52,765 nucleotides of DNA from Bacillota bacterium (GTDB taxonomy: Bacteria; Bacillota; Sulfobacillia; JACIYH01): positions 1 through 52,765 of the forward strand of contig JACIYH010000010.1 in NCBI GenBank assembly GCA_014360055.1, read 5' to 3'. Position numbers and translations under genes: made by a program. This document shows positions 1 through 52,765 of this stretch, piece after piece (position 1 is the stretch's first letter; every line of letters starts with the position of its first letter). Below the pieces are notes generated by a model. That model was not told the origin of the DNA. It saw nothing but the letters and a program-made list of their open reading frames with translations, and did not search any database.

Positions 1-248
1 GCGCCGCCTGGATCCGTGATGACCGGTCCCGAGGGCCACCCCAGCCTTTCCGGTGCCTCCGCCGGAGACGGGTACCTCCCGTCCTCCCGGTGCTCTCCCA
101 GTGCCTCCGAGGACCACGCCTGCCAGCGGGTCAGCCGCTCAGCGCAGCCCACGGTACCCGTGGTGCCCAGTACGGCCGTGAACAGCACCAGTAGCGCCAG
201 AGCTATCCCTTTCCTCACCGGCCCACCCCCGCAGGTCCGACCCGCCAT
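1..248 (-). CDS. Lipoprotein-like exported protein, N-terminal part (runs off left edge)
   Basis: An open frame runs from an ATG at 248 off the left end of the window, giving 82 codons. The start follows a clear GGAGG eight bases upstream. An in-frame GTG twelve codons later (followed by Arg-Lys) would give an even more typical signal sequence. The first 40 residues contain a hydrophobic stretch rich in Ala, Leu and Val that ends at Thr-Val-Gly-Cys, which resembles a weak lipobox. The visible part after it is Trp-, Glu- and Pro-rich and matches no family I recognise. The stop codon of the small upstream gene lies five bases before this start, so the two are probably translated together. The function is unknown and the C-terminus is not in the window. 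Confidence 0.55.
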   Translation of the reverse strand, partial: MAGRTCGGGPVRKGIALALLVLFTAVLGTTGTVGCAERLTRWQAWSSEALGEHREDGRYPSPAEAPERLGWPSGPVITDPGG

Positions 249-252
249 CTGA

Positions 253-459
253 TCAACCTCCGGCCCGCGGCCTGGAACGCCTGCGCCTAAGCAGGAACCC
301 ACGCGGGGTCACTCCTCCCCCCACCGTTCCCGCTCCAATTTGCACGGGTGCCGCATCAGCCCGCACCCAGCCGGGACAAGTACCACTGAATGCCAACGCT
401 ACGGCCAAGGCAAGGAACCAAACTATGCTGGCAAGCAGCCTTCCCCCATGCGACCACAC
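253..459 (-). CDS. Small exported or membrane protein, hypothetical
   Basis: This is an open frame of about 68 codons starting at GTG 459, eight bases after AAGGGGG; an alternative GTG lies at 468. Its N-terminus has the charge and hydrophobic pattern of a signal peptide or single membrane helix (a run of Leu/Ala/Val ending near Cys-Pro-Gly-Trp), followed by a short Gly-rich part and a very basic tail (four consecutive Arg). The stop at 253-255 nearly touches the start of the next gene, which suggests a two-gene unit. No family is recognised. The basic tail could simply be GC-rich random sequence, so the gene call is moderate to weak. Confidence 0.4.
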   Translation of the reverse strand: MWSHGGRLLASIVWFLALAVALAFSGTCPGWVRADAAPVQIGAGTVGGGVTPRGFLLRRRRSRPRAGG

Positions 460-494
460 CTGGTGCACCCCCTTGTAGGGACGCCACGGCGGCC

Positions 495-506
495 GGAAAC
501 GTTTCC
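495..506. promoter_or_regulatory. Perfect 12-bp palindrome, candidate repressor operator
   Basis: GGAAACGTTTCC is a perfect inverted repeat with the AACGTT core typical of LacI-family operators. It sits exactly where a -35 box would be for the -10 element at 518-523, and lies between two divergent transcription units. Repression or activation of the molybdoenzyme gene is an inference from position. Confidence 0.45.
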
Positions 507-514
507 CCCGTATG

Positions 515-523
515 TGCTATACT
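515..523 (+). promoter_or_regulatory. Extended -10 promoter of the molybdopterin oxidoreductase gene
   Basis: TGCTATACT is an extended -10 element (TG, one base, TATACT). No good -35 hexamer lies 17 bases upstream; the palindrome at 495-506 occupies that place. Transcription would begin near 530, about 33 bases before the start codon. Confidence 0.6.
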
Positions 524-562
524 GAACCAGCGCGGGGTGCAACGGGAGGGGACGAGCGCCAG

Positions 563-2614
563 ATGAGGAAGACGACCTGTCCGTTTGATTGCTGGGACGC
601 GTGCGGGGCCCTGGCGGAGGTCGGAGGCGGCGGGGCGGTACCCCTGGACGGGGACGTGACCACGTACCGGGAGGTAATCCTGCGCGGGGACCCCGACCAC
701 CCCTTCTCCAGGGGGACCATCTGCGGGAAGCTGGCCCGGTATCCGGCCTTCCTGCGCTCAGACGCCCGCCTGAGAAACCCCCTCCTGCGCGACGGCAGCA
801 ACTGGCGGGAAATCTCCTGGGACGACGCCCTGGACCTGTGCGCGCGGAAGCTGGAGCAGGCCGTTCGGTCCGGGCCGGAGCGCATCCTCTTTGACCTGGG
901 CAACGCCAACTGCGGCATCCTGCGCTTCTCCGGACAGAGGCTCTTCCGCCTGTTAGGTGCGACCGTCACCACGGGCAGCCTCTGCGACATCGCGGGAGAA
1001 AAGGGCCTGGTGCGCACGACCGGCGCCTGCCTCTCTCACCCGCCTGCGGACGTCCTGAACAGCCGGGCCGTCGTCCTGTGGGGACGGAATCCGGCCGCCA
1101 CCAACACTCACTTCTGGCGCTTCGTGCAGGAAGCCCGCCGTCGCGGGGCGCAGGTGGCGGTGGTGGATGTGTACCCCTCGGCCACCGCCCGCAGGGCTGA
1201 CCTCTTCCTGTGCATCCGGCCCGGCACCGACGTGCATCTCGCCCTCGGTGTAAGCCGTGCGCTCTGCGACCTGGGTCTCGTCGACGAGCACTTCCTGGAC
1301 TCCCATACCCGAGGCGCAGACGACTTCATGCGCCTGGTATCCTCCCTCACCGTCGAAGAAGCGGCGCGGGCCTGTGGCCTCGGAGCAGAAGAAGTCCGGC
1401 AACTGGGTGTTCTGCTTTCGCTGAAGCCGGCATCCATCTGGCTGGGGATGGGAATGCAGCACTACCGCTGGGGCCCCACCGCCGCCTCCTTCGTGGCTGC
1501 GCTGGGCGCCCTCACCGGGCAGTACGGAATCCCGGGGGGCGGCGTTTCGTTCTTCACCGCCAGTCTCACGCCCTTCCAGCTGGACTGGGCCGACCCGCCC
1601 CCTTTGCGCGGCATAGCGTCCGGGCACCGCACGGTACGGAAGCCAGCTCTGGCCGCCGACCTGCTGGCCGGGCCTCCCCACCGGGTGGCCTGGTTCCAGG
1701 CCAGTAACATCGTCAAGCAGGCCCCCGACTCGGGTGCCATCGCCCGCGCCCTGGCCCGGGTGGAATTCAAGGTGGCGGTGGAGGTGCGCATGAGCGAAAC
1801 CGCCCAGCTATGTGACCTGGTGTTGCCCGCCGCGTCCTTTCTCGAGTTCGAGAACGTACGCGGGTCCTATGGCACGCCCTGGGTGGGACACATGCCAGCC
1901 CTGGTGCCGCCCCCACCGGCATGTCGGCCGGAGCCCGAAATCTACGCGGATCTCGCCCGCCGCCTGGGTTGCGAGGGGGAGTACCTGGCGGAAGGCGGAC
2001 CGGATGGCTGGCTGCGCCGGGCGCTGGCCCCCCTGCAACGCTACGGCGTCACCCTGGAATCCCTCCGGCAGCAGGGAGGAGCAATCGTGGCGGACGGTGA
2101 GGGTCACCTGGGCCAGGTTTACCCACAGTTGCCCTTCGCCGGGGGGGTATTCCCCACCGCCGACGGCCGCTTTCACTTTCCGGGTCCCGAGGACTTCCGG
2201 CGCTATCTGGACCTCAGACGCCAGTGGGAGGGGGAGGGCGACACCGCCCATTATCCCCTGCACCTCATAACCCCCAAATCCCCCGACCGGATAAATTCCC
2301 ATGCCCACGCCCGCTCCCCCGACCACGTTTGTGGCACCGCTGACGACGGCGCCGGCGACGGTCCGCTCCCGAGGGCCAGGATCCACCCCTCCCACCTTCC
2401 CGGCGGTAAGACAGAAGCGCTGCTGGCGACGCCCCTGGGACGGGTGCGCGTGCGCCTCGTGCCAGACCCGGAAATGAAACCCGGGGTGGTGGTCATCGAC
2501 CAGGGGGGCAGGGTGCCCGGCATGATCGGCATCAACGCCCTGGTGCCTGCGGGCGTCTCCGAGGACGGAGAGGGAGCCTGCTACTACGAGGCCCGGTGCC
2601 GCCTCGAAAGGTAG
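563..2614 (+). CDS. Molybdopterin-dependent oxidoreductase
   Basis: A 683-residue catalytic subunit of the DMSO-reductase/formate-dehydrogenase superfamily, using bis-MGD molybdenum or tungsten. The N-terminus has the iron-sulfur signature with Cys6, Cys10, Cys14 and Cys54. A Gly-Ser-Leu-Cys motif with Cys141 is a candidate metal ligand. There follow the molybdopterin-binding core (Trp-Gly-Arg-Asn-Pro near residue 175) and a C-terminal MopB-CT domain with dinucleotide contacts. There is no in-frame TGA, so no selenocysteine. The chosen ATG follows GGGAGGGG; an ATG 17 codons upstream falls inside the promoter. No Tat signal, electron-transfer subunit or membrane anchor gene is adjacent, so the enzyme is probably cytoplasmic and its substrate cannot be told. 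It is transcribed alone and ends three bases from rarA on the other strand. Confidence 0.9.
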   Translation: MRKTTCPFDCWDACGALAEVGGGGAVPLDGDVTTYREVILRGDPDHPFSRGTICGKLARYPAFLRSDARLRNPLLRDGSNWREISWDDALDLCARKLEQAVRSGPERILFDLGNANCGILRFSGQRLFRLLGATVTTGSLCDIAGEKGLVRTTGACLSHPPADVLNSRAVVLWGRNPAATNTHFWRFVQEARRRGAQVAVVDVYPSATARRADLFLCIRPGTDVHLALGVSRALCDLGLVDEHFLDSHTRGADDFMRLVSSLTVEEAARACGLGAEEVRQLGVLLSLKPASIWLGMGMQHYRWGPTAASFVAALGALTGQYGIPGGGVSFFTASLTPFQLDWADPPPLRGIASGHRTVRKPALAADLLAGPPHRVAWFQASNIVKQAPDSGAIARALARVEFKVAVEVRMSETAQLCDLVLPAASFLEFENVRGSYGTPWVGHMPALVPPPPACRPEPEIYADLARRLGCEGEYLAEGGPDGWLRRALAPLQRYGVTLESLRQQGGAIVADGEGHLGQVYPQLPFAGGVFPTADGRFHFPGPEDFRRYLDLRRQWEGEGDTAHYPLHLITPKSPDRINSHAHARSPDHVCGTADDGAGDGPLPRARIHPSHLPGGKTEALLATPLGRVRVRLVPDPEMKPGVVVIDQGGRVPGMIGINALVPAGVSEDGEGACYYEARCRLER

Positions 2615-2616
2615 CT

Positions 2617-4008
2617 CTAGGGCCCCCCTGGGACCCCGGGCGGTGATTCCGGCACCGTGTTCTGGCTGCTGGAGGTAGCGCGCTGACGGGCCCTGGCCGC
2701 CTCCCACTCCGCCAGGCGGCGGGCTATCTCCCGCTCGAAGCCCTGGTCGCCGGGTCGATAGAAGGTGGCGCCCCCCAGGCCGGGAGGGAGGTACTGCTGG
2801 GGCACGAAGTGGCCCGGGAAATCGTGGGGATACAGGTATCCCTTGCCGTGCCCCAGGGCGGCTCCGTCTCTTGACGCATCCTTGAGGTGGTCGGGGACTT
2901 CCAATTCCCCCTGCTCCTGCACTTTGGCCAGCGCCGCGAAGTAACCGCCCACCGAATTGCTCTTGGGGGCGGTAGCCAGGTAGATGGTGGCCTGGGCCAG
3001 GTGGTACTGGGCCTCCGGCATCCCCACCCATTCCAGGGCCCGGGCGCACGCCGCGGCCACCACGATGCCCATGGGGTCGGCCAGGCCGATGTCCTCCGCC
3101 GCCAGGATGAGCAACCGCCGCATGATGAACCTGGGATCCTCCCCTGCGTGCACCATCTTGGCCAGCCAGTAGAGGGCGGCGTGGGGATCGGAGCCACGCA
3201 CGGACTTGATGAAGGCGCTGATGGTGTCGTAATGCTCGTCGGCGCCCTTGTAGTACCGCAAAGCGCGCTGCTGGATCGATTCCTGGGCCACCCCCAGGTC
3301 GACGCGGATCACCCCGTCCGCCCCGGGCGGAGTGGATTCCACCGCCAGTTCCAGGGCGTTGAGGGCGGCACGCGCGTCGCCGTCCGCCACCCGGGCCAGG
3401 TGTTCCAGCGCCTCTTCGCTCACGTCGAGGGGCCTGCCACCGTAGCCCCGTTCGGGGTCGCTCAGGGCACGCCGCAGGATGAGCATGATCTCGGCGGGAG
3501 AGAGGGGACGGAGGCGGAAAACCCGGGAGCGGGAAAGCAGGGGCGGCACCACCTCGAAGTAGGGGTTCTCGGTGGTGGCCCCGATGAGCACCACCGTACC
3601 GTCCTCCACGTGGGGCAGGAGAGCGTCCTGCTGGGCCTTGTTCCAGCGGTGGACCTCGTCCACCAGGAGGATGGTCCGCTGCCCGTACAGGGCACGCCGC
3701 TCTTTCGCCTCGGCCACCACCCGGCGTACGTCGGCCACTCCCGCCAGCACCGCGCTCAGGGTCTCGAAATGGGACCGGGTAGTACGGGCCACGATCATGG
3801 CCAGGGTTGTCTTCCCCGTCCCCGGCGGCCCCCACAGGATGATGCTGGAGAACAGGCGGTCCGATTCAATGGCCCGGCGCAGCAGGGTGCCGGGCCCCAG
3901 TATGTGCCCCTGCCCCACCATCTCGTCCAGGGTGCGCGGCCTCATACGCGCCGCCAGGGGCGCCTCCCGCTTCTCCCTTTCCTCCCGCGCCTGCTCGAAG
4001 AGGTCCAT
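2617..4008 (-). CDS. rarA: Replication-associated recombination protein A (RarA/MgsA), AAA+ ATPase
   Basis: A 463-residue clamp-loader-like AAA+ ATPase that acts at stalled replication forks. The N-terminal segment ends in the family's Pro-Arg-Thr-Leu-Asp-Glu and Val-Gly-Gln motifs. Walker A is GPPGTGKTT at residues 60-68, Walker B is LLVDEVH near 113, and the sensor-1 motif GATTENP is near 142. The C-terminal half carries the RarA tetramerisation region with Lys-Ser-Val-Arg-Gly-Ser-Asp and the Pro-Lys-Ser-Asn stretch. The ATG at 4008 has GAGGGG six bases upstream, better spaced than the ATG two codons earlier (4014). It lies about 80 bases downstream of the threonine aldolase gene on the same strand with no terminator between, so the two are likely co-transcribed. 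Confidence 0.95.
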   Translation of the reverse strand: MDLFEQAREEREKREAPLAARMRPRTLDEMVGQGHILGPGTLLRRAIESDRLFSSIILWGPPGTGKTTLAMIVARTTRSHFETLSAVLAGVADVRRVVAEAKERRALYGQRTILLVDEVHRWNKAQQDALLPHVEDGTVVLIGATTENPYFEVVPPLLSRSRVFRLRPLSPAEIMLILRRALSDPERGYGGRPLDVSEEALEHLARVADGDARAALNALELAVESTPPGADGVIRVDLGVAQESIQQRALRYYKGADEHYDTISAFIKSVRGSDPHAALYWLAKMVHAGEDPRFIMRRLLILAAEDIGLADPMGIVVAAACARALEWVGMPEAQYHLAQATIYLATAPKSNSVGGYFAALAKVQEQGELEVPDHLKDASRDGAALGHGKGYLYPHDFPGHFVPQQYLPPGLGGATFYRPGDQGFEREIARRLAEWEAARARQRATSSSQNTVPESPPGVPGGP

Positions 4009-4089
4009 CCCCATCCCCTCAACTTTGCCCGCGGCGCTGCACCGGTCGGCCCGTCCCGGCGCCCCGGGACTGATCCGCCGACGGCCGGG

Positions 4090-5124
4090 TCAGGCGAAGC
4101 GACCGGCTTCTTCTTTCATGATGGCGGCGGCTTCCTCGATGTCGGCCCGGGCCACGTCCTTGTGGGTCACCAGGCGGATGCGGTCGGGACCCGTAGCGTT
4201 CACCTTCACCCCGCGCGCAGCCAGGCGCCTCACGTAGGCGAAGGCGTCCCCCCGGGTGAGCCAGCACAGCACGATGTTAGTCTGCACGGTCTCCCGATCC
4301 ACGCGGAACAGGGGATCTTCACTGAGTAGATCGGCCAGCAGCCGGGCGTGGGCGTGATCCTCGGCCAGACGATCAACCATGGTTTCCAGGGCCACCACCC
4401 CGGCGGCGGCGATCACCCCCGCCTGCCTCATGCCCCCTCCCACTATCTTCCGGTTGCGCCGCGCCCGCTCGATGAACTCCCTCGACCCGCACAGGACCGA
4501 GCCCACCGGGGCCGCCAGCCCCTTGGACAGGCAGAACATCACTGAGTCGGCGGGCGCCGCCAGCTCCCGGGGATCGCAACCCAGGTGGACGGCGGCATTG
4601 AAGATGCGAGCGCCGTCCAGGTGCACGGCCAGGCCCCGCTCGTGGGCCACGTCCGCGAGGACCCGGGTTAGGGCGGGCGTCATCACCGTGCCTCCTGCCC
4701 GGTTGTGGGTATTCTCCAGGCACAGCAGCCGGGGGGGCGGGTAGTGGATGTTGGAGGGCCGGATGGCGCGGGCCAGGTCGTCGGGATCCATCATGCCCCG
4801 CTGTCCCTTGACCAGGCGCGGCTGGACTCCCGAGAGGACTGCCAGCGCCCCCGCCTCGTAGTAGTAGATGTGCGCTTCTTCCTCCAGGATCACCTCATCC
4901 CCCCGGCGCGTGTGGGTCATCACCGCCACCTGGTTGGCCATGGTGCCGGACACGCAGAGGAGGCCGGCTTCCTTACCCATGCGGGCGGCCGCCATCTCCT
5001 CCAGCCGGATGACGGTGGGGTCTTCCCCGTAGACGTCATCCCCCACCTCGGCGCGGGCCATGGCCTCGCGCATGGCAGGCGTGGGGACGGTTACCGTGTC
5101 GCTGCGCAGGTCGATGATCCGCAA
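4090..5124 (-). CDS. ltaE: L-threonine aldolase (low-specificity type)
   Basis: A 344-residue PLP enzyme of fold type I that splits L-threonine or L-allo-threonine to glycine and acetaldehyde. The start Asp-Leu-Arg-Ser-Asp-Thr-Val is diagnostic. The Gly-Thr-Met-Ala-Asn-Gln cofactor loop lies near residue 60, His-Leu-Asp-Gly-Ala-Arg near 168, and the PLP lysine in Leu-Ser-Lys-Gly-Leu at residue 201. The start is a TTG at 5124 preceded by a purine-rich AAGGAGGAGGAAGGGG; the open frame continues upstream but that part is not family-like. It is divergent from the small heat-shock gene, and rarA follows downstream in probably the same transcript. Confidence 0.93.
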   Translation of the reverse strand: MRIIDLRSDTVTVPTPAMREAMARAEVGDDVYGEDPTVIRLEEMAAARMGKEAGLLCVSGTMANQVAVMTHTRRGDEVILEEEAHIYYYEAGALAVLSGVQPRLVKGQRGMMDPDDLARAIRPSNIHYPPPRLLCLENTHNRAGGTVMTPALTRVLADVAHERGLAVHLDGARIFNAAVHLGCDPRELAAPADSVMFCLSKGLAAPVGSVLCGSREFIERARRNRKIVGGGMRQAGVIAAAGVVALETMVDRLAEDHAHARLLADLLSEDPLFRVDRETVQTNIVLCWLTRGDAFAYVRRLAARGVKVNATGPDRIRLVTHKDVARADIEEAAAIMKEEAGRFA

Positions 5125-5249
5125 ATCCCCTTCCTCCTCCTTCAACTGCAGTTGCGCATAAGGGAGCGTTTCAAGCAGGGACAATAACCCGGGAAATGGC
5201 CCAGATTCGGGGTGACCCACCCGGGCACCGACGTGCGGGAGGAAAGCCC

Positions 5250-5942
5250 ATGAGCGACCGGTACCGCGACAGAAACAGGCAGCAAGAGGACGCAGAGCGC
5301 GAGCCCCCGGGACGTCAGGTCCCCGTGCGACCAGCATTCGCCGCCCCCGGACCTGGTCCCTCCTCCCCCGCACCACCTCCCGCCTCCCCGGTACCGCCCC
5401 CGCTCCCCGCTTACCCGCCTCCAGCTTACCCCGGTGCGCCCAGCGCCCCTGCACCGGGCCCGCCCGCCGCCTACCCCACGCCACCCCCCTACCCGGGCAC
5501 GTACGGCGTCCCGCCGGCAGCCGTGCCCGGCGGGATCCCCGCCCCCGGGGGTCTGCCGCCGGGTGCCATCCCGGCCTCCCCCTGGGCATATGCGCCCGGC
5601 ACCTGGACCCCTCGCGCCGACGTCTACCAGGAGGACGGCGACTACGTCATCATCACCGACGTCCCCGGCATCGACCTGGACACGCTCGACCTCACCTGGG
5701 ACGGCGGCGAACTGGTCCTGGAAGCCACCATCCGATCTCCCGAGAAACCCGAACGCAAGCCGGTGGTGCGGGAGCGCCCCAGTGGCAGCTATTACCGGCG
5801 GATCCCCCTGGGACCGGACCTGGACCCGGCCGGGGCGGTGGCCAGTTACTGCGACGGCATCCTGGAGGTCCGGGTGCCCCGCAAACGCCGCCGTGTGAGG
5901 CGGGCGGTCCGGGTCAGCCGCCCCGACCAGCAGCCCACCTGA
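5250..5942 (+). CDS. Small heat-shock protein (Hsp20) with proline-rich N-terminal arm
   Basis: A 230-residue ATP-independent holdase. The alpha-crystallin domain covers about residues 119-230. It begins Pro-Arg-Ala-Asp-Val-Tyr, has the Asp-Val-Pro-Gly-Ile motif near 140, and ends with Gly-Ile-Leu-Glu-Val-Arg-Val-Pro and a basic tail. What is unusual is residues 27-118, a low-complexity arm of Pro, Ala, Gly and Tyr roughly 90 residues long, where bacterial Hsp20 proteins normally have 30-45 N-terminal residues. The ATG follows GGGAGGA. It is transcribed alone, divergent from ltaE and convergent with galT. I saw no CIRCE element in the 125-base upstream gap. Confidence 0.9.
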   Translation: MSDRYRDRNRQQEDAEREPPGRQVPVRPAFAAPGPGPSSPAPPPASPVPPPLPAYPPPAYPGAPSAPAPGPPAAYPTPPPYPGTYGVPPAAVPGGIPAPGGLPPGAIPASPWAYAPGTWTPRADVYQEDGDYVIITDVPGIDLDTLDLTWDGGELVLEATIRSPEKPERKPVVRERPSGSYYRRIPLGPDLDPAGAVASYCDGILEVRVPRKRRRVRRAVRVSRPDQQPT

Positions 5943-6050
5943 CACGCGCCCGGCCCGCTTCAGCCGCCCCAACCAACGCCCACCTGAAGCACCGGCCTTC
6001 GCGACCTCCAGTGGGGTCCGGACGAGTCCCGGGGGACACTTCAATTAGGG

Positions 6051-7133
6051 TCATGAATGCTCCCTGTCCGGCCCGGCGAGCTCGGACGCACCCAGGTGCG
6101 AGCGGAGGCGGCGGGCCGCCGCTTCGGGTGGCACCGTATTGATGAACCACCCTGTGCCCCACTCGAAGCCCCCCGCGGTACCCGTCCTCGGTATCCATTC
6201 CAGGTGCCAGTGATAATGGGCGTAGGAGCCCCCGTCACAGGGAGCCGTATGGAGGATCAGGTTGAAACTCGTCCCTCCCGGGATTTCGAAGTGCGAGGCA
6301 GCCAGCGCCCGCAGCATCCCGGCCAGGGAAGCCAGCTCAGGTGGTGTGAGACACCCGAACTCGGGCTGGTGCCGCCGGGGGACCACCCAGGTTTCGTACG
6401 GGACGCGGGACGCAAAGGGGCAGAAAGCGACGAAGTCGCCGTTGGCCAGCACCAGGCGTGGCCCTCCCTCCTCCCGGGCAACCACCTTGCAGTAGGCACA
6501 GTTACCCGTGGCCGAAGAGTATCTCGCCGCACGGCTCAGTTCCGCTTCCAGCGAAAGGGGGATGAGGGGCAGCGCCACCAGCTGGGAATGGGGATGGCTT
6601 AGTGAAGCCCCGGAGGCAGGGCCGGAGTTCCTGAACAGCTGTACGTAGCGGACTAGGGGATCACCGGCATGGTACCTGTACCTGGCCTGCCACGCCTTCA
6701 GGACCAGGCTGAGGTGTTGCTCCTCCATGGAGGCCCAGGTAACGTGGTGGTCGGGGTGCTCGACGATAACCTCGTGTGCCCCGACGGCCGGCACGGCGTG
6801 GTAGAGTTCCTCGTGCGGCCCCAGGGCCGGCATGGCATGGTAAAGCTGCTCGTGTGCCCCCACGGCTGGCATGGCGTCGTACAGTTCCTCCCGTGCTGAC
6901 GGACCGCCGGCCCGCGGGACAAGAGCGGGGAACAGGTTGTCGACCACTCTGACCAGCCAGTGCCGGCCCCTCTCTTCACGCCACGAGGCCAGTTCTGGGG
7001 GAGTCATATCCTCGTTTCCGGGGCAGAAAGGGCACTCCCCCCCGTCCCTCGCTTCCACCGGCCGGCGGGCCCTGCCGGCGGCCACGCTCACCCAGGTGCC
7101 CGAAAAGGGATCGCGCCTCAGTTCCGCTTCCAC
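6051..7133 (-). CDS. galT: Galactose-1-phosphate uridylyltransferase, with internal triplication
   Basis: A 360-residue HIT-superfamily nucleotidyltransferase (Leloir pathway). Cys34 and Cys37 form a metal-binding CPFC motif, and the active site His180-Pro-His182 lies in a Ser-Leu-Ser-His-Pro-His-Ser-Gln context. A second CxxC is near residue 212, and His-Trp-His-Leu-Glu lies near the end. The normal single Pro-Ala-Val-Gly-Ala-His-Glu-Val segment is preceded by two extra copies, giving three 13-residue units at 82-120. The GTG start follows GGGGGGAG. No galK or galE is in the window. With TreT and a sugar ABC transporter next door, it may supply or use nucleotide sugars for trehalose metabolism; that link is inference. 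Confidence 0.92.
   Translation of the reverse strand: MEAELRRDPFSGTWVSVAAGRARRPVEARDGGECPFCPGNEDMTPPELASWREERGRHWLVRVVDNLFPALVPRAGGPSAREELYDAMPAVGAHEQLYHAMPALGPHEELYHAVPAVGAHEVIVEHPDHHVTWASMEEQHLSLVLKAWQARYRYHAGDPLVRYVQLFRNSGPASGASLSHPHSQLVALPLIPLSLEAELSRAARYSSATGNCAYCKVVAREEGGPRLVLANGDFVAFCPFASRVPYETWVVPRRHQPEFGCLTPPELASLAGMLRALAASHFEIPGGTSFNLILHTAPCDGGSYAHYHWHLEWIPRTGTAGGFEWGTGWFINTVPPEAAARRLRSHLGASELAGPDREHS
6774..6890 (-). repeat. galT: Three-copy 39-bp in-frame tandem repeat inside galT
   Basis: Three adjacent 39-base units encode Glu-Glu/Gln-Leu-Tyr-(Asp/His)-Ala-(Met/Val)-Pro-Ala-(Val/Leu)-Gly-(Ala/Pro)-His. The units differ by several substitutions, so the expansion is not brand new, and the reading frame is kept. 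Confidence 0.9.
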
Positions 7134-7306
7134 CGTGTTGCTCCCCCCGTTCTCAGGCGGCTTACTTCCCCCGTTCTTGCGGAGATGCGGTGTTCAGCCT
7201 GGTTCTGACGGCGACCGGTGTCTGCCTTCGACGCCCGTGGGTGCCCGCTCCTCCCGACTCCACTCCCCGGCCGGGGATACCGTTTGACCGGGGAGCCACA
7301 GGTCGG

Positions 7307-7334
7307 TCGCGAGCAGGGAAAAGCGACCTCGCGA
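7307..7334. repeat. Inverted repeat in the divergent galT / DUF5752 intergenic region
   Basis: TCGCGAG at 7307-7313 is repeated as CTCGCGA at 7328-7334, with an overlapping GGTCGC/GCGACC pairing. It lies in the 248-base gap between the divergent starts of galT (7133) and the DUF5752 gene (7382), so it could be an operator or an RNA hairpin. No convincing -35/-10 pair was found in this gap. Confidence 0.3.
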
Positions 7335-7381
7335 AGAATGTGAGGGGGGTCAGACACATCAGGTACAGATGAAACGGGGGG

Positions 7382-8107
7382 ATGGCCGTGGGGGAGGCGA
7401 CATGTTCTCCCGGGCGGCGGCTGAGGCTCACCGAGGGCCGACCCGGCTTCACCTTTTACACCGAACGCCGGCTGGTGCAACTGACCGGCATCAGGGCCCA
7501 CAATCTGGACGAACTCCTGGCCGGGCTGCGGACGGTGGGCGGGGCGAGCATCTTCTACCACACCCACCACAGCTTCCTGCAGCGGCAGTTCGCCGCTCCC
7601 ATGTACAACGGTAACGACTTCGCCACCTGGATCGCCACGGCCCTGGGGGAAGGGGACCTGGCCGAACGGGTGGGCAGCATTAACATCCTGGACTGCCAGT
7701 CCATCCGGGACCTGCGCGAGACGCTCATCGCCGTCATCGAGGATCACCTGGCAAGCCACCCGGGCCGCCAGCGCCGCCAGGCCGACCCCCTGGACGCCTT
7801 CCACTTCGCCAGCTCGAGGAGCTTCGTGCTGCCCGCCGGAAGGGTGGCCCGCAGCCTGGAGGAGTTCGCCTGGCACGTCAGCCGCATCAGCGTCCATTCG
7901 CTCTTTTACCACGTCTTCGTGGCCCGACTCAACCCCGAATGCCGCGACCGGGACTTCGCCGTATGGATAGAAGAGGAGCTGGGACTGGAGGACCTGGCCG
8001 GGCAGATACGGCGGCTGGACCCGTACCCCCGGCCCCTGGAGGATCTGCGGTCGGAACTCGTGACCATACTCGCACGGCACATCGACGCCAGGGGGGCATT
8101 GACATGA
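7382..8107 (+). CDS. DUF5752 family protein, two-fold repeat, partner of TreT
   Basis: A soluble protein of 241 residues resembling the DUF5752 proteins found beside trehalose glycosyltransferases. It appears to contain the same roughly 100-residue unit twice. The first unit (about 40-130) runs Phe-Tyr-His-Thr-His-His ... Asn-Asp-Phe-Ala-Thr-Trp-Ile ... Gly-Asp-Leu-Ala-Glu. The second (about 150-240) runs Phe-Tyr-His-Val-Phe ... Arg-Asp-Phe-Ala-Val-Trp-Ile ... Glu-Asp-Leu-Ala-Gly. Its stop overlaps the treT start by four bases (ATGA), so the two are translationally coupled. The start is uncertain: ATG 7382 abuts GGGGGG, while a GTG at 7388 has better spacing. The biochemical role is not known; a regulatory or scaffold subunit of the trehalose synthase is a guess. 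Confidence 0.8.
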   Translation: MAVGEATCSPGRRLRLTEGRPGFTFYTERRLVQLTGIRAHNLDELLAGLRTVGGASIFYHTHHSFLQRQFAAPMYNGNDFATWIATALGEGDLAERVGSINILDCQSIRDLRETLIAVIEDHLASHPGRQRRQADPLDAFHFASSRSFVLPAGRVARSLEEFAWHVSRISVHSLFYHVFVARLNPECRDRDFAVWIEEELGLEDLAGQIRRLDPYPRPLEDLRSELVTILARHIDARGALT

Positions 8108-9354
8108 GCAGGGTACGACGCCTGCAAGACTACGCGGAATTCGTGGGCCCCGAGGAACTGCGCGAGATATGGTCGCTGGTCCGCCATGTCGAGGGGGCTA
8201 CCATGGTGCACGTCAACTCCACGAGGATGGGCGGCGGCGTGGCCGAGATCCTGGAAGCCATGATCCCCCTCCTCAACAGCGTGGGGGTCAGCGCACGCTG
8301 GGAGGTCATCGAACCCCTGCCCGGTTTCTTTTCCTTCACCAAGGCCCTGCACAACGGCCTTCAAGGGGCACCCTTCGTGCTACGACAAGAGCAGGTGGAC
8401 ACCTACGCCAGGTGCCAGCAACTGAACGCCTCCCGCCTTGACCTCAACGCCGATTGCGTGATCATCCATGATCCCCAGCCGGCGGGCCTCATCCGGCACC
8501 GGGCGGAGGGCCGGTCCCGTTGGGTGTGGCGGTGCCACATCGACCTGTCCGCCCCGGACCCGGTGGCCTGGGGTTTCCTGCGCCCCTACGTCGAGCAGTA
8601 CGACGCCAGCATTTTCTCCATCCCCGCCTTCGCCCAGCAGTTACCCCACAACCAGTTCATGATCGAGCCCTCCATAGACCCCCTCAACGACAAAAACCGA
8701 GACCTGGACGTCCGTACGGTGCAGGACGTCCTGGAGCGATACGGTATCGACCCGGAAAGGCCCATCATAACCCAGGTATCCCGCTTCGACGCCATGAAGG
8801 ATCCCATGGGGGTGATCAGGGCTTTCCGGGAGGTGCGACGGCGCGAAGACTGCCAGCTGGTGCTGGCAGGAGGAGGTGCCAGCGACGACCCCGAAGGACA
8901 GCAGGTCCTGGCCCAGGTGAGAGAAGAAGCCAGCCACGACCCTGACATCCACGTCCTTGAGCTCCCTCCGGAAAGCGACTTAGAGATCAACGCCCTGCAG
9001 CGGGCATCCACCATCATCGTGCAGAAGTCGCTGCGGGAAGGGTTCGGGCTCACCGTAACGGAGGCCCTCTGGAAGGGAAAACCGGTGGTGGCCGGGGCCG
9101 TGGGCGGTATCCGCCGCCAGGTCATTCACGGCTTCACCGGCTTCCTGGTAAGGTCGGTGGAAGGGCTGGCCTACCGCCTGCGGCAACTGCTACATGATCC
9201 CTCCCTGCGGCAGGCCCTGGGCAGTAACGGTCGTGAGCACGTGCGCAACAATTACCTGATCACCCGCCACCTCAAAGATTACCTGCTCCTGTTGCTGGCA
9301 GTTCGCTACCCCGATGCCGACATCACCGACCTGGCCGGGGCCGGTCACCCGTAA
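8104..9354 (+). CDS. treT: Trehalose synthase, glycosyltransferring (TreT-type, GT4)
   Basis: A 416-residue GT-B glycosyltransferase matching the TreT family, which makes trehalose from an NDP-glucose and glucose (reversibly in archaeal enzymes). The N-terminal half has His-Val-Asn-Ser-Thr-Arg-Met-Gly-Gly-Gly-Val-Ala-Glu. The family stretch Trp-Arg-Cys-His-Ile-Asp-Leu-Ser follows at about 142. The nucleotide-sugar half has Gln-Val-Ser-Arg-Phe-Asp and the GT4 signature Glu-Gly-Phe-Gly-Leu-Thr-Val-Thr-Glu-Ala-Leu. The ATG overlaps the stop of the DUF5752 gene. A carbohydrate ABC transporter follows after 168 bases with its own promoter. OtsAB, a second trehalose route, is encoded 9 kb away. Confidence 0.92.
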   Translation: MSRVRRLQDYAEFVGPEELREIWSLVRHVEGATMVHVNSTRMGGGVAEILEAMIPLLNSVGVSARWEVIEPLPGFFSFTKALHNGLQGAPFVLRQEQVDTYARCQQLNASRLDLNADCVIIHDPQPAGLIRHRAEGRSRWVWRCHIDLSAPDPVAWGFLRPYVEQYDASIFSIPAFAQQLPHNQFMIEPSIDPLNDKNRDLDVRTVQDVLERYGIDPERPIITQVSRFDAMKDPMGVIRAFREVRRREDCQLVLAGGGASDDPEGQQVLAQVREEASHDPDIHVLELPPESDLEINALQRASTIIVQKSLREGFGLTVTEALWKGKPVVAGAVGGIRRQVIHGFTGFLVRSVEGLAYRLRQLLHDPSLRQALGSNGREHVRNNYLITRHLKDYLLLLLAVRYPDADITDLAGAGHP

Positions 9355-9364
9355 CCGAGTTACT

Positions 9365-9373
9365 TGGTAGAAT
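9365..9373 (+). promoter_or_regulatory. Extended -10 promoter upstream of the sugar ABC transporter operon
   Basis: TGGTAGAAT is an extended -10 (TG, G, TAGAAT) just after the treT stop, 150 bases before the binding-protein gene. No strong -35 is seen. The same element, TGGTAGAAT, occurs in front of trxA. Confidence 0.5.
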
Positions 9374-9522
9374 TCGCCCAGAAAAGGAAGGAATCTGGGA
9401 GACCGAACTCGAATATTGAAACAGTGCCCAACACAACGCAGGCGGGACTCGCCACACGGGAGGTTGGCCCTCATGGCACGGGTCAGCCATCCAACCGTCC
9501 CGCGGCAAAAGGAGGGTGTTCC

Positions 9523-10725
9523 GTGAAGCGTTGGTTGGTTTTGTTGGTGGTCGCCTTATTCGTGCTGTCGGGTTGCGCACGGGCTCCCGCCCCTGCGGCC
9601 GAGCCCGCACCCAAGCCCGTGCTCACGGTCATCGGTCCGTGGTCGGGCCCCGAGATGGAGGCCTTCCTCCCCGTCCTCAAGGCGGCAGAGGAAAAGGTGG
9701 GTGCCAGGATCAACTATCGCATTTACCGGGCGGAGGACCTCGCCTCCATTCTGCCGGCCCAGTTCGAAGCGGCTCAAGCCCCGGGCGACGTGATCTTCAT
9801 GTGGGACTGGTGGGTTAAAGAGAACGCCCAGCACGCCGTGGACCTGGCCGACGTCTGGCAGAGCGAGGCAGGGCAGTTTATCCTCGAGGCTGCCGAGGCC
9901 GAAGGGAAGGTGTGCGCGGTACCCTACGCCATGACGGTGAAGCCCGGCTTCTGGTACCGAAAGTCCTTCTTCCAGCAGCACCATCTGAAGCCCCCCACCA
10001 CCTGGGAGGAACTGAAGGCGTTGCTGGAGCAGGTGGCGGGGCTGCCCGGGATCAAGAAGCCCATCGTGACCGGGGACGGCGTGGGCTGGCCCATCAGCGA
10101 CATCACCGAGCACTTCCTCATCGCCTGCGGCGGGCCCCAGCTGCAACTCGACCTTATCGCGGGCAAGGTGAAGTGGACCGACGCCCAGGTACGCAGCGTT
10201 TTCGCCGACCGGCTGGTCCCGTTGCTTCCCTACTTCAGCGATCCGGTGGAATGGACCCAGGCCATCGACCTCTGGTGGAACGGGGAATACGCCCTGTACT
10301 TCATGGGCAACTGGCTGACCGGCATGGTCAAGCAACCCGATGACCTGGGCGTGTTCACCCTGCCCGGGGCGAAAGGCGTGGTGGCCGGTACCGACTACGC
10401 CTTCATCCCCAAGTACTCGGAAAACGTGGACGCCGCCAGGAAGCTGGTCGCCTTCCTGATCAGCCGGGAGGGCATGGAGACGCGGGCCAAGCAGGGCGGT
10501 AAGCTGGCCGGCCGCAAGGACGTGCCCGCCGACGTCTACCCGCCCGCCGACAAGGCTCTGGCCGAGGCACTGGCTCAGGTGGAAGTCACCCTGCCCGACC
10601 TGGACGATTCCATCGGGGGCGACTGGCAGCGCACCTTCTGGGATCAGCTTAAGCTGTTGTGGGTGAGGCCAAAGGCCCTGGACGAGGTGCTTACCACCCT
10701 GGAAAGCAAGCGCCAATCCAAGTAA
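9523..10725 (+). CDS. ABC transporter sugar-binding lipoprotein
   Basis: A 400-residue family-1 extracellular solute-binding protein (MalE/UgpB type). Lys-Arg and a hydrophobic run lead to a lipobox Leu-Ser-Gly-Cys with Cys18, so it is a membrane-anchored lipoprotein outside the cell. The mature part shows typical SBP features such as Pro-Tyr-Ala-Met near 140 and Thr-Trp-Glu-Glu-Leu near 165. The GTG start has AAAGGAGG seven bases upstream; a longer open frame begins at 9364 but its extra 53 codons overlap the promoter. Two permeases and an ATPase follow in order. Neighbouring treT suggests trehalose, maltose or glucose as ligand, which is inference. Confidence 0.93.
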   Translation: MKRWLVLLVVALFVLSGCARAPAPAAEPAPKPVLTVIGPWSGPEMEAFLPVLKAAEEKVGARINYRIYRAEDLASILPAQFEAAQAPGDVIFMWDWWVKENAQHAVDLADVWQSEAGQFILEAAEAEGKVCAVPYAMTVKPGFWYRKSFFQQHHLKPPTTWEELKALLEQVAGLPGIKKPIVTGDGVGWPISDITEHFLIACGGPQLQLDLIAGKVKWTDAQVRSVFADRLVPLLPYFSDPVEWTQAIDLWWNGEYALYFMGNWLTGMVKQPDDLGVFTLPGAKGVVAGTDYAFIPKYSENVDAARKLVAFLISREGMETRAKQGGKLAGRKDVPADVYPPADKALAEALAQVEVTLPDLDDSIGGDWQRTFWDQLKLLWVRPKALDEVLTTLESKRQSK

Positions 10726-10732
10726 GCCAGGC

Positions 10733-10759
10733 GGGGGAGGGCCGGTCCGGCCCTCCCCC
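10733..10759 (+). terminator. GC-rich hairpin after the binding-protein gene (attenuator or mRNA stabiliser)
   Basis: An 11-bp perfect stem GGGGGAGGGCC / GGCCCTCCCCC closes a 5-base loop just after the binding-protein stop. It is followed by CGAAAATCC, not a T-run, so full termination is unlikely. Such hairpins between binding-protein and permease genes usually protect the upstream mRNA and keep permease expression lower. Confidence 0.65.
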
Positions 10760-10800
10760 CGAAAATCCTCCGCAGTCACCCTGGGTAGGTGAGATACGTA

Positions 10801-11703
10801 ATGGATCTCCGAGGGGCCAGGGCCCGGCTCTGGGCTGACCCGCTGCTCCTGGCCGTCCCCGCCCTGTTCCTGATCCTCGTCCTCATCGTGTATCCCGCCC
10901 TGCAAACGCTGGGGCTGTCCTTCCTGTCCAAAGATGGCGCTTTCGTGGGTCTCAAGAACTTCGCCGACGTGCTTTCCGACCCGGAGACCCTGAACCTGGC
11001 ACGGTTCCCCGCCCACACGCCCCCCTGGGGCTCGCTCGTGCACAACGCCATCTGGATTCTGCTGCACCTGCCCCTCACCGTCGCCATAGGGCTCGGCTTG
11101 GCCATCCTCCTGCGCGACGTGAGGGGTTCCGCCATCCTGAGGTCCATCATCTTTCTGGGAATGGTTACACCCATGATCGTGGGCGGGGTGATCATCCGCT
11201 TCCTGTTCGACGAAAACGCCGGTATCGTCAACGCTTTCCTGCGCCTGGCCGGACTGCAGGCCCTGGCCAGAAGCTGGACCGCCTACCCCGACACAGCACT
11301 GCTGTCGCTCATCCTGGGTTCGGTGTGGTTGTGGTCGGGGTTCGCCATGGTGCTGTACAGCGCGGGGCTGTCCACCATCCCGCGGGACTACTACGAGGCC
11401 GCTTCCGTGGACGGGGCCAGTCCGCTGCAGCAGTTCTGGTACATCACCGTCCCTTCCCTGCGCCCGGTGACCAGCGTGGTGGTGGCCATGACCATCCTCT
11501 GGGACCTGAAGATCTTCGACCTGGTGTACACCGCCACCTTAGGCGGCCCGGGCGGGTCCTCCATGGTGCTGGCGCTGCAGATGTACTTCTATGGTTTCCG
11601 GGCCCTGCGGTTCAACACCGCCGCGGCCGTCGCCACCGTGCTGTCCCTGTTCACCCTGGTGGTGGGCATCGCCTTTATCCGCAGCAGTCGCCGAGAGGAG
11701 TGA
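10801..11703 (+). CDS. Sugar ABC transporter permease, MalF type
   Basis: A 300-residue membrane protein with about six membrane helices. The cytoplasmic EAA loop reads Glu-Ala-Ala-Ser-Val-Asp-Gly-Ala near residue 195 and ends in Val-Pro-Ser-Leu-Arg-Pro, the contact site for the ATPase. The ATG at 10801 has GGTGAG seven bases upstream and is preferred to a GTG at 10789. It pairs with the next gene to form the transport channel. The stop lies four bases before the start of the second permease. Confidence 0.92.
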   Translation: MDLRGARARLWADPLLLAVPALFLILVLIVYPALQTLGLSFLSKDGAFVGLKNFADVLSDPETLNLARFPAHTPPWGSLVHNAIWILLHLPLTVAIGLGLAILLRDVRGSAILRSIIFLGMVTPMIVGGVIIRFLFDENAGIVNAFLRLAGLQALARSWTAYPDTALLSLILGSVWLWSGFAMVLYSAGLSTIPRDYYEAASVDGASPLQQFWYITVPSLRPVTSVVVAMTILWDLKIFDLVYTATLGGPGGSSMVLALQMYFYGFRALRFNTAAAVATVLSLFTLVVGIAFIRSSRREE

Positions 11704-11707
11704 ACAC

Positions 11708-12676
11708 ATGGGTCTGGTCTCTCAGCCTGCGCCCTACGGGCGACCTGCGCCCGGCCGGCAAGCCACGCCCCACGCAGGCTCCACCACCCCACCCCCTGCT
11801 GCGGGCCGTGGCACCCCCTCGCCAGCCGCCCGTCCCCTGCCCGGGCGCCGGCTCCGTCCCGCCGTCATCCTGAGGCACACCCTGGCCTGGCTCGTCGGCC
11901 TGCTCTGGATTGTACCCTTCCTGGGCATCCTCATGAGCGCGCTGCGGCCCCAGGCGGAACTGATCCACGGCTGGTGGCAGCTTGGGCAGGTGACCATTTC
12001 CGCGGAAAACTTCGTGCGTGCCTGGAATCACCCCACCGCCCCTATGGGGGAGGGCATCCGCAACTCTCTGCTTGTGGTCGTCCCTTCCACGGTACTGCCG
12101 CTCCTCATCGCCTCCCTGGCCGCCTACGGCTTCCTGCGGTCCCGGGCGCGCGTGCGGACGCCGCTTTTCGCCCTCATCATCCTCCTGCTGGCGGTACCGC
12201 AGCAGATGGTGGCCATTCCCCTGTTCCGCATCCTGCGAGACCTGGGATTCATCAACTCCTACGCCGGGCTGGTGGTAACCCACACGGCCTGGGCGCTGCC
12301 CTGGATGATCATGTTCCTGCGCAACTACTTCGCCACCCTCCCACGGGAGGTGGAGGAGGCCGCCCTTCTGGACGGGGCCGGCCGCCTGCAGATCTTCTGG
12401 CACGTCATCCTACCTCTCAGCCTTCCCGGGCTGGCTTCGGCTGCAGCCCTGCAGCTGACCTGGGCCTGGAACGACTTCTTCATGGCCCTCATCCTGCTCT
12501 ACGAACCAACCCGGCTGGTCGCTACCCAGCGCATCCCCCTGCTGCGCGGCCAGTACCACGTGGACTGGGGCATCCTGACGGCCGCCTCGGTGCTGACCAT
12601 TGCCGTCCCCATCCTGGTGTTCGCCCTGTTGCAGCGCTACTACGTAAGGGGTCTGATCGGGTGGACCCTGAAGTAG
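11708..12676 (+). CDS. Sugar ABC transporter permease, MalG type
   Basis: A 322-residue inner-membrane protein. Residues 1-58 form a Pro/Gly/Ala-rich cytoplasmic arm that typical MalG proteins lack. Six membrane helices follow, with the EAA loop Glu-Glu-Ala-Ala-Leu-Leu-Asp-Gly-Ala near 220 and Leu-Pro-Leu-Ser-Leu-Pro-Gly after it. The ATG follows GAGAGGA. It works with the MalF-type permease and probably with the ATPase encoded 120 bases downstream. Confidence 0.92.
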   Translation: MGLVSQPAPYGRPAPGRQATPHAGSTTPPPAAGRGTPSPAARPLPGRRLRPAVILRHTLAWLVGLLWIVPFLGILMSALRPQAELIHGWWQLGQVTISAENFVRAWNHPTAPMGEGIRNSLLVVVPSTVLPLLIASLAAYGFLRSRARVRTPLFALIILLLAVPQQMVAIPLFRILRDLGFINSYAGLVVTHTAWALPWMIMFLRNYFATLPREVEEAALLDGAGRLQIFWHVILPLSLPGLASAAALQLTWAWNDFFMALILLYEPTRLVATQRIPLLRGQYHVDWGILTAASVLTIAVPILVFALLQRYYVRGLIGWTLK

Positions 12677-12797
12677 CACAGGTCTACGCCTTGCCGCCGG
12701 CGGCCGCACGGAGCCATCACCGGTCAGCACGCACACTCGCAGACAGCGACCCCCTACCCGCCGGGAGGATGGCCCGCAGGAATCGGAGGAGAAAGTG

Positions 12798-13916
12798 ATG
12801 GCTACGGTACAGCTTCACCACGTGACCAAGCAGTTCGGCGACGTCACCGCCGTGCACGACTTCAGCCTGGAGATCGACGACGGCGAATTCCTGGTCCTGG
12901 TGGGACCCTCGGGATGTGGCAAGTCGACCCTGCTGCGGGTGGTGGCCGGGCTGGAGGAGGTCACCTCGGGGGAGATCTACATCGACGACCGCCTGGTCAA
13001 CCACGTAGCTCCCAAGGACCGCGACGTGGCCATGGTGTTCCAGAACTACGCCCTCTACCCGCACATGAACGTGTACGACAACCTGGCTTTCGGCCTGCGT
13101 ATGCGCCGCGTGGCGAGGGACGAGATCGACCGCCGCGTGCGCCAGGCTGCCGAGATCCTGGGCCTGGCCGACCTGCTGCGGCGCCGGCCCGCGCAGCTTT
13201 CGGGCGGCCAGCGCCAGCGGGTGGCCCTGGGTCGGGCCATCGTGCGGGAGCCCAAGGTGTTCCTCATGGACGAACCCCTTTCCAACCTGGACGCCAAGCT
13301 GCGGGTGGAGATGCGCACGGAACTGGCCCGCCTGCACCAGCGCCTGCGGGTTACCACCATTTACGTGACCCACGACCAGACCGAAGCCATGACCATGGGC
13401 AGCCGTATCGTGGTCATGAAGGACGGCCGCATCCAGCAGGTAGCCTCGCCGCTCGAACTCTACGAGCAGCCGGCCAACCTGTTCGTGGCCGGATTCATCG
13501 GCTCACCGCCCATGAACTTCGTGCGGGGCACACTGGAACCCCGTGATGGTGACCTGTGGTTCGCCGCCGCGGGCATCAGCATCCGCGTGCCCGGGGCCCT
13601 GGCTGGCGCCACGGCGGGCCTGGGCGGGCATCCCATCGTACTGGGTGTGCGGCCCGAGGACATCCTGGTCGACCCCGAACGCGTCAGGGTTCTGCCCGAC
13701 CACCGCGTGGAAGCGTTGGTCGAGGTGGTGGAACCCCTGGGTGCGGATGCCTTCGTGCACCTCCTGGCCGGGGAGCAGCGACTCACTGCCCGGGTGCCCG
13801 GCCGGGTCAAGGTACGGGTGGGCGACCGCCTGACAGTAGCCCCGGACCCCGACCGCATCCACCTGTTCGACCCTGCAACAGAACAGGCGCTCAGCCGCGC
13901 CGCCACGTCCCCCTGA
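12798..13916 (+). CDS. Sugar ABC transporter ATPase, MalK/UgpC/MsmX type
   Basis: A 372-residue ABC ATPase that powers the preceding permeases. Walker A is GPSGCGKST near residue 36, the signature is LSGGQRQRVALGRA near 135, Walker B is FLMDEPLSNLD near 156, and the switch His lies in Val-Thr-His-Asp-Gln. Residues 235-372 form the MalK-type OB/TOBE regulatory domain, including Gly-Ser-Pro-Pro-Met-Asn-Phe and Gly-Val-Arg-Pro-Glu-Asp. The ATG is seven bases after GGAGGA; a GTG directly before it is an alternative. MsmX-type ATPases can serve several transporters, so the partner is likely but not proven. It ends three bases from clcA on the other strand. Confidence 0.95.
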   Translation: MATVQLHHVTKQFGDVTAVHDFSLEIDDGEFLVLVGPSGCGKSTLLRVVAGLEEVTSGEIYIDDRLVNHVAPKDRDVAMVFQNYALYPHMNVYDNLAFGLRMRRVARDEIDRRVRQAAEILGLADLLRRRPAQLSGGQRQRVALGRAIVREPKVFLMDEPLSNLDAKLRVEMRTELARLHQRLRVTTIYVTHDQTEAMTMGSRIVVMKDGRIQQVASPLELYEQPANLFVAGFIGSPPMNFVRGTLEPRDGDLWFAAAGISIRVPGALAGATAGLGGHPIVLGVRPEDILVDPERVRVLPDHRVEALVEVVEPLGADAFVHLLAGEQRLTARVPGRVKVRVGDRLTVAPDPDRIHLFDPATEQALSRAATSP

Positions 13917-13919
13917 ACG

Positions 13920-15935
13920 TTACCCTCGCCCTTGCCGGGAGTACCCGGCCGCGCCGGTGGAGGCAAGCGAACCGCCCCGGAGGTAGTTTTCGACTTCCTC
14001 CAGGCATTCGGAAGGGCTGCAGAAAACCAGCAACCTGTCACCGGGTTCGAGCCGCGTGCGGCCGTGGGGGATGAGCACGCTACCCTCCCTCGTCACCGAA
14101 ACCAGCAGACACTGGGGAGGAAGCTCGAGTTCGGCAAGGGTCCGGCCGCTTATCGGGGAGGACGCCGGCAGCACGACCTCACCGAAGGAACCCTGGTCCC
14201 TGGCCAGGTGACGCAGAAGCTGCACCTTGCGGGATGTCTCCAGCCCGTGGAGAGTATGAGCGTTGTACGCGCGCAGGACATCATCCCGGCCCAGGATGCC
14301 CACTACCCGCCGCGGGTTTTGGCGGCTTACTACCGGTAACATCCGGTAGTCGTACACGGCGAAGAGGCGCATGGCGTCCTCCAGGCTCTGGTCGGGATAC
14401 ACCGTGACCACATTGCGAGAAGCGACATCCCCCACCGGAACGTCGCTCTTGCCGTCCAGGAGCGCACGCCGCAGATCGTCTGCCGAAACCACTCCCAGCA
14501 ACTCTCCGCGGTCGTCCACGACCACAAGCGACCGGTGGCGCCGGGCGGACACGCTCCCGTACGCCTGGGCAACCGACGTGGAAGCCGGACACCCGCCCGA
14601 GAACTGGCGCTGGGCGGCACTCACGGTTATCCGCTCGGCCGGCCGGATCTCCGTACCGCGCAGGACCACAATCCCCTTGCGGGTCAATCTCACGGTATAC
14701 ATGGAGTCGCGGGCCAGGAACCCGTAGACAAAATAGCTCATGGCACAGGCGGCCATCACGCCCACCGTGATCTCGTAATCCCCGGTCATTTCCAGGATGA
14801 TCGTAATGGCCGTAAGCGGAGCCTGCGCAGCAGCCGCGAACACCGCACCCATCCCGACCACGGCGTAGGCCTGCGGGACAGCTACCACATCAGGCATGAG
14901 GAGGTGCATGGCGGCACCGAAACTGCCCCCGAGCATGGTTCCGAGGTACAGGGAGGGGGCGAACACACCGCCCGACCCTCCCGCCCCAATGGTAATGAGG
15001 GTAGCGAGGTACTTGAGTACGAGCAGCCAGAAGAACCCGGCAAGAACCAGATCTCCTGCCACCGCCCGTTCCATGGTGTCGTAACCCACACCCAGTACCT
15101 GAGGGGCCACCATGCCGAGCAGGGCGACCAGCACACCGCCCAGCAGGGGCTTGAGCCAAAAGGGCACCCGCCAGCGCGCGGACGCCGTCTCCACCAGGTC
15201 CAGCCCGCGCGTGTATGCCAGGCCCATGAGGCCCGCCACAGCACCGAGCAGCAGCATGGCCAGGATCTCGGCAGGGTGCCCCAGGCCGAAGGTGGCCGTG
15301 GGCAGGACAAGACGATTGCCCATAATGGAATTGAAGGTGACCGTACCCGTCACCGCCGCCACCAGGGTAGGAAGTATCACTCCCATGGCATGGCTTCCCA
15401 GCACCACTTCCATCCCGAACAGCGCGCCGGCAATGGGAGCGTTGAAGGTCGCCGCCACACCTGCCGCCGCCCCCGAAGCCACGAGCAGAGAAAGATACCG
15501 GTCGGAGAGGCGAAGAAGCTGGCCGATCACCGACCCAAACGATGCCCCGATCAGGGCGATGGGGCCTTCCTGACCCACCGACCCTCCGCTGCCGATGGTG
15601 ACGGCAGGGGCCACGATGCCGAGTAGCGCCACCCGAGGGCGAATCCGCCCTCCGCGCAGGGCCAGGGCCTCCAGCACCTGCGGAATGCCGTGCCCTCGCA
15701 CCTCGGAAGCGAGGTACTGGCCGATCAGGCCGACCAGGACCAAGCCGACGGCAGGTGCCAGCACGGCCAGATCGTGCCGGGGAGGCGGGAAATGGGGCAC
15801 CCCCGGCAGGAGCCAGAACACTTGGCGGATTCCCCTGCCCGCCCAATCGATCATCAGGCGGAACAGGATAGCGCCCAGCCCACCCACAACCCCGGTGATG
15901 AGGGCCAGGGAAACAAGCAACGAGAACTCACCCAA
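13920..15935 (-). CDS. clcA: ClC-family chloride channel/transporter with CBS pair and TrkA-C domain
   Basis: A 671-residue protein. The ClC membrane domain (about 1-430) has Gly-His-Gly-Ile-Pro near 82 and Gly-Gln-Glu-Gly-Pro with gating Glu123, which favours a proton-coupled exchanger. Gly-Gly-Val-Phe-Ala-Pro-Ser lies near 323. Two CBS domains (about 460-570) and a C-terminal RCK-C/TrkA-C-like domain (about 590-655) follow. RCK-C domains bind c-di-AMP in several Bacillota proteins, which would fit the riboswitch upstream, but that is inference. The apparent start is TTG 15935 without a Shine-Dalgarno site. It overlaps the stop of a 20-residue leader ORF and sits directly after a terminator-like hairpin. 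It is the last gene of otsA-otsB-mscS-clcA. Confidence 0.9.
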   Translation of the reverse strand: MGEFSLLVSLALITGVVGGLGAILFRLMIDWAGRGIRQVFWLLPGVPHFPPPRHDLAVLAPAVGLVLVGLIGQYLASEVRGHGIPQVLEALALRGGRIRPRVALLGIVAPAVTIGSGGSVGQEGPIALIGASFGSVIGQLLRLSDRYLSLLVASGAAAGVAATFNAPIAGALFGMEVVLGSHAMGVILPTLVAAVTGTVTFNSIMGNRLVLPTATFGLGHPAEILAMLLLGAVAGLMGLAYTRGLDLVETASARWRVPFWLKPLLGGVLVALLGMVAPQVLGVGYDTMERAVAGDLVLAGFFWLLVLKYLATLITIGAGGSGGVFAPSLYLGTMLGGSFGAAMHLLMPDVVAVPQAYAVVGMGAVFAAAAQAPLTAITIILEMTGDYEITVGVMAACAMSYFVYGFLARDSMYTVRLTRKGIVVLRGTEIRPAERITVSAAQRQFSGGCPASTSVAQAYGSVSARRHRSLVVVDDRGELLGVVSADDLRRALLDGKSDVPVGDVASRNVVTVYPDQSLEDAMRLFAVYDYRMLPVVSRQNPRRVVGILGRDDVLRAYNAHTLHGLETSRKVQLLRHLARDQGSFGEVVLPASSPISGRTLAELELPPQCLLVSVTREGSVLIPHGRTRLEPGDRLLVFCSPSECLEEVENYLRGGSLASTGAAGYSRQGRG

Positions 15936-15990
15936 CGGCGAAGAAAAAAGATCCCGACGGGATCTGTGCGTACCCGGAATCTCCCCTCAC
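15928..15990 (-). CDS. 20-residue leader ORF between mscS and clcA
   Basis: GTG at 15990 lies one base after the mscS stop and opens a 21-codon frame whose TGA stop (15928-15930) overlaps the clcA TTG start. The frame runs straight through the hairpin and T-run at 15944-15964. Its product (Met-Arg-Gly-Asp-Ser-Gly-Tyr...) resembles nothing known. The arrangement would let ribosomes leaving mscS translate the leader, open the hairpin, and restart at clcA, which otherwise lacks a ribosome site. That it is translated is inference. Confidence 0.35.
   Translation of the reverse strand: MRGDSGYAQIPSGSFFFAVG
15944..15964 (-). terminator. Terminator-like hairpin between mscS and clcA
   Basis: On the minus strand GATCCC-GTC-GGGATC forms a 6-bp stem, directly followed by TTTTTT. 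It lies 27 bases after the mscS stop and ends only nine bases before the clcA start, so it is either a partial terminator or an attenuator controlling clcA. Confidence 0.7.
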
Positions 15991-15991
15991 C

Positions 15992-16900
15992 TCACTCGGT
16001 ATCTACGGTACTCCGTCCGGGCCGCGAATGCAACCCCCGGGCGAGCACCTCCAGCGGCTTGCTGGCCTCTCCCCAGTAGACACTCACGTGCGGGAAGGGG
16101 ATTTCGATGCCCTCCTCATCGAAGCGCTTCTTGATCCGCCTGCGAAGCTCTCGGCCGACCTCCCATTGTTTGAGCGGTAGAGTGGTTATCATGGCCTTGA
16201 TGACCACTGCGGAGTCGGCAAAGTCGTCCACGCCGAGGACCTCAAGAGGCTTCAGGATGAGGGGCCCGTACCGGGGATCACGGGTCATTTCTTCCCCTAT
16301 GGATTGCAGTACCTCCATGACCCGATCCACGTCCTCCTTATAGGCCACCCCCACGTCTATGACGTAACGTGACCAGTCCTTGGTCATATTGCTTACCGAC
16401 TGGATGTTCCCGTTGGGTATGACATGGACGACCCCGGCTAAATCGCGAAGGACGATGGTGCGCAAGTTTATGGCCTCTACCAGCCCGCTGGTACCGTTGA
16501 TGCTCACTACGTCGCCGACTCTCACCTGATCTTCCAGGAGCAGGAAGAAGCCGCTGATGAGGTCCCTCACCAGGTTCTGCGCTCCGAACCCGATGGCCAG
16601 CCCCCCTATGCCCGCCGCCGCCAGCAGCGGTCCGATTTCCACGCCCAGTTCGGGGAGGGCGGTTACCAGCGCGAGGGCTACGATTACCACGGTCGCCCCG
16701 TTACGGGCGATGCTCATGAACGTTTTCAATCGGCGCTGCCGTTCCCCGGGCGGTTCCCCCGGCCGGGGCTCACCTGCCAGCATGCGCTCGAGCCGGCCGA
16801 AGACGGGACGCAGGGCCCTGATGGCCAGCCAACTGACCACCACGATACCCAACAGACGCACGCCCGAATTGAGAACCCAATCTACCACGCGATCGGCCAT
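15992..16900 (-). CDS. mscS: Small-conductance mechanosensitive channel, MscS family
   Basis: A 302-residue membrane protein that opens under membrane tension to release solutes on osmotic down-shock. It has two or three N-terminal membrane helices, then the glycine/alanine-rich pore helix Ala-Ala-Ala-Gly-Ile-Gly-Gly-Leu-Ala-Ile-Gly-Phe-Gly-Ala-Gln. The beta domain contains Val-Gly-Asp-Val-Val, followed by Ile-Pro-Asn-Gly, and the C-terminal alpha/beta domain ends Ile-Pro-Phe-Pro. The ATG is the first codon of the conserved frame. It is third in the c-di-AMP riboswitch operon, after otsA and otsB, and shares a transcript with clcA. Confidence 0.95.
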   Translation of the reverse strand: MADRVVDWVLNSGVRLLGIVVVSWLAIRALRPVFGRLERMLAGEPRPGEPPGERQRRLKTFMSIARNGATVVIVALALVTALPELGVEIGPLLAAAGIGGLAIGFGAQNLVRDLISGFFLLLEDQVRVGDVVSINGTSGLVEAINLRTIVLRDLAGVVHVIPNGNIQSVSNMTKDWSRYVIDVGVAYKEDVDRVMEVLQSIGEEMTRDPRYGPLILKPLEVLGVDDFADSAVVIKAMITTLPLKQWEVGRELRRRIKKRFDEEGIEIPFPHVSVYWGEASKPLEVLARGLHSRPGRSTVDTE

Positions 16901-16917
16901 CGCACCCCGGCCCGCAC

Positions 16918-16949
16918 GGCCCGCCTTCCTCCCGCTGATCGGGCGGGCC
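16918..16949 (-). other. Intercistronic hairpin between otsB and mscS
   Basis: GGCCCGCC pairs with GGCGGGCC around a 16-base loop, 17 bases before the mscS ATG. There is no T-run. It may modulate mscS translation or mRNA processing. Confidence 0.45.
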
Positions 16950-17008
16950 TGTGGCCAGATTCTCCTCCCTTCTTGAAGGCCTACCCACCAGCAAGCACCG
17001 ACAGCAGT

Positions 17009-17830
17009 TCACCCCGGCACAGGCGGATCGGATAGAAGGCGTCTGCACGCCTTCAGGAACAGGGCCACATCCTCCGGACCCCCGAGGCGGTAGCGGGCGG
17101 CAGTAAGGCCCCGCCCCACCTTTATGGTAACGCCCCGGACGGCCAGTTCCGTGAACGCATCCTCGTCGGTGAGGTCATCCCCCACGTAGATGGGGAGGGC
17201 CCGTTCCCACCAGTTGCCCCCTTGCGCGTTCTCCAGCAACCAGATCACCGCCCGGCCTTTATCCCAGGCCACGTTGGGACGGAGTTCCATCACATCGTGG
17301 CCGGGCTGCAGACGAAGCAGGCGGTTCCCACGGGCCACCCTCCTCACGGCCCGGAGCACCTCCGGCCGGCGCGCGGCACTGACCCCGCGATAGTGGACGG
17401 CCACCGAAATGCCTTTGTCCTCCACCAGGCACCCCGGTACGGACGCCAGTTCCCGGTACAGGGCCTGCCGGGCCGCCGCCGCCACAGGCAGGAAAGCGTC
17501 CAGGTTCACCGGGTACTGGGTGTTCCCCTCCGGCCCCGGCCACCTGACCTCCAGACCGTGTACCCCTGCGTACCCGATCTCGGGGATGCCCACCAACTGC
17601 AGGGCCTCGGCCGCCGGCCGACCGGTGACCACCCAAACCTGACACCGCGGAAAAGAGTGCAGATCCTGCAGGATTTCCCGGACCGCCACGGGGACGCGTG
17701 CCCGGTGAGGAACAGGGGCCAGGGGAGCCAGGGTTCCGTCCAGGTCAAGAAAGAACGGTAGGGTCAGACCCCCGGCCAGCGCACCCCTGATCCGATCCCA
17801 GCAGTCGGCCGGCAGGTCGCCACCCGTCAC
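17009..17830 (-). CDS. otsB: Trehalose-6-phosphate phosphatase
   Basis: A 273-residue HAD phosphatase that converts trehalose 6-phosphate to trehalose. Motif I is Asp-Leu-Asp-Gly-Thr-Leu near residue 29, with Val-Val-Thr-Gly-Arg near 68, the conserved Gly-Val-His-Gly-Leu-Glu near 89, and motif IV Gly-Asp-Asp-Leu-Thr-Asp-Glu-Asp-Ala-Phe near 218. The GTG start overlaps the otsA stop by four bases (GTGA) and is preceded by GGGGGTGA, so synthesis is coupled to OtsA. A 108-base gap follows before mscS. Confidence 0.95.
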   Translation of the reverse strand: MTGGDLPADCWDRIRGALAGGLTLPFFLDLDGTLAPLAPVPHRARVPVAVREILQDLHSFPRCQVWVVTGRPAAEALQLVGIPEIGYAGVHGLEVRWPGPEGNTQYPVNLDAFLPVAAAARQALYRELASVPGCLVEDKGISVAVHYRGVSAARRPEVLRAVRRVARGNRLLRLQPGHDVMELRPNVAWDKGRAVIWLLENAQGGNWWERALPIYVGDDLTDEDAFTELAVRGVTIKVGRGLTAARYRLGGPEDVALFLKACRRLLSDPPVPG

Positions 17831-19488
17831 CGGTTCACCCCCGCCCTCGTGTGCCGGACGGGGCGCGGCACAGCGGGCTGAGTGACATCGGCCCCGGCGG
17901 GCGAAGAGGCCACGGGCAGCGAAGACGCTGCGGGCAGCGAACCGAGTGCCCGGAGGAAACTCGCCACCCAGTGGTAGATGTTATGCTCGCTAACGTAAGC
18001 CCGGAGGGCGGCCATGCGGCGGCGCCGCTCCTCGGCGGGCATCTCGAGGGCCGTGCGGATGGCAGCCGCAAACCCGGCCGGGTCGAGAGGGTTGATGGGA
18101 ATCGCCTGCTCCAGTTCGGCGGCAGCCCCGGCGGTCTTGCTCAGAAGGAGCACTCCGTCCCCGTCCGAGCGGGCGGCCACGAACTCCTTGGCCACCAGGT
18201 TCATACCGTCGTAAACGGAAGACACGATGGCAAAGTCGGCCAGGCGGTAGAGTCCGGCCAGGGTGACAGGACCCAGTTTGTGGTCTATGGAGTAGACCGG
18301 TTGCCAGATCTCCGTCCGGTGCCGCTGGTTAAGTTCGTCCATCATTGAGGAGACCTGCTGGCGCAAACGCCTGTAGTCGGGTATGCCGGTTCGGCTCGGC
18401 GCGACGACCTGGACCACGGCCACCTTCTCGCGGTAGTGGGGGTTATCACTGAAAAAGCGGTCCAGGGCGGCCAGCCGTTCCAGGATCCCTTTGGTGTAGT
18501 CGAGCCTGTCCACCGCGATCCCCAGGGCCAGAGGTTGGAGGGTGTTCCCTTTCCGTAAGCGCACACCCGCAGCCCCAGCCGCCAACCCCAGGCGCCGCAG
18601 GATGCGGCGCGCCGCCGCCAATGCATCCCGGGACAACGCCATGGCGGCGAAAGCGTCGTAATCTATACTGATGGGGAAGGCGCCCACCGCGACCGTACCG
18701 TGCTGCCACCGCACCTGGCCCGCCGCCCAGCCGCTGTCGGGGTCCGGTCCACCGCCGTCGTAACTGACCTGGCACGCGTCGCCCAGTTCTTTCTCCACAC
18801 ACTCCAGGAAGCTGACGGCATATTCCGGCGTCTGAAAACCGATGAGGTCGCACCCCAAAAGGCCCTTGATGATCTGCGACGCTTGCGGACAAAAACGGAA
18901 GGCGGCGTGAGGGGGCCACGGGATGTGCCAGAAGGAACATATCAGCACTTGGGGACACCTGCTCCGGAGGAAAAGAGGCACCAGAGCAAGTTGATAATCG
19001 TGCACCCACACCACGTCTCCGGGCCTGGCAACACCCGCTGTCTCAACAGCAAAGCGACGGTTCACCTGGGCATAGTGCTTCCACCATGCTTCGCTCAGGT
19101 CCACGCGCTCGATCAACAGATGGCACAGGGGCCACAAGACCCGGTTGGAATATCCCTCGTAATACCCCCTGACCTCCCGGGGACTCAGCCACACCCGCTT
19201 GAGCCGATACCCCGGATTTTCAGGGGGCACCCACACGATACCGTTGGCCGATACCGCCCGGTCGGCGTCGCCGCTTCCCCACGCCACCCAGGTTCCCCCG
19301 ATTCCCTGCAACACCGGGTCCAGGGCAGCGGTGAGTCCGCCCGCCGGTCGATCCACCCTCACCTCCGAATCGCCCCACACGTGCTGGTAAGGTTCTCGGT
19401 TCGATACCACCACCAGGTTCCTGCCCGGGAGAGTATCGCGGAAGAGCTGGCGCACACGTGCGGCATCCCACCGTTCCGGCGCCGTCAT
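17827..19488 (-). CDS. otsA: Trehalose-6-phosphate synthase
   Basis: A 553-residue GT20 glycosyltransferase that makes trehalose 6-phosphate from UDP-glucose (or another NDP-glucose) and glucose 6-phosphate. The N-terminus has Val-Val-Ser-Asn-Arg-Glu-Pro and Arg-Pro-Ala-Gly-Gly-Leu. Trp-Val-His-Asp-Tyr-Gln-Leu follows near 165, then Phe-Trp-His-Ile-Pro-Trp-Pro near 188. Val-Asp-Arg-Leu-Asp-Tyr-Thr-Lys-Gly is near 327 and Asp-Gly-Met-Asn-Leu-Val-Ala-Lys-Glu near 430. The last 50 residues are a Pro/Ala/Ser-rich tail. Of two adjacent ATG codons the second (19488) is six bases from GGAGG; the first is 19491. It is the first gene behind the c-di-AMP riboswitch. Confidence 0.96.
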   Translation of the reverse strand: MTAPERWDAARVRQLFRDTLPGRNLVVVSNREPYQHVWGDSEVRVDRPAGGLTAALDPVLQGIGGTWVAWGSGDADRAVSANGIVWVPPENPGYRLKRVWLSPREVRGYYEGYSNRVLWPLCHLLIERVDLSEAWWKHYAQVNRRFAVETAGVARPGDVVWVHDYQLALVPLFLRSRCPQVLICSFWHIPWPPHAAFRFCPQASQIIKGLLGCDLIGFQTPEYAVSFLECVEKELGDACQVSYDGGGPDPDSGWAAGQVRWQHGTVAVGAFPISIDYDAFAAMALSRDALAAARRILRRLGLAAGAAGVRLRKGNTLQPLALGIAVDRLDYTKGILERLAALDRFFSDNPHYREKVAVVQVVAPSRTGIPDYRRLRQQVSSMMDELNQRHRTEIWQPVYSIDHKLGPVTLAGLYRLADFAIVSSVYDGMNLVAKEFVAARSDGDGVLLLSKTAGAAAELEQAIPINPLDPAGFAAAIRTALEMPAEERRRRMAALRAYVSEHNIYHWVASFLRALGSLPAASSLPVASSPAGADVTQPAVPRPVRHTRAGVNR

Positions 19489-19565
19489 CATCCACCTCCT
19501 CAGTCCTCGCTACTCCAGGGGGAAACACAAGACGCTGGAGCCTGGCGCCACCGGCCCGGAGGTGG

Positions 19566-19598
19566 AAAAACCGACCCGGAGGAAAACTCCCGGGTCGG
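19566..19598 (-). terminator. Intrinsic terminator of the c-di-AMP riboswitch (expression platform)
   Basis: On the minus strand CCGACCCGG pairs with CCGGGTCGG (9 bp, loop 10) at 19571-19598 and is followed by TTTTT. It lies between the aptamer and otsA, 75 bases before the start codon. Ligand-bound ydaO aptamers normally promote termination, so high c-di-AMP should switch the operon off. Confidence 0.88.
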
Positions 19599-19656
19599 GA
19601 AGGATGATCCCGTCGAAGGGAACAGTCGCCGCCCCGACCCAACCCACCTCCTCTTC

Positions 19657-19783
19657 CCACGCCTGCGAGGTTAGCTGCCGGGCTCGGATCGAAAGAGTGT
19701 GACCCGTCTCGCCCATCCCGGCGAGATTAGCCCCGTCAATTTGGGTCCCCCGCTTCCCCCACTCGGGAACTCAGCGATCAAGG
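19657..19783 (-). ncRNA. c-di-AMP riboswitch aptamer (ydaO-yuaA class) in the otsA leader
   Basis: Read on the minus strand, the leader begins GATCGCTGAG and has the conserved core GCGGGGGACCCAAATT. Further on it has CTTTCGATCCGAGCCCG, followed directly by GGCAGCTAACCTCGCAGGCG. These are the hallmark blocks of the ydaO-type riboswitch, which binds c-di-AMP. The element lies between a sigma-A promoter (19825-19854) and an intrinsic terminator (19566-19598). This class controls osmolyte, potassium and cell-wall genes in Bacillota; here it governs trehalose synthesis and two channels. Confidence 0.93.
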
Positions 19784-19824
19784 GGATTGGCCGGCGGGCC
19801 ATCGATGCCTTTCTGCCTGAACTC

Positions 19825-19854
19825 ACCCTACCACACCCAAACGAGGGCTGTCAA
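19825..19854 (-). promoter_or_regulatory. Sigma-A promoter of the otsA-otsB-mscS-clcA operon
   Basis: On the minus strand TTGACA (19849-19854) is followed after 18 bases by TAGGGT (19825-19830). Transcription would start near 19818, about 35 bases before the riboswitch aptamer. Confidence 0.75.
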
Positions 19855-19999
19855 CGCCGCGCGGTCAATGGTCAGGCTGCCCCAGATCGCCCGGTCCTGG
19901 TCCGCGTGGTTCCTTCCGCCAACCCGTCCCCAAGCCCATGCGTCAGCGCTGCGGCCCGCGCGCCGTTTACAGGTGTTACGTCTCCCCGTGCTAAACGAT

Positions 20000-20028
20000 C
20001 CCGGCCGCCAGTGCTTCCGCAGGCCGGG
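20000..20028 (-). terminator. Possible weak terminator after the acetyl-CoA hydrolase gene
   Basis: CCCGGCC and GGCCGGG pair around a 15-base loop, a few bases after the stop of the minus-strand hydrolase gene. The following bases (ATCGTTTA) form only a poor T-run. The rest of the gap 19855-20035 shows nothing recognisable. Confidence 0.3.
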
Positions 20029-20035
20029 TCCTGGG

Positions 20036-21550
20036 TCAGGGGAGCATGGTGCCGGTGTGCTGATAACGGAGGTGCCAGGACAGGGCCTCGGCGAGCAGGT
20101 GGGGTGAATGGCCGCCCTGCCGCGAGGCGCGGGTGAAGTAATCTTCCAGGAGCGGGCGGTAGGAAGGGTGGGCACAATGGGAGATAATGGCCCGTGCTCT
20201 CTCCCGGGGGCTCAGGCACCGCAGGTCGGCCACCCCCTGTTCGGTGATGAGGACGTGTACCTCGTGTTCGGTGTGATCGACGTGGGACACCATGGGGACC
20301 ACGCAGGAGATCTTCCCGTCCCGGGCCGTGGAAGGCGTGACGAAGATGGAAAGGAAGGCGTTACGCGAAAAGTCGCCCGAGCCGCCGATGCCGTTAAGCA
20401 TTTGGGACCCCAGCACGTGGGTGGAGTTGATGTGTCCGTAGATGTCCGCCTCCACCGCCGTGTTGATGGCGATCACGCCCAGGCGCCGGATGGCCTCGCC
20501 ACTGTTGGAGACCTCCTGGGGGCGGAGGATCAGGTGGCGGCGGTAGCGGTCCAGGTGACCGTGCAGGCGCTGCTGGCCGGCCACGGAGAGGGCCAGGGAA
20601 GTGCCCGAGGCACCGCAGGCCATGCCGGCGTCGATGAGGTCGAGGACGCCGTCCTGTAACACCTCCGAGAAAAAGACCAGTCCCGGTCGCTCCCATTCGG
20701 CGAGGGCGCTCAGCACGGCATTGCCCAGGTTCCCAATGCCCGTCTGCAGGGGCAACAGGGTCGGCGGCAGCCGTCCCGCCCGCACCTCATGCCGCAGGAA
20801 GTCCAGGAGATGGCCGCCTATCTGGCGGGCGGCGTCGTCAGGCACTTCGAAGGTGTAAGGGTGGTCGGGCTGGCAGGTTTCCACGATGCCGGCGATGCGG
20901 TCGGGGTCCACGGCGATGGCCGGCCCGCCGATGCGCTGCAGCGGTTCCACCAGGGGAAGGGGGGCGCGGCCCGGAGGCGGGGAGTAACTCCAGATATCGT
21001 GTAGCCCCTCCATCTCGGGGGGATGCCAGAGGTTCACCTCCACGATAATCCGGTCGGCCACGGCGGCATACAGGGCACCGTTCCCCACCGAGGAGGTGGG
21101 CACCAGGGACCCGTCCTCGCGGACGGCACACGCCTCCAGGAGGGCTACATCCACCCTGCCAAGATGGCCGGCCCTCACCAGTTCCGGGCACACGCCCAGG
21201 TGCTGGTCCAGGTAGGCCACCTCGCCCCTGTTGATGAGCCGGCGCATGGCGCCCAGGGACTGGTAGGGCAGGCGGCGGACGATGGCCCCCGCACCGGCCA
21301 GTTCCTCATCGATCTCGCCCCCCACCGAGCCACCGGACCACACGCTCAGTTGGAGGGGGCGCCCGGCCACGGCCTGCCCCCCGAGGGCCAGCCGCGCCAG
21401 GGCCCGCGGTACCGCCTTGGGGCTGCCCGCACGCGCAAAGCCGCTCACGCCCAGTACCGCTCCCCCCGGTACCAGGCGGGCGGCCTCCTCAGGAGTCATG
21501 CACCTGCCCCGCAACCGGGCACAGCGCACCCGCTCGCAGCAACCGTCCAC
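20036..21550 (-). CDS. Acetyl-CoA hydrolase/transferase family protein
   Basis: A 504-residue class-I CoA-transferase fold enzyme of the ACH1/succinyl-CoA:acetate CoA-transferase group. It begins with the family pattern Met-Thr-Pro-Glu-Glu-Ala-Ala ... Val-Ser-Gly-Phe. The catalytic glutamate is in Phe-Phe-Ser-Glu-Val-Leu-Gln-Asp (about residue 285), with Gly-Ile-Gly-Asn before it. Gly-Gly-Ser-Gly-Asp-Phe and Val-Leu-Ile-Thr-Glu-Gln-Gly-Val-Ala-Asp-Leu-Arg lie near the end. The GTG start has AGGAGG six bases before it. It could move CoA between acetate and succinate or other short acids, or hydrolyse acetyl-CoA; sequence alone does not decide. It lies 27 bases after trxA on the same strand. 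Confidence 0.88.
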   Translation of the reverse strand: MDGCCERVRCARLRGRCMTPEEAARLVPGGAVLGVSGFARAGSPKAVPRALARLALGGQAVAGRPLQLSVWSGGSVGGEIDEELAGAGAIVRRLPYQSLGAMRRLINRGEVAYLDQHLGVCPELVRAGHLGRVDVALLEACAVREDGSLVPTSSVGNGALYAAVADRIIVEVNLWHPPEMEGLHDIWSYSPPPGRAPLPLVEPLQRIGGPAIAVDPDRIAGIVETCQPDHPYTFEVPDDAARQIGGHLLDFLRHEVRAGRLPPTLLPLQTGIGNLGNAVLSALAEWERPGLVFFSEVLQDGVLDLIDAGMACGASGTSLALSVAGQQRLHGHLDRYRRHLILRPQEVSNSGEAIRRLGVIAINTAVEADIYGHINSTHVLGSQMLNGIGGSGDFSRNAFLSIFVTPSTARDGKISCVVPMVSHVDHTEHEVHVLITEQGVADLRCLSPRERARAIISHCAHPSYRPLLEDYFTRASRQGGHSPHLLAEALSWHLRYQHTGTMLP

Positions 21551-21577
21551 TCAAATCCTCCTGACCGCGTCCCCGGC

Positions 21578-21901
21578 CTACAGGTGCGAGTCGAGCTTCT
21601 TCTTCAACTCCCCCCGGGGCACGTAGCCCACGATGCGGTCCACCGGCTGGCCGCCCTTGAACAGGATCAACGTGGGGATAGCCATAACGCCGTGCTGGCC
21701 GGCCAGGTTGGGGTTTTCGTCCACGTTAACCTTGCCCACCCGCAGACGACCGTCGTACTCGGCCGCCACTTCTTCTACCACCGGCGCCACCATGCGACAG
21801 GGACCGCACCAGGGCGCCCAGAAATCAACCAGCACGGGCAGGTCAGACTCTCCCACCTCACGAGAGAAGTTCTGCTCGGTCAACTCCACGGGCTTGGCCA
21901 A
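21578..21901 (-). CDS. trxA: Thioredoxin
   Basis: A 107-residue cytoplasmic disulfide reductase. The active site is Trp31-Cys32-Gly-Pro-Cys35, the buried Asp lies in Leu-Val-Asp-Phe, and the cis-proline in Ile-Pro-Thr-Leu at about 75. Length and motifs are those of a classical thioredoxin. The start is TTG 21901, nine bases after GGAGG. It has its own extended -10 promoter and precedes the acetyl-CoA hydrolase gene. Confidence 0.97.
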   Translation of the reverse strand: MAKPVELTEQNFSREVGESDLPVLVDFWAPWCGPCRMVAPVVEEVAAEYDGRLRVGKVNVDENPNLAGQHGVMAIPTLILFKGGQPVDRIVGYVPRGELKKKLDSHL

Positions 21902-21933
21902 ACCGGATCGCCTCCTCGGACAAACTACGCCCT

Positions 21934-21942
21934 ATTCTACCA
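21934..21942 (-). promoter_or_regulatory. Extended -10 promoter of trxA
   Basis: On the minus strand TGGTAGAAT (TG, G, TAGAAT) lies about 33 bases before the trxA start and just downstream of the 6S RNA 3' end. Confidence 0.6.
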
Positions 21943-21962
21943 CAGCTTCCAGCCCCACAAAA

Positions 21963-22183
21963 CTAAAAGGCCCGCCGTGCCGCATCTCGCGCCGTTTTGA
22001 ACCCGCTCTCCGCAGGTGGGTGCCCTCCTGTCTGCTTTTTGCTTCCCCGGACCGGCCCTACGCCACCGGGGGGCGTGCAAGCCACAGCCAGAGACCAGGC
22101 TCCCTTAGTTTTGGTGTTGGCCCAAAACTTCGCAGCGAGACCGCGCGCACGGCAGGCTGAGCCTGATGCCCGATTCTTTTGTC
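21963..22183 (-). ncRNA. ssrS: 6S RNA
   Basis: A roughly 220-base transcript with its own promoter and no reading frame. The 5' arm GCCTGCCGTGC pairs with the 3' arm GCACGGCGGGC, and the adjacent GGTCTCGC pairs with GCGAGATG, making the long closing stem of 6S RNA. The 3' half contains GGGGAAGCAAAAAGC, then CACCCACCT and AGCGGGTTCAAAACGG, in the order seen in bacterial 6S RNAs. The RNA ends in GGGCCTTTTAGTTTT, a T-rich stretch after the closing stem. 6S RNA mimics an open promoter and binds sigma-A RNA polymerase in stationary phase. The assignment rests on motif order and pairing by eye. Confidence 0.82.
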
Positions 22184-22189
22184 AAATGG

Positions 22190-22218
22190 AGTTTAGCACA
22201 GCCGGGCCGCTTTGGCAA
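22190..22218 (-). promoter_or_regulatory. Sigma-A promoter of the 6S RNA gene
   Basis: On the minus strand TTGCCA (22213-22218) is separated by 17 bases from TAAACT (22190-22195). The predicted start is a G at about 22183. Confidence 0.75.
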
Positions 22219-22336
22219 GGGGGTTGTCCCAGAATCTGGCCGCCACCCCAGAGAACACCAGTTCTACGACTGACGGACCTGCGGCACCGCCGCCACTGCC
22301 CCGGGTAGGAGGGGGATGCGCTCGGGCGGCGACTGC

Positions 22337-24124
<1,788 letters not shown>

Positions 24125-24145
24125 CTCTCCCCGATGCTGATCCGT

Positions 24146-25426
24146 CTACGTCGTGGGTGCAATGCGCCTGAGGGTGACCTCCAGTTCCTCAAGGGGGACC
24201 CGCACCTGCTCGCCGGTGCGCATGTCCCGTACGGTGACCTCACCTGACGCCACCTCGTCCTCCCCCACCATTGCCACCAGGGGAGCACCCAGGCGGGAGG
24301 CTTGCTTCATCTGTGCCCTCAGACTGCGACCCAGGTAGTCGATGTCGGCCTGCCAGCCCGACCGGCGCAACCGGTACAGGATGTCGAGCGCAACCGGACG
24401 GGCCGCGTTCCCGGCATATGCCACCATCACCTGCACCTCGGTCGGCGGCGGGGGCAGCCTGCCCTCCAGTTCCAGGGTGGTGATCAATCGCTCCAGCCCG
24501 GCGGCAAAACCCACTCCGGGCGTGGGATCACCCCCGAGTTGCTCCACCAGGCCGTCGTACCGGCCCCCCGCGCACACCGTGTTCTGGGCCCCCAGGGCGC
24601 CGTGCATGATCTCGAACACGGTGCGCGTGTAGTAGTCCAGGCCGCGCACCAGGGTGGGTGCGAGCACGAAGGGGATCCCCGTGTGCCTCAGGAATGCCTG
24701 CACCCCGTCAAAGTGCTCCCGGCATTCGGGGCAGAGGAAGTCGGTGGGCCGGGGAGCCTCCTCCGCCAGGGCCCGGCAGGATGCTTCCTTGCAGTCCAGC
24801 ACCCGCAGAGGATTTACCTCCAGCCTCCGCCTGCAGTCCGCACACAGGCCTTCCCGCCCCCGGAAGTAGGAGAGCAGGGCCTCCCGGTAAGAGGGGCGGC
24901 AGCGCGGGCAGCCGATACTGTTCAGGTGGACGGACAGGCCCTCCAGGCCCAGCCGGGCAAAAAGGTCGTCGGCCAGGGCGATGACCTCGCCGTCCAGGGC
25001 GGGATCGTCCGCACCGATGGCCTCCACCCCGAACTGCACGAACTGGCGGAAGCGCCCCGCCTGGGGCCGCTCGTGGCGGAACATGGGGCCCAGGTAGAAC
25101 ACCTTCCAGGGCAGGAGGGGCCGCTCGGGCACCTCCAGGTAGGCCCGTACCACCGGCGCCGTTCCCTCCGGCCGCAGGGTGAGACTGCGACCACCCCGGT
25201 CCCGGAAGGTGTACATCTGCTTCTCCACGATGTCGGTGGTCTCCCCCGTGGTGCGCTCGAAGAGTTCGGTGTGCTCGAAGATGGGTGTCCGGACTTCGAG
25301 GTAGTGGTAGCGCCGGCACACCTCGCGGATGGCATTCTCTACGTATTCCCACACATAAACGGCCCCGGGCAGCACGTCCTGGGTGCCCCGGGGCCGCTGA
25401 ATGGCAGCTTTAGCCGACCCGGCCAC
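24146..25426 (-). CDS. hisS: Histidyl-tRNA synthetase
   Basis: A 426-residue class II synthetase. It shows Arg-Gly-Thr-Gln-Asp-Val-Leu-Pro at the N-terminus, Leu-Arg-Pro-Glu-Gly-Thr-Ala, and the motif 2 loop His-Glu-Arg-Pro-Gln-Ala-Gly-Arg. The His-specific Leu-Val-Arg-Gly-Leu-Asp-Tyr-Tyr-Thr-Arg, Ala-Gly-Gly-Arg-Tyr-Asp-Gly-Leu and the C-terminal anticodon domain follow. The start is placed at the GTG (Met-Ala-Gly-Ser-Ala-Lys), because the upstream ATG at 25462 lies inside the promoter. That leaves an untranslated leader of only about ten bases. No T-box is present. It is co-transcribed with aspS. Confidence 0.96.
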   Translation of the reverse strand: MAGSAKAAIQRPRGTQDVLPGAVYVWEYVENAIREVCRRYHYLEVRTPIFEHTELFERTTGETTDIVEKQMYTFRDRGGRSLTLRPEGTAPVVRAYLEVPERPLLPWKVFYLGPMFRHERPQAGRFRQFVQFGVEAIGADDPALDGEVIALADDLFARLGLEGLSVHLNSIGCPRCRPSYREALLSYFRGREGLCADCRRRLEVNPLRVLDCKEASCRALAEEAPRPTDFLCPECREHFDGVQAFLRHTGIPFVLAPTLVRGLDYYTRTVFEIMHGALGAQNTVCAGGRYDGLVEQLGGDPTPGVGFAAGLERLITTLELEGRLPPPPTEVQVMVAYAGNAARPVALDILYRLRRSGWQADIDYLGRSLRAQMKQASRLGAPLVAMVGEDEVASGEVTVRDMRTGEQVRVPLEELEVTLRRIAPTT

Positions 25427-25443
25427 CCCCTCATCATGCCCCC

Positions 25444-25472
25444 ATTCTAAATTCACCACCATTCAGTGTCAA
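25444..25472 (-). promoter_or_regulatory. Near-consensus sigma-A promoter of hisS-aspS
   Basis: On the minus strand TTGACA (25467-25472), a 17-base spacer and TAGAAT (25444-25449). Its position excludes the ATG at 25462 as the hisS start. Confidence 0.85.
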
Positions 25473-25515
25473 CGCACGACACGCCCCACGGACGCCGCGC
25501 CACCGCCAGTGCAAG

Positions 25516-26328
25516 TCAGCGGGCGGCGAGAGCCATGAGGGCGCGGCCCGCGCGGTAGGCGGTGAGGAAGTCGGGCGCCCGGTAACCCACGGTGACGTCG
25601 TCGATGCGCAGCGCCCCCGGCATCAGTTCGGCGGCGTCGGCCAGGCCGCTGTGGGTGAAGCGGATCTGGATTTCCACCGGCGGCTCCACGCGGAAGGGCG
25701 GGATCTGGGCCGCACGGGCCACGGCACGGCGGGCCGCTTCCCTGAGCAGGGCGTGCACTTTCTCGGGCGGGAGGCTGACGGCAGCGTTGCGCGCCACGTA
25801 CTCCTTCACCGCCACCGTCTCCACGGGACCGAGCAGGCCGCGGGCCTCCTCCACCACCGTGGAGTCACCGGACACCAGCACCACCGGCACCCCGTACTCG
25901 CCCGCCACGGCGGCGTTCATGCCCGTCTCGCCCACCACGCGTCCGTTGACCCGGTACTCGGCCACGGTTCCGGTGTAGGTGTGGCTCAGCACCCCCCGGC
26001 TCCCGGCCCGGGCGTGGTACCCTATGAAGAACGCGCACGCGAAGCTACCGTCCAGGCCCTGGACCATAGAGAAGGGCTTGGGGCTGCCGCTGATCAGACG
26101 GGCGGCCGGGTGCAGTTCCTCGATGAGCAGATTGCGCATGTGACCGTGGGAGTCGTTCACCACCACCTCGGTAGCCCCCGCCTCCACTGCTCCTTCCACG
26201 GCCGCGTTGACCTCTCGCGTCATCAGGCGGCGGGCCCGCTGGTAGTCCTCGCCCCCCTCCTTCCCCGTCTCGTCCCAGTGCGTGATCCCGCTGATGCCCT
26301 CCAGGTCAGCCGATATGTAGACTTTCAT
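25516..26328 (-). CDS. M55 family D-aminopeptidase (DppA-like)
   Basis: A 270-residue zinc peptidase. The metal ligands of the B. subtilis DppA family are all in place: Asp8, Glu10 (Ser-Ala-Asp-Leu-Glu-Gly), His61 (Asn-Asp-Ser-His-Gly), His105 (Gly-Tyr-His-Ala) and Glu134 (Gly-Glu-Thr-Gly-Met). The catalytic-site His116 is in Leu-Ser-His-Thr. Family members form decamers that release D-alanine from short D-peptides, which suggests cell-wall peptide recycling. The ATG follows AAAGGAGG. The gene lies 21 bases after an MBL hydrolase and ahead of the hisS promoter. No dpp transporter is adjacent. Confidence 0.92.
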   Translation of the reverse strand: MKVYISADLEGISGITHWDETGKEGGEDYQRARRLMTREVNAAVEGAVEAGATEVVVNDSHGHMRNLLIEELHPAARLISGSPKPFSMVQGLDGSFACAFFIGYHARAGSRGVLSHTYTGTVAEYRVNGRVVGETGMNAAVAGEYGVPVVLVSGDSTVVEEARGLLGPVETVAVKEYVARNAAVSLPPEKVHALLREAARRAVARAAQIPPFRVEPPVEIQIRFTHSGLADAAELMPGALRIDDVTVGYRAPDFLTAYRAGRALMALAAR

Positions 26329-26349
26329 GCGCGAGTCCTCCTTTGACCG

Positions 26350-26970
26350 TCACGAGAGGAAGGGGTTGGCTGCCTTCTCCTCGCCGATGGTGGTGGTGGG
26401 GCCGTGTCCCGGATACACCACCGTCTCGTCGGGGAGGACCAGCAGCTTTTCTTTGATGGACCGGATCAGCGTGACGTGAGATCCCCCGGGAAAGTCGCTT
26501 CTTCCCACCGATCCCGCAAAGAGGGTATCCCCGGAGAACACCACTCCCTCGCCCGCCAGGCAGATGCCTCCCGGGGTATGACCGGGGGTGTGTAGTACCC
26601 GGAAGCGCAACTGCCCCACCTCGATGACGTCCCCGTCCTCCAGCAGGCGGGCGGGCGCCACGGGAGGAAGGGGGTCACCCGCCCACGCCGAAAGGTTACG
26701 GGCGGGATCGGCGAGCAGAGGGGCATCGAGACGGTGGATGCACAGGGGCGCTCCGGTGGCGTCCTTGACCTCCCGGTTGGCCCCGATGTGGTCGGCATGG
26801 CCGTGGGTGTTGACGATGCAGCGGACGGTGACTTTGAGCCGCTCCACCGCCTCCAGTACCCGCTCCGCCTCATCACCCGGATCGACGATCATCGCTTCCC
26901 GCGTGGCGGGACACCCCACTATGTAGCAGTTGGCTGCAAACCACCCCACCGTCAACGTCTCCACCAGCAA
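26350..26970 (-). CDS. MBL-fold metallohydrolase (glyoxalase II-like)
   Basis: A 206-residue binuclear zinc hydrolase. The metal motif His56-Gly-His58-Ala-Asp60-His61 is followed by His-Thr-Pro-Gly-His-Thr-Pro-Gly near 130, Phe-Ser-Gly-Asp-Thr-Leu-Phe near 150 and a final Gly-His-Gly-Pro. This is the standard short form beside relA/dtd in Bacillota, whose substrate is unsettled (thioesters such as S-lactoylglutathione analogues are possible). The start is TTG 26970, six bases after GGGGGAG. It lies 150 bases downstream of dtd on the same strand. Confidence 0.93.
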   Translation of the reverse strand: MLVETLTVGWFAANCYIVGCPATREAMIVDPGDEAERVLEAVERLKVTVRCIVNTHGHADHIGANREVKDATGAPLCIHRLDAPLLADPARNLSAWAGDPLPPVAPARLLEDGDVIEVGQLRFRVLHTPGHTPGGICLAGEGVVFSGDTLFAGSVGRSDFPGGSHVTLIRSIKEKLLVLPDETVVYPGHGPTTTIGEEKAANPFLS

Positions 26971-27120
26971 GCGCTTCTCCCCCCATCTCGGGTATGTGAC
27001 CGCCCCCGCCGCCGCCTGACCGTCCGCAGCCCCGCACCTCCCCGCCGGGTCACCCCGTGCAGCACGAGCGCCCCTCGCACACCAGGCGACCGGCGTCGCG
27101 CGCCCGTCATCCGCCCGGCT

Positions 27121-27570
27121 TCAGAAGGTGCGTTCGCTGTCCAGGAGCACGGTCACCGGCCCGTCGTTGGCCAGTTCCACCAGCATATGTTCTCCGAAAG
27201 CACCCGTCTGGACCGGCACTCCCCTCCGGCGTAACTCCGCCACGAACTCCTCGAAGAGGGGAAGTGCCTCTCCGGGGGGAGCCGCATCGCTGAAGCCCGG
27301 CCGCCTCCCCTTACGGCAGTCCGCGTAGAGGGTGAACTGGGATACGGCGAGCACCTCGCCTCCCACGTCCCCCAGGGCCAGGTTCATTTTACCCTCGCCA
27401 TCCTCGAAGACGCGCAGGGTGGCCACCTTCTCCGCCAGATAGCGCGCCGACGCAGCGTCGTCGCCCCGGCCCACCCCCAGCAGTACGAGGAACCCCGGTC
27501 CGATACGGGCCACCTGCCGGCCCTCCACCGAGACCCCCGCCCACTTCACCCGCTGCACCACCGCCCGCAA
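27121..27570 (-). CDS. dtd: D-aminoacyl-tRNA deacylase
   Basis: A 149-residue homodimeric enzyme that removes D-amino acids (and glycine from tRNA-Ala) wrongly attached to tRNA. It begins Arg-Ala-Val-Val-Gln-Arg-Val, with the catalytic Ser-Gln-Phe-Thr-Leu near 77 and the Gly-cisPro motif Asn-Asp-Gly-Pro-Val-Thr near 135. The start chosen is TTG 27570, which gives the normal family length and follows GGGGGGTGG. An ATG at 27648, overlapping the relA stop (TGATG), would add 26 Arg/Ala-rich residues that do not look like the family. It is co-transcribed with relA. Confidence 0.93.
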
Positions 27571-27647
27571 ACGCGCACCACCCCCCGCCCGGCGACGCCC
27601 CCTGGCCGTCCGCAGCGCGCGGCGGGGCCCGGCGGCCGGGGCCGCCA

Positions 27648-29867
27648 TCAGGGTGTGCGGGACTCCCGCACCACCCGCTCCACCGAAACCACATCCTTGA
27701 TCTTGCGGATACGCCGGGCCAGTTCATCCAGTTCCCGCAGGTTGTGTACCTGCAGGACCAGGTCGATCAGGGCCAGGCCGCCCTTGTCGGCCCACGCCCG
27801 CGCCGACAGGATGTTGGCCCTGGCGTCCGCCACCACGGCCGTCACTTCCGAGAGCATCCCCGGCCGGTCCAGGCCCCGCACCTGCATCTCCACCGGATAC
27901 CAGCCGTCGGCACCCGCGTCCCAGGACACCTCCACCAGGCGACCGGAGTCACGCGCCAGCGCCCGCACGTTGGGGCAGTCCAGCCGGTGGATGGAGACGC
28001 CCCGGCCCCGCGTCACGTAGCCGATGATGGGGTCGCCGGGAATCGGCGTGCAGCAGCGTGAGAAACGCACCAGCACGTCTCCCACACCCCGGACCAGCAC
28101 ACCCTGGCTGCTCGGGCGGGTGGGTTCGGCCGGACCCGGTGCCGGCGCCCCGGGAGCGGGCCTCCCCAGCCGCTCCCCCAGGCGGGTGGCCACCCGCTGG
28201 GCGCTCACCGCCCCGTATCCGATCGCCGCCAGCAGGTCGTCCCCGGCGGGGAAGTTCAGTTCCGTCGCCAGTTCGTCCAGCCAGGCGGGCCGTACCTCCC
28301 GCGCGTCCAGCCCCAGCGCCCGCAACTCCCGGTCCAGGCTCTCGCGGCCGCTGGCGATGTTCTCCTCCCGGCGCTGCTTCTTGAACCAGGCCCGGATCTT
28401 GGAGCGCGCTCCCGACGTCCTCACCATCTGCAGCCAGTCGGGACTGGGGCCCCGGCTGTGCCGCGAGGTCAGGATCTCCACGATGTCGCCGTTCTCCAGG
28501 GTGTGGTCGAGGGGGACAATGCGCCCGTTCACCTTGGCCCCCACGCAGGAGTGGCCCACCTCGGTGTGGACGCGGTAGGCGAAGTCCAGGGGGGTGGCCC
28601 CGGCCGGCAGGTCGATGACGTCACCCTTGGGGGTGAACACGAACACCTGGTCGGAGAAGATGTCGATGCGCAGGGAATCCATGAACTCCTGGGCATCGCG
28701 CAGATCGCGGGACCACTCCAGCAACTGGCGCAACCAGGAAAGCTTTTCCTCAAAGCGCCGGTCCCCGGCCCGGCCGCCCTCCTTGTAGCGCCAGTGGGCA
28801 GCGACCCCGTACTCGGCCGTGCGGTGCATTTCCCAGGTGCGGATCTGGACCTCGAAAGGTTCACCGGTGGGTCCGATCACCGTGGTATGCAGCGACTGGT
28901 ACATGTTGGGCTTGGGCACGGAGATGAAGTCCTTGAAGCGGGCGGGCACCGGCTTCCAAAGCGAATGCACCACGCCCAGAGCGGCGTAGCAGTCCGGAAC
29001 GGTGTCCACGATGACCCGCACGGCGATGAGGTCGTAGATGTCCGAGAGGTCGCGGCCCTGTTCCACCATCTTGCGGTGGATGCTCCACAGGTGCTTGGCC
29101 CTCCCCTGGATGTCGGCCCTGATCCCCGCAGCCGCCAGCCGCTCCCTGAGCACCTCGATGACCCGGGCCAACTGGGCCTCCCGCTCCTCGCGCCGTCTGG
29201 CCACCCGGCCCACCAGTTGCCGGTACCGCTCGGGATCCCGGTAGCGGAAGGAGAGGTCCTCCAGTTCCCACTTAAACCGCCACACCCCCAGCCGGTGGGC
29301 CAGGGGCGCGTAGATCTCGAGGGTCTCGTCGGCGATCTTGCGCTGCTTCTCCGGGGACAGGTAGCCGAGGGTGCGCATGTTGTGGAGCCGGTCGGCCAGC
29401 TTGATAATCACCACGCGCAGGTCCTGGGCCATGGCCAGGATCATCTTGCGCAGGTTCTCCGCCTGAGCCTCCCTGGCCGACGCGAAACCCAGACGACCGA
29501 GCTTGGTAACCCCGTCCACCAGGTCGGCCACCTGTTTGCCGAAGCGCGACTCAATCTGCGCAAGGGTGACACCGGTATCTTCCGCCACGTCGTGCAGGAG
29601 GGCGGCGGCAATCCCCACCGGGTCCATCTCCAGTTCGGTGAGCAGCAGGGCCACCGCCAGGGGGTGGAAGATGTAGCACTCGCCTGAAGCCCGGCGCTGT
29701 CCCTCGTGGGCCTGCAGGGCAAAGCGGTACGCCTTCTCCACGAGATCCAGGTCGGCCCCGGGGTAATAAGCGGTCAGCCTCTCGACCAGCACCCCGAAGA
29801 GCTTGTCCGCCGCCCGGAGGAGTTCCTCGGTGTATTCGGTGCGTACCGTCCGCTCGGCCAGCCCCAA
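27648..29867 (-). CDS. relA: Bifunctional (p)ppGpp synthetase/hydrolase, RelA/SpoT (Rel)
   Basis: A 739-residue alarmone enzyme. The N-terminal HD hydrolase domain has His-Pro-Leu-Ala-Val and Leu-Leu-His-Asp-Val-Ala-Glu-Asp-Thr, intact, so hydrolysis is likely. The synthetase domain has Arg-Phe-Lys-Asp-Phe-Ile and Tyr-Gln-Ser-Leu-His-Thr. TGS (about 395-455), the zinc-finger/helical region with Cys-Cys-Thr-Pro and a C-terminal ACT domain follow. The TTG start is seven bases after GAGGAGG and has a strong promoter just upstream. The order relA-dtd-MBL hydrolase is conserved in many Clostridia. Confidence 0.97.
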
Positions 29868-29888
29868 CCAGCCGCCTCCTCACATTCG

Positions 29889-29918
29889 ATTATAGTCCAC
29901 CGGCACGAACGGTGTCAC
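29889..29918 (-). promoter_or_regulatory. Sigma-A promoter of relA
   Basis: On the minus strand GTGACA (29913-29918), an 18-base spacer and a consensus TATAAT (29889-29894). The predicted transcript starts only about 15 bases before the relA TTG. Confidence 0.8.
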
Positions 29919-29937
29919 CTTCGCCCGCGCTGCCGTG

Positions 29938-30384
29938 CTAGCCCGTGCTGCCGGTGCTCCCCTGTGGCATCTGCCCCGAGAGCCGGCGCACTTGCTCTTC
30001 CGCCCGCCTGAGGCTCTCCGCCAGCTGGTTTCCCCGGTCCTCCGCCTGCTTCGCCCTTTCTTCGGCCTGCTTCAGCCTTTCGGCGAGAGTGCGGGCCTCC
30101 TCTTCCGCTTTGCGGAGGCGGTCGTCCAGGGCTTGCTTTTCCTCTCCGAGCTTGCGCACCTGGGATTGAAGGTCGGAGCTTCGCAGGTACGCCCGCACCC
30201 GCTGGGGGAGAGCGCTGAGAGCGGTGAGCACGACTCCCGCCGCGGCGGCGCCCACCATGACCACGGCCTGGTAGGTACGGACCTCCCAACCCAGAAAACG
30301 GATGACCACCAGGTCTGTGTTCTGGCCCGCAACCAGGGCAAGCAGGACAGCGGCCACAAACCACACCAGCCAGGCCCAGCTCAC
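29938..30384 (-). CDS. LapA-domain membrane protein with C-terminal coiled coil
   Basis: A 148-residue protein with two N-terminal membrane helices (about 3-22 and 38-60). Between and after them are the LapA (DUF1049) features Gly-Gln-Asn-Thr-Asp-Leu-Val-Val-Ile-Arg-Phe-Leu. From residue 68 to 138 it is a charged Glu/Lys/Arg/Ala heptad-like coiled coil, ending in a Gly/Ser tail. In E. coli LapA works with LapB on envelope lipid control, but the role of Gram-positive homologues is unknown. The GTG start follows GAAGG. It lies upstream of relA on the same strand with a relA promoter between. Confidence 0.8.
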   Translation of the reverse strand: MSWAWLVWFVAAVLLALVAGQNTDLVVIRFLGWEVRTYQAVVMVGAAAAGVVLTALSALPQRVRAYLRSSDLQSQVRKLGEEKQALDDRLRKAEEEARTLAERLKQAEERAKQAEDRGNQLAESLRRAEEQVRRLSGQMPQGSTGSTG

Positions 30385-30486
30385 GACCTTCGCCCCCCTA
30401 TCTCAGGACGTTTTTGGCAAGCCATTCGCCACCTTTGTCCCCCATTCCTCCCGCCCCGCCAGCGAGCGCCTGCATCCCTCCCGGCG

Positions 30487-30600
30487 GGGGCCTGCACGGT
30501 GGGCAGGGGCCAGGCCCGTCCTGCGCGGGGCCGGCACGGTGGGGCAGGCCAGGCCGGTCTTGCGCGGGGCCCGCGCGGTGGGGCGGGCACCGGTCGGCGG
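30487..30600. repeat. Three-copy degenerate 39-40 bp tandem repeat, noncoding
   Basis: Units begin at 30487, 30527 and 30566, each starting GGGGCC and containing CGGTGGG and a (T/C)TGCGC-like end. They fill most of the 223-base gap between the VWA gene and the LapA gene. No ORF or promoter is seen here. They may be an mRNA structure, or slippage-prone filler. Confidence 0.7.
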
Positions 30601-30607
30601 GGCGGGC

Positions 30608-32524
30608 CTAGGCGGTGAGGCCGCGCACGCGGCGTCTTTCCGCGTGGGCTATGGCCACCAGGGACTCCTTGTCCAGCTCGTCGACGATGTAAAGGTGCCC
30701 GTTCGCCCGCCGGCACAGGCCCTCCAGGAAGGCACGGTTGGGTTCCAGCCCGATGCAGGCGAAGTTCACCCGCGCCTGGGGTATGCGACTGGCAGCGTCC
30801 AGGGCGTCGCTGAGGGGATCCAGGGTCCACTTGGGCACGGTGGGAATGCCGTCCGAGATGAGCAGCAAGACGGGGTTCCTGGCCCGCGTACGCCGCAGGT
30901 AGTCGAGGGCTCCCACGATCCCCTCCGCCATGGGTGTCAGCCCCAGGGCCGCGATCCGGGAGAGCCCGTGTTCCACCCGGGAGAAACTGCGGCAGAGGGG
31001 CACATAGGTCTCCACCCGGCGTTCCTGGAACACCAGCACCGCCACCCGGTCGCGGGTGGCCAGCACCAGGTGCTGGGCCAGGAATTTGGCCGCCCGCAAC
31101 CGGCGCCCCGCCATGCTGGCGGAGGCGTCGATGAGCAGGCAGATGTCGATGGGATTACCGGGCCGGTGGCGCCACACCCGCAGGTCCTCGGGCCGCAGCA
31201 CTATACCCCCGGCCTCACCCCGGCCATCCCGACCCGATTCCCCGCGCAGGCCGTCCGCGGGGCATCCCGTGCCGGGCGGCCCCGAGTGGGGGGAGGCGGG
31301 TGGCAGCACCGCGTGAGGTGCGTGATGGCCGGCCCCCGCGACCGGGAGCAGGAGTTGCCGCCGCACCGACTCCACCACCGTTTCAGTAACCGCCAGTTCA
31401 CGCGCCCACTCACCCTTCTCCACCGGGGCGGGTCGCATGGCTGGACCCCGCCCCTGTACGGGACGGCCCTCCGGGCGGCGGTTGAGGCGGGCCGGTGCGG
31501 GGGCGGGAGCGGGGATACGGCGCAGGAGCTTGCGGAACTCCAGCTCGATTTCGCGTCGCCGTTCCCGCACCAGCTGCCGCAGGGCCATCCCCGCCGGAGT
31601 GAGGGTGACCTTCCAGCCATCCCGGCGGGCCAGCCCCCGCTGCTCCAGTTGCTCCAGGAAACGGGAGACCGACCTGTGGGAACTGGCCAGCTTCATGACC
31701 AGGGTGCGCATGCCGTCATCGGTGGCCAGGGCGTCCAGGGCCTCCTGGAGCTCCCCCACGCCCCCCAATTCCTCGGCCAGTTCCAGGGCGGCCTCCATCT
31801 GCCGGCTGGCCTGCACCTGGGGCGACCGGGAGCCGGCCTCCGGCGTCTCCTCCCGCAGCAGGGAGTCGGACAGGGAACGGTAGGGCGAGAGGTCGATCTC
31901 CGGCGCGCCGGGAGGTGCGGGGGGATCGCACACCACCTTTTCCACCCGGCGAATCTCCAGGCCGCCCAGCATGACCTGCTCTTCCACCGCGGCCACGAAG
32001 AAGAGGAGCAGGCCCAGCATCTCCCGGGGGAGGCGGGCGGCCACGTGGACGTGGTTGGAGTGGGCGTACCTCACCGAAGCCCTCCGACCGTACTTGAGGC
32101 TACCCGTGCACCGCCCCCCGCCCGTGGCGGTCTGCACGTCCACGTAATCCAGAACGCGGGCGGGTGAGCGATCGGGAAATTCCTTCGGCCAGGGCAGGCC
32201 GGGACTGGCCGCCCAGGCTTCCACCGCCCTGCCCAGCGCGCGGGCCACGGCGCGGTGGTCCACCGCCCCCAGCTGGTGGAACACGTCCAGGTGAATCACC
32301 TCGCCGGGGCGACGGCGATGGTAGAATACCTGGCCCGCGTCCGAGCCCATGAGCACGTGCAGTTCCTGGGGCCGCCGGGGGTCTACCGTGTGGACCTTCA
32401 GCGAGGCCACCGCCGCTTCTCCCAGGTGGACGCCGCGTCCCGCCTCAAGTGCAGCGCCAACGCTCTCGGCGGCCGCCCGCAGGACCTCGGCATCCGCCAG
32501 GGCGCGAAACCTGCTCAGGGACAC
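30608..32524 (-). CDS. VWA-domain protein, ChlD/CoxE-like partner of an AAA+ ATPase
   Basis: A 638-residue protein. The C-terminal VWA domain (about 455-630) has a complete metal-ion-dependent adhesion site: Asp466-x-Ser468-x-Ser470, Thr530 and Asp558 in Ser-Asp-Gly. Residues 1-300 match no domain I know; residues 240-330 look like a winged-helix stretch, and a Pro/Arg-rich linker follows (about 335-440). The GTG start follows GGAGG by eight bases and begins three bases after the stop of the upstream ATPase gene, so the two are coupled. AAA+/VWA pairs insert metals or remodel target complexes. The target is unknown, as no cobalamin, chlorophyll or CO/NO-reductase genes are here. Confidence 0.8.
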   Translation of the reverse strand: MSLSRFRALADAEVLRAAAESVGAALEAGRGVHLGEAAVASLKVHTVDPRRPQELHVLMGSDAGQVFYHRRRPGEVIHLDVFHQLGAVDHRAVARALGRAVEAWAASPGLPWPKEFPDRSPARVLDYVDVQTATGGGRCTGSLKYGRRASVRYAHSNHVHVAARLPREMLGLLLFFVAAVEEQVMLGGLEIRRVEKVVCDPPAPPGAPEIDLSPYRSLSDSLLREETPEAGSRSPQVQASRQMEAALELAEELGGVGELQEALDALATDDGMRTLVMKLASSHRSVSRFLEQLEQRGLARRDGWKVTLTPAGMALRQLVRERRREIELEFRKLLRRIPAPAPAPARLNRRPEGRPVQGRGPAMRPAPVEKGEWARELAVTETVVESVRRQLLLPVAGAGHHAPHAVLPPASPHSGPPGTGCPADGLRGESGRDGRGEAGGIVLRPEDLRVWRHRPGNPIDICLLIDASASMAGRRLRAAKFLAQHLVLATRDRVAVLVFQERRVETYVPLCRSFSRVEHGLSRIAALGLTPMAEGIVGALDYLRRTRARNPVLLLISDGIPTVPKWTLDPLSDALDAASRIPQARVNFACIGLEPNRAFLEGLCRRANGHLYIVDELDKESLVAIAHAERRRVRGLTA

Positions 32525-32527
32525 CTG

Positions 32528-33970
32528 TCAATCCTCCCTGACCCACGCCGCCGCCGGCAACTCCACCAGCGGCCGGGCTACTGCCGGGGGAGAAGCAATG
32601 GACGTCTGCGCAGGGTCGCTGAGGGAACCTCCTCCCGCCCCCTGTCCTCCCGGGCCGGCTGCCCCCGCCTTGCCCTCCCGGGCCCCCTTGCGCCCGGCTC
32701 CGGCCGCCGCCCCCGGTTCGCCCCCCAGCAGGGCGTGAAGCCGTTCCCGGGCGCGGGCAAAGAGCTGGCCGAGGCCCGGCTCGAGCTTGTCCTGGGTGGG
32801 GGCGGCGGCGGGCAATTGGGCCTCCGCCGTACCTGCGCCCCGATCGCCGGGCGAATCCAGCCGGGCCATCACTTCGCTCAGGGTGGACATGTCCACACGG
32901 TGGCGCAGGACCAGGGGGGCAACGGCCAGGAAATCTGCCACCTCTGCCTCCCTGCGCCCAGCCAGGCAGGCGTGTATACGGGCACCGAGCTGCCAGGCTT
33001 CCACCGCCCGCAGGCTTTCGAAACCGAAGTCCACGTAAAGGGTGGCGATGAGGGCGCGCAGGCTGTCGGGCACGACCACCTGAGGCATCCACTCCACGAA
33101 ACGGGTCCAGTGGGCGCGGTTGCGCTCCAGGTCGGTCGGAGCGAAGGGGCCCACCGTACCGTCACCCGCCCCGGGGCTGTAAGCCGCGGCCACCCCGCCG
33201 TCGCCTGGCCGGGTGCCCGCTGAGGGGCCACTCCCGACCCCTGCCCTGAACCAGGCATCGGCGGTCTCCAGCACCCGCCTGACCGCCTCCGCGGCGGCGG
33301 GACGGCCCATGTTCACCACCAGGTCGAAGCGGTCGGCCAGTTGCCGCCTGATGTCCTCCAGGGGCCCGGGGTCCTCGTCCGGGTTGGAGGCAGCCCATAC
33401 ACAGGCGTTGACCTCCACCGAGACCACGGGCAGGCCGGTCTCCTCGATCTGCACCCGGCCGGGCTTGGTCCCCATCACCCCCAGCAGCACATCGGTCAGT
33501 TCGGGCGAGGTCTCCGCCAGCCGGTTGATCTCATCCACGAAGATGATCCCGCGGTGGGCCTGGGGGATGGTGCCGGGGAGGAGGGCAGCCTCGGCGCGGC
33601 GGGCGGACGTGAGTCGCCCCAGGTCGATGCTCCCCACCACGGTGCCCAACTTGGCGGAGTGGCTGATCTCCAGGAAGGGCATGGGCACCCATTCCGTTCC
33701 CAGCGCGCCCACTTCCTCCCGGGTCATACCGCGGTGCTGAGGACAGTGGGGGCGGTCCGGGGGGCAGTTGTAGGGACAATCCTTGATGCGCAGGATAGGG
33801 GGCAGCACCTGGCGGGCGGCCCGCAGGATGGTGGTCTTCCCCGTACCGCGCAAACCCTCCGCGTGCAGGTGCAGGGGACGACCGCAAATCGTGCCCAGTA
33901 TGCTCATCTCGATGGCCTCGAACAGCGACTGGTTGCCCGGGTATCGGATCAGTTCATGGAAACTGAGCAC
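32528..33970 (-). CDS. ChlI/MoxR-type AAA+ ATPase with Cys-rich insert
   Basis: A 480-residue magnesium-chelatase-I-like ATPase. Walker A is Gly-Thr-Gly-Lys45-Thr, Walker B Ile-Ile-Phe-Val-Asp-Glu-Ile-Asn-Arg near 142, and sensor-1 Ala-Ala-Ser-Asn-Pro-Asp-Glu follows near 195. Right after the first helix there is Cys65-x3-Cys69-x6-Cys76-x2-His79, a possible metal or iron-sulfur site. The C-terminal 100 residues are a Gly/Ala/Pro-rich low-complexity tail. The start GTG 33970 follows GGGGG by eight bases; the open frame extends to 34069 but the extra part is not conserved-looking. It forms an operon with the VWA gene and is divergent from the LutC-like gene. Confidence 0.85.
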   Translation of the reverse strand: MLSFHELIRYPGNQSLFEAIEMSILGTICGRPLHLHAEGLRGTGKTTILRAARQVLPPILRIKDCPYNCPPDRPHCPQHRGMTREEVGALGTEWVPMPFLEISHSAKLGTVVGSIDLGRLTSARRAEAALLPGTIPQAHRGIIFVDEINRLAETSPELTDVLLGVMGTKPGRVQIEETGLPVVSVEVNACVWAASNPDEDPGPLEDIRRQLADRFDLVVNMGRPAAAEAVRRVLETADAWFRAGVGSGPSAGTRPGDGGVAAAYSPGAGDGTVGPFAPTDLERNRAHWTRFVEWMPQVVVPDSLRALIATLYVDFGFESLRAVEAWQLGARIHACLAGRREAEVADFLAVAPLVLRHRVDMSTLSEVMARLDSPGDRGAGTAEAQLPAAAPTQDKLEPGLGQLFARARERLHALLGGEPGAAAGAGRKGAREGKAGAAGPGGQGAGGGSLSDPAQTSIASPPAVARPLVELPAAAWVRED

Positions 33971-34107
33971 AAATCGCACCCCCTGCCTGGCTTTGCGGCA
34001 TCTATTGTTTCCCGGTGGCAAGGCGGCCATAAGAGTCTTTGCCGGGCCAGATTTTCCCGCCAATACCACCAGCAGGGGACCCTACCGGTCGGCAGGGGAG
34101 CGGGGGC

Positions 34108-34737
34108 ATGGCGGCGAAAAAGCAGCCAGGACCCCGGGTGTCGGTCCGGGGGGAGGTGCAGGGGATGGCAGGCCCAGAACTGTTCGAGTTGTTCAGGCAA
34201 CGGGCCACTCAGGCGGGGGCCCGCGTAGAGCGCCTGCCCGGCCCGCGGGAGGCGTGTATTTACATATGCCGGCTCGCCGGGGAGCGCAAGCTGGCACCCG
34301 TGCTGGTAGCAGGAGGACCCTTGCTGGGCGAAATGCAACTGGTGCCCGCCCTGTCCGGGCTGGGCGTCGAAGTGCTGGTGGAGGCGGGGGAGCACGTGCC
34401 CCGTGCCGCCCTGGGGGTGACGGAAGCCGACCTGGGCATCGCGGAAACGGGGAGCCTGTACCAGGACGCCACCCCGCTCCTGCTGAGGCTGGCCAGCATG
34501 CTGCCGCCCGTGCACGTGGCGGTCCTCCCCACCGACCGCATCGTGGGGACGCTCGAGGAGGCCCTGCCCTACATGATGGCCCGCAATCAGCCCCCTGCTT
34601 ACGCCGCCCTCATCACCGGGCCCAGCCGCACCGCGGACATCGAGCGGGTCCTCACCATCGGCGTGCACGGGCCTGCCGAGCTTCACATCCTCTGCATCGA
34701 CCAGCCGCAGGCCGCCCAGCGCGCCGCCTCAGAGTAG
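34108..34737 (+). CDS. LUD-domain protein, LutC-like
   Basis: A 209-residue soluble protein of the LutC/YkgG family. The signature Thr-Glu-Ala-Asp-Leu-Gly-Ile-Ala-Glu-Thr-Gly is near residue 115, and Thr-Gly-Pro-Ser-Arg-Thr-Ala-Asp-Ile-Glu with Gly-Val-His-Gly-Pro near 172-190. In B. subtilis LutC works with LutA and LutB in lactate oxidation, but neither partner is next to this gene, so the role here is open. The ATG at 34108 follows GGGGAG; an upstream start at 34039 is possible but poorly supported. Its 3' end overlaps the end of the convergent cupin gene by nine bases. Confidence 0.88.
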   Translation: MAAKKQPGPRVSVRGEVQGMAGPELFELFRQRATQAGARVERLPGPREACIYICRLAGERKLAPVLVAGGPLLGEMQLVPALSGLGVEVLVEAGEHVPRAALGVTEADLGIAETGSLYQDATPLLLRLASMLPPVHVAVLPTDRIVGTLEEALPYMMARNQPPAYAALITGPSRTADIERVLTIGVHGPAELHILCIDQPQAAQRAASE

Positions 34738-35085
34738 CGCCGCGCCCGCCCCCGGGTCTCCCGCCCGGCCGTAGGCGTCCTCGACCCTCACCACGTCTTC
34801 CACCTGGGGCGTTGACACCTCCAGGATCTCCAGGTCCTCGTTCGCCCATATGCGGTGCAGGGTCCCCGGGGGGATGGTCACCGCCAGACCGGGTACGATC
34901 TCCTTCTCCTCATCACCTATGCGCAGGCGCCCTCTGCCCTGCCGGAAATACATGCTTTCAAGCTTCTCGCGGTGGTACTGAAGGCTCAGGCTGTGTCCCG
35001 CCCTGACCTCGATGATCTTGCCCACGTAGGACGGAGTAACGGCCCACCAGATCTCCCGGCCCCACGGCTTTTCCACGACCTTCAC
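34729..35085 (-). CDS. Single-domain cupin, mannose-6-phosphate isomerase-like
   Basis: A 118-residue cupin resembling the C-terminal domain of type II phosphomannose isomerase/GDP-mannose pyrophosphorylase. Motif 1 is Ser-Leu-Ser-Leu-Gln-Tyr-His-Arg-Glu-Lys-x-Glu-x-Met near 35, and motif 2 Pro-Gly-Leu-Ala-Val-Thr-Ile-Pro-Pro-Gly-Thr-Leu-His-Arg near 70. The metal residues (two His, Glu, His) are present. GTG 35085 lies four bases after the ROK kinase stop, with GGGGGG upstream, so the two genes are coupled. That suggests sugar-phosphate isomerisation or sensing next to sugar phosphorylation; substrate unknown. Confidence 0.85.
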   Translation of the reverse strand: MKVVEKPWGREIWWAVTPSYVGKIIEVRAGHSLSLQYHREKLESMYFRQGRGRLRIGDEEKEIVPGLAVTIPPGTLHRIWANEDLEILEVSTPQVEDVVRVEDAYGRAGDPGAGAALL

Positions 35086-35089
35086 CGCA

Positions 35090-36088
35090 TCAGCACCCCC
35101 CGTCTGCCCGGTCCCGGGCCAGCATGGCCGCTCCCACCACCCCCGCGTCCCGGCCCAGGGAGGCGGGCCTGATCTCCAGGTCCTCAACCAGATATGGCAT
35201 GCCCTGCTCCCGCACCAGGCGGCGCAGCGGGCCGAAGAGGAGTTCGCCCACCGAGGCCAGTCCTCCCCCGATGACCACCACGTCGGGGTTGAAGGCGTGC
35301 ACCGCGGATACCACTCCCGCCGCCAGGTACTCCAGGGTTTCCTGCCATACGCGCACGGCCACCGGGTCACCCCGCCGCACCGCCTCCACCACCTCTTCGG
35401 CGGTGAGCGGTCCTTCCGCGGGGAGGTCGCCGGCACCCGCATCGCCGACGGCAGTATCTGGGCCCGCGCCTGCGGCCAGGGCCGCCCGCAGCCGGCGTAC
35501 CAGGGCGGGCCCGGAGGCGTAGGTCTCCAGGCAGCCACGCCCGCCGCACCGGCAGGGTTCACCACCCGCCCGCACCACCAGGTGACCGAGTTCGGCCGCC
35601 GCACCCCTTACACCAGAGAATATGCGGCCGCCGCATACCACTCCCCCGCCCACTCCGGTACCCAGGGTGAAGTATACCACCAGGGAGAACCCGCACCCCG
35701 CCCCCTGGCGCGCCTCGCCCAGGGCAGCGGCATTGGCGTCGTTCTCCACGGCCACCGGCAGTCCCAGGGCGTCGGCCAGGAGATCGCCCACGCGCACGCC
35801 GTCCCACCCGGGGAGGTTGGGTGGGTTGTGCAGTACCGCCGCCACCGGGTCGAGGGGACCGGGGAAACCAGCACCCACCCCGCCCACGGACCACCCCAGC
35901 GCACGGGCCCGCTCGAGCAGCGCGCGGGCCACGGCAACCACCTGCCCGGATGATACCGTGAAGCCAGCCTCCGCCCGGGTGGGTAACTCCACGCGCTCCC
36001 GCACCTGCCCGCGCCCGTCCACCAGGCCGCCGGCCACCTTGGTCCCTCCCACGTCGAGACCAACCCAAACCGTCTCCCCTGCAGTCAA
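35090..36088 (-). CDS. ROK-family sugar kinase (glucokinase-like)
   Basis: A 332-residue ATP-dependent hexokinase-type kinase. The phosphate motif Asp-Val-Gly-Gly-Thr-Lys is at 11-16, with Glu-Asn-Asp-Ala-Asn-Ala-Ala-Ala near 110 holding the catalytic Asp. Leu-Gly-Thr-Gly-Val-Gly-Gly-Gly follows near 138. The ROK zinc motif Cys-Arg-Cys-Gly-Gly-Arg-Gly-Cys-Leu-Glu is near 178. There is no N-terminal HTH, so it is an enzyme rather than a repressor. The start TTG 36088 follows GGAGGTGAGCGAG; a GTG two codons earlier is too close to the ribosome site. It likely makes glucose 6-phosphate, which OtsA would use, although the genes are far apart. Confidence 0.92.
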   Translation of the reverse strand: MTAGETVWVGLDVGGTKVAGGLVDGRGQVRERVELPTRAEAGFTVSSGQVVAVARALLERARALGWSVGGVGAGFPGPLDPVAAVLHNPPNLPGWDGVRVGDLLADALGLPVAVENDANAAALGEARQGAGCGFSLVVYFTLGTGVGGGVVCGGRIFSGVRGAAAELGHLVVRAGGEPCRCGGRGCLETYASGPALVRRLRAALAAGAGPDTAVGDAGAGDLPAEGPLTAEEVVEAVRRGDPVAVRVWQETLEYLAAGVVSAVHAFNPDVVVIGGGLASVGELLFGPLRRLVREQGMPYLVEDLEIRPASLGRDAGVVGAAMLARDRADGGC

Positions 36089-36123
36089 CTCGCTCACCTC
36101 CTCACCCCAGCATACTCTCCGGG

Positions 36124-37488
36124 TCAAACCCGGACCGACTTCCAGTGTCCCGAACGGAAACGCCGCAGGAACAGGGCGGCACGCACCAGCCAGTCGGCCA
36201 GCATGGCCAGCCAGGCGCCCGGCAACCCCATGCCCAGGCCGAACACGAGCAGCGAGGTCAGGCCCAGGCGGACCAGCCACATGCCGACCACGGTGACCCC
36301 CATCACCACCACGGTGTCCCCCGCCCCCCGCAGGGCTCCCGGGAGCACAAACCCCACCGCCTCCGGGAACTGGGTGAAGGCGACGATGCGCAGCAACGGA
36401 ATGCCCAGGGCGATCACGCGCGGATCGAAGGTGTAGATGCGCAGGAACACGCCGGGGATGGAGAAAAACAACACGGCCATGCCCCCCATGGTGGCCAGGG
36501 CAAACCACAGGGCCACATAGGCGCTCCTCTCGGCATCGCGGGGGCGGCCCGCCCCCAGGTTCTGCCCCACCAGGGCGGTGGCGGCGGTGGCGAACCCCAT
36601 CCCCGGCATGTAGGAAAAGGACTCGGCGTTCAGGCAGAGGGAGTGGGCGGCGTAGGCCACCGTGCCCAGGCTGGCCACCTGGCGGGCGTAGGCCAGCTGA
36701 CCCCCGCTGGTGAAGGCGCGCTCGGCGGCGGCCGGCAGCCCCACCCGCAGGACTCGCCAGATCAGGCGGGCGTCCAGGGCCAGCATGTGCCGCATCCCCA
36801 GGCGCAGCCCCGCCCGGCCCCCCATCACCATGCCCATGAGGGCCACCGCACCCAGCCCGCGTGACAGCGAGGTGGAGAGACCCGCCCCCACCACCCCCAG
36901 GGGCGGGCAGCCCAGGTGCCCGTAGATGAGCACCCAGTTGAGGAAGATGTGGATGGCGTTGAGAGCCGCATTCACGTAGAGCGGGGATCGCGTGTCGCCG
37001 GCACCCCGCAGGCACCCCGCCACCACGGTGAAGACGAAGAAGAAGGGCAGGCCGGGCATGACGGCCCGGAGATACGCCGCACCCAGAGGGACCACGTCGG
37101 GGGCCGCCCCCATGAAGATGGCGATGAGGGGTGCCAGCAGGAAACCCGCCCCCGCCACCAGGCTCCCCAGCACCGCCGCCACGCTCACCGTCTGCCCGGT
37201 CACCCTGGCCGCCGTGGGCCGGTCGCCCGCCCCCACCGAGCGCGCCACCACGGCAGTGGCTCCCACGGCCAGGCCCATGAATATGGAACTGACGAACCAG
37301 AAGGGCTGAAAGCTGAGCCCCACGGCGGTCACCGCCTCCGTGCTCAGGTGACCCACCATGGCCATGTCCACCACCTGGGTAACGGTACCCAGGGCCTGCT
37401 CGGCCACCACCGGCCAGGCCAGCCGCCACACGGCCCGCCGCAGTTCCCTTTCCGGTACCACTTCCGGTTCCTGAACTCGCCCAACCAC
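36124..37488 (-). CDS. MATE-family multidrug/cation efflux transporter
   Basis: A 454-residue membrane protein with twelve predicted helices in two homologous halves. It has the typical Trp-Pro-Val-Val-Ala-Glu-Gln near residue 25, Val-Asp-Met-Ala-Met-Val-Gly-His near 43, Gly-Ala-Gly-Asp-Thr-Arg near 165 and the second-half copy Gly-Ala-Gly-Asp-Thr-Val near 400. The GTG at 37488 follows GGGAGG by nine bases; a GTG at 37518 is an alternative. It is immediately upstream of the ROK kinase gene on the same strand (35-base gap), probably co-transcribed. Substrate unknown. Confidence 0.92.
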   Translation of the reverse strand: MVGRVQEPEVVPERELRRAVWRLAWPVVAEQALGTVTQVVDMAMVGHLSTEAVTAVGLSFQPFWFVSSIFMGLAVGATAVVARSVGAGDRPTAARVTGQTVSVAAVLGSLVAGAGFLLAPLIAIFMGAAPDVVPLGAAYLRAVMPGLPFFFVFTVVAGCLRGAGDTRSPLYVNAALNAIHIFLNWVLIYGHLGCPPLGVVGAGLSTSLSRGLGAVALMGMVMGGRAGLRLGMRHMLALDARLIWRVLRVGLPAAAERAFTSGGQLAYARQVASLGTVAYAAHSLCLNAESFSYMPGMGFATAATALVGQNLGAGRPRDAERSAYVALWFALATMGGMAVLFFSIPGVFLRIYTFDPRVIALGIPLLRIVAFTQFPEAVGFVLPGALRGAGDTVVVMGVTVVGMWLVRLGLTSLLVFGLGMGLPGAWLAMLADWLVRAALFLRRFRSGHWKSVRV

Positions 37489-37646
37489 CCGCGCTGACCT
37501 CCCGGGTTGACCGGGCACCCCCGGCGCCCCCGTAAGTGCCGCGTGCCCGCCGGTCGCACACGGCTCGCCTCACGTCGCTGGGGCACGGCCACGAGGTTAA
37601 GCAATTCTTTCGGGTCCGCGAGTATTCCTGCCGCGGCATCGCGCCT

Positions 37647-37688
37647 CGGCGGGGCGCAGGCACCTGCCTCCGGCGGGGCGCAGGCACC
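37647..37688. repeat. Pair of 18-bp direct repeats, candidate enhancer sites
   Basis: CGGCGGGGCGCAGGCACC occurs exactly at 37647-37664 and 37671-37688 (24-bp period), about 200-240 bp upstream of the sigma-54 promoter. That is the usual distance for binding sites of an enhancer-binding activator such as the AtoC-like regulator encoded downstream. Binding is inference. Confidence 0.5.
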
Positions 37689-37889
37689 CGGTGCGAATTC
37701 ACCTTCACACCCCTGGGAAAAACCGTGCGCGCTCCTCTCACCCTGACCCGCCGCGAATCCAGGCAGCAGTCCGGCACGACTGGCTGCGCTGCCACGCCCC
37801 GACCGGGACAGGGCCTTGGGGGGCCACGGACCGGCCGCGTCAGGCCCGCCCCAGGCCAGGCACAGGCCGGGCACAGCTGCCGCGGAGCC

Positions 37890-37905
37890 TGGCATGAAAA
37901 TTGCA
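37890..37905 (+). promoter_or_regulatory. Sigma-54 (RpoN) promoter of the CoA-transferase/AtoE operon
   Basis: TGGCATG-AAAA-TTGCA fits the -24/-12 consensus, with GG at 37891-37892 and GC at 37903-37904, exactly ten bases between. Transcription would start near 37916, giving a leader of about 140 bases. The same locus encodes a sigma-54-dependent activator (43459-44937). Confidence 0.85.
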
Positions 37906-38058
37906 GAAAACGCGTCAAGCAGACCAGGGGCCCGTGACCGGGCTCCGGCCCCGGCACGGCGGGATTCCGATCCGGCCCCGGCTGCACGGCGGGACTCGGG
38001 ATCCGGCCGGTCCTGCGGACCCGCCGGGCAGACCCGCTGAAGGGAAGGAGGCGAGCAC

Positions 38059-39057
38059 GTGCAGGAAGCACAGCCTGGTGGTACCCAGCCCCTCTTCATG
38101 ACCCCTGACGTGGACGCGGCCAGGCAGCACTTCCGCGCCAAACCCAAGGGCATGGTGGACAAGGTGACCACCGTAAGCGAGGCGGTGGCCAGGCTCATCC
38201 ACGACGGCGACTACATCGCCATCGGCGGGTTCGGGGCCAACCGCATCCCCACGGCGGTACTCCACGAAATCGTGCGCCAGGGAAGGCGCCACCTCGGGGT
38301 GTCCGGCCATACGGCCACCCATGACTTTCAGATCCTGGCGGCGGGGGGCTGCATGGACCGGTGTGACGTGGCCTACGTGGTGGGGCTGGAGGCCCGCGGC
38401 CTCTCCCGGGTCTCCCGCCGCCTGTTCGAGGACGGCGGTATCCAGGCCACGGAGTGGACCAACGCCGCCCTGGCCTGGCGGTACCGGGCGGCAGCCATGG
38501 GCATCCCCTTCATCCCCGCCCGCAACATGCTGGGGACCGACACCCTGCGCTACAGCGCGGCAAAGGTCATCACCTGTCCGTATACGGGAGTGAAGCTGGT
38601 GGCCCTGCCCGCGCTTTACCCGGACGTGGCCATCATCCACGTGCACCGGGCCGACCGATACGGCAACTGCCAGATCGACGGGATCAACGTGGCCGACAAC
38701 GACCTGGCCCGGGCCGCCAAACGGGTGATCATAACCGCCGAGCGGCTCGTGCCCACCGAGCACTTCCGGCGGGAGCCGCACCGGACCGCGATCCCCTTCT
38801 TCTGCGTGGACGCCGTGATCGAGGTGCCGTACGGGTCCTACCCGGGCAACATGCCCTACGAGTACTTCTCGGACGAAGAGCACCTGCGCGAGTGGCTGGC
38901 CGCCGAGGAAGACCCCGCGACCTTCCGCCAGTTCCTGGACAGGTACATCTACGGCACCAGGGACTTCAACGAGTACCTGGAGCTTTGCGGCGGCATCGAG
39001 AAGCTCCGGCGCCTGCGGGCGCAGGAGTGGCTGGTCGAGCGGCCCAACTCCGCCTGA
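38059..39057 (+). CDS. CoA-transferase subunit A (glutaconate/3-oxoacid type)
   Basis: A 332-residue class-I CoA-transferase alpha subunit resembling GctA (COG1788). It has the N-terminal Ile-Ala-Ile-Gly-Gly-Phe-Gly-Ala-Asn-Arg-Ile-Pro motif near 55, Ile-Ile-His-Val-His-Arg-Ala-Asp near 195 and Tyr-Gly-Asn-Cys-Gln-Ile-Asp-Gly near 207. The GTG start has GAAGGAGG seven bases upstream. Together with the next gene it should transfer CoA from a donor thioester to a carboxylic acid. The acid is unknown; the AtoE carrier nearby suggests a short-chain fatty or oxo acid. It is the first gene of the sigma-54 operon. Confidence 0.9.
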   Translation: MQEAQPGGTQPLFMTPDVDAARQHFRAKPKGMVDKVTTVSEAVARLIHDGDYIAIGGFGANRIPTAVLHEIVRQGRRHLGVSGHTATHDFQILAAGGCMDRCDVAYVVGLEARGLSRVSRRLFEDGGIQATEWTNAALAWRYRAAAMGIPFIPARNMLGTDTLRYSAAKVITCPYTGVKLVALPALYPDVAIIHVHRADRYGNCQIDGINVADNDLARAAKRVIITAERLVPTEHFRREPHRTAIPFFCVDAVIEVPYGSYPGNMPYEYFSDEEHLREWLAAEEDPATFRQFLDRYIYGTRDFNEYLELCGGIEKLRRLRAQEWLVERPNSA

Positions 39058-39108
39058 CCGCGGCCAGGAGCACGGCGGAGCGGGACATCCCGGAGGGAGG
39101 TAGGAGCG

Positions 39109-39882
39109 GTGGCTGGCGACTACAACCCCATGGAACTCATGATCTGCCTGGCAGCGCGGTACCTGGAAGACGGCGCCACCGTGGTGGTGGGCACCGGGGC
39201 ACCTTGCGCGGCGGCCATGCTGGCCCAGCGTCTCCACGCCCCCAACCTGACCATCATGTTCGAGGCGGGGGGCGTGGCCCCCATCCTGCCCACCATGCCC
39301 ATCTCGGTGGGCGATTCCCGCACCTTCTGGCGGGCACTCATGGCCACCAGCATGGACGACATCATGTCCTTCTGCCAGAAGGGGATGGTCGACTACACCT
39401 TCCTGGGCGGGGCCCAGGTGGACATGTACGGCAACATCAACTCCACCATGATCGGCACGGACTATGCTCGGCCGCGCGTGAGGTTCCCGGGCAGCGGCGG
39501 CGCCAATGACCTGGGCTCGCTGTGCTGGCGCACCATGATGATCACCCCCCAGGACCGGCGCCGCTTCGTGCCAAAGTGCAACTTCGTTACCACCCCTGGG
39601 TACCTGACGGGCCCCGGAGCCCGCGAGGCGGCGGGGCTGCCGCCGGGGACGGGACCGTACAAGGTGATCACCAACCTGTGCGTGATCGGGTTCGACGAGG
39701 AGACCAAACGTATGCGGGTGGAGAGCCTGCACCCGGGCATCACCCGCGAGCAGGTCCAGGAAAACACGGGATTCGAGTTGCTGTGGGCGGACGACCTCGG
39801 TCGCAGCCAACCCCCCACCGCGGAGGAACTGCAGGTGCTACGGACCGAGGTCGACCCCTACCGCTATATCATCGGCCGCTAG
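39109..39882 (+). CDS. CoA-transferase subunit B (glutaconate/3-oxoacid type)
   Basis: A 257-residue beta subunit (COG2057). The putative catalytic glutamate is in Met-Phe-Glu-Ala-Gly-Gly-Val near residue 48, with Phe-Leu-Gly-Gly-Ala-Gln-Val-Asp near 103 and Gly-Asn-Ile-Asn-Ser-Thr after it. Gly-Gly-Ala-Asn-Asp-Leu lies near 127. The GTG follows GGAGG. It is coupled to subunit A with a 51-base gap. The last 11 codons are duplicated just after the stop (see repeat at 39847-39920). Confidence 0.9.
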   Translation: MAGDYNPMELMICLAARYLEDGATVVVGTGAPCAAAMLAQRLHAPNLTIMFEAGGVAPILPTMPISVGDSRTFWRALMATSMDDIMSFCQKGMVDYTFLGGAQVDMYGNINSTMIGTDYARPRVRFPGSGGANDLGSLCWRTMMITPQDRRRFVPKCNFVTTPGYLTGPGAREAAGLPPGTGPYKVITNLCVIGFDEETKRMRVESLHPGITREQVQENTGFELLWADDLGRSQPPTAEELQVLRTEVDPYRYIIGR

Positions 39883-39920
39883 GCGGGAGGTGAACCCCTA
39901 CCGCTACATCATCGGCCGCT
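39847..39920 (+). repeat. Tandem duplication of the 3' end of the CoA-transferase B gene
   Basis: The 34 bases at 39847-39880 recur at 39887-39920 (40-bp period) with three mismatches. The first copy encodes the C-terminus Val-Asp-Pro-Tyr-Arg-Tyr-Ile-Ile-Gly-Arg. The second would encode Met-Asn-Pro-Tyr-Arg-Tyr-Ile-Ile-Gly-Arg from a GTG, followed by TGA, and carries its own GGGAGG in front. Confidence 0.92.
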
Positions 39921-39933
39921 GAGGAGGTGGGAT

Positions 39934-40013
39934 CCGCCACCGTGGCCTTCCGATGGTGGCGGCATGCGCAGCAGGGTGGCTCCTCCGCCCCGGTCGGGAC
40001 CGCGGTGGTCCCG
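39934..40013 (+). other. Two intercistronic hairpins before the AtoE-type carrier gene
   Basis: CCGCCACC/GGTGGCGG (39934-39962) and CGGGACC/GGTCCCG (39995-40013) can form 8-bp and 7-bp stems. Neither is followed by a T-run. They may stabilise the upstream mRNA or set the ratio of transferase to carrier. Confidence 0.45.
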
Positions 40014-40067
40014 GAAGCGTGATTGGTCAAGCAGGGCGGCAAGACCAAGTCGCAAGGGGGGATAGGC

Positions 40068-41465
40068 GTGAGTCGCACGGAAGAACGGACCGGGGGCATG
40101 AACTTCTTGAAGGCGGCGGGCGAGAAGTTCACCCGCTGGTCGGAACGCTGGATACCGGACGCCCTGGTGATAGTCATCATCCTCACCATCGTGACCTTCG
40201 TGTTCGCCCTCATCTGGGGTGATACCACACCCACCGGGGCAGTGAAGGCGTGGGGCAAGGGGTTCTGGGCGTTGCTCGGGTTCGCCATGCAGATGTGCCT
40301 GATCATGATGACCGGGTACATCCTGGCCTGCTCTCCGCCCGTAAAGCGCCTGCTTGACGGGCTCTCCCGCCTGCCCAACCCGGACCGGCCCTGGCAAGCC
40401 ATCGCACTGATGGCCCTCTTCTCGATGGTGTCGGCCTGGTTGAACTGGGGGCTGAGCCTGATAGCCAGTGCGGTGTTCGCGCTGTTCCTTGTGCGCAGGC
40501 AACCCAACGTGGATTACCGCCTGCTGGTGGCGGCGGCTTACCTGGGCTTGGGATGCACCTGGCATGCGGGCCTTTCCGCATCGGCCCCTCTGCTGGTCAA
40601 CACACCGGGCAACTTCCTCATCAAGGCCGGCCTGCTCACGGAAACCATCCCCACGTCAGCCACCATCTTCACCGGCTTCAACATCGGCCTCACCCTCATC
40701 ATCATCGTGGTGGTGACTGCGGTGATGGCAGCCATGCACCCGGTGCCCGAGAAGACCTACCGGGTGTCCCCAGAACTGATGGATCGGCTGCGCCTGTACG
40801 AGCCCCCGGAGCGGCCGCAGGGGAAGCTGACACCTTCCCAGTGGATGAACTGGTGGCCCGGGTTCAACCTCATCGTGTTCGCGGCGGGCGCCATCTGGAT
40901 CATATGGGAGATAAGCGAGAAGGGATTCTATAAGTTCGTTAACCTCGACAACATCAACTTCACCTTCCTGATGCTGGGTGTGCTCTTCCACTGGCGCCCC
41001 TGGTCGTTCCTGAAGGCCACCGAAGACGCCGCCAAGGCGGTGTGGGGCATCATCATCCAGTTCCCGTTTTACGCGGGCATCTTCGGGCTGTTCCAGTACA
41101 CCGCCCTCTCGGCCGCCTTCACCCGCGCTTTCGTGGCCATCAGTTCCAAGGCCACCTTCCTGCTCATCACGTACTGGTACGCGGGACTGCTCAACTACCT
41201 GGTGCCTTCCGGCGGTTCGGAGTGGGCCATCACCGCACCCTACCTGATCGAAGCCGCCAAGCAGTTGGGGGTGAGCATCCCCAAGACGGTGGTGACCTAT
41301 GCCTGGGGCGACATGATGACCGACATGATCCAGCCTTTCTGGGCAATCGCCATGCTGGCAGTGGCCAAGCTGGAGTTCCGGGAGATCATGGGCTGGCTCA
41401 TGGTCATCTTCATCGTCTACCTGATCATCACCTCGGGGGCGTTCCTGCTCTACCCGCTGCTCTAA
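40068..41465 (+). CDS. atoE: Short-chain fatty acid transporter, AtoE family
   Basis: A 465-residue membrane protein with about eleven or twelve helices. The AtoE family pattern is visible: Trp-Ser-Glu-Arg-Trp-Ile-Pro-Asp-Ala near residue 23, the Met-Thr-Gly-Tyr-Ile-Leu-Ala helix, and Trp-Leu-Asn-Trp-Gly-Leu-Ser-Leu. Trp-His-Ala-Gly-Leu-Ser and, late in the protein, Val-Pro-Ser-Gly-Gly-Ser-Glu-Trp complete the pattern. The GTG at 40068 is six bases after GGGGGG; a TTG at 40023 is less likely. In E. coli AtoE serves acetoacetate/butyrate uptake. Here it should import the acid activated by the CoA-transferase encoded upstream. Confidence 0.92.
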   Translation: MSRTEERTGGMNFLKAAGEKFTRWSERWIPDALVIVIILTIVTFVFALIWGDTTPTGAVKAWGKGFWALLGFAMQMCLIMMTGYILACSPPVKRLLDGLSRLPNPDRPWQAIALMALFSMVSAWLNWGLSLIASAVFALFLVRRQPNVDYRLLVAAAYLGLGCTWHAGLSASAPLLVNTPGNFLIKAGLLTETIPTSATIFTGFNIGLTLIIIVVVTAVMAAMHPVPEKTYRVSPELMDRLRLYEPPERPQGKLTPSQWMNWWPGFNLIVFAAGAIWIIWEISEKGFYKFVNLDNINFTFLMLGVLFHWRPWSFLKATEDAAKAVWGIIIQFPFYAGIFGLFQYTALSAAFTRAFVAISSKATFLLITYWYAGLLNYLVPSGGSEWAITAPYLIEAAKQLGVSIPKTVVTYAWGDMMTDMIQPFWAIAMLAVAKLEFREIMGWLMVIFIVYLIITSGAFLLYPLL

Positions 41466-41557
41466 CCTTCGCTGCCCGCCCCTCCGTGGTGCTGCCAGGG
41501 CCAACCTGCCCGGGAAATCCATCGGGCGCTGGCGTCGACGGCCGGTGCCCGCCAGGC

Positions 41558-41577
41558 ACCCTCCCGCCAGGGAGGGT
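41558..41577 (+). other. Hairpin between the AtoE carrier and sensor kinase genes
   Basis: ACCCTCCC-GCCA-GGGAGGGT forms an 8-bp stem with a 4-base loop; the following TGTCTTC is not a real T-run. It may reduce read-through from the highly induced catabolic genes into the regulatory pair. Confidence 0.5.
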
Positions 41578-41651
41578 ACCTGTCTTCACGGGTAGAAACA
41601 AGCTCTGTGAAGCACCGTGGCGCGCCGCAGCGGGCAATTCGGGGGGCGGGG

Positions 41652-43373
41652 GTGAAGCTGGTGAGCGGGCGGTATCTGTTACTGCAAAAGGCGGAGGCCA
41701 TCCTGCTGGAGGAGAAGGCGGACAAGCTCTTCGGCCTCACCCGGCTCCTGGACTCCCACCTGCAGGGCGACTACGATGACATCCTCCGTTCCCGGGGCCT
41801 GGGTCCGGAGGCCCCGCGGGAGATAAGGCTGGCCGCCCTCAACGAGGCGCTGACTCCCTTCACAGACCTGGTGGCCGATGCCTTCCCCGGCGTGGGGGTC
41901 GGCTACTACTCCGCCGACCTGGACTGCATCGTCACCTACGGGCCCAGCCGCGACTTCGGGGGAAAGGTCGGCATCAGCGTGGACGCCGACCACCTTGGCC
42001 GCCAGGCGATGGCCCGGCAGCGCGAATTGGTGGGCGTGGGCTCCATGGTCCGGGGCGACATCATGAACTGCATGAGGCCCCTCATCCGGGGAGGGCGCAC
42101 CATCGGGTTCTGCTGGGCCAACGAAACCCTGGAAGACATCTACCGGCAAATGGAGTTCCGGGCACGGAAGGTATTCTTCTCGCCCCACGTGGAGCCCGTG
42201 CTCGGTCTGACCGGGCTCCTGCTTTCCTCCAGCCGTTCCCTGCTGGCCGCCCTCCGGCAGGGTCCGCACGGGGAATCGGGCTACCTGGCCTGGTCTCTGG
42301 ACCGCATCCGGCGCTACCTTTCCCTGTTTCTCAACAGCCTGAGCCTGGGGGTACTGATCGGGGACGACCGGGGCCGGGTGGCCTTCGTGAATCGCTCGCT
42401 GCTGGACCTGGCCGGCGGCGCGGACCTCACGGAGGGCATGCCCCTTGCCGACGCCCTGGTTTCACTGGGCTTTGGCGACCTGGCCGGGGAGGCGACCGAG
42501 CGGGGGCGCACCGGGGAACGTTATCGTCTGCTTTCGCTCACCCTGACCGTGCCCGGGGGGCAGTCCCGACCCGTGCGTATCATCCTGGCCCGCGTGGAAG
42601 ACCTGCCCGGTGGAGGGGCGGGAGTTGTTCTGCTGGTGGAAGACGAGGCGAGCGCCCGCGAAGAAGAGGAACGCCAGCGTCGGGCGGAGAAGCTGGCCAC
42701 CGCCGGCGAACTCTCCTCGGCCATCGCCCATGAGATAAAGAACCCGGTCACCATCGTATCAGGATGCCTGGAGTTGCTGGCCACCCGTGCGGGAGAGCCG
42801 GAATTCGTGGCGGAAACGGCACGCATCGCCAGTGAGGAACTGGCCCGTGTGAACCGTACCGTCAACGCCCTGCTGGACTTCGCGCGGTTCTCCGAACCCC
42901 ATCTGGTACCCACGGACGTCAATCAGGTCCTGCGGCGGGCCGCCGCCCTGGTGCGGGATTACGCCCGCTCCCAGCAGGTGGAGGTGCAGGAGGCGTACGG
43001 CGATCTCCCCCCGGTGAGCGCCGATCCCGACCACCTGCAGCAGGCTTTTCTGAACCTACTCATGAACGGCATCCAGGCCATGCCCGGAGGAGGAACCCTG
43101 GCTGTGCGCACCTCGTACCGGCAGGGCAGCCAGTTGATCCGCGTGGAGGTGACGGACACCGGCGAGGGAATCCGGCCCGAGAACCGCAACCGCGTGTTCA
43201 ACATGTTCTTCAGCACCAGAAGCGGGGGGACCGGGCTGGGCCTGGCCCTGGTCCACCGCATCGTGGACGAGCACGCCGGCATGGTGGAGTTCGAGAGCGA
43301 ACCGGGGAAGGGGACCCGGTTCGTGGTGCACCTGCCCATCCAGGCCCTGGCCTGGCCCGGCCGGCCCGCCTGA
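41652..43373 (+). CDS. Sensor histidine kinase, AtoS-like, apparently cytoplasmic
   Basis: A kinase of about 573 residues. Residues 1-200 form a sensor region with Gly-Val-Gly-Tyr-Tyr-Ser-Ala-Asp-Leu-Asp near 82 and Arg-Gly-Asp-Ile-Met-Asn near 133, which recalls a Cache-like fold. I see no membrane helix in it. A PAS domain (about 220-330) follows, then a short coiled coil, the H-box with His360 (Ala-His-Glu-Ile-Lys-Asn-Pro), the N-box near 468, Asp-Thr-Gly-Glu-Gly-Ile and Gly-Thr-Gly-Leu-Gly-Leu. GTG 41652 has GGGGGG five bases upstream; GTG 41607 and 41661 are alternatives. It is paired with the sigma-54 activator gene that follows. Confidence 0.9.
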   Translation: MKLVSGRYLLLQKAEAILLEEKADKLFGLTRLLDSHLQGDYDDILRSRGLGPEAPREIRLAALNEALTPFTDLVADAFPGVGVGYYSADLDCIVTYGPSRDFGGKVGISVDADHLGRQAMARQRELVGVGSMVRGDIMNCMRPLIRGGRTIGFCWANETLEDIYRQMEFRARKVFFSPHVEPVLGLTGLLLSSSRSLLAALRQGPHGESGYLAWSLDRIRRYLSLFLNSLSLGVLIGDDRGRVAFVNRSLLDLAGGADLTEGMPLADALVSLGFGDLAGEATERGRTGERYRLLSLTLTVPGGQSRPVRIILARVEDLPGGGAGVVLLVEDEASAREEEERQRRAEKLATAGELSSAIAHEIKNPVTIVSGCLELLATRAGEPEFVAETARIASEELARVNRTVNALLDFARFSEPHLVPTDVNQVLRRAAALVRDYARSQQVEVQEAYGDLPPVSADPDHLQQAFLNLLMNGIQAMPGGGTLAVRTSYRQGSQLIRVEVTDTGEGIRPENRNRVFNMFFSTRSGGTGLGLALVHRIVDEHAGMVEFESEPGKGTRFVVHLPIQALAWPGRPA

Positions 43374-43458
43374 CCCGCACTCACCCGCCCCACCCGGCCG
43401 ACGGGCGCGCCTACCCAGAGAGATTCAGCGCTCCGCTTGCGTGGAAAGGAGCGTGCCT

Positions 43459-44919
<1,461 letters not shown>

Positions 44920-44937
<18 letters not shown>

Positions 44938-45045
44938 CCATAATCCCGCCACGTTCCCGGCCGCGTCCATAACGACCTTGATCTCCACGGCGGCGTTCTT
45001 GAACTGGCAGGTCGAACATTGAGGCCCTCTCTGTGAGGGCGCTGT
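44920..45045 (-). pseudogene. Remnant of a DUF3887-like protein, C-terminal end only
   Basis: The minus strand encodes Cys-x2-Cys-Gln-Phe-Lys-Asn-Ala-Ala-Val-Glu-Ile-Lys-Val-Val-Met-Asp followed by Gly-Asn-Val-Ala-Gly-Leu-Trp, which resembles the last strands of DUF3887 domains. No start codon is in frame and nothing else of the domain is visible. It overlaps the end of the response-regulator gene. This may be a decayed gene or chance; confidence is low. Confidence 0.3.
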
Positions 45046-45116
45046 CGCCAGGATGGCACGCTGAGGCGGCCTCGCCCAAACCGTGGTCCGTGTGTCCGGA
45101 CCCGTGTGTTCGGGCT

Positions 45117-45145
45117 TTGACCGGCTGCTGCCTACATGCTAAAAT
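45117..45145 (+). promoter_or_regulatory. Sigma-A promoter of the VapBC module
   Basis: TTGACC (45117-45122), 17 bases, TAAAAT (45140-45145). The transcript would start about 30 bases before the antitoxin gene. Confidence 0.75.
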
Positions 45146-45180
45146 CCCGTTAAGCACTTTTATCACTGGGAGGTGCAACC

Positions 45181-45429
45181 GTGGTACGCACCCAAGTCCA
45201 GCTTACTGAGGAGCAGGCCCGGGCCTTGAAAAAGCTGGCCGCCGAGCAAGGTAAATCCATTGCCGAGTTGATCCGAAAAGGGGTAGATCTCGTCATTGCG
45301 AGTTCTTGGGCCACCGCAACTGATGAACGCATCTCCCGTGCAATTGCCTTGGCTGGCCGCTTCAGATCCGGCCTGCGCGATCTCTCTGTGGAACACGACA
45401 AGTACCTGGCGGAGGCCTATCGAGAATGA
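45181..45429 (+). CDS. vapB: Ribbon-helix-helix antitoxin, VapB-like
   Basis: An 82-residue protein. The first 25 residues have the RHH pattern: a short strand Arg-Thr-Gln-Val-Gln-Leu, then the helix Thr-Glu-Glu-Gln-Ala-Arg-Ala-Leu-Lys-Lys-Leu-Ala and the turn before Ser-Ile-Ala-Glu-Leu-Ile-Arg. The charged C-terminal part should wrap around the toxin. The GTG follows GGGAGG by seven bases. The stop overlaps the toxin start (ATGA). Such antitoxins repress their own promoter. Confidence 0.85.
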   Translation: MVRTQVQLTEEQARALKKLAAEQGKSIAELIRKGVDLVIASSWATATDERISRAIALAGRFRSGLRDLSVEHDKYLAEAYRE

Positions 45430-45824
45430 CCGTCTATGTAGACACCTCGGCCTTCCTTGCCGTATTGGATGCCGACGACCAGAACCACGGCCGCGCCAGG
45501 GAGGTATGGAAAAGGCTATTGGGCGGTAGGAACCCGCTCATCTCCAGCAGCTATGTCCTGGTGGAAACGTGGGCTCTCGTTCAGAATAGGCTCGGGGTCG
45601 AGGCGGTGCGGAGTTTCTCTGATGACATCTTCCCCCTGCTAGGTATCATCTGGGTGGGTGCGGACTTGCACCGCAGGGGAGTCGCCGCCTTGCTCGCGGC
45701 CAGCCGCCGAAACCTCAGCCTGGTCGACTGCGTCAGCTTTGAGGTCATGCGCGACCTGGGTGTCAAGCACGTCTTTACGTTCGATATGCATTTCCGGGAG
45801 CAGGGTTTCAGCTGCATGCCGTGA
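45426..45824 (+). CDS. vapC: PIN-domain toxin, VapC-like ribonuclease
   Basis: A 132-residue PIN endoribonuclease. The four acidic active-site positions are present: Asp6 (Val-Asp-Thr-Ser), Glu47 (Val-Glu-Thr), Asp101 (Leu-Val-Asp-Cys) and Asp120 (Thr-Phe-Asp). The family order Val-Asp-Thr-Ser-Ala-Phe at the start and Val-Phe-Thr-Phe-Asp-Met-His-Phe near the end is intact, so the toxin should be active. It overlaps the antitoxin gene by four bases. The gap to the next gene (45825-45907) holds nothing recognisable. Confidence 0.9.
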   Translation: MTVYVDTSAFLAVLDADDQNHGRAREVWKRLLGGRNPLISSSYVLVETWALVQNRLGVEAVRSFSDDIFPLLGIIWVGADLHRRGVAALLAASRRNLSLVDCVSFEVMRDLGVKHVFTFDMHFREQGFSCMP

Positions 45825-45907
45825 TCGACCGCCTCGCGTGGTGCCGTGCTCGCGCGGGCATAAGGCCGGTCCCTCCGATCTCCCCCCGCGCGTCGCCTAA
45901 GACGGCC

Positions 45908-46144
45908 TCACATCATCATGCCTGCGGCCATGGGGCGCACCCAGCACATCTGCCGCATGCGTACGTGGGCCGGCCCCTGCGGCGTCTCAAGCAGTATGTG
46001 ATCGGGGAACACCTGACGCAGCACGCCGGCGATGGTGCCGCAAACCGTGGCCACCTGCACCTGCTGCCCCACCAGGGACTGCAGATGACGTACGAACTGC
46101 GGCTCGTCGAACCCCGTTACCAGGCTGGGATCCTCAGCTGACAT
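45908..46144 (-). CDS. DUF2642-like small protein
   Basis: A 78-residue protein whose core Leu-Gln-Ser-Leu-Val-Gly-Gln-Gln-Val-Gln-Val-Ala-Thr ... Gly-Val-Leu-Arg-Gln-Val-Phe-Pro-Asp-His-Ile-Leu-Leu-Glu resembles the small Sm-like DUF2642 proteins found in spore-forming Bacillota. It ends in a Met-rich tail (three consecutive Met). The ATG at 46144 follows GGGGTGA; the frame is open further upstream to 46222. Its role is unknown; some relatives are linked to spore or coat genes. Confidence 0.65.
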   Translation of the reverse strand: MSAEDPSLVTGFDEPQFVRHLQSLVGQQVQVATVCGTIAGVLRQVFPDHILLETPQGPAHVRMRQMCWVRPMAAGMMM

Positions 46145-46183
46145 TATGTCACCCCGTACGATCTTATGCAGCATGCGTGCCGG

Positions 46184-46199
46184 GGTGACATCGGTCACC
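46184..46199. promoter_or_regulatory. Palindrome upstream of the DUF2642-like gene
   Basis: GGTGACATCGGTCACC is an inverted repeat with 6-bp arms, 40 bases before the ATG at 46144 and between two divergent genes. It could be an operator; no matching -35/-10 for the minus strand is clear. Confidence 0.3.
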
Positions 46200-46271
46200 A
46201 CCCTGGCCCGCTTCTCACCCACCTGGCCCCGGGCGGGGTTGACGAGGCCTGTGGAAACGGCGGACCGGTGG

Positions 46272-46280
46272 TGCTACAAT
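46272..46280 (+). promoter_or_regulatory. Extended -10 promoter of the two-gene ABC exporter
   Basis: TGCTACAAT (TG, C, TACAAT) lies 95 bases before the ATPase start. No consensus -35 lies at 17 bases. Confidence 0.55.
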
Positions 46281-46374
46281 GATCAAAGCTACGGTGATGC
46301 CGCGGTTGCGTCCGCGGCGCGGAGGGGTGACGGTTCCTGGGCGCAGCGGACAGCGGGCATAAGGAGTGTCGCTC

Positions 46375-47127
46375 TTGCTGGCGATAAGGAACGTTTCTAA
46401 AAGCTACCGAAAAGGGGCCGTCAAGGCCGTCGATGACCTCACTCTAGAGGTACCGGCCGGTGTCATCTACGGGTTTCTGGGGCCCAACGGGGCGGGCAAG
46501 ACGACCACCATCAAAATGGTCGTGGGGCTGCTCCGTCCCGACACGGGGACGATCAGCGTAGACGGGGTGGACGTGGGGAAGTATCCACTGGAGGCCAAGC
46601 GGCGCATAGGCTTTGTTCCCGACTACCCCGAGCTTTACGAAAAGCTCACCGGGCTGGAGTACCTGAACTTCATCGGCGACGTTTTCGGTGTGCCCACCGA
46701 CGTCCGGCGCCGCCGCCTGGGCGAGCTCCTGGAAATGTTCGAGCTAGAGGACGCGGTGCACGATCTCGTCCAGACCTACTCCCACGGCATGAAGCAGAAG
46801 CTGGCCGTCACGGCTGCCGTACTGCCCGACCCCGCCCTTCTCATCCTGGACGAGCCCTTCACCGGCCTGGACCCCAAGTCGCAGGCCCTTTTCAAAGACC
46901 TCATGCGCCAGCGGTGCGACCAGGGCAAGGCCGTCTTCTTCTCCACCCACATCCTCGATGTGGCCGAGCGGTTCTGCGACTACATCGCTATCCTCAACCG
47001 TGGACGGCTGGTGGCCAAGGGGACAATGGCGGAACTCCGGCAAATGGCGTCGGGTGAGACCACGCTCGAGCAGATCTTCCTCGACCTCACCGAGGAGGAA
47101 CTCACCGAAGAGAATAAGGGGAAGTGA
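46375..47127 (+). CDS. ABC-2 type exporter ATPase
   Basis: A 250-residue ABC ATPase. Walker A is GPNGAGKTT near residue 37, the signature is the variant Tyr-Ser-His-Gly-Met-Lys-Gln-Lys, Walker B Leu-Leu-Ile-Leu-Asp-Glu-Pro with D-loop Gly-Leu-Asp follows near 158, and the switch His is in Ser-Thr-His-Ile-Leu. The start TTG 46375 is eight bases after AAGGAG; a GTG three codons earlier sits on that site. The C-terminus ends in a Glu-rich tail. It overlaps the permease gene by four bases (GTGA). The pair resembles EcsA/EcsB-type exporters; cargo unknown. Confidence 0.92.
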   Translation: MLAIRNVSKSYRKGAVKAVDDLTLEVPAGVIYGFLGPNGAGKTTTIKMVVGLLRPDTGTISVDGVDVGKYPLEAKRRIGFVPDYPELYEKLTGLEYLNFIGDVFGVPTDVRRRRLGELLEMFELEDAVHDLVQTYSHGMKQKLAVTAAVLPDPALLILDEPFTGLDPKSQALFKDLMRQRCDQGKAVFFSTHILDVAERFCDYIAILNRGRLVAKGTMAELRQMASGETTLEQIFLDLTEEELTEENKGK

Positions 47128-48839
47128 GTGGCGTGTCCGCCTTTTGGCCGCTCTTCAGGCTGACTCTGAACAATACACTCGGTCTTTCGGCGGCCCGCTA
47201 CGTCTATCTGGTGCAGCGGAAGCGGCTGTGGGAGCCGGTTCTCATCGCCCTAGGCGTGGGGGTGGGCGGCGGTGCCTTCGTCTTCTTCCTTTACCAGGTG
47301 GCCAGGGCTTTCGTAGCAGTCGGGCTCATGGCGAACCGGCCCGAGATCGTCTTCACGTTTGCCTTTCTGGTGGCGTCCACCCTGGTCCTGGTGTTCGGCT
47401 TTGCCGCAGTCATCTCCATCTTTTACTTCTCCACCGACCTGGGCCTTCTGGTACCCCTGCCGCTGCGGCCGGGGACCATTGTCCTGGCCAAGTTCGCGGT
47501 GATCGTGGTCGGGGAGTACGTCGGCATCCTCCTGGCAATGGGGCCGGCCGCCACGGCCTACGCCCAATTGGTGGGAGGCAGTCTCTCCTACTGGCTGGCC
47601 GTCCTCCTGGTAGTCCTCCTCGCCCCCGTCATCCCTCTGGCCATCGCCGCCGTCGTCACCCTCGCGGTCATGCGCTTCATCAACCGGCGGCACCGGGACA
47701 TCCTGATCATCCTGTTTAGCGTGGCTCTCACCGCGGGGATACTGGCCTTTCAGATCGGGGTAATGAACAACCTTCCCTCCCAGGGGGACCCGGCCCTCTA
47801 CCTACAGCAAATCCTGTCCGGGCACGTCGACCTCGTGGCGGTTATGGGTCGTGCCTTCCCGCCCGCCGTCTGGGCCACGAGGGTAATCGCCGGGGCCACG
47901 GCGGGATCACGGCTGGTCGGGCTCGCTCTCTACGTCGGAGTGACGGGGGTGGCGGTGTGGGTTCTGGCCACCGCGGGCGACCGATTGTTTTACGCCGGGC
48001 TCATCGGTGGGACAGAACTTGCTCGCCGCCGTCTGACCGCCCACCAGCTCGCCGCCGCCCGGGCGGCTGCCCGGCACAGCACGGTGCAGAGTGGCGTGTT
48101 GAGTGCCCTCTTCTGGCGCGAGTGGCGCCTGTTCATGCGGGTCCCACTCTACGTCTTGAACGGGTTTTCCGCCTCCCTGATCGTCCCCATCATCTTCGTC
48201 TTCGGTTTCCGGGGCATTATGAGCGACCCGGACATGATCAGGCTCCTGGATGCCATATACGCGACCGGCAACGCTGCTTTCTTCACCTCCCTGGCCGTGG
48301 CGGGGCTCACCGTGCTGGTGACGGCTCTGAATACGACGGCGGCCAGTGCCGTCTCGCGTGAAGGTCGTTACCTGTGGATCTCGAAGGTCATCCCGGTCCC
48401 CCCGGAGAAGCTGGTGCAGGGTAAGATGCTCTTTGCGGCAGTAGCGGCGGCGGTAAGTGCTCTGCCTATGCTCGTCCTGTTCGCCTTTGCCCTGCGCATG
48501 CGGGCTGTGCACCTGGCCGAAGTCCTGGTCCTCACGGGTCTGGGGTCAGCGGTATCGGTTTTCGTCGGGCTCCTCGTAGACCTGGCGAGGCCGTTTCTGA
48601 CCTGGACCAACCCCCAGCAAGCGGTGAAGTCGAACCTCAACGTGATCATCCCGTTGCCGGTCATCGCCGGCCTGGAGGCCGGCCTCGGCTACCTGGCCCT
48701 CTGGCTCACCCGAACCCTGGAGTGGGAGGAGGGGACGGTGGTGGTGACGCTGGCGGGCCTCCTGGCCGTGCTGGCGGTCCTGCTTTACCGCCTGACCGTC
48801 TCCGCGGGGAAGCGGCTCTACGAGCGCCTCGAGCCGTAG
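47124..48839 (+). CDS. ABC exporter permease, twelve-helix type
   Basis: A 571-residue membrane protein with about twelve helices in two groups separated by a cytoplasmic loop near residues 295-330 (Ala/Arg-rich, then Phe-Trp-Arg-Glu-Trp-Arg). The second half contains Arg-Tyr-Leu-Trp-Ile-Ser-Lys-Val-Ile-Pro-Val-Pro-Pro, a sequence seen in putative ABC exporter proteins of Bacillota. Start GTG 47124 overlaps the ATPase stop; a second GTG at 47133 is possible. Substrate unknown. The gap up to the tRNA promoter contains short CTGTCCACC-type repeats (48905-48935). Confidence 0.88.
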   Translation: MSGVSAFWPLFRLTLNNTLGLSAARYVYLVQRKRLWEPVLIALGVGVGGGAFVFFLYQVARAFVAVGLMANRPEIVFTFAFLVASTLVLVFGFAAVISIFYFSTDLGLLVPLPLRPGTIVLAKFAVIVVGEYVGILLAMGPAATAYAQLVGGSLSYWLAVLLVVLLAPVIPLAIAAVVTLAVMRFINRRHRDILIILFSVALTAGILAFQIGVMNNLPSQGDPALYLQQILSGHVDLVAVMGRAFPPAVWATRVIAGATAGSRLVGLALYVGVTGVAVWVLATAGDRLFYAGLIGGTELARRRLTAHQLAAARAAARHSTVQSGVLSALFWREWRLFMRVPLYVLNGFSASLIVPIIFVFGFRGIMSDPDMIRLLDAIYATGNAAFFTSLAVAGLTVLVTALNTTAASAVSREGRYLWISKVIPVPPEKLVQGKMLFAAVAAAVSALPMLVLFAFALRMRAVHLAEVLVLTGLGSAVSVFVGLLVDLARPFLTWTNPQQAVKSNLNVIIPLPVIAGLEAGLGYLALWLTRTLEWEEGTVVVTLAGLLAVLAVLLYRLTVSAGKRLYERLEP

Positions 48840-48941
48840 CCGGGGCGGCCAGCCAGGTTAGCCAGCCTCCCGGACACACGGGTCGTTTGCCACACAGGTC
48901 CTCTGCCACCGTGTCCACCCTGTCCACCGTGTCCGCTACCC

Positions 48942-48970
48942 TTGACGGCTGCCGCCGTGGCCGATATAAT
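48942..48970 (+). promoter_or_regulatory. Strong sigma-A promoter of tRNA-Asn
   Basis: TTGACG (48942-48947), 17 bases, and a consensus TATAAT (48965-48970), followed by GGGCAAGG. The tRNA begins 30 bases downstream of the -10. Confidence 0.9.
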
Positions 48971-49000
48971 GGGCAAGGTAAAAGCCCAATACACGTACGC

Positions 49001-49075
49001 TCCTCGATAGCTCAATGGTAGAGCACCCGGCTGTTAACCGGGGGGTTGCAGGTTCGAGTCCTGCTCGAGGAGCCA
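49001..49075 (+). tRNA. tRNA-Asn (anticodon GTT), CCA encoded
   Basis: A full cloverleaf can be folded: acceptor TCCTCGA/TCGAGGA, D-stem GCTC/GAGC, anticodon stem CCCGG/CCGGG with loop CTGTTAA (anticodon at 49033-49035), T-stem GCAGG/CCTGC with loop TTCGAGT. The discriminator is G and CCA is encoded. A T-run (CTCTTTTT) follows directly, which may help end transcription. Confidence 0.98.
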
Positions 49076-49110
49076 ACTCTTTTTCGGCCCTTTCTTCAGG
49101 AACCGTCAGG

Positions 49111-49971
49111 TCAGGCAGTGGGTCCGGCGAGGAGGCGGCGAATCTGGGGGATGTACCTCCGTGTCTCCTCTTCCCCCGCGCGGCTATACCGCTCGATGTT
49201 TTTGGCCATCGACGCGGACGGGGGCGGCAGCACTGGCGCGATGACCACGTCCGCGAGAGAGGTCAGCCGTTCGCGAATGGCCTCCCGCTCGAGTAAACCT
49301 ATGGCGCGCGCGATTATTTCCACCGCGTTGTCCACCCTGACCGGTTGTTCCTGCCCGGAGAGAAGATCAACCGCTACCACGCACTCTGCCCCCAGCGCCC
49401 TCAGCACGGCTGCGGGAACCATGTCACGCACGGCGCCATCCACCAGCTTGCGCCCGTCGAGCAGTTTTGGCACAAACACGCCAGGTATTGAGCTGCTCGC
49501 CCGGATTGCTTCGGACAGGCGAACGTCCGTAAGCCACGAGGTGCGTGCCAGGGGCAGGATGCCAGGGCTTCCCAGCGTCGACATGACCACCAGTTCCCCG
49601 GTCTCGATGTCGACCGCCTCAATAACCACCGGCGGGTGCACGTCCGAGACGCTGCGCCCTCCGAGAAGGCGGTCAAGTTCCCTCTCGATGAGGTCGCCGT
49701 CCACCATTCCCGCCCGTGTGGTAAGACCCCGGGCGATAGCCGGAATTCCCTTCACCACCCACCTCGATGGCACTGCCATCTGCCTCAACTCACGCTCGAT
49801 GTCGTCCAGGGCCACACCAGCTGCATACAGCCCCGCAGCAATTGCTCCGGCGCTGGTTCCGGACACCACGTCAGGCCGCAGCCCAGCGTCGGCCAGCGCT
49901 TTGAACACGCCCACGTAGGCCAGGCCGTACAACCCACCGGCCCCCAGCGCCAGTCCCCACCTCTTGGCCAA
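49111..49971 (-). CDS. Patatin-like phospholipase/esterase
   Basis: A 286-residue serine hydrolase of the RssA/patatin group. The oxyanion loop Leu-Gly-Ala-Gly-Gly-Leu-Tyr-Gly-Leu-Ala-Tyr is at 9-19, the nucleophile Ser40 in Gly-Thr-Ser-Ala-Gly, and the catalytic Asp in Val-Asp-Gly-Ala-Val-Arg-Asp (about 180). There is no signal peptide, so it is cytoplasmic or peripherally membrane-bound. The start chosen is TTG 49971, nine bases after GAAGGGG, beginning Met-Ala-Lys-Arg-Trp-Gly-Leu; GTG 50004 would add eleven residues. It stands alone, convergent with the tRNA. Confidence 0.9.
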   Translation of the reverse strand: MAKRWGLALGAGGLYGLAYVGVFKALADAGLRPDVVSGTSAGAIAAGLYAAGVALDDIERELRQMAVPSRWVVKGIPAIARGLTTRAGMVDGDLIERELDRLLGGRSVSDVHPPVVIEAVDIETGELVVMSTLGSPGILPLARTSWLTDVRLSEAIRASSSIPGVFVPKLLDGRKLVDGAVRDMVPAAVLRALGAECVVAVDLLSGQEQPVRVDNAVEIIARAIGLLEREAIRERLTSLADVVIAPVLPPPSASMAKNIERYSRAGEEETRRYIPQIRRLLAGPTA

Positions 49972-50034
49972 AAGGTGACACCCCTTCCGCGTCCAGGAAC
50001 GCACATGCCCTGTTGCCCGGCACCACGGGCGCCC

Positions 50035-50490
50035 TCATTCTGCGCGGCGCGGACCCCGGCGAACTCGTTCCCCGGGTCTAGCACGCCATTTGTACGATTT
50101 CAGAGTACGTCTTGGCCTTACCGGTATGCGCCTTCCGAGGAGGTTCCACAACCGACGCACCCACCGTTTCCGGGCTTCCCTGTCCATGACAGGAGGCCCG
50201 AAAAGGTCGGCAATCTGCTCGCGGACGCGGTCGGGGTGGATGGCCGACCAGTTAACCGCCTCGTCAAAGGCCTGCAACGCAACTTCGCATTTCGAGATGT
50301 AGTCCCAGGGGGGATCGTAGTACCCGTGTTCGTATTCGTAAAGGAGACCGATGGACGGGTACTCTCCTAGCTCATGCTCATGCCACATTATACCCAGCTC
50401 ACAACCAGCAGGCGGTTGACCGCAGACGTGTTCCAGGTATCGGATCGCCAGCTCCAGTTCGGTGACCACCCATTCTCGCTCACCCGGCAT
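50035..50490 (-). CDS. Hypothetical protein, acidic/aromatic N-terminal and basic C-terminal parts
   Basis: A 151-residue open frame that looks coding: it has good high-GC third positions and an ATG three bases after GTGAGGGG; an ATG at 50529 is an alternative. Residues 30-70 are rich in Glu, His, Tyr and Trp (His-Glu-His-Glu-Leu-Gly-Glu-Tyr, Tyr-Glu-Tyr-Glu-His-Gly-Tyr-Tyr). Residues 90-151 are strongly basic with many Arg. There is no signal, membrane helix or known motif. I do not recognise the family. It lies between the patatin gene and a decayed MBL gene fragment. Confidence 0.6.
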   Translation of the reverse strand: MPGEREWVVTELELAIRYLEHVCGQPPAGCELGIMWHEHELGEYPSIGLLYEYEHGYYDPPWDYISKCEVALQAFDEAVNWSAIHPDRVREQIADLFGPPVMDREARKRWVRRLWNLLGRRIPVRPRRTLKSYKWRARPGERVRRGPRRAE

Positions 50491-50564
50491 TTGCCCCTCA
50501 CCGCAGTCGCCAACATATTCCCATGGCATCTCCGTTCCCGCCCCCCCCAGGGACCCTTTGTTTG

Positions 50565-50729
50565 CTATCCACCCCTCATCAGGTACCGGACAAGCTCAGG
50601 ACCGGCACCGCAGGGGCCGCCGTCCACCAGCACCGAGTCGCGGCGGGCCGTCTGGATGAGGACGCCATCGCCCTGTGCTAAGAAGCGACCCACGCGGACC
50701 CCGCTGCCACAATCATATCCAAGGCCAGC
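50565..50729 (-). pseudogene. Remnant of a ComEC-type MBL-domain protein (N-terminal strand region)
   Basis: The minus strand encodes Arg-Phe-Leu-Ala-Gln-Gly-Asp-Gly-Val-Leu-Ile-Gln-Thr followed by Asp-Ser-Val-Leu-Val-Asp-Gly-Gly-Pro and Glu-Leu-Val-Arg-Tyr-Leu, then a TAG stop at 50565-50567. This matches the first part of the competence-type metallo-beta-lactamase domain (Gly-Gln-Gly-Asp ... Val-Asp-Gly-Gly). It is cut off before the metal-binding His-x-His-x-Asp-His. No good start codon is present. It is the only recognisable content of the 300-bp gap between 50490 and 50792. Confidence 0.55.
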
Positions 50730-50791
50730 CTACAACTTGCAGTCCGACATTTGGTGACGGACCTAGCGTTCGCACCTCCCAGCCCCGGAGG

Positions 50792-51262
50792 TCAGCATTC
50801 CAGCTCCTGCAGCGCCCGCCGGTACTTCTCCCAGCGCCGGAGGTCCTCCTGCGTAGGGTCCGGGATGCGGGACTCGTCAAGGTTATCCCGCAGGTCGGCC
50901 ACCTTCACCCGGAGAGCCAGATGGTTCGCCTTCACTCGGACCAGATACTCCCCGTAATCCTCCCCGGGCCGCCGCGTGAGCGCGTCCAGAGCACGTACGA
51001 CCTCCTCAGGAAAGCCCGTACCTCTCAGTTGTTCGGCGCTCACGTTTCCATCCTCAACCGCATCGTGGAGCACAGCCGCGACCATTTCCAACGGCTCGCC
51101 CAGCGACAGCATCACCCGCAAGGGGTGAAGGATGTATGGCGCACCACCCTTGTCCTTCTGCCCCCGGTGGGCCCTGACGGCAAGGAGCAGCGCTTCGTCG
51201 AGCAGCGCTTGCTCTTGGCTGTCCCAATTGCTACGCCCATCCCGACCCGCCACGCCCGTCAC
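50792..51262 (-). CDS. HD-domain phosphohydrolase, MESH1/SpoT-hydrolase-like
   Basis: A protein of about 156 residues with the HD fold of stand-alone ppGpp hydrolases. It has His-Arg-Gly-Gln-Lys-Asp-Lys-Gly-Gly-Ala-Pro-Tyr-Ile-Leu-His-Pro near 32, Val-Leu-His-Asp-Ala-Val-Glu-Asp near 62, and Lys-Val-Ala-Asp-Leu-Arg-Asp-Asn near 120. These match the HD region of Rel enzymes; no synthetase domain is present. GTG 51262 is seven bases after AGGAG. The same frame is open to 51433, and an extra Arg-rich N-terminal stretch is possible. It may hydrolyse alarmones or another nucleotide, complementing relA. Confidence 0.85.
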   Translation of the reverse strand: MTGVAGRDGRSNWDSQEQALLDEALLLAVRAHRGQKDKGGAPYILHPLRVMLSLGEPLEMVAAVLHDAVEDGNVSAEQLRGTGFPEEVVRALDALTRRPGEDYGEYLVRVKANHLALRVKVADLRDNLDESRIPDPTQEDLRRWEKYRRALQELEC

Positions 51263-51500
51263 CGTACCACTCCTACTGCTTTCCCCGGTTCCACCGGAGG
51301 TTAGTCTCCTGACGTACCGCACGGCGGGCACGAACAAGCCGAAATGCCTCCTGAACCTCTGGGCCCGCTCATCGGGGCCGACGCGCCGAAACCACTCGCG
51401 CCTGTCGGCCGCACCGCCACCCGCCGCAGCCACCCCGCCCTCTCGCGGGCAACCTCAGCGCCGCTCCCGACTGCTTCGACGTGAGGCTGGCGCGGTAGCT

Positions 51501-51812
51501 TCAGACGCGAACAGCGGTGCCGCTGGCCGAAACCATCAGCATTCCTTCCCGCACCACTTCGTAGTCGATGTCCACGCCCACCACGGCATTTCCGCCCAGG
51601 CGAGTAGCTTCATCCGCCATTTCCTGCAGGGCAATCTCCCGTGCCCGGCGCAGTTCCTCTTCATATGCCGCCGACCGCCCACCCACGATATCGGTGATGG
51701 TGGCAAACAGATCGCGCACGATGTTGGCCCCCAGGATGGCCTCGCCCGTCACGATTCCCAGGTATTCCTGAACCGGCTTACCTTCGATAACCGGCGTAGT
51801 CGTGATGATCAA
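51501..51812 (-). CDS. YbjQ family (UPF0145) protein
   Basis: A 103-residue protein with the family's start [10 protein letters not shown], then Tyr-Leu-Gly-Ile-Val-Thr-Gly-Glu-Ala and Ala-Asn-Ile-Val-Arg-Asp. The conserved [13 protein letters not shown] follows near 78. Such proteins form pentamers; a metal-binding role was proposed but not established. The TTG start at 51812 follows GGAGGTGACGAG. It begins 27 bases after the stop of the nuclease-like gene upstream. The gap 51263-51500 shows no clear feature besides the possible N-terminal extension of the HD gene. Confidence 0.92.
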
Positions 51813-51838
51813 CTCGTCACCTCCGCCCCCTATATTCT

Positions 51839-52567
51839 CTACCCAACCGTGCACTCCCTGTAGAGCGGCGGTCCCACTCCGCAGGGAACCCCCTCACCAA
51901 GGAAGTCCGGTGATCCGGATGGGAGGTCTCCTTCGACAGTTGCTTCCCCACCCTCCCTTACCCATATGAACGAGAAGCCTAGTATCGGTTGGACCCACGA
52001 GACCTTCCTGGCCGGCGCCCGGTAACGCGGAAAGTCCGGAAGCCCTATGGCCAGTGCCACGTCTTTCCTCTCTCCACGCCAACATACAAGATCGAAAAAG
52101 GCATCTTTGAACCAGTGTTGGGCCTGGGTCGACGGGTTCGTTCTTGGAGTGCCCTCAGGATAACCCTTGACTGTTACCCAGAGAAGGCCGCCGGCAGGGT
52201 TCTCCGCTTCTATATCCTTTCCCCTTTCCCGACGGCGGGGGTCAGCGAAGCTGACTATTGAGTAGCGCCGCTCTTTAAGAAACTTAACCACTGAAGCCTG
52301 GACGTTGCCCTCCCAGAACCAGGGTTCGTGTCCGCTCGGCGTTGGTGGCTCTTCCACGGGGGCAGCCGCAACTTCGGCCTGGCCTCTCCACCTGATCTTG
52401 CCCCCGACCACCCTTCGCTCAACGAGTCCTTCTTGTGCAAGCTGTCGGCACGTACTGCTGGCCTGCTGGCGGTGTCGCAGGCCGAGAGCACGAGCAAGCT
52501 CATCGTCGTCGACACCTTGTGGATGCTCGCGCAATAAAGATATGACTCTATCACGAACCATCTTCAT
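51839..52567 (-). CDS. Winged-helix protein with PD-(D/E)XK nuclease-like C-terminal domain
   Basis: A 242-residue protein. Residues 5-65 look like a winged helix-turn-helix ([10 protein letters not shown], then [12 protein letters not shown]). After an Ala/Pro linker, residues 90-200 have Val-Val-Lys-Phe-Leu-Lys-Glu-Arg, Gly-Lys-Asp-Ile-Glu-Ala and [10 protein letters not shown]. Gln-Ala-Gln-His-Trp-Phe-Lys-Asp-Ala follows. The Asp and Lys fit a restriction-endonuclease-like core, but Thr replaces the usual Glu of E-x-K, so catalysis is doubtful. ATG 52567 follows GAGGAGG. DNA targeting or repair is an inference. Confidence 0.6.
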
Positions 52568-52659
52568 CGTTTTCCAACCCTCCTCAACCATTCCCAATGG
52601 CCAACTGTATGCAGCCCCGAAACTGGCATTCCGGGGGCGGTTTGTTCGCCTAATGCGTG

Positions 52660-52765
52660 TTACATACCAACATTACCTGAAAAGGGGGCAGGGGATTCTT
52701 GTTGACGGCAGGGGGTGGCAGCTCTAGGTCGCCCTGGGCCGGGGTGACTTTTCCGGACGTTCCCT
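52660..52765 (-). CDS. Possible C-terminal end of a gene entering from the right edge
   Basis: On the minus strand a frame open from the right edge encodes about 34 residues (Gly-Thr-Ser-Gly-Lys-Val-Thr-Pro ... Asn-Val-Gly-Met) and ends with TAA at 52660-52662. Codons in the outer part have GC-rich third positions like the neighbours. The piece is too short to identify, and all three frames here are fairly open. The remaining bases 52568-52659 show no clear promoter. Confidence 0.25.
   Translation of the reverse strand, partial: GNVRKSHPGPGRPRAATPCRQQESPAPFSGNVGM

Follow-up and report, generated by a model that had tools for sequence, protein, structure and literature searches.

The leader of the otsA gene in the stretch of DNA analysed here, a 52,765-nucleotide contig (JACIYH010000010.1, assembly GCA_014360055.1; hereafter the window) from a bacterium of the Sulfobacillia (Bacillota), raises the question of whether trehalose synthesis in this organism is under the direct control of c-di-AMP and, if so, which of the neighbouring genes share that control. 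An initial annotation had read the leader as a ydaO-type aptamer, and the search with the Rfam ydaO-yuaA covariance model that it had called for bears this reading out: cmscan matched the minus strand from 19786 to 19646 to the full length of RF00379 (ydaO/yuaA; model positions 1-134) with 81.1 bits (E 2.3e-17), about twice the gathering score of 38 bits, and both conserved sequence blocks cited in that annotation are present in the leader. All 29 columns that are invariant across a set of 33 aptamers are kept in the window aptamer. It stands in the sense orientation 154 nt ahead of otsA, with a terminator ending in T5 in between.

The aptamer is framed by the elements that a transcriptional switch would need. 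Direct reading identified a promoter on the minus strand at 19854 to 19825, composed of TTGACA (19854 to 19849), an 18-nt spacer and the box TAGGGT (19830 to 19825), which is immediately preceded by TGG. The -35 box is thus as the initial annotation gave it, though the -10 box is weak, matching the consensus at three of six positions, and the promoter is not listed by a consensus promoter scan, which demands more than these boxes offer. Related leaders carry TTGACC or TTGCCA together with a TAGCAT, TAACAT or TATACT box at the equivalent position. Downstream of the aptamer, a terminator scan and folding both identified an intrinsic terminator (19566 to 19598, minus strand) with a stem of 10 bp, a little longer than the 9 bp first proposed, of which 8 are G-C pairs, a loop of 8 and a T5 tract; at -19.1 kcal/mol the hairpin is the strongest among the terminator-like sites that the scan found in the region. 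The proposed order of promoter, aptamer and terminator therefore holds, to which we add the strand, minus, that had been left out. A GC-rich hairpin lies 3' of the aptamer in all related leaders and is followed by a T tract in most of them; the tracts are poor in three (L103, L104 and L112), which counts against a general role in termination.

The host is predicted from its sequence to make c-di-AMP, and its genome encodes two DAC diadenylate cyclase domains, one 7TM-HD (PgpH-type) phosphodiesterase and one DHH protein. Two more RF00379 aptamers are present in the genome, one before an opine-dehydrogenase-like gene and one before a D-Ala-D-Ala-ligase-like gene. These are also the commonest kinds among 29 scanned genes behind such aptamers in this bacterial class (7 and 5, respectively), followed by GT20 genes, other glycosyltransferases and 3D/peptidoglycan-binding proteins, with 3 each. 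The pairing with an octopine/nopaline-dehydrogenase-like gene (L002 1501-3140; L013, L017, L021, L025; L142 2599-5908, where the gene is followed by another long frame resembling a B12-binding protein) appears more novel than the pairing with otsA. The second commonest target in this sample is an ATP-grasp gene of the D-Ala-D-Ala-ligase type (L003 1501-2870; L143 4020-5392).

The gene identities first given to otsA, otsB, mscS and clcA, all on the minus strand, agree with Pfam. otsA (17827 to 19491; PF00982, E 8.7e-114) starts at 19491 behind an AGGAGG ribosome-binding site (19500 to 19495), encodes the only GT20 protein of the genome, and has solved trehalose-phosphate synthases as its best PDB matches. 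Its best specific model is TIGR02400 (OtsA), with 435 bits versus 265 for TIGR02398, glucosylglycerol-phosphate synthase. The former score lies below the TIGR02400 equivalog cut-off of 564.85, which counts against the assignment, but because the adjacent otsB (17009 to 17830; PF02358) clears its own cut-off (TIGR00685), trehalose-6-phosphate remains the likely product. The two genes, encoding trehalose-6-phosphate synthase and trehalose-6-phosphate phosphatase, overlap by the 4 nt GTGA, and their standing as targets of the riboswitch is supported. Next comes mscS, for a small-conductance mechanosensitive channel (15992 to 16900; PF00924, PF21082, PF21088); neither direct reading nor a terminator scan found a terminator in the 108-nt gap between otsB and mscS. 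The last gene, clcA (13920 to 15935; PF00654, PF00571, PF02080), encodes a CLC-like protein with two CBS domains and one TrkA_C domain. Elsewhere in the window, a 6S RNA gene (21965 to 22161, minus strand; RF00013, 90.1 bits) lies between neighbours that, named by their translations, are thioredoxin-like and aspartyl-tRNA-synthetase-like genes.

The pairing of aptamer and otsA recurs well beyond this window. In 10 of 80 OtsA loci taken from other genomes, otsA is preceded on the same strand, at a distance of about 90-150 nt, by an RF00379 aptamer. When a covariance model built on 33 aptamers from the genome and its class was searched against 894 kb of sequence around otsA genes, all 14 matches were aptamers preceding otsA, and none lay elsewhere in those neighbourhoods. 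After removal of duplicates of one contig, these represent the window and L136, L112, L115, L101, L114, L098, L124, L103, L104 and L102; the window, L136 and L112 had been part of the training set of the scan model and the other eight had not, while Rfam's own model supports all 10 of the other loci with 75-97 bits. All aptamer-otsA loci come from Bacillota metagenome-assembled genomes, and the OtsA stretches of L103 and L104 are identical. The distinct aptamers linked to otsA, 10 in all, co-vary strongly: 97% of cells are paired and 13 pairs show two-sided changes, in an alignment that was fitted to the model's structure and is thus biased in its favour; controls in which the structure was slid along the alignment gave at most 47% paired cells and at most 5 two-sided pairs, and none of 500 shuffles scored as high. 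In L112, L104 and L136, otsA has trehalase-like GH15 genes beside it.

A quick tree of 90 OtsA proteins, in which some long branches meet, places the aptamer-bearing OtsAs in at least two distant clades. One consists of nine aptamer-bearing OtsAs together with L131, which is without an aptamer; the other place, at the base of a Sulfobacillus-like group, is occupied by the window and L136, the group's 19 other members being without the aptamer, an absence verified at full sensitivity for some of them. On this tree the aptamer label needs 4 changes, at least 3 of which are forced by well-supported branches, which is consistent with either separate recruitment of the pairing or its repeated loss. 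A single origin, which we also considered, was not retained in view of these 4 changes.

Within the genus, the arrangement is equally uneven. One congener (G002) has an intact otsA-otsB pair at a different site, its OtsA being 73% identical to that of the window, and no aptamer precedes its otsA. A degraded aptamer upstream of that gene was sought at full sensitivity and discarded, the only match being a 9.9-bit chance match 1.3 kb upstream. Since this otsA is intact without an aptamer, the genus can do without riboswitch control. The same genome holds a rearranged relic of the cluster, in which only the 3' part of otsB survives, mscS is intact (96%) and clcA is reduced to a 5' remnant, from which it follows that the order otsB-mscS-clcA is older than the split between the window species and G002. 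The relic occupies L155 7749-9581 (G002:C10), with a transposase-like gene close by. In a second congener (G001), GT20 is represented by a small broken stretch only, and no close mscS or clcA was found. The riboswitch-controlled head of the cluster is thus not retained across the whole genus.

How far the control extends along the window cluster is decided mainly by what separates its genes. The initial annotation had placed otsA, otsB, mscS and possibly clcA under c-di-AMP, speaking of two channels. For otsA and otsB this stands, and mscS probably belongs to the controlled unit, since no terminator separates it from otsB, whereas membership of clcA is doubtful because an intrinsic terminator that had escaped the first reading stands before it (15943 to 15965, minus strand; AGATCCC-GTC-GGGATCT, a 7-bp stem at 15965 to 15949, then T6; -8.7 kcal/mol). 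The two channels are accordingly cut to one probable channel. A single four-gene osmotic operon that includes clcA would accord with the common strand and the mere 56 nt between mscS and clcA, and with the clcA remnant behind mscS in G002, which dates that order to the split or earlier; nevertheless we regard it as unlikely, in view of the terminator just described, of the location of the complete G002 clcA (79%) away from the relic, and of the absence of both mscS and clcA from every other aptamer-bearing OtsA locus fetched. mscS and clcA lie outside the conserved aptamer-otsA set. The CLC protein (13920-15935, minus strand) has CBS and TrkA_C domains, and domains of these kinds are c-di-AMP binders in other proteins. 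We give only a small chance to a two-layer module, in which the riboswitch would govern how much MscS and trehalose enzyme is made and c-di-AMP would also gate the CLC protein itself; if true, it would mean that solute synthesis and ion release are set jointly by one signal.

Judged by its sequence, the aptamer belongs to the ydaO/yuaA class and very probably serves as an OFF switch for trehalose synthesis, most likely through transcription termination; the aptamer and the terminator are read directly, while we infer the antiterminator and the response to ligand. Class members tested to date are OFF switches (PMC9960051 and references therein), and because a terminator follows the aptamer here, low c-di-AMP should permit transcription of otsAB. 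Several Gram-positive bacteria respond to an osmotic up-shift with a fall in c-di-AMP within minutes, and to low osmolarity with a rise (PMC6108528), which, together with the known OFF switches, supports the direction first proposed, from low c-di-AMP on up-shift to trehalose. At high c-di-AMP, when external osmolarity is low and turgor high, the bound aptamer would permit the terminator to form and otsAB would be silent. Upon the drop in c-di-AMP that follows an osmotic up-shift, a candidate antiterminator strand, UUGGGUCGGG (19642 to 19633, minus strand), could sequester the 5' half of the terminator (19599 to 19590), so that transcription would proceed into otsA, otsB and probably mscS. Trehalose would then accumulate as a compatible solute, the MscS channel would already be present for the next down-shift, and clcA would be reached at most through read-through. 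Given that the riboswitch precedes trehalose genes and that about ten other bacteria show the same pairing, a fall in c-di-AMP under salty or dry conditions probably turns on trehalose synthesis.

Folding bears on this mechanism in two directions. In the nascent RNA, the 10-bp candidate antiterminator folds before the 3' half of the terminator is transcribed. Folding without ligand slightly prefers the terminator, which counts against a switch. The complementarity of the antiterminator strand is not above chance when compared with shuffles (p 0.21 in the window and 0.2-0.8 in most other leaders), and because shuffled sequence matches it in this way the strand is kept as a candidate only. The same applies to a helix of the 5' flank with the strand that follows the aptamer, for which shuffles were equally good. 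The lack of anything significant in the antiterminator search is also what would be expected if the aptamer bound c-di-AMP but mainly affected translation or mRNA stability, the hairpin being a constitutive attenuator; the poor T tracts of the three related leaders point the same way, and the nlpC c-di-AMP riboswitch of C. glutamicum is reported to act at the level of translation (PMC9960051). We nonetheless judge this improbable, in light of the strong window terminator and of the position of the otsA ribosome-binding site (19500), which lies 145 nt past the aptamer and beyond any obvious pairing with it.

Termination as the mode of an OFF switch thus remains our preferred reading, and the two other readings are far less plausible. 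The aptamer has G17 in place of A at a usually conserved, near-invariant site, a change shared with two other aptamers, and one congener lacks the element, as would suit a decayed relic without function, but the invariant columns and high score speak against decay, and promoter and terminator are intact. The opposite sense, in which c-di-AMP turns otsA on, is compatible with folding, which cannot model the ligand, but is highly unlikely given the terminator downstream of the aptamer and the OFF behaviour of tested class members (PMC9960051 and references therein).

The ydaO/kimA and ktrAB riboswitches of Bacillus subtilis (RF00379) resemble the window leader in aptamer class, full-length match, a terminator after the aptamer and an osmotic target; their targets are potassium importers, whereas those of the window are trehalose-making enzymes. 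The rpfA and nlpC c-di-AMP riboswitches of Streptomyces and Corynebacterium share the aptamer class but, unlike the window, serve cell wall hydrolases and have no canonical terminator or act at translation (PMC9960051). Similar in physiological logic is BusR, through which high c-di-AMP likewise cuts the supply of a compatible solute, glycine betaine, in Lactococcus and streptococci, although BusR is a protein repressor acting on uptake and the window case would be an RNA acting on synthesis. In Escherichia coli, otsBA directs RpoS-dependent, osmotically induced trehalose synthesis through OtsA and OtsB; the osmotic use of these enzymes is alike, but control there is by a sigma factor and involves no riboswitch.

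c-di-AMP is known chiefly for curbing the import of potassium and of ready-made solutes. In the open literature we found no paper that names otsA or the making of trehalose among the targets of the RF00379 class, although Nelson et al. 2013 may list otsA, and "synthesis and transport of osmoprotectants" is a stated target category of this riboswitch (PMC7288161). An otsA riboswitch is in line with the existing view of the class rather than overturning it, and would not surprise a specialist. About ten natural leaders are available for testing c-di-AMP control of otsA, and with the riboswitch recurring before otsA in two or more distant OtsA lineages, the direct reach of c-di-AMP would widen to the making of a compatible solute.
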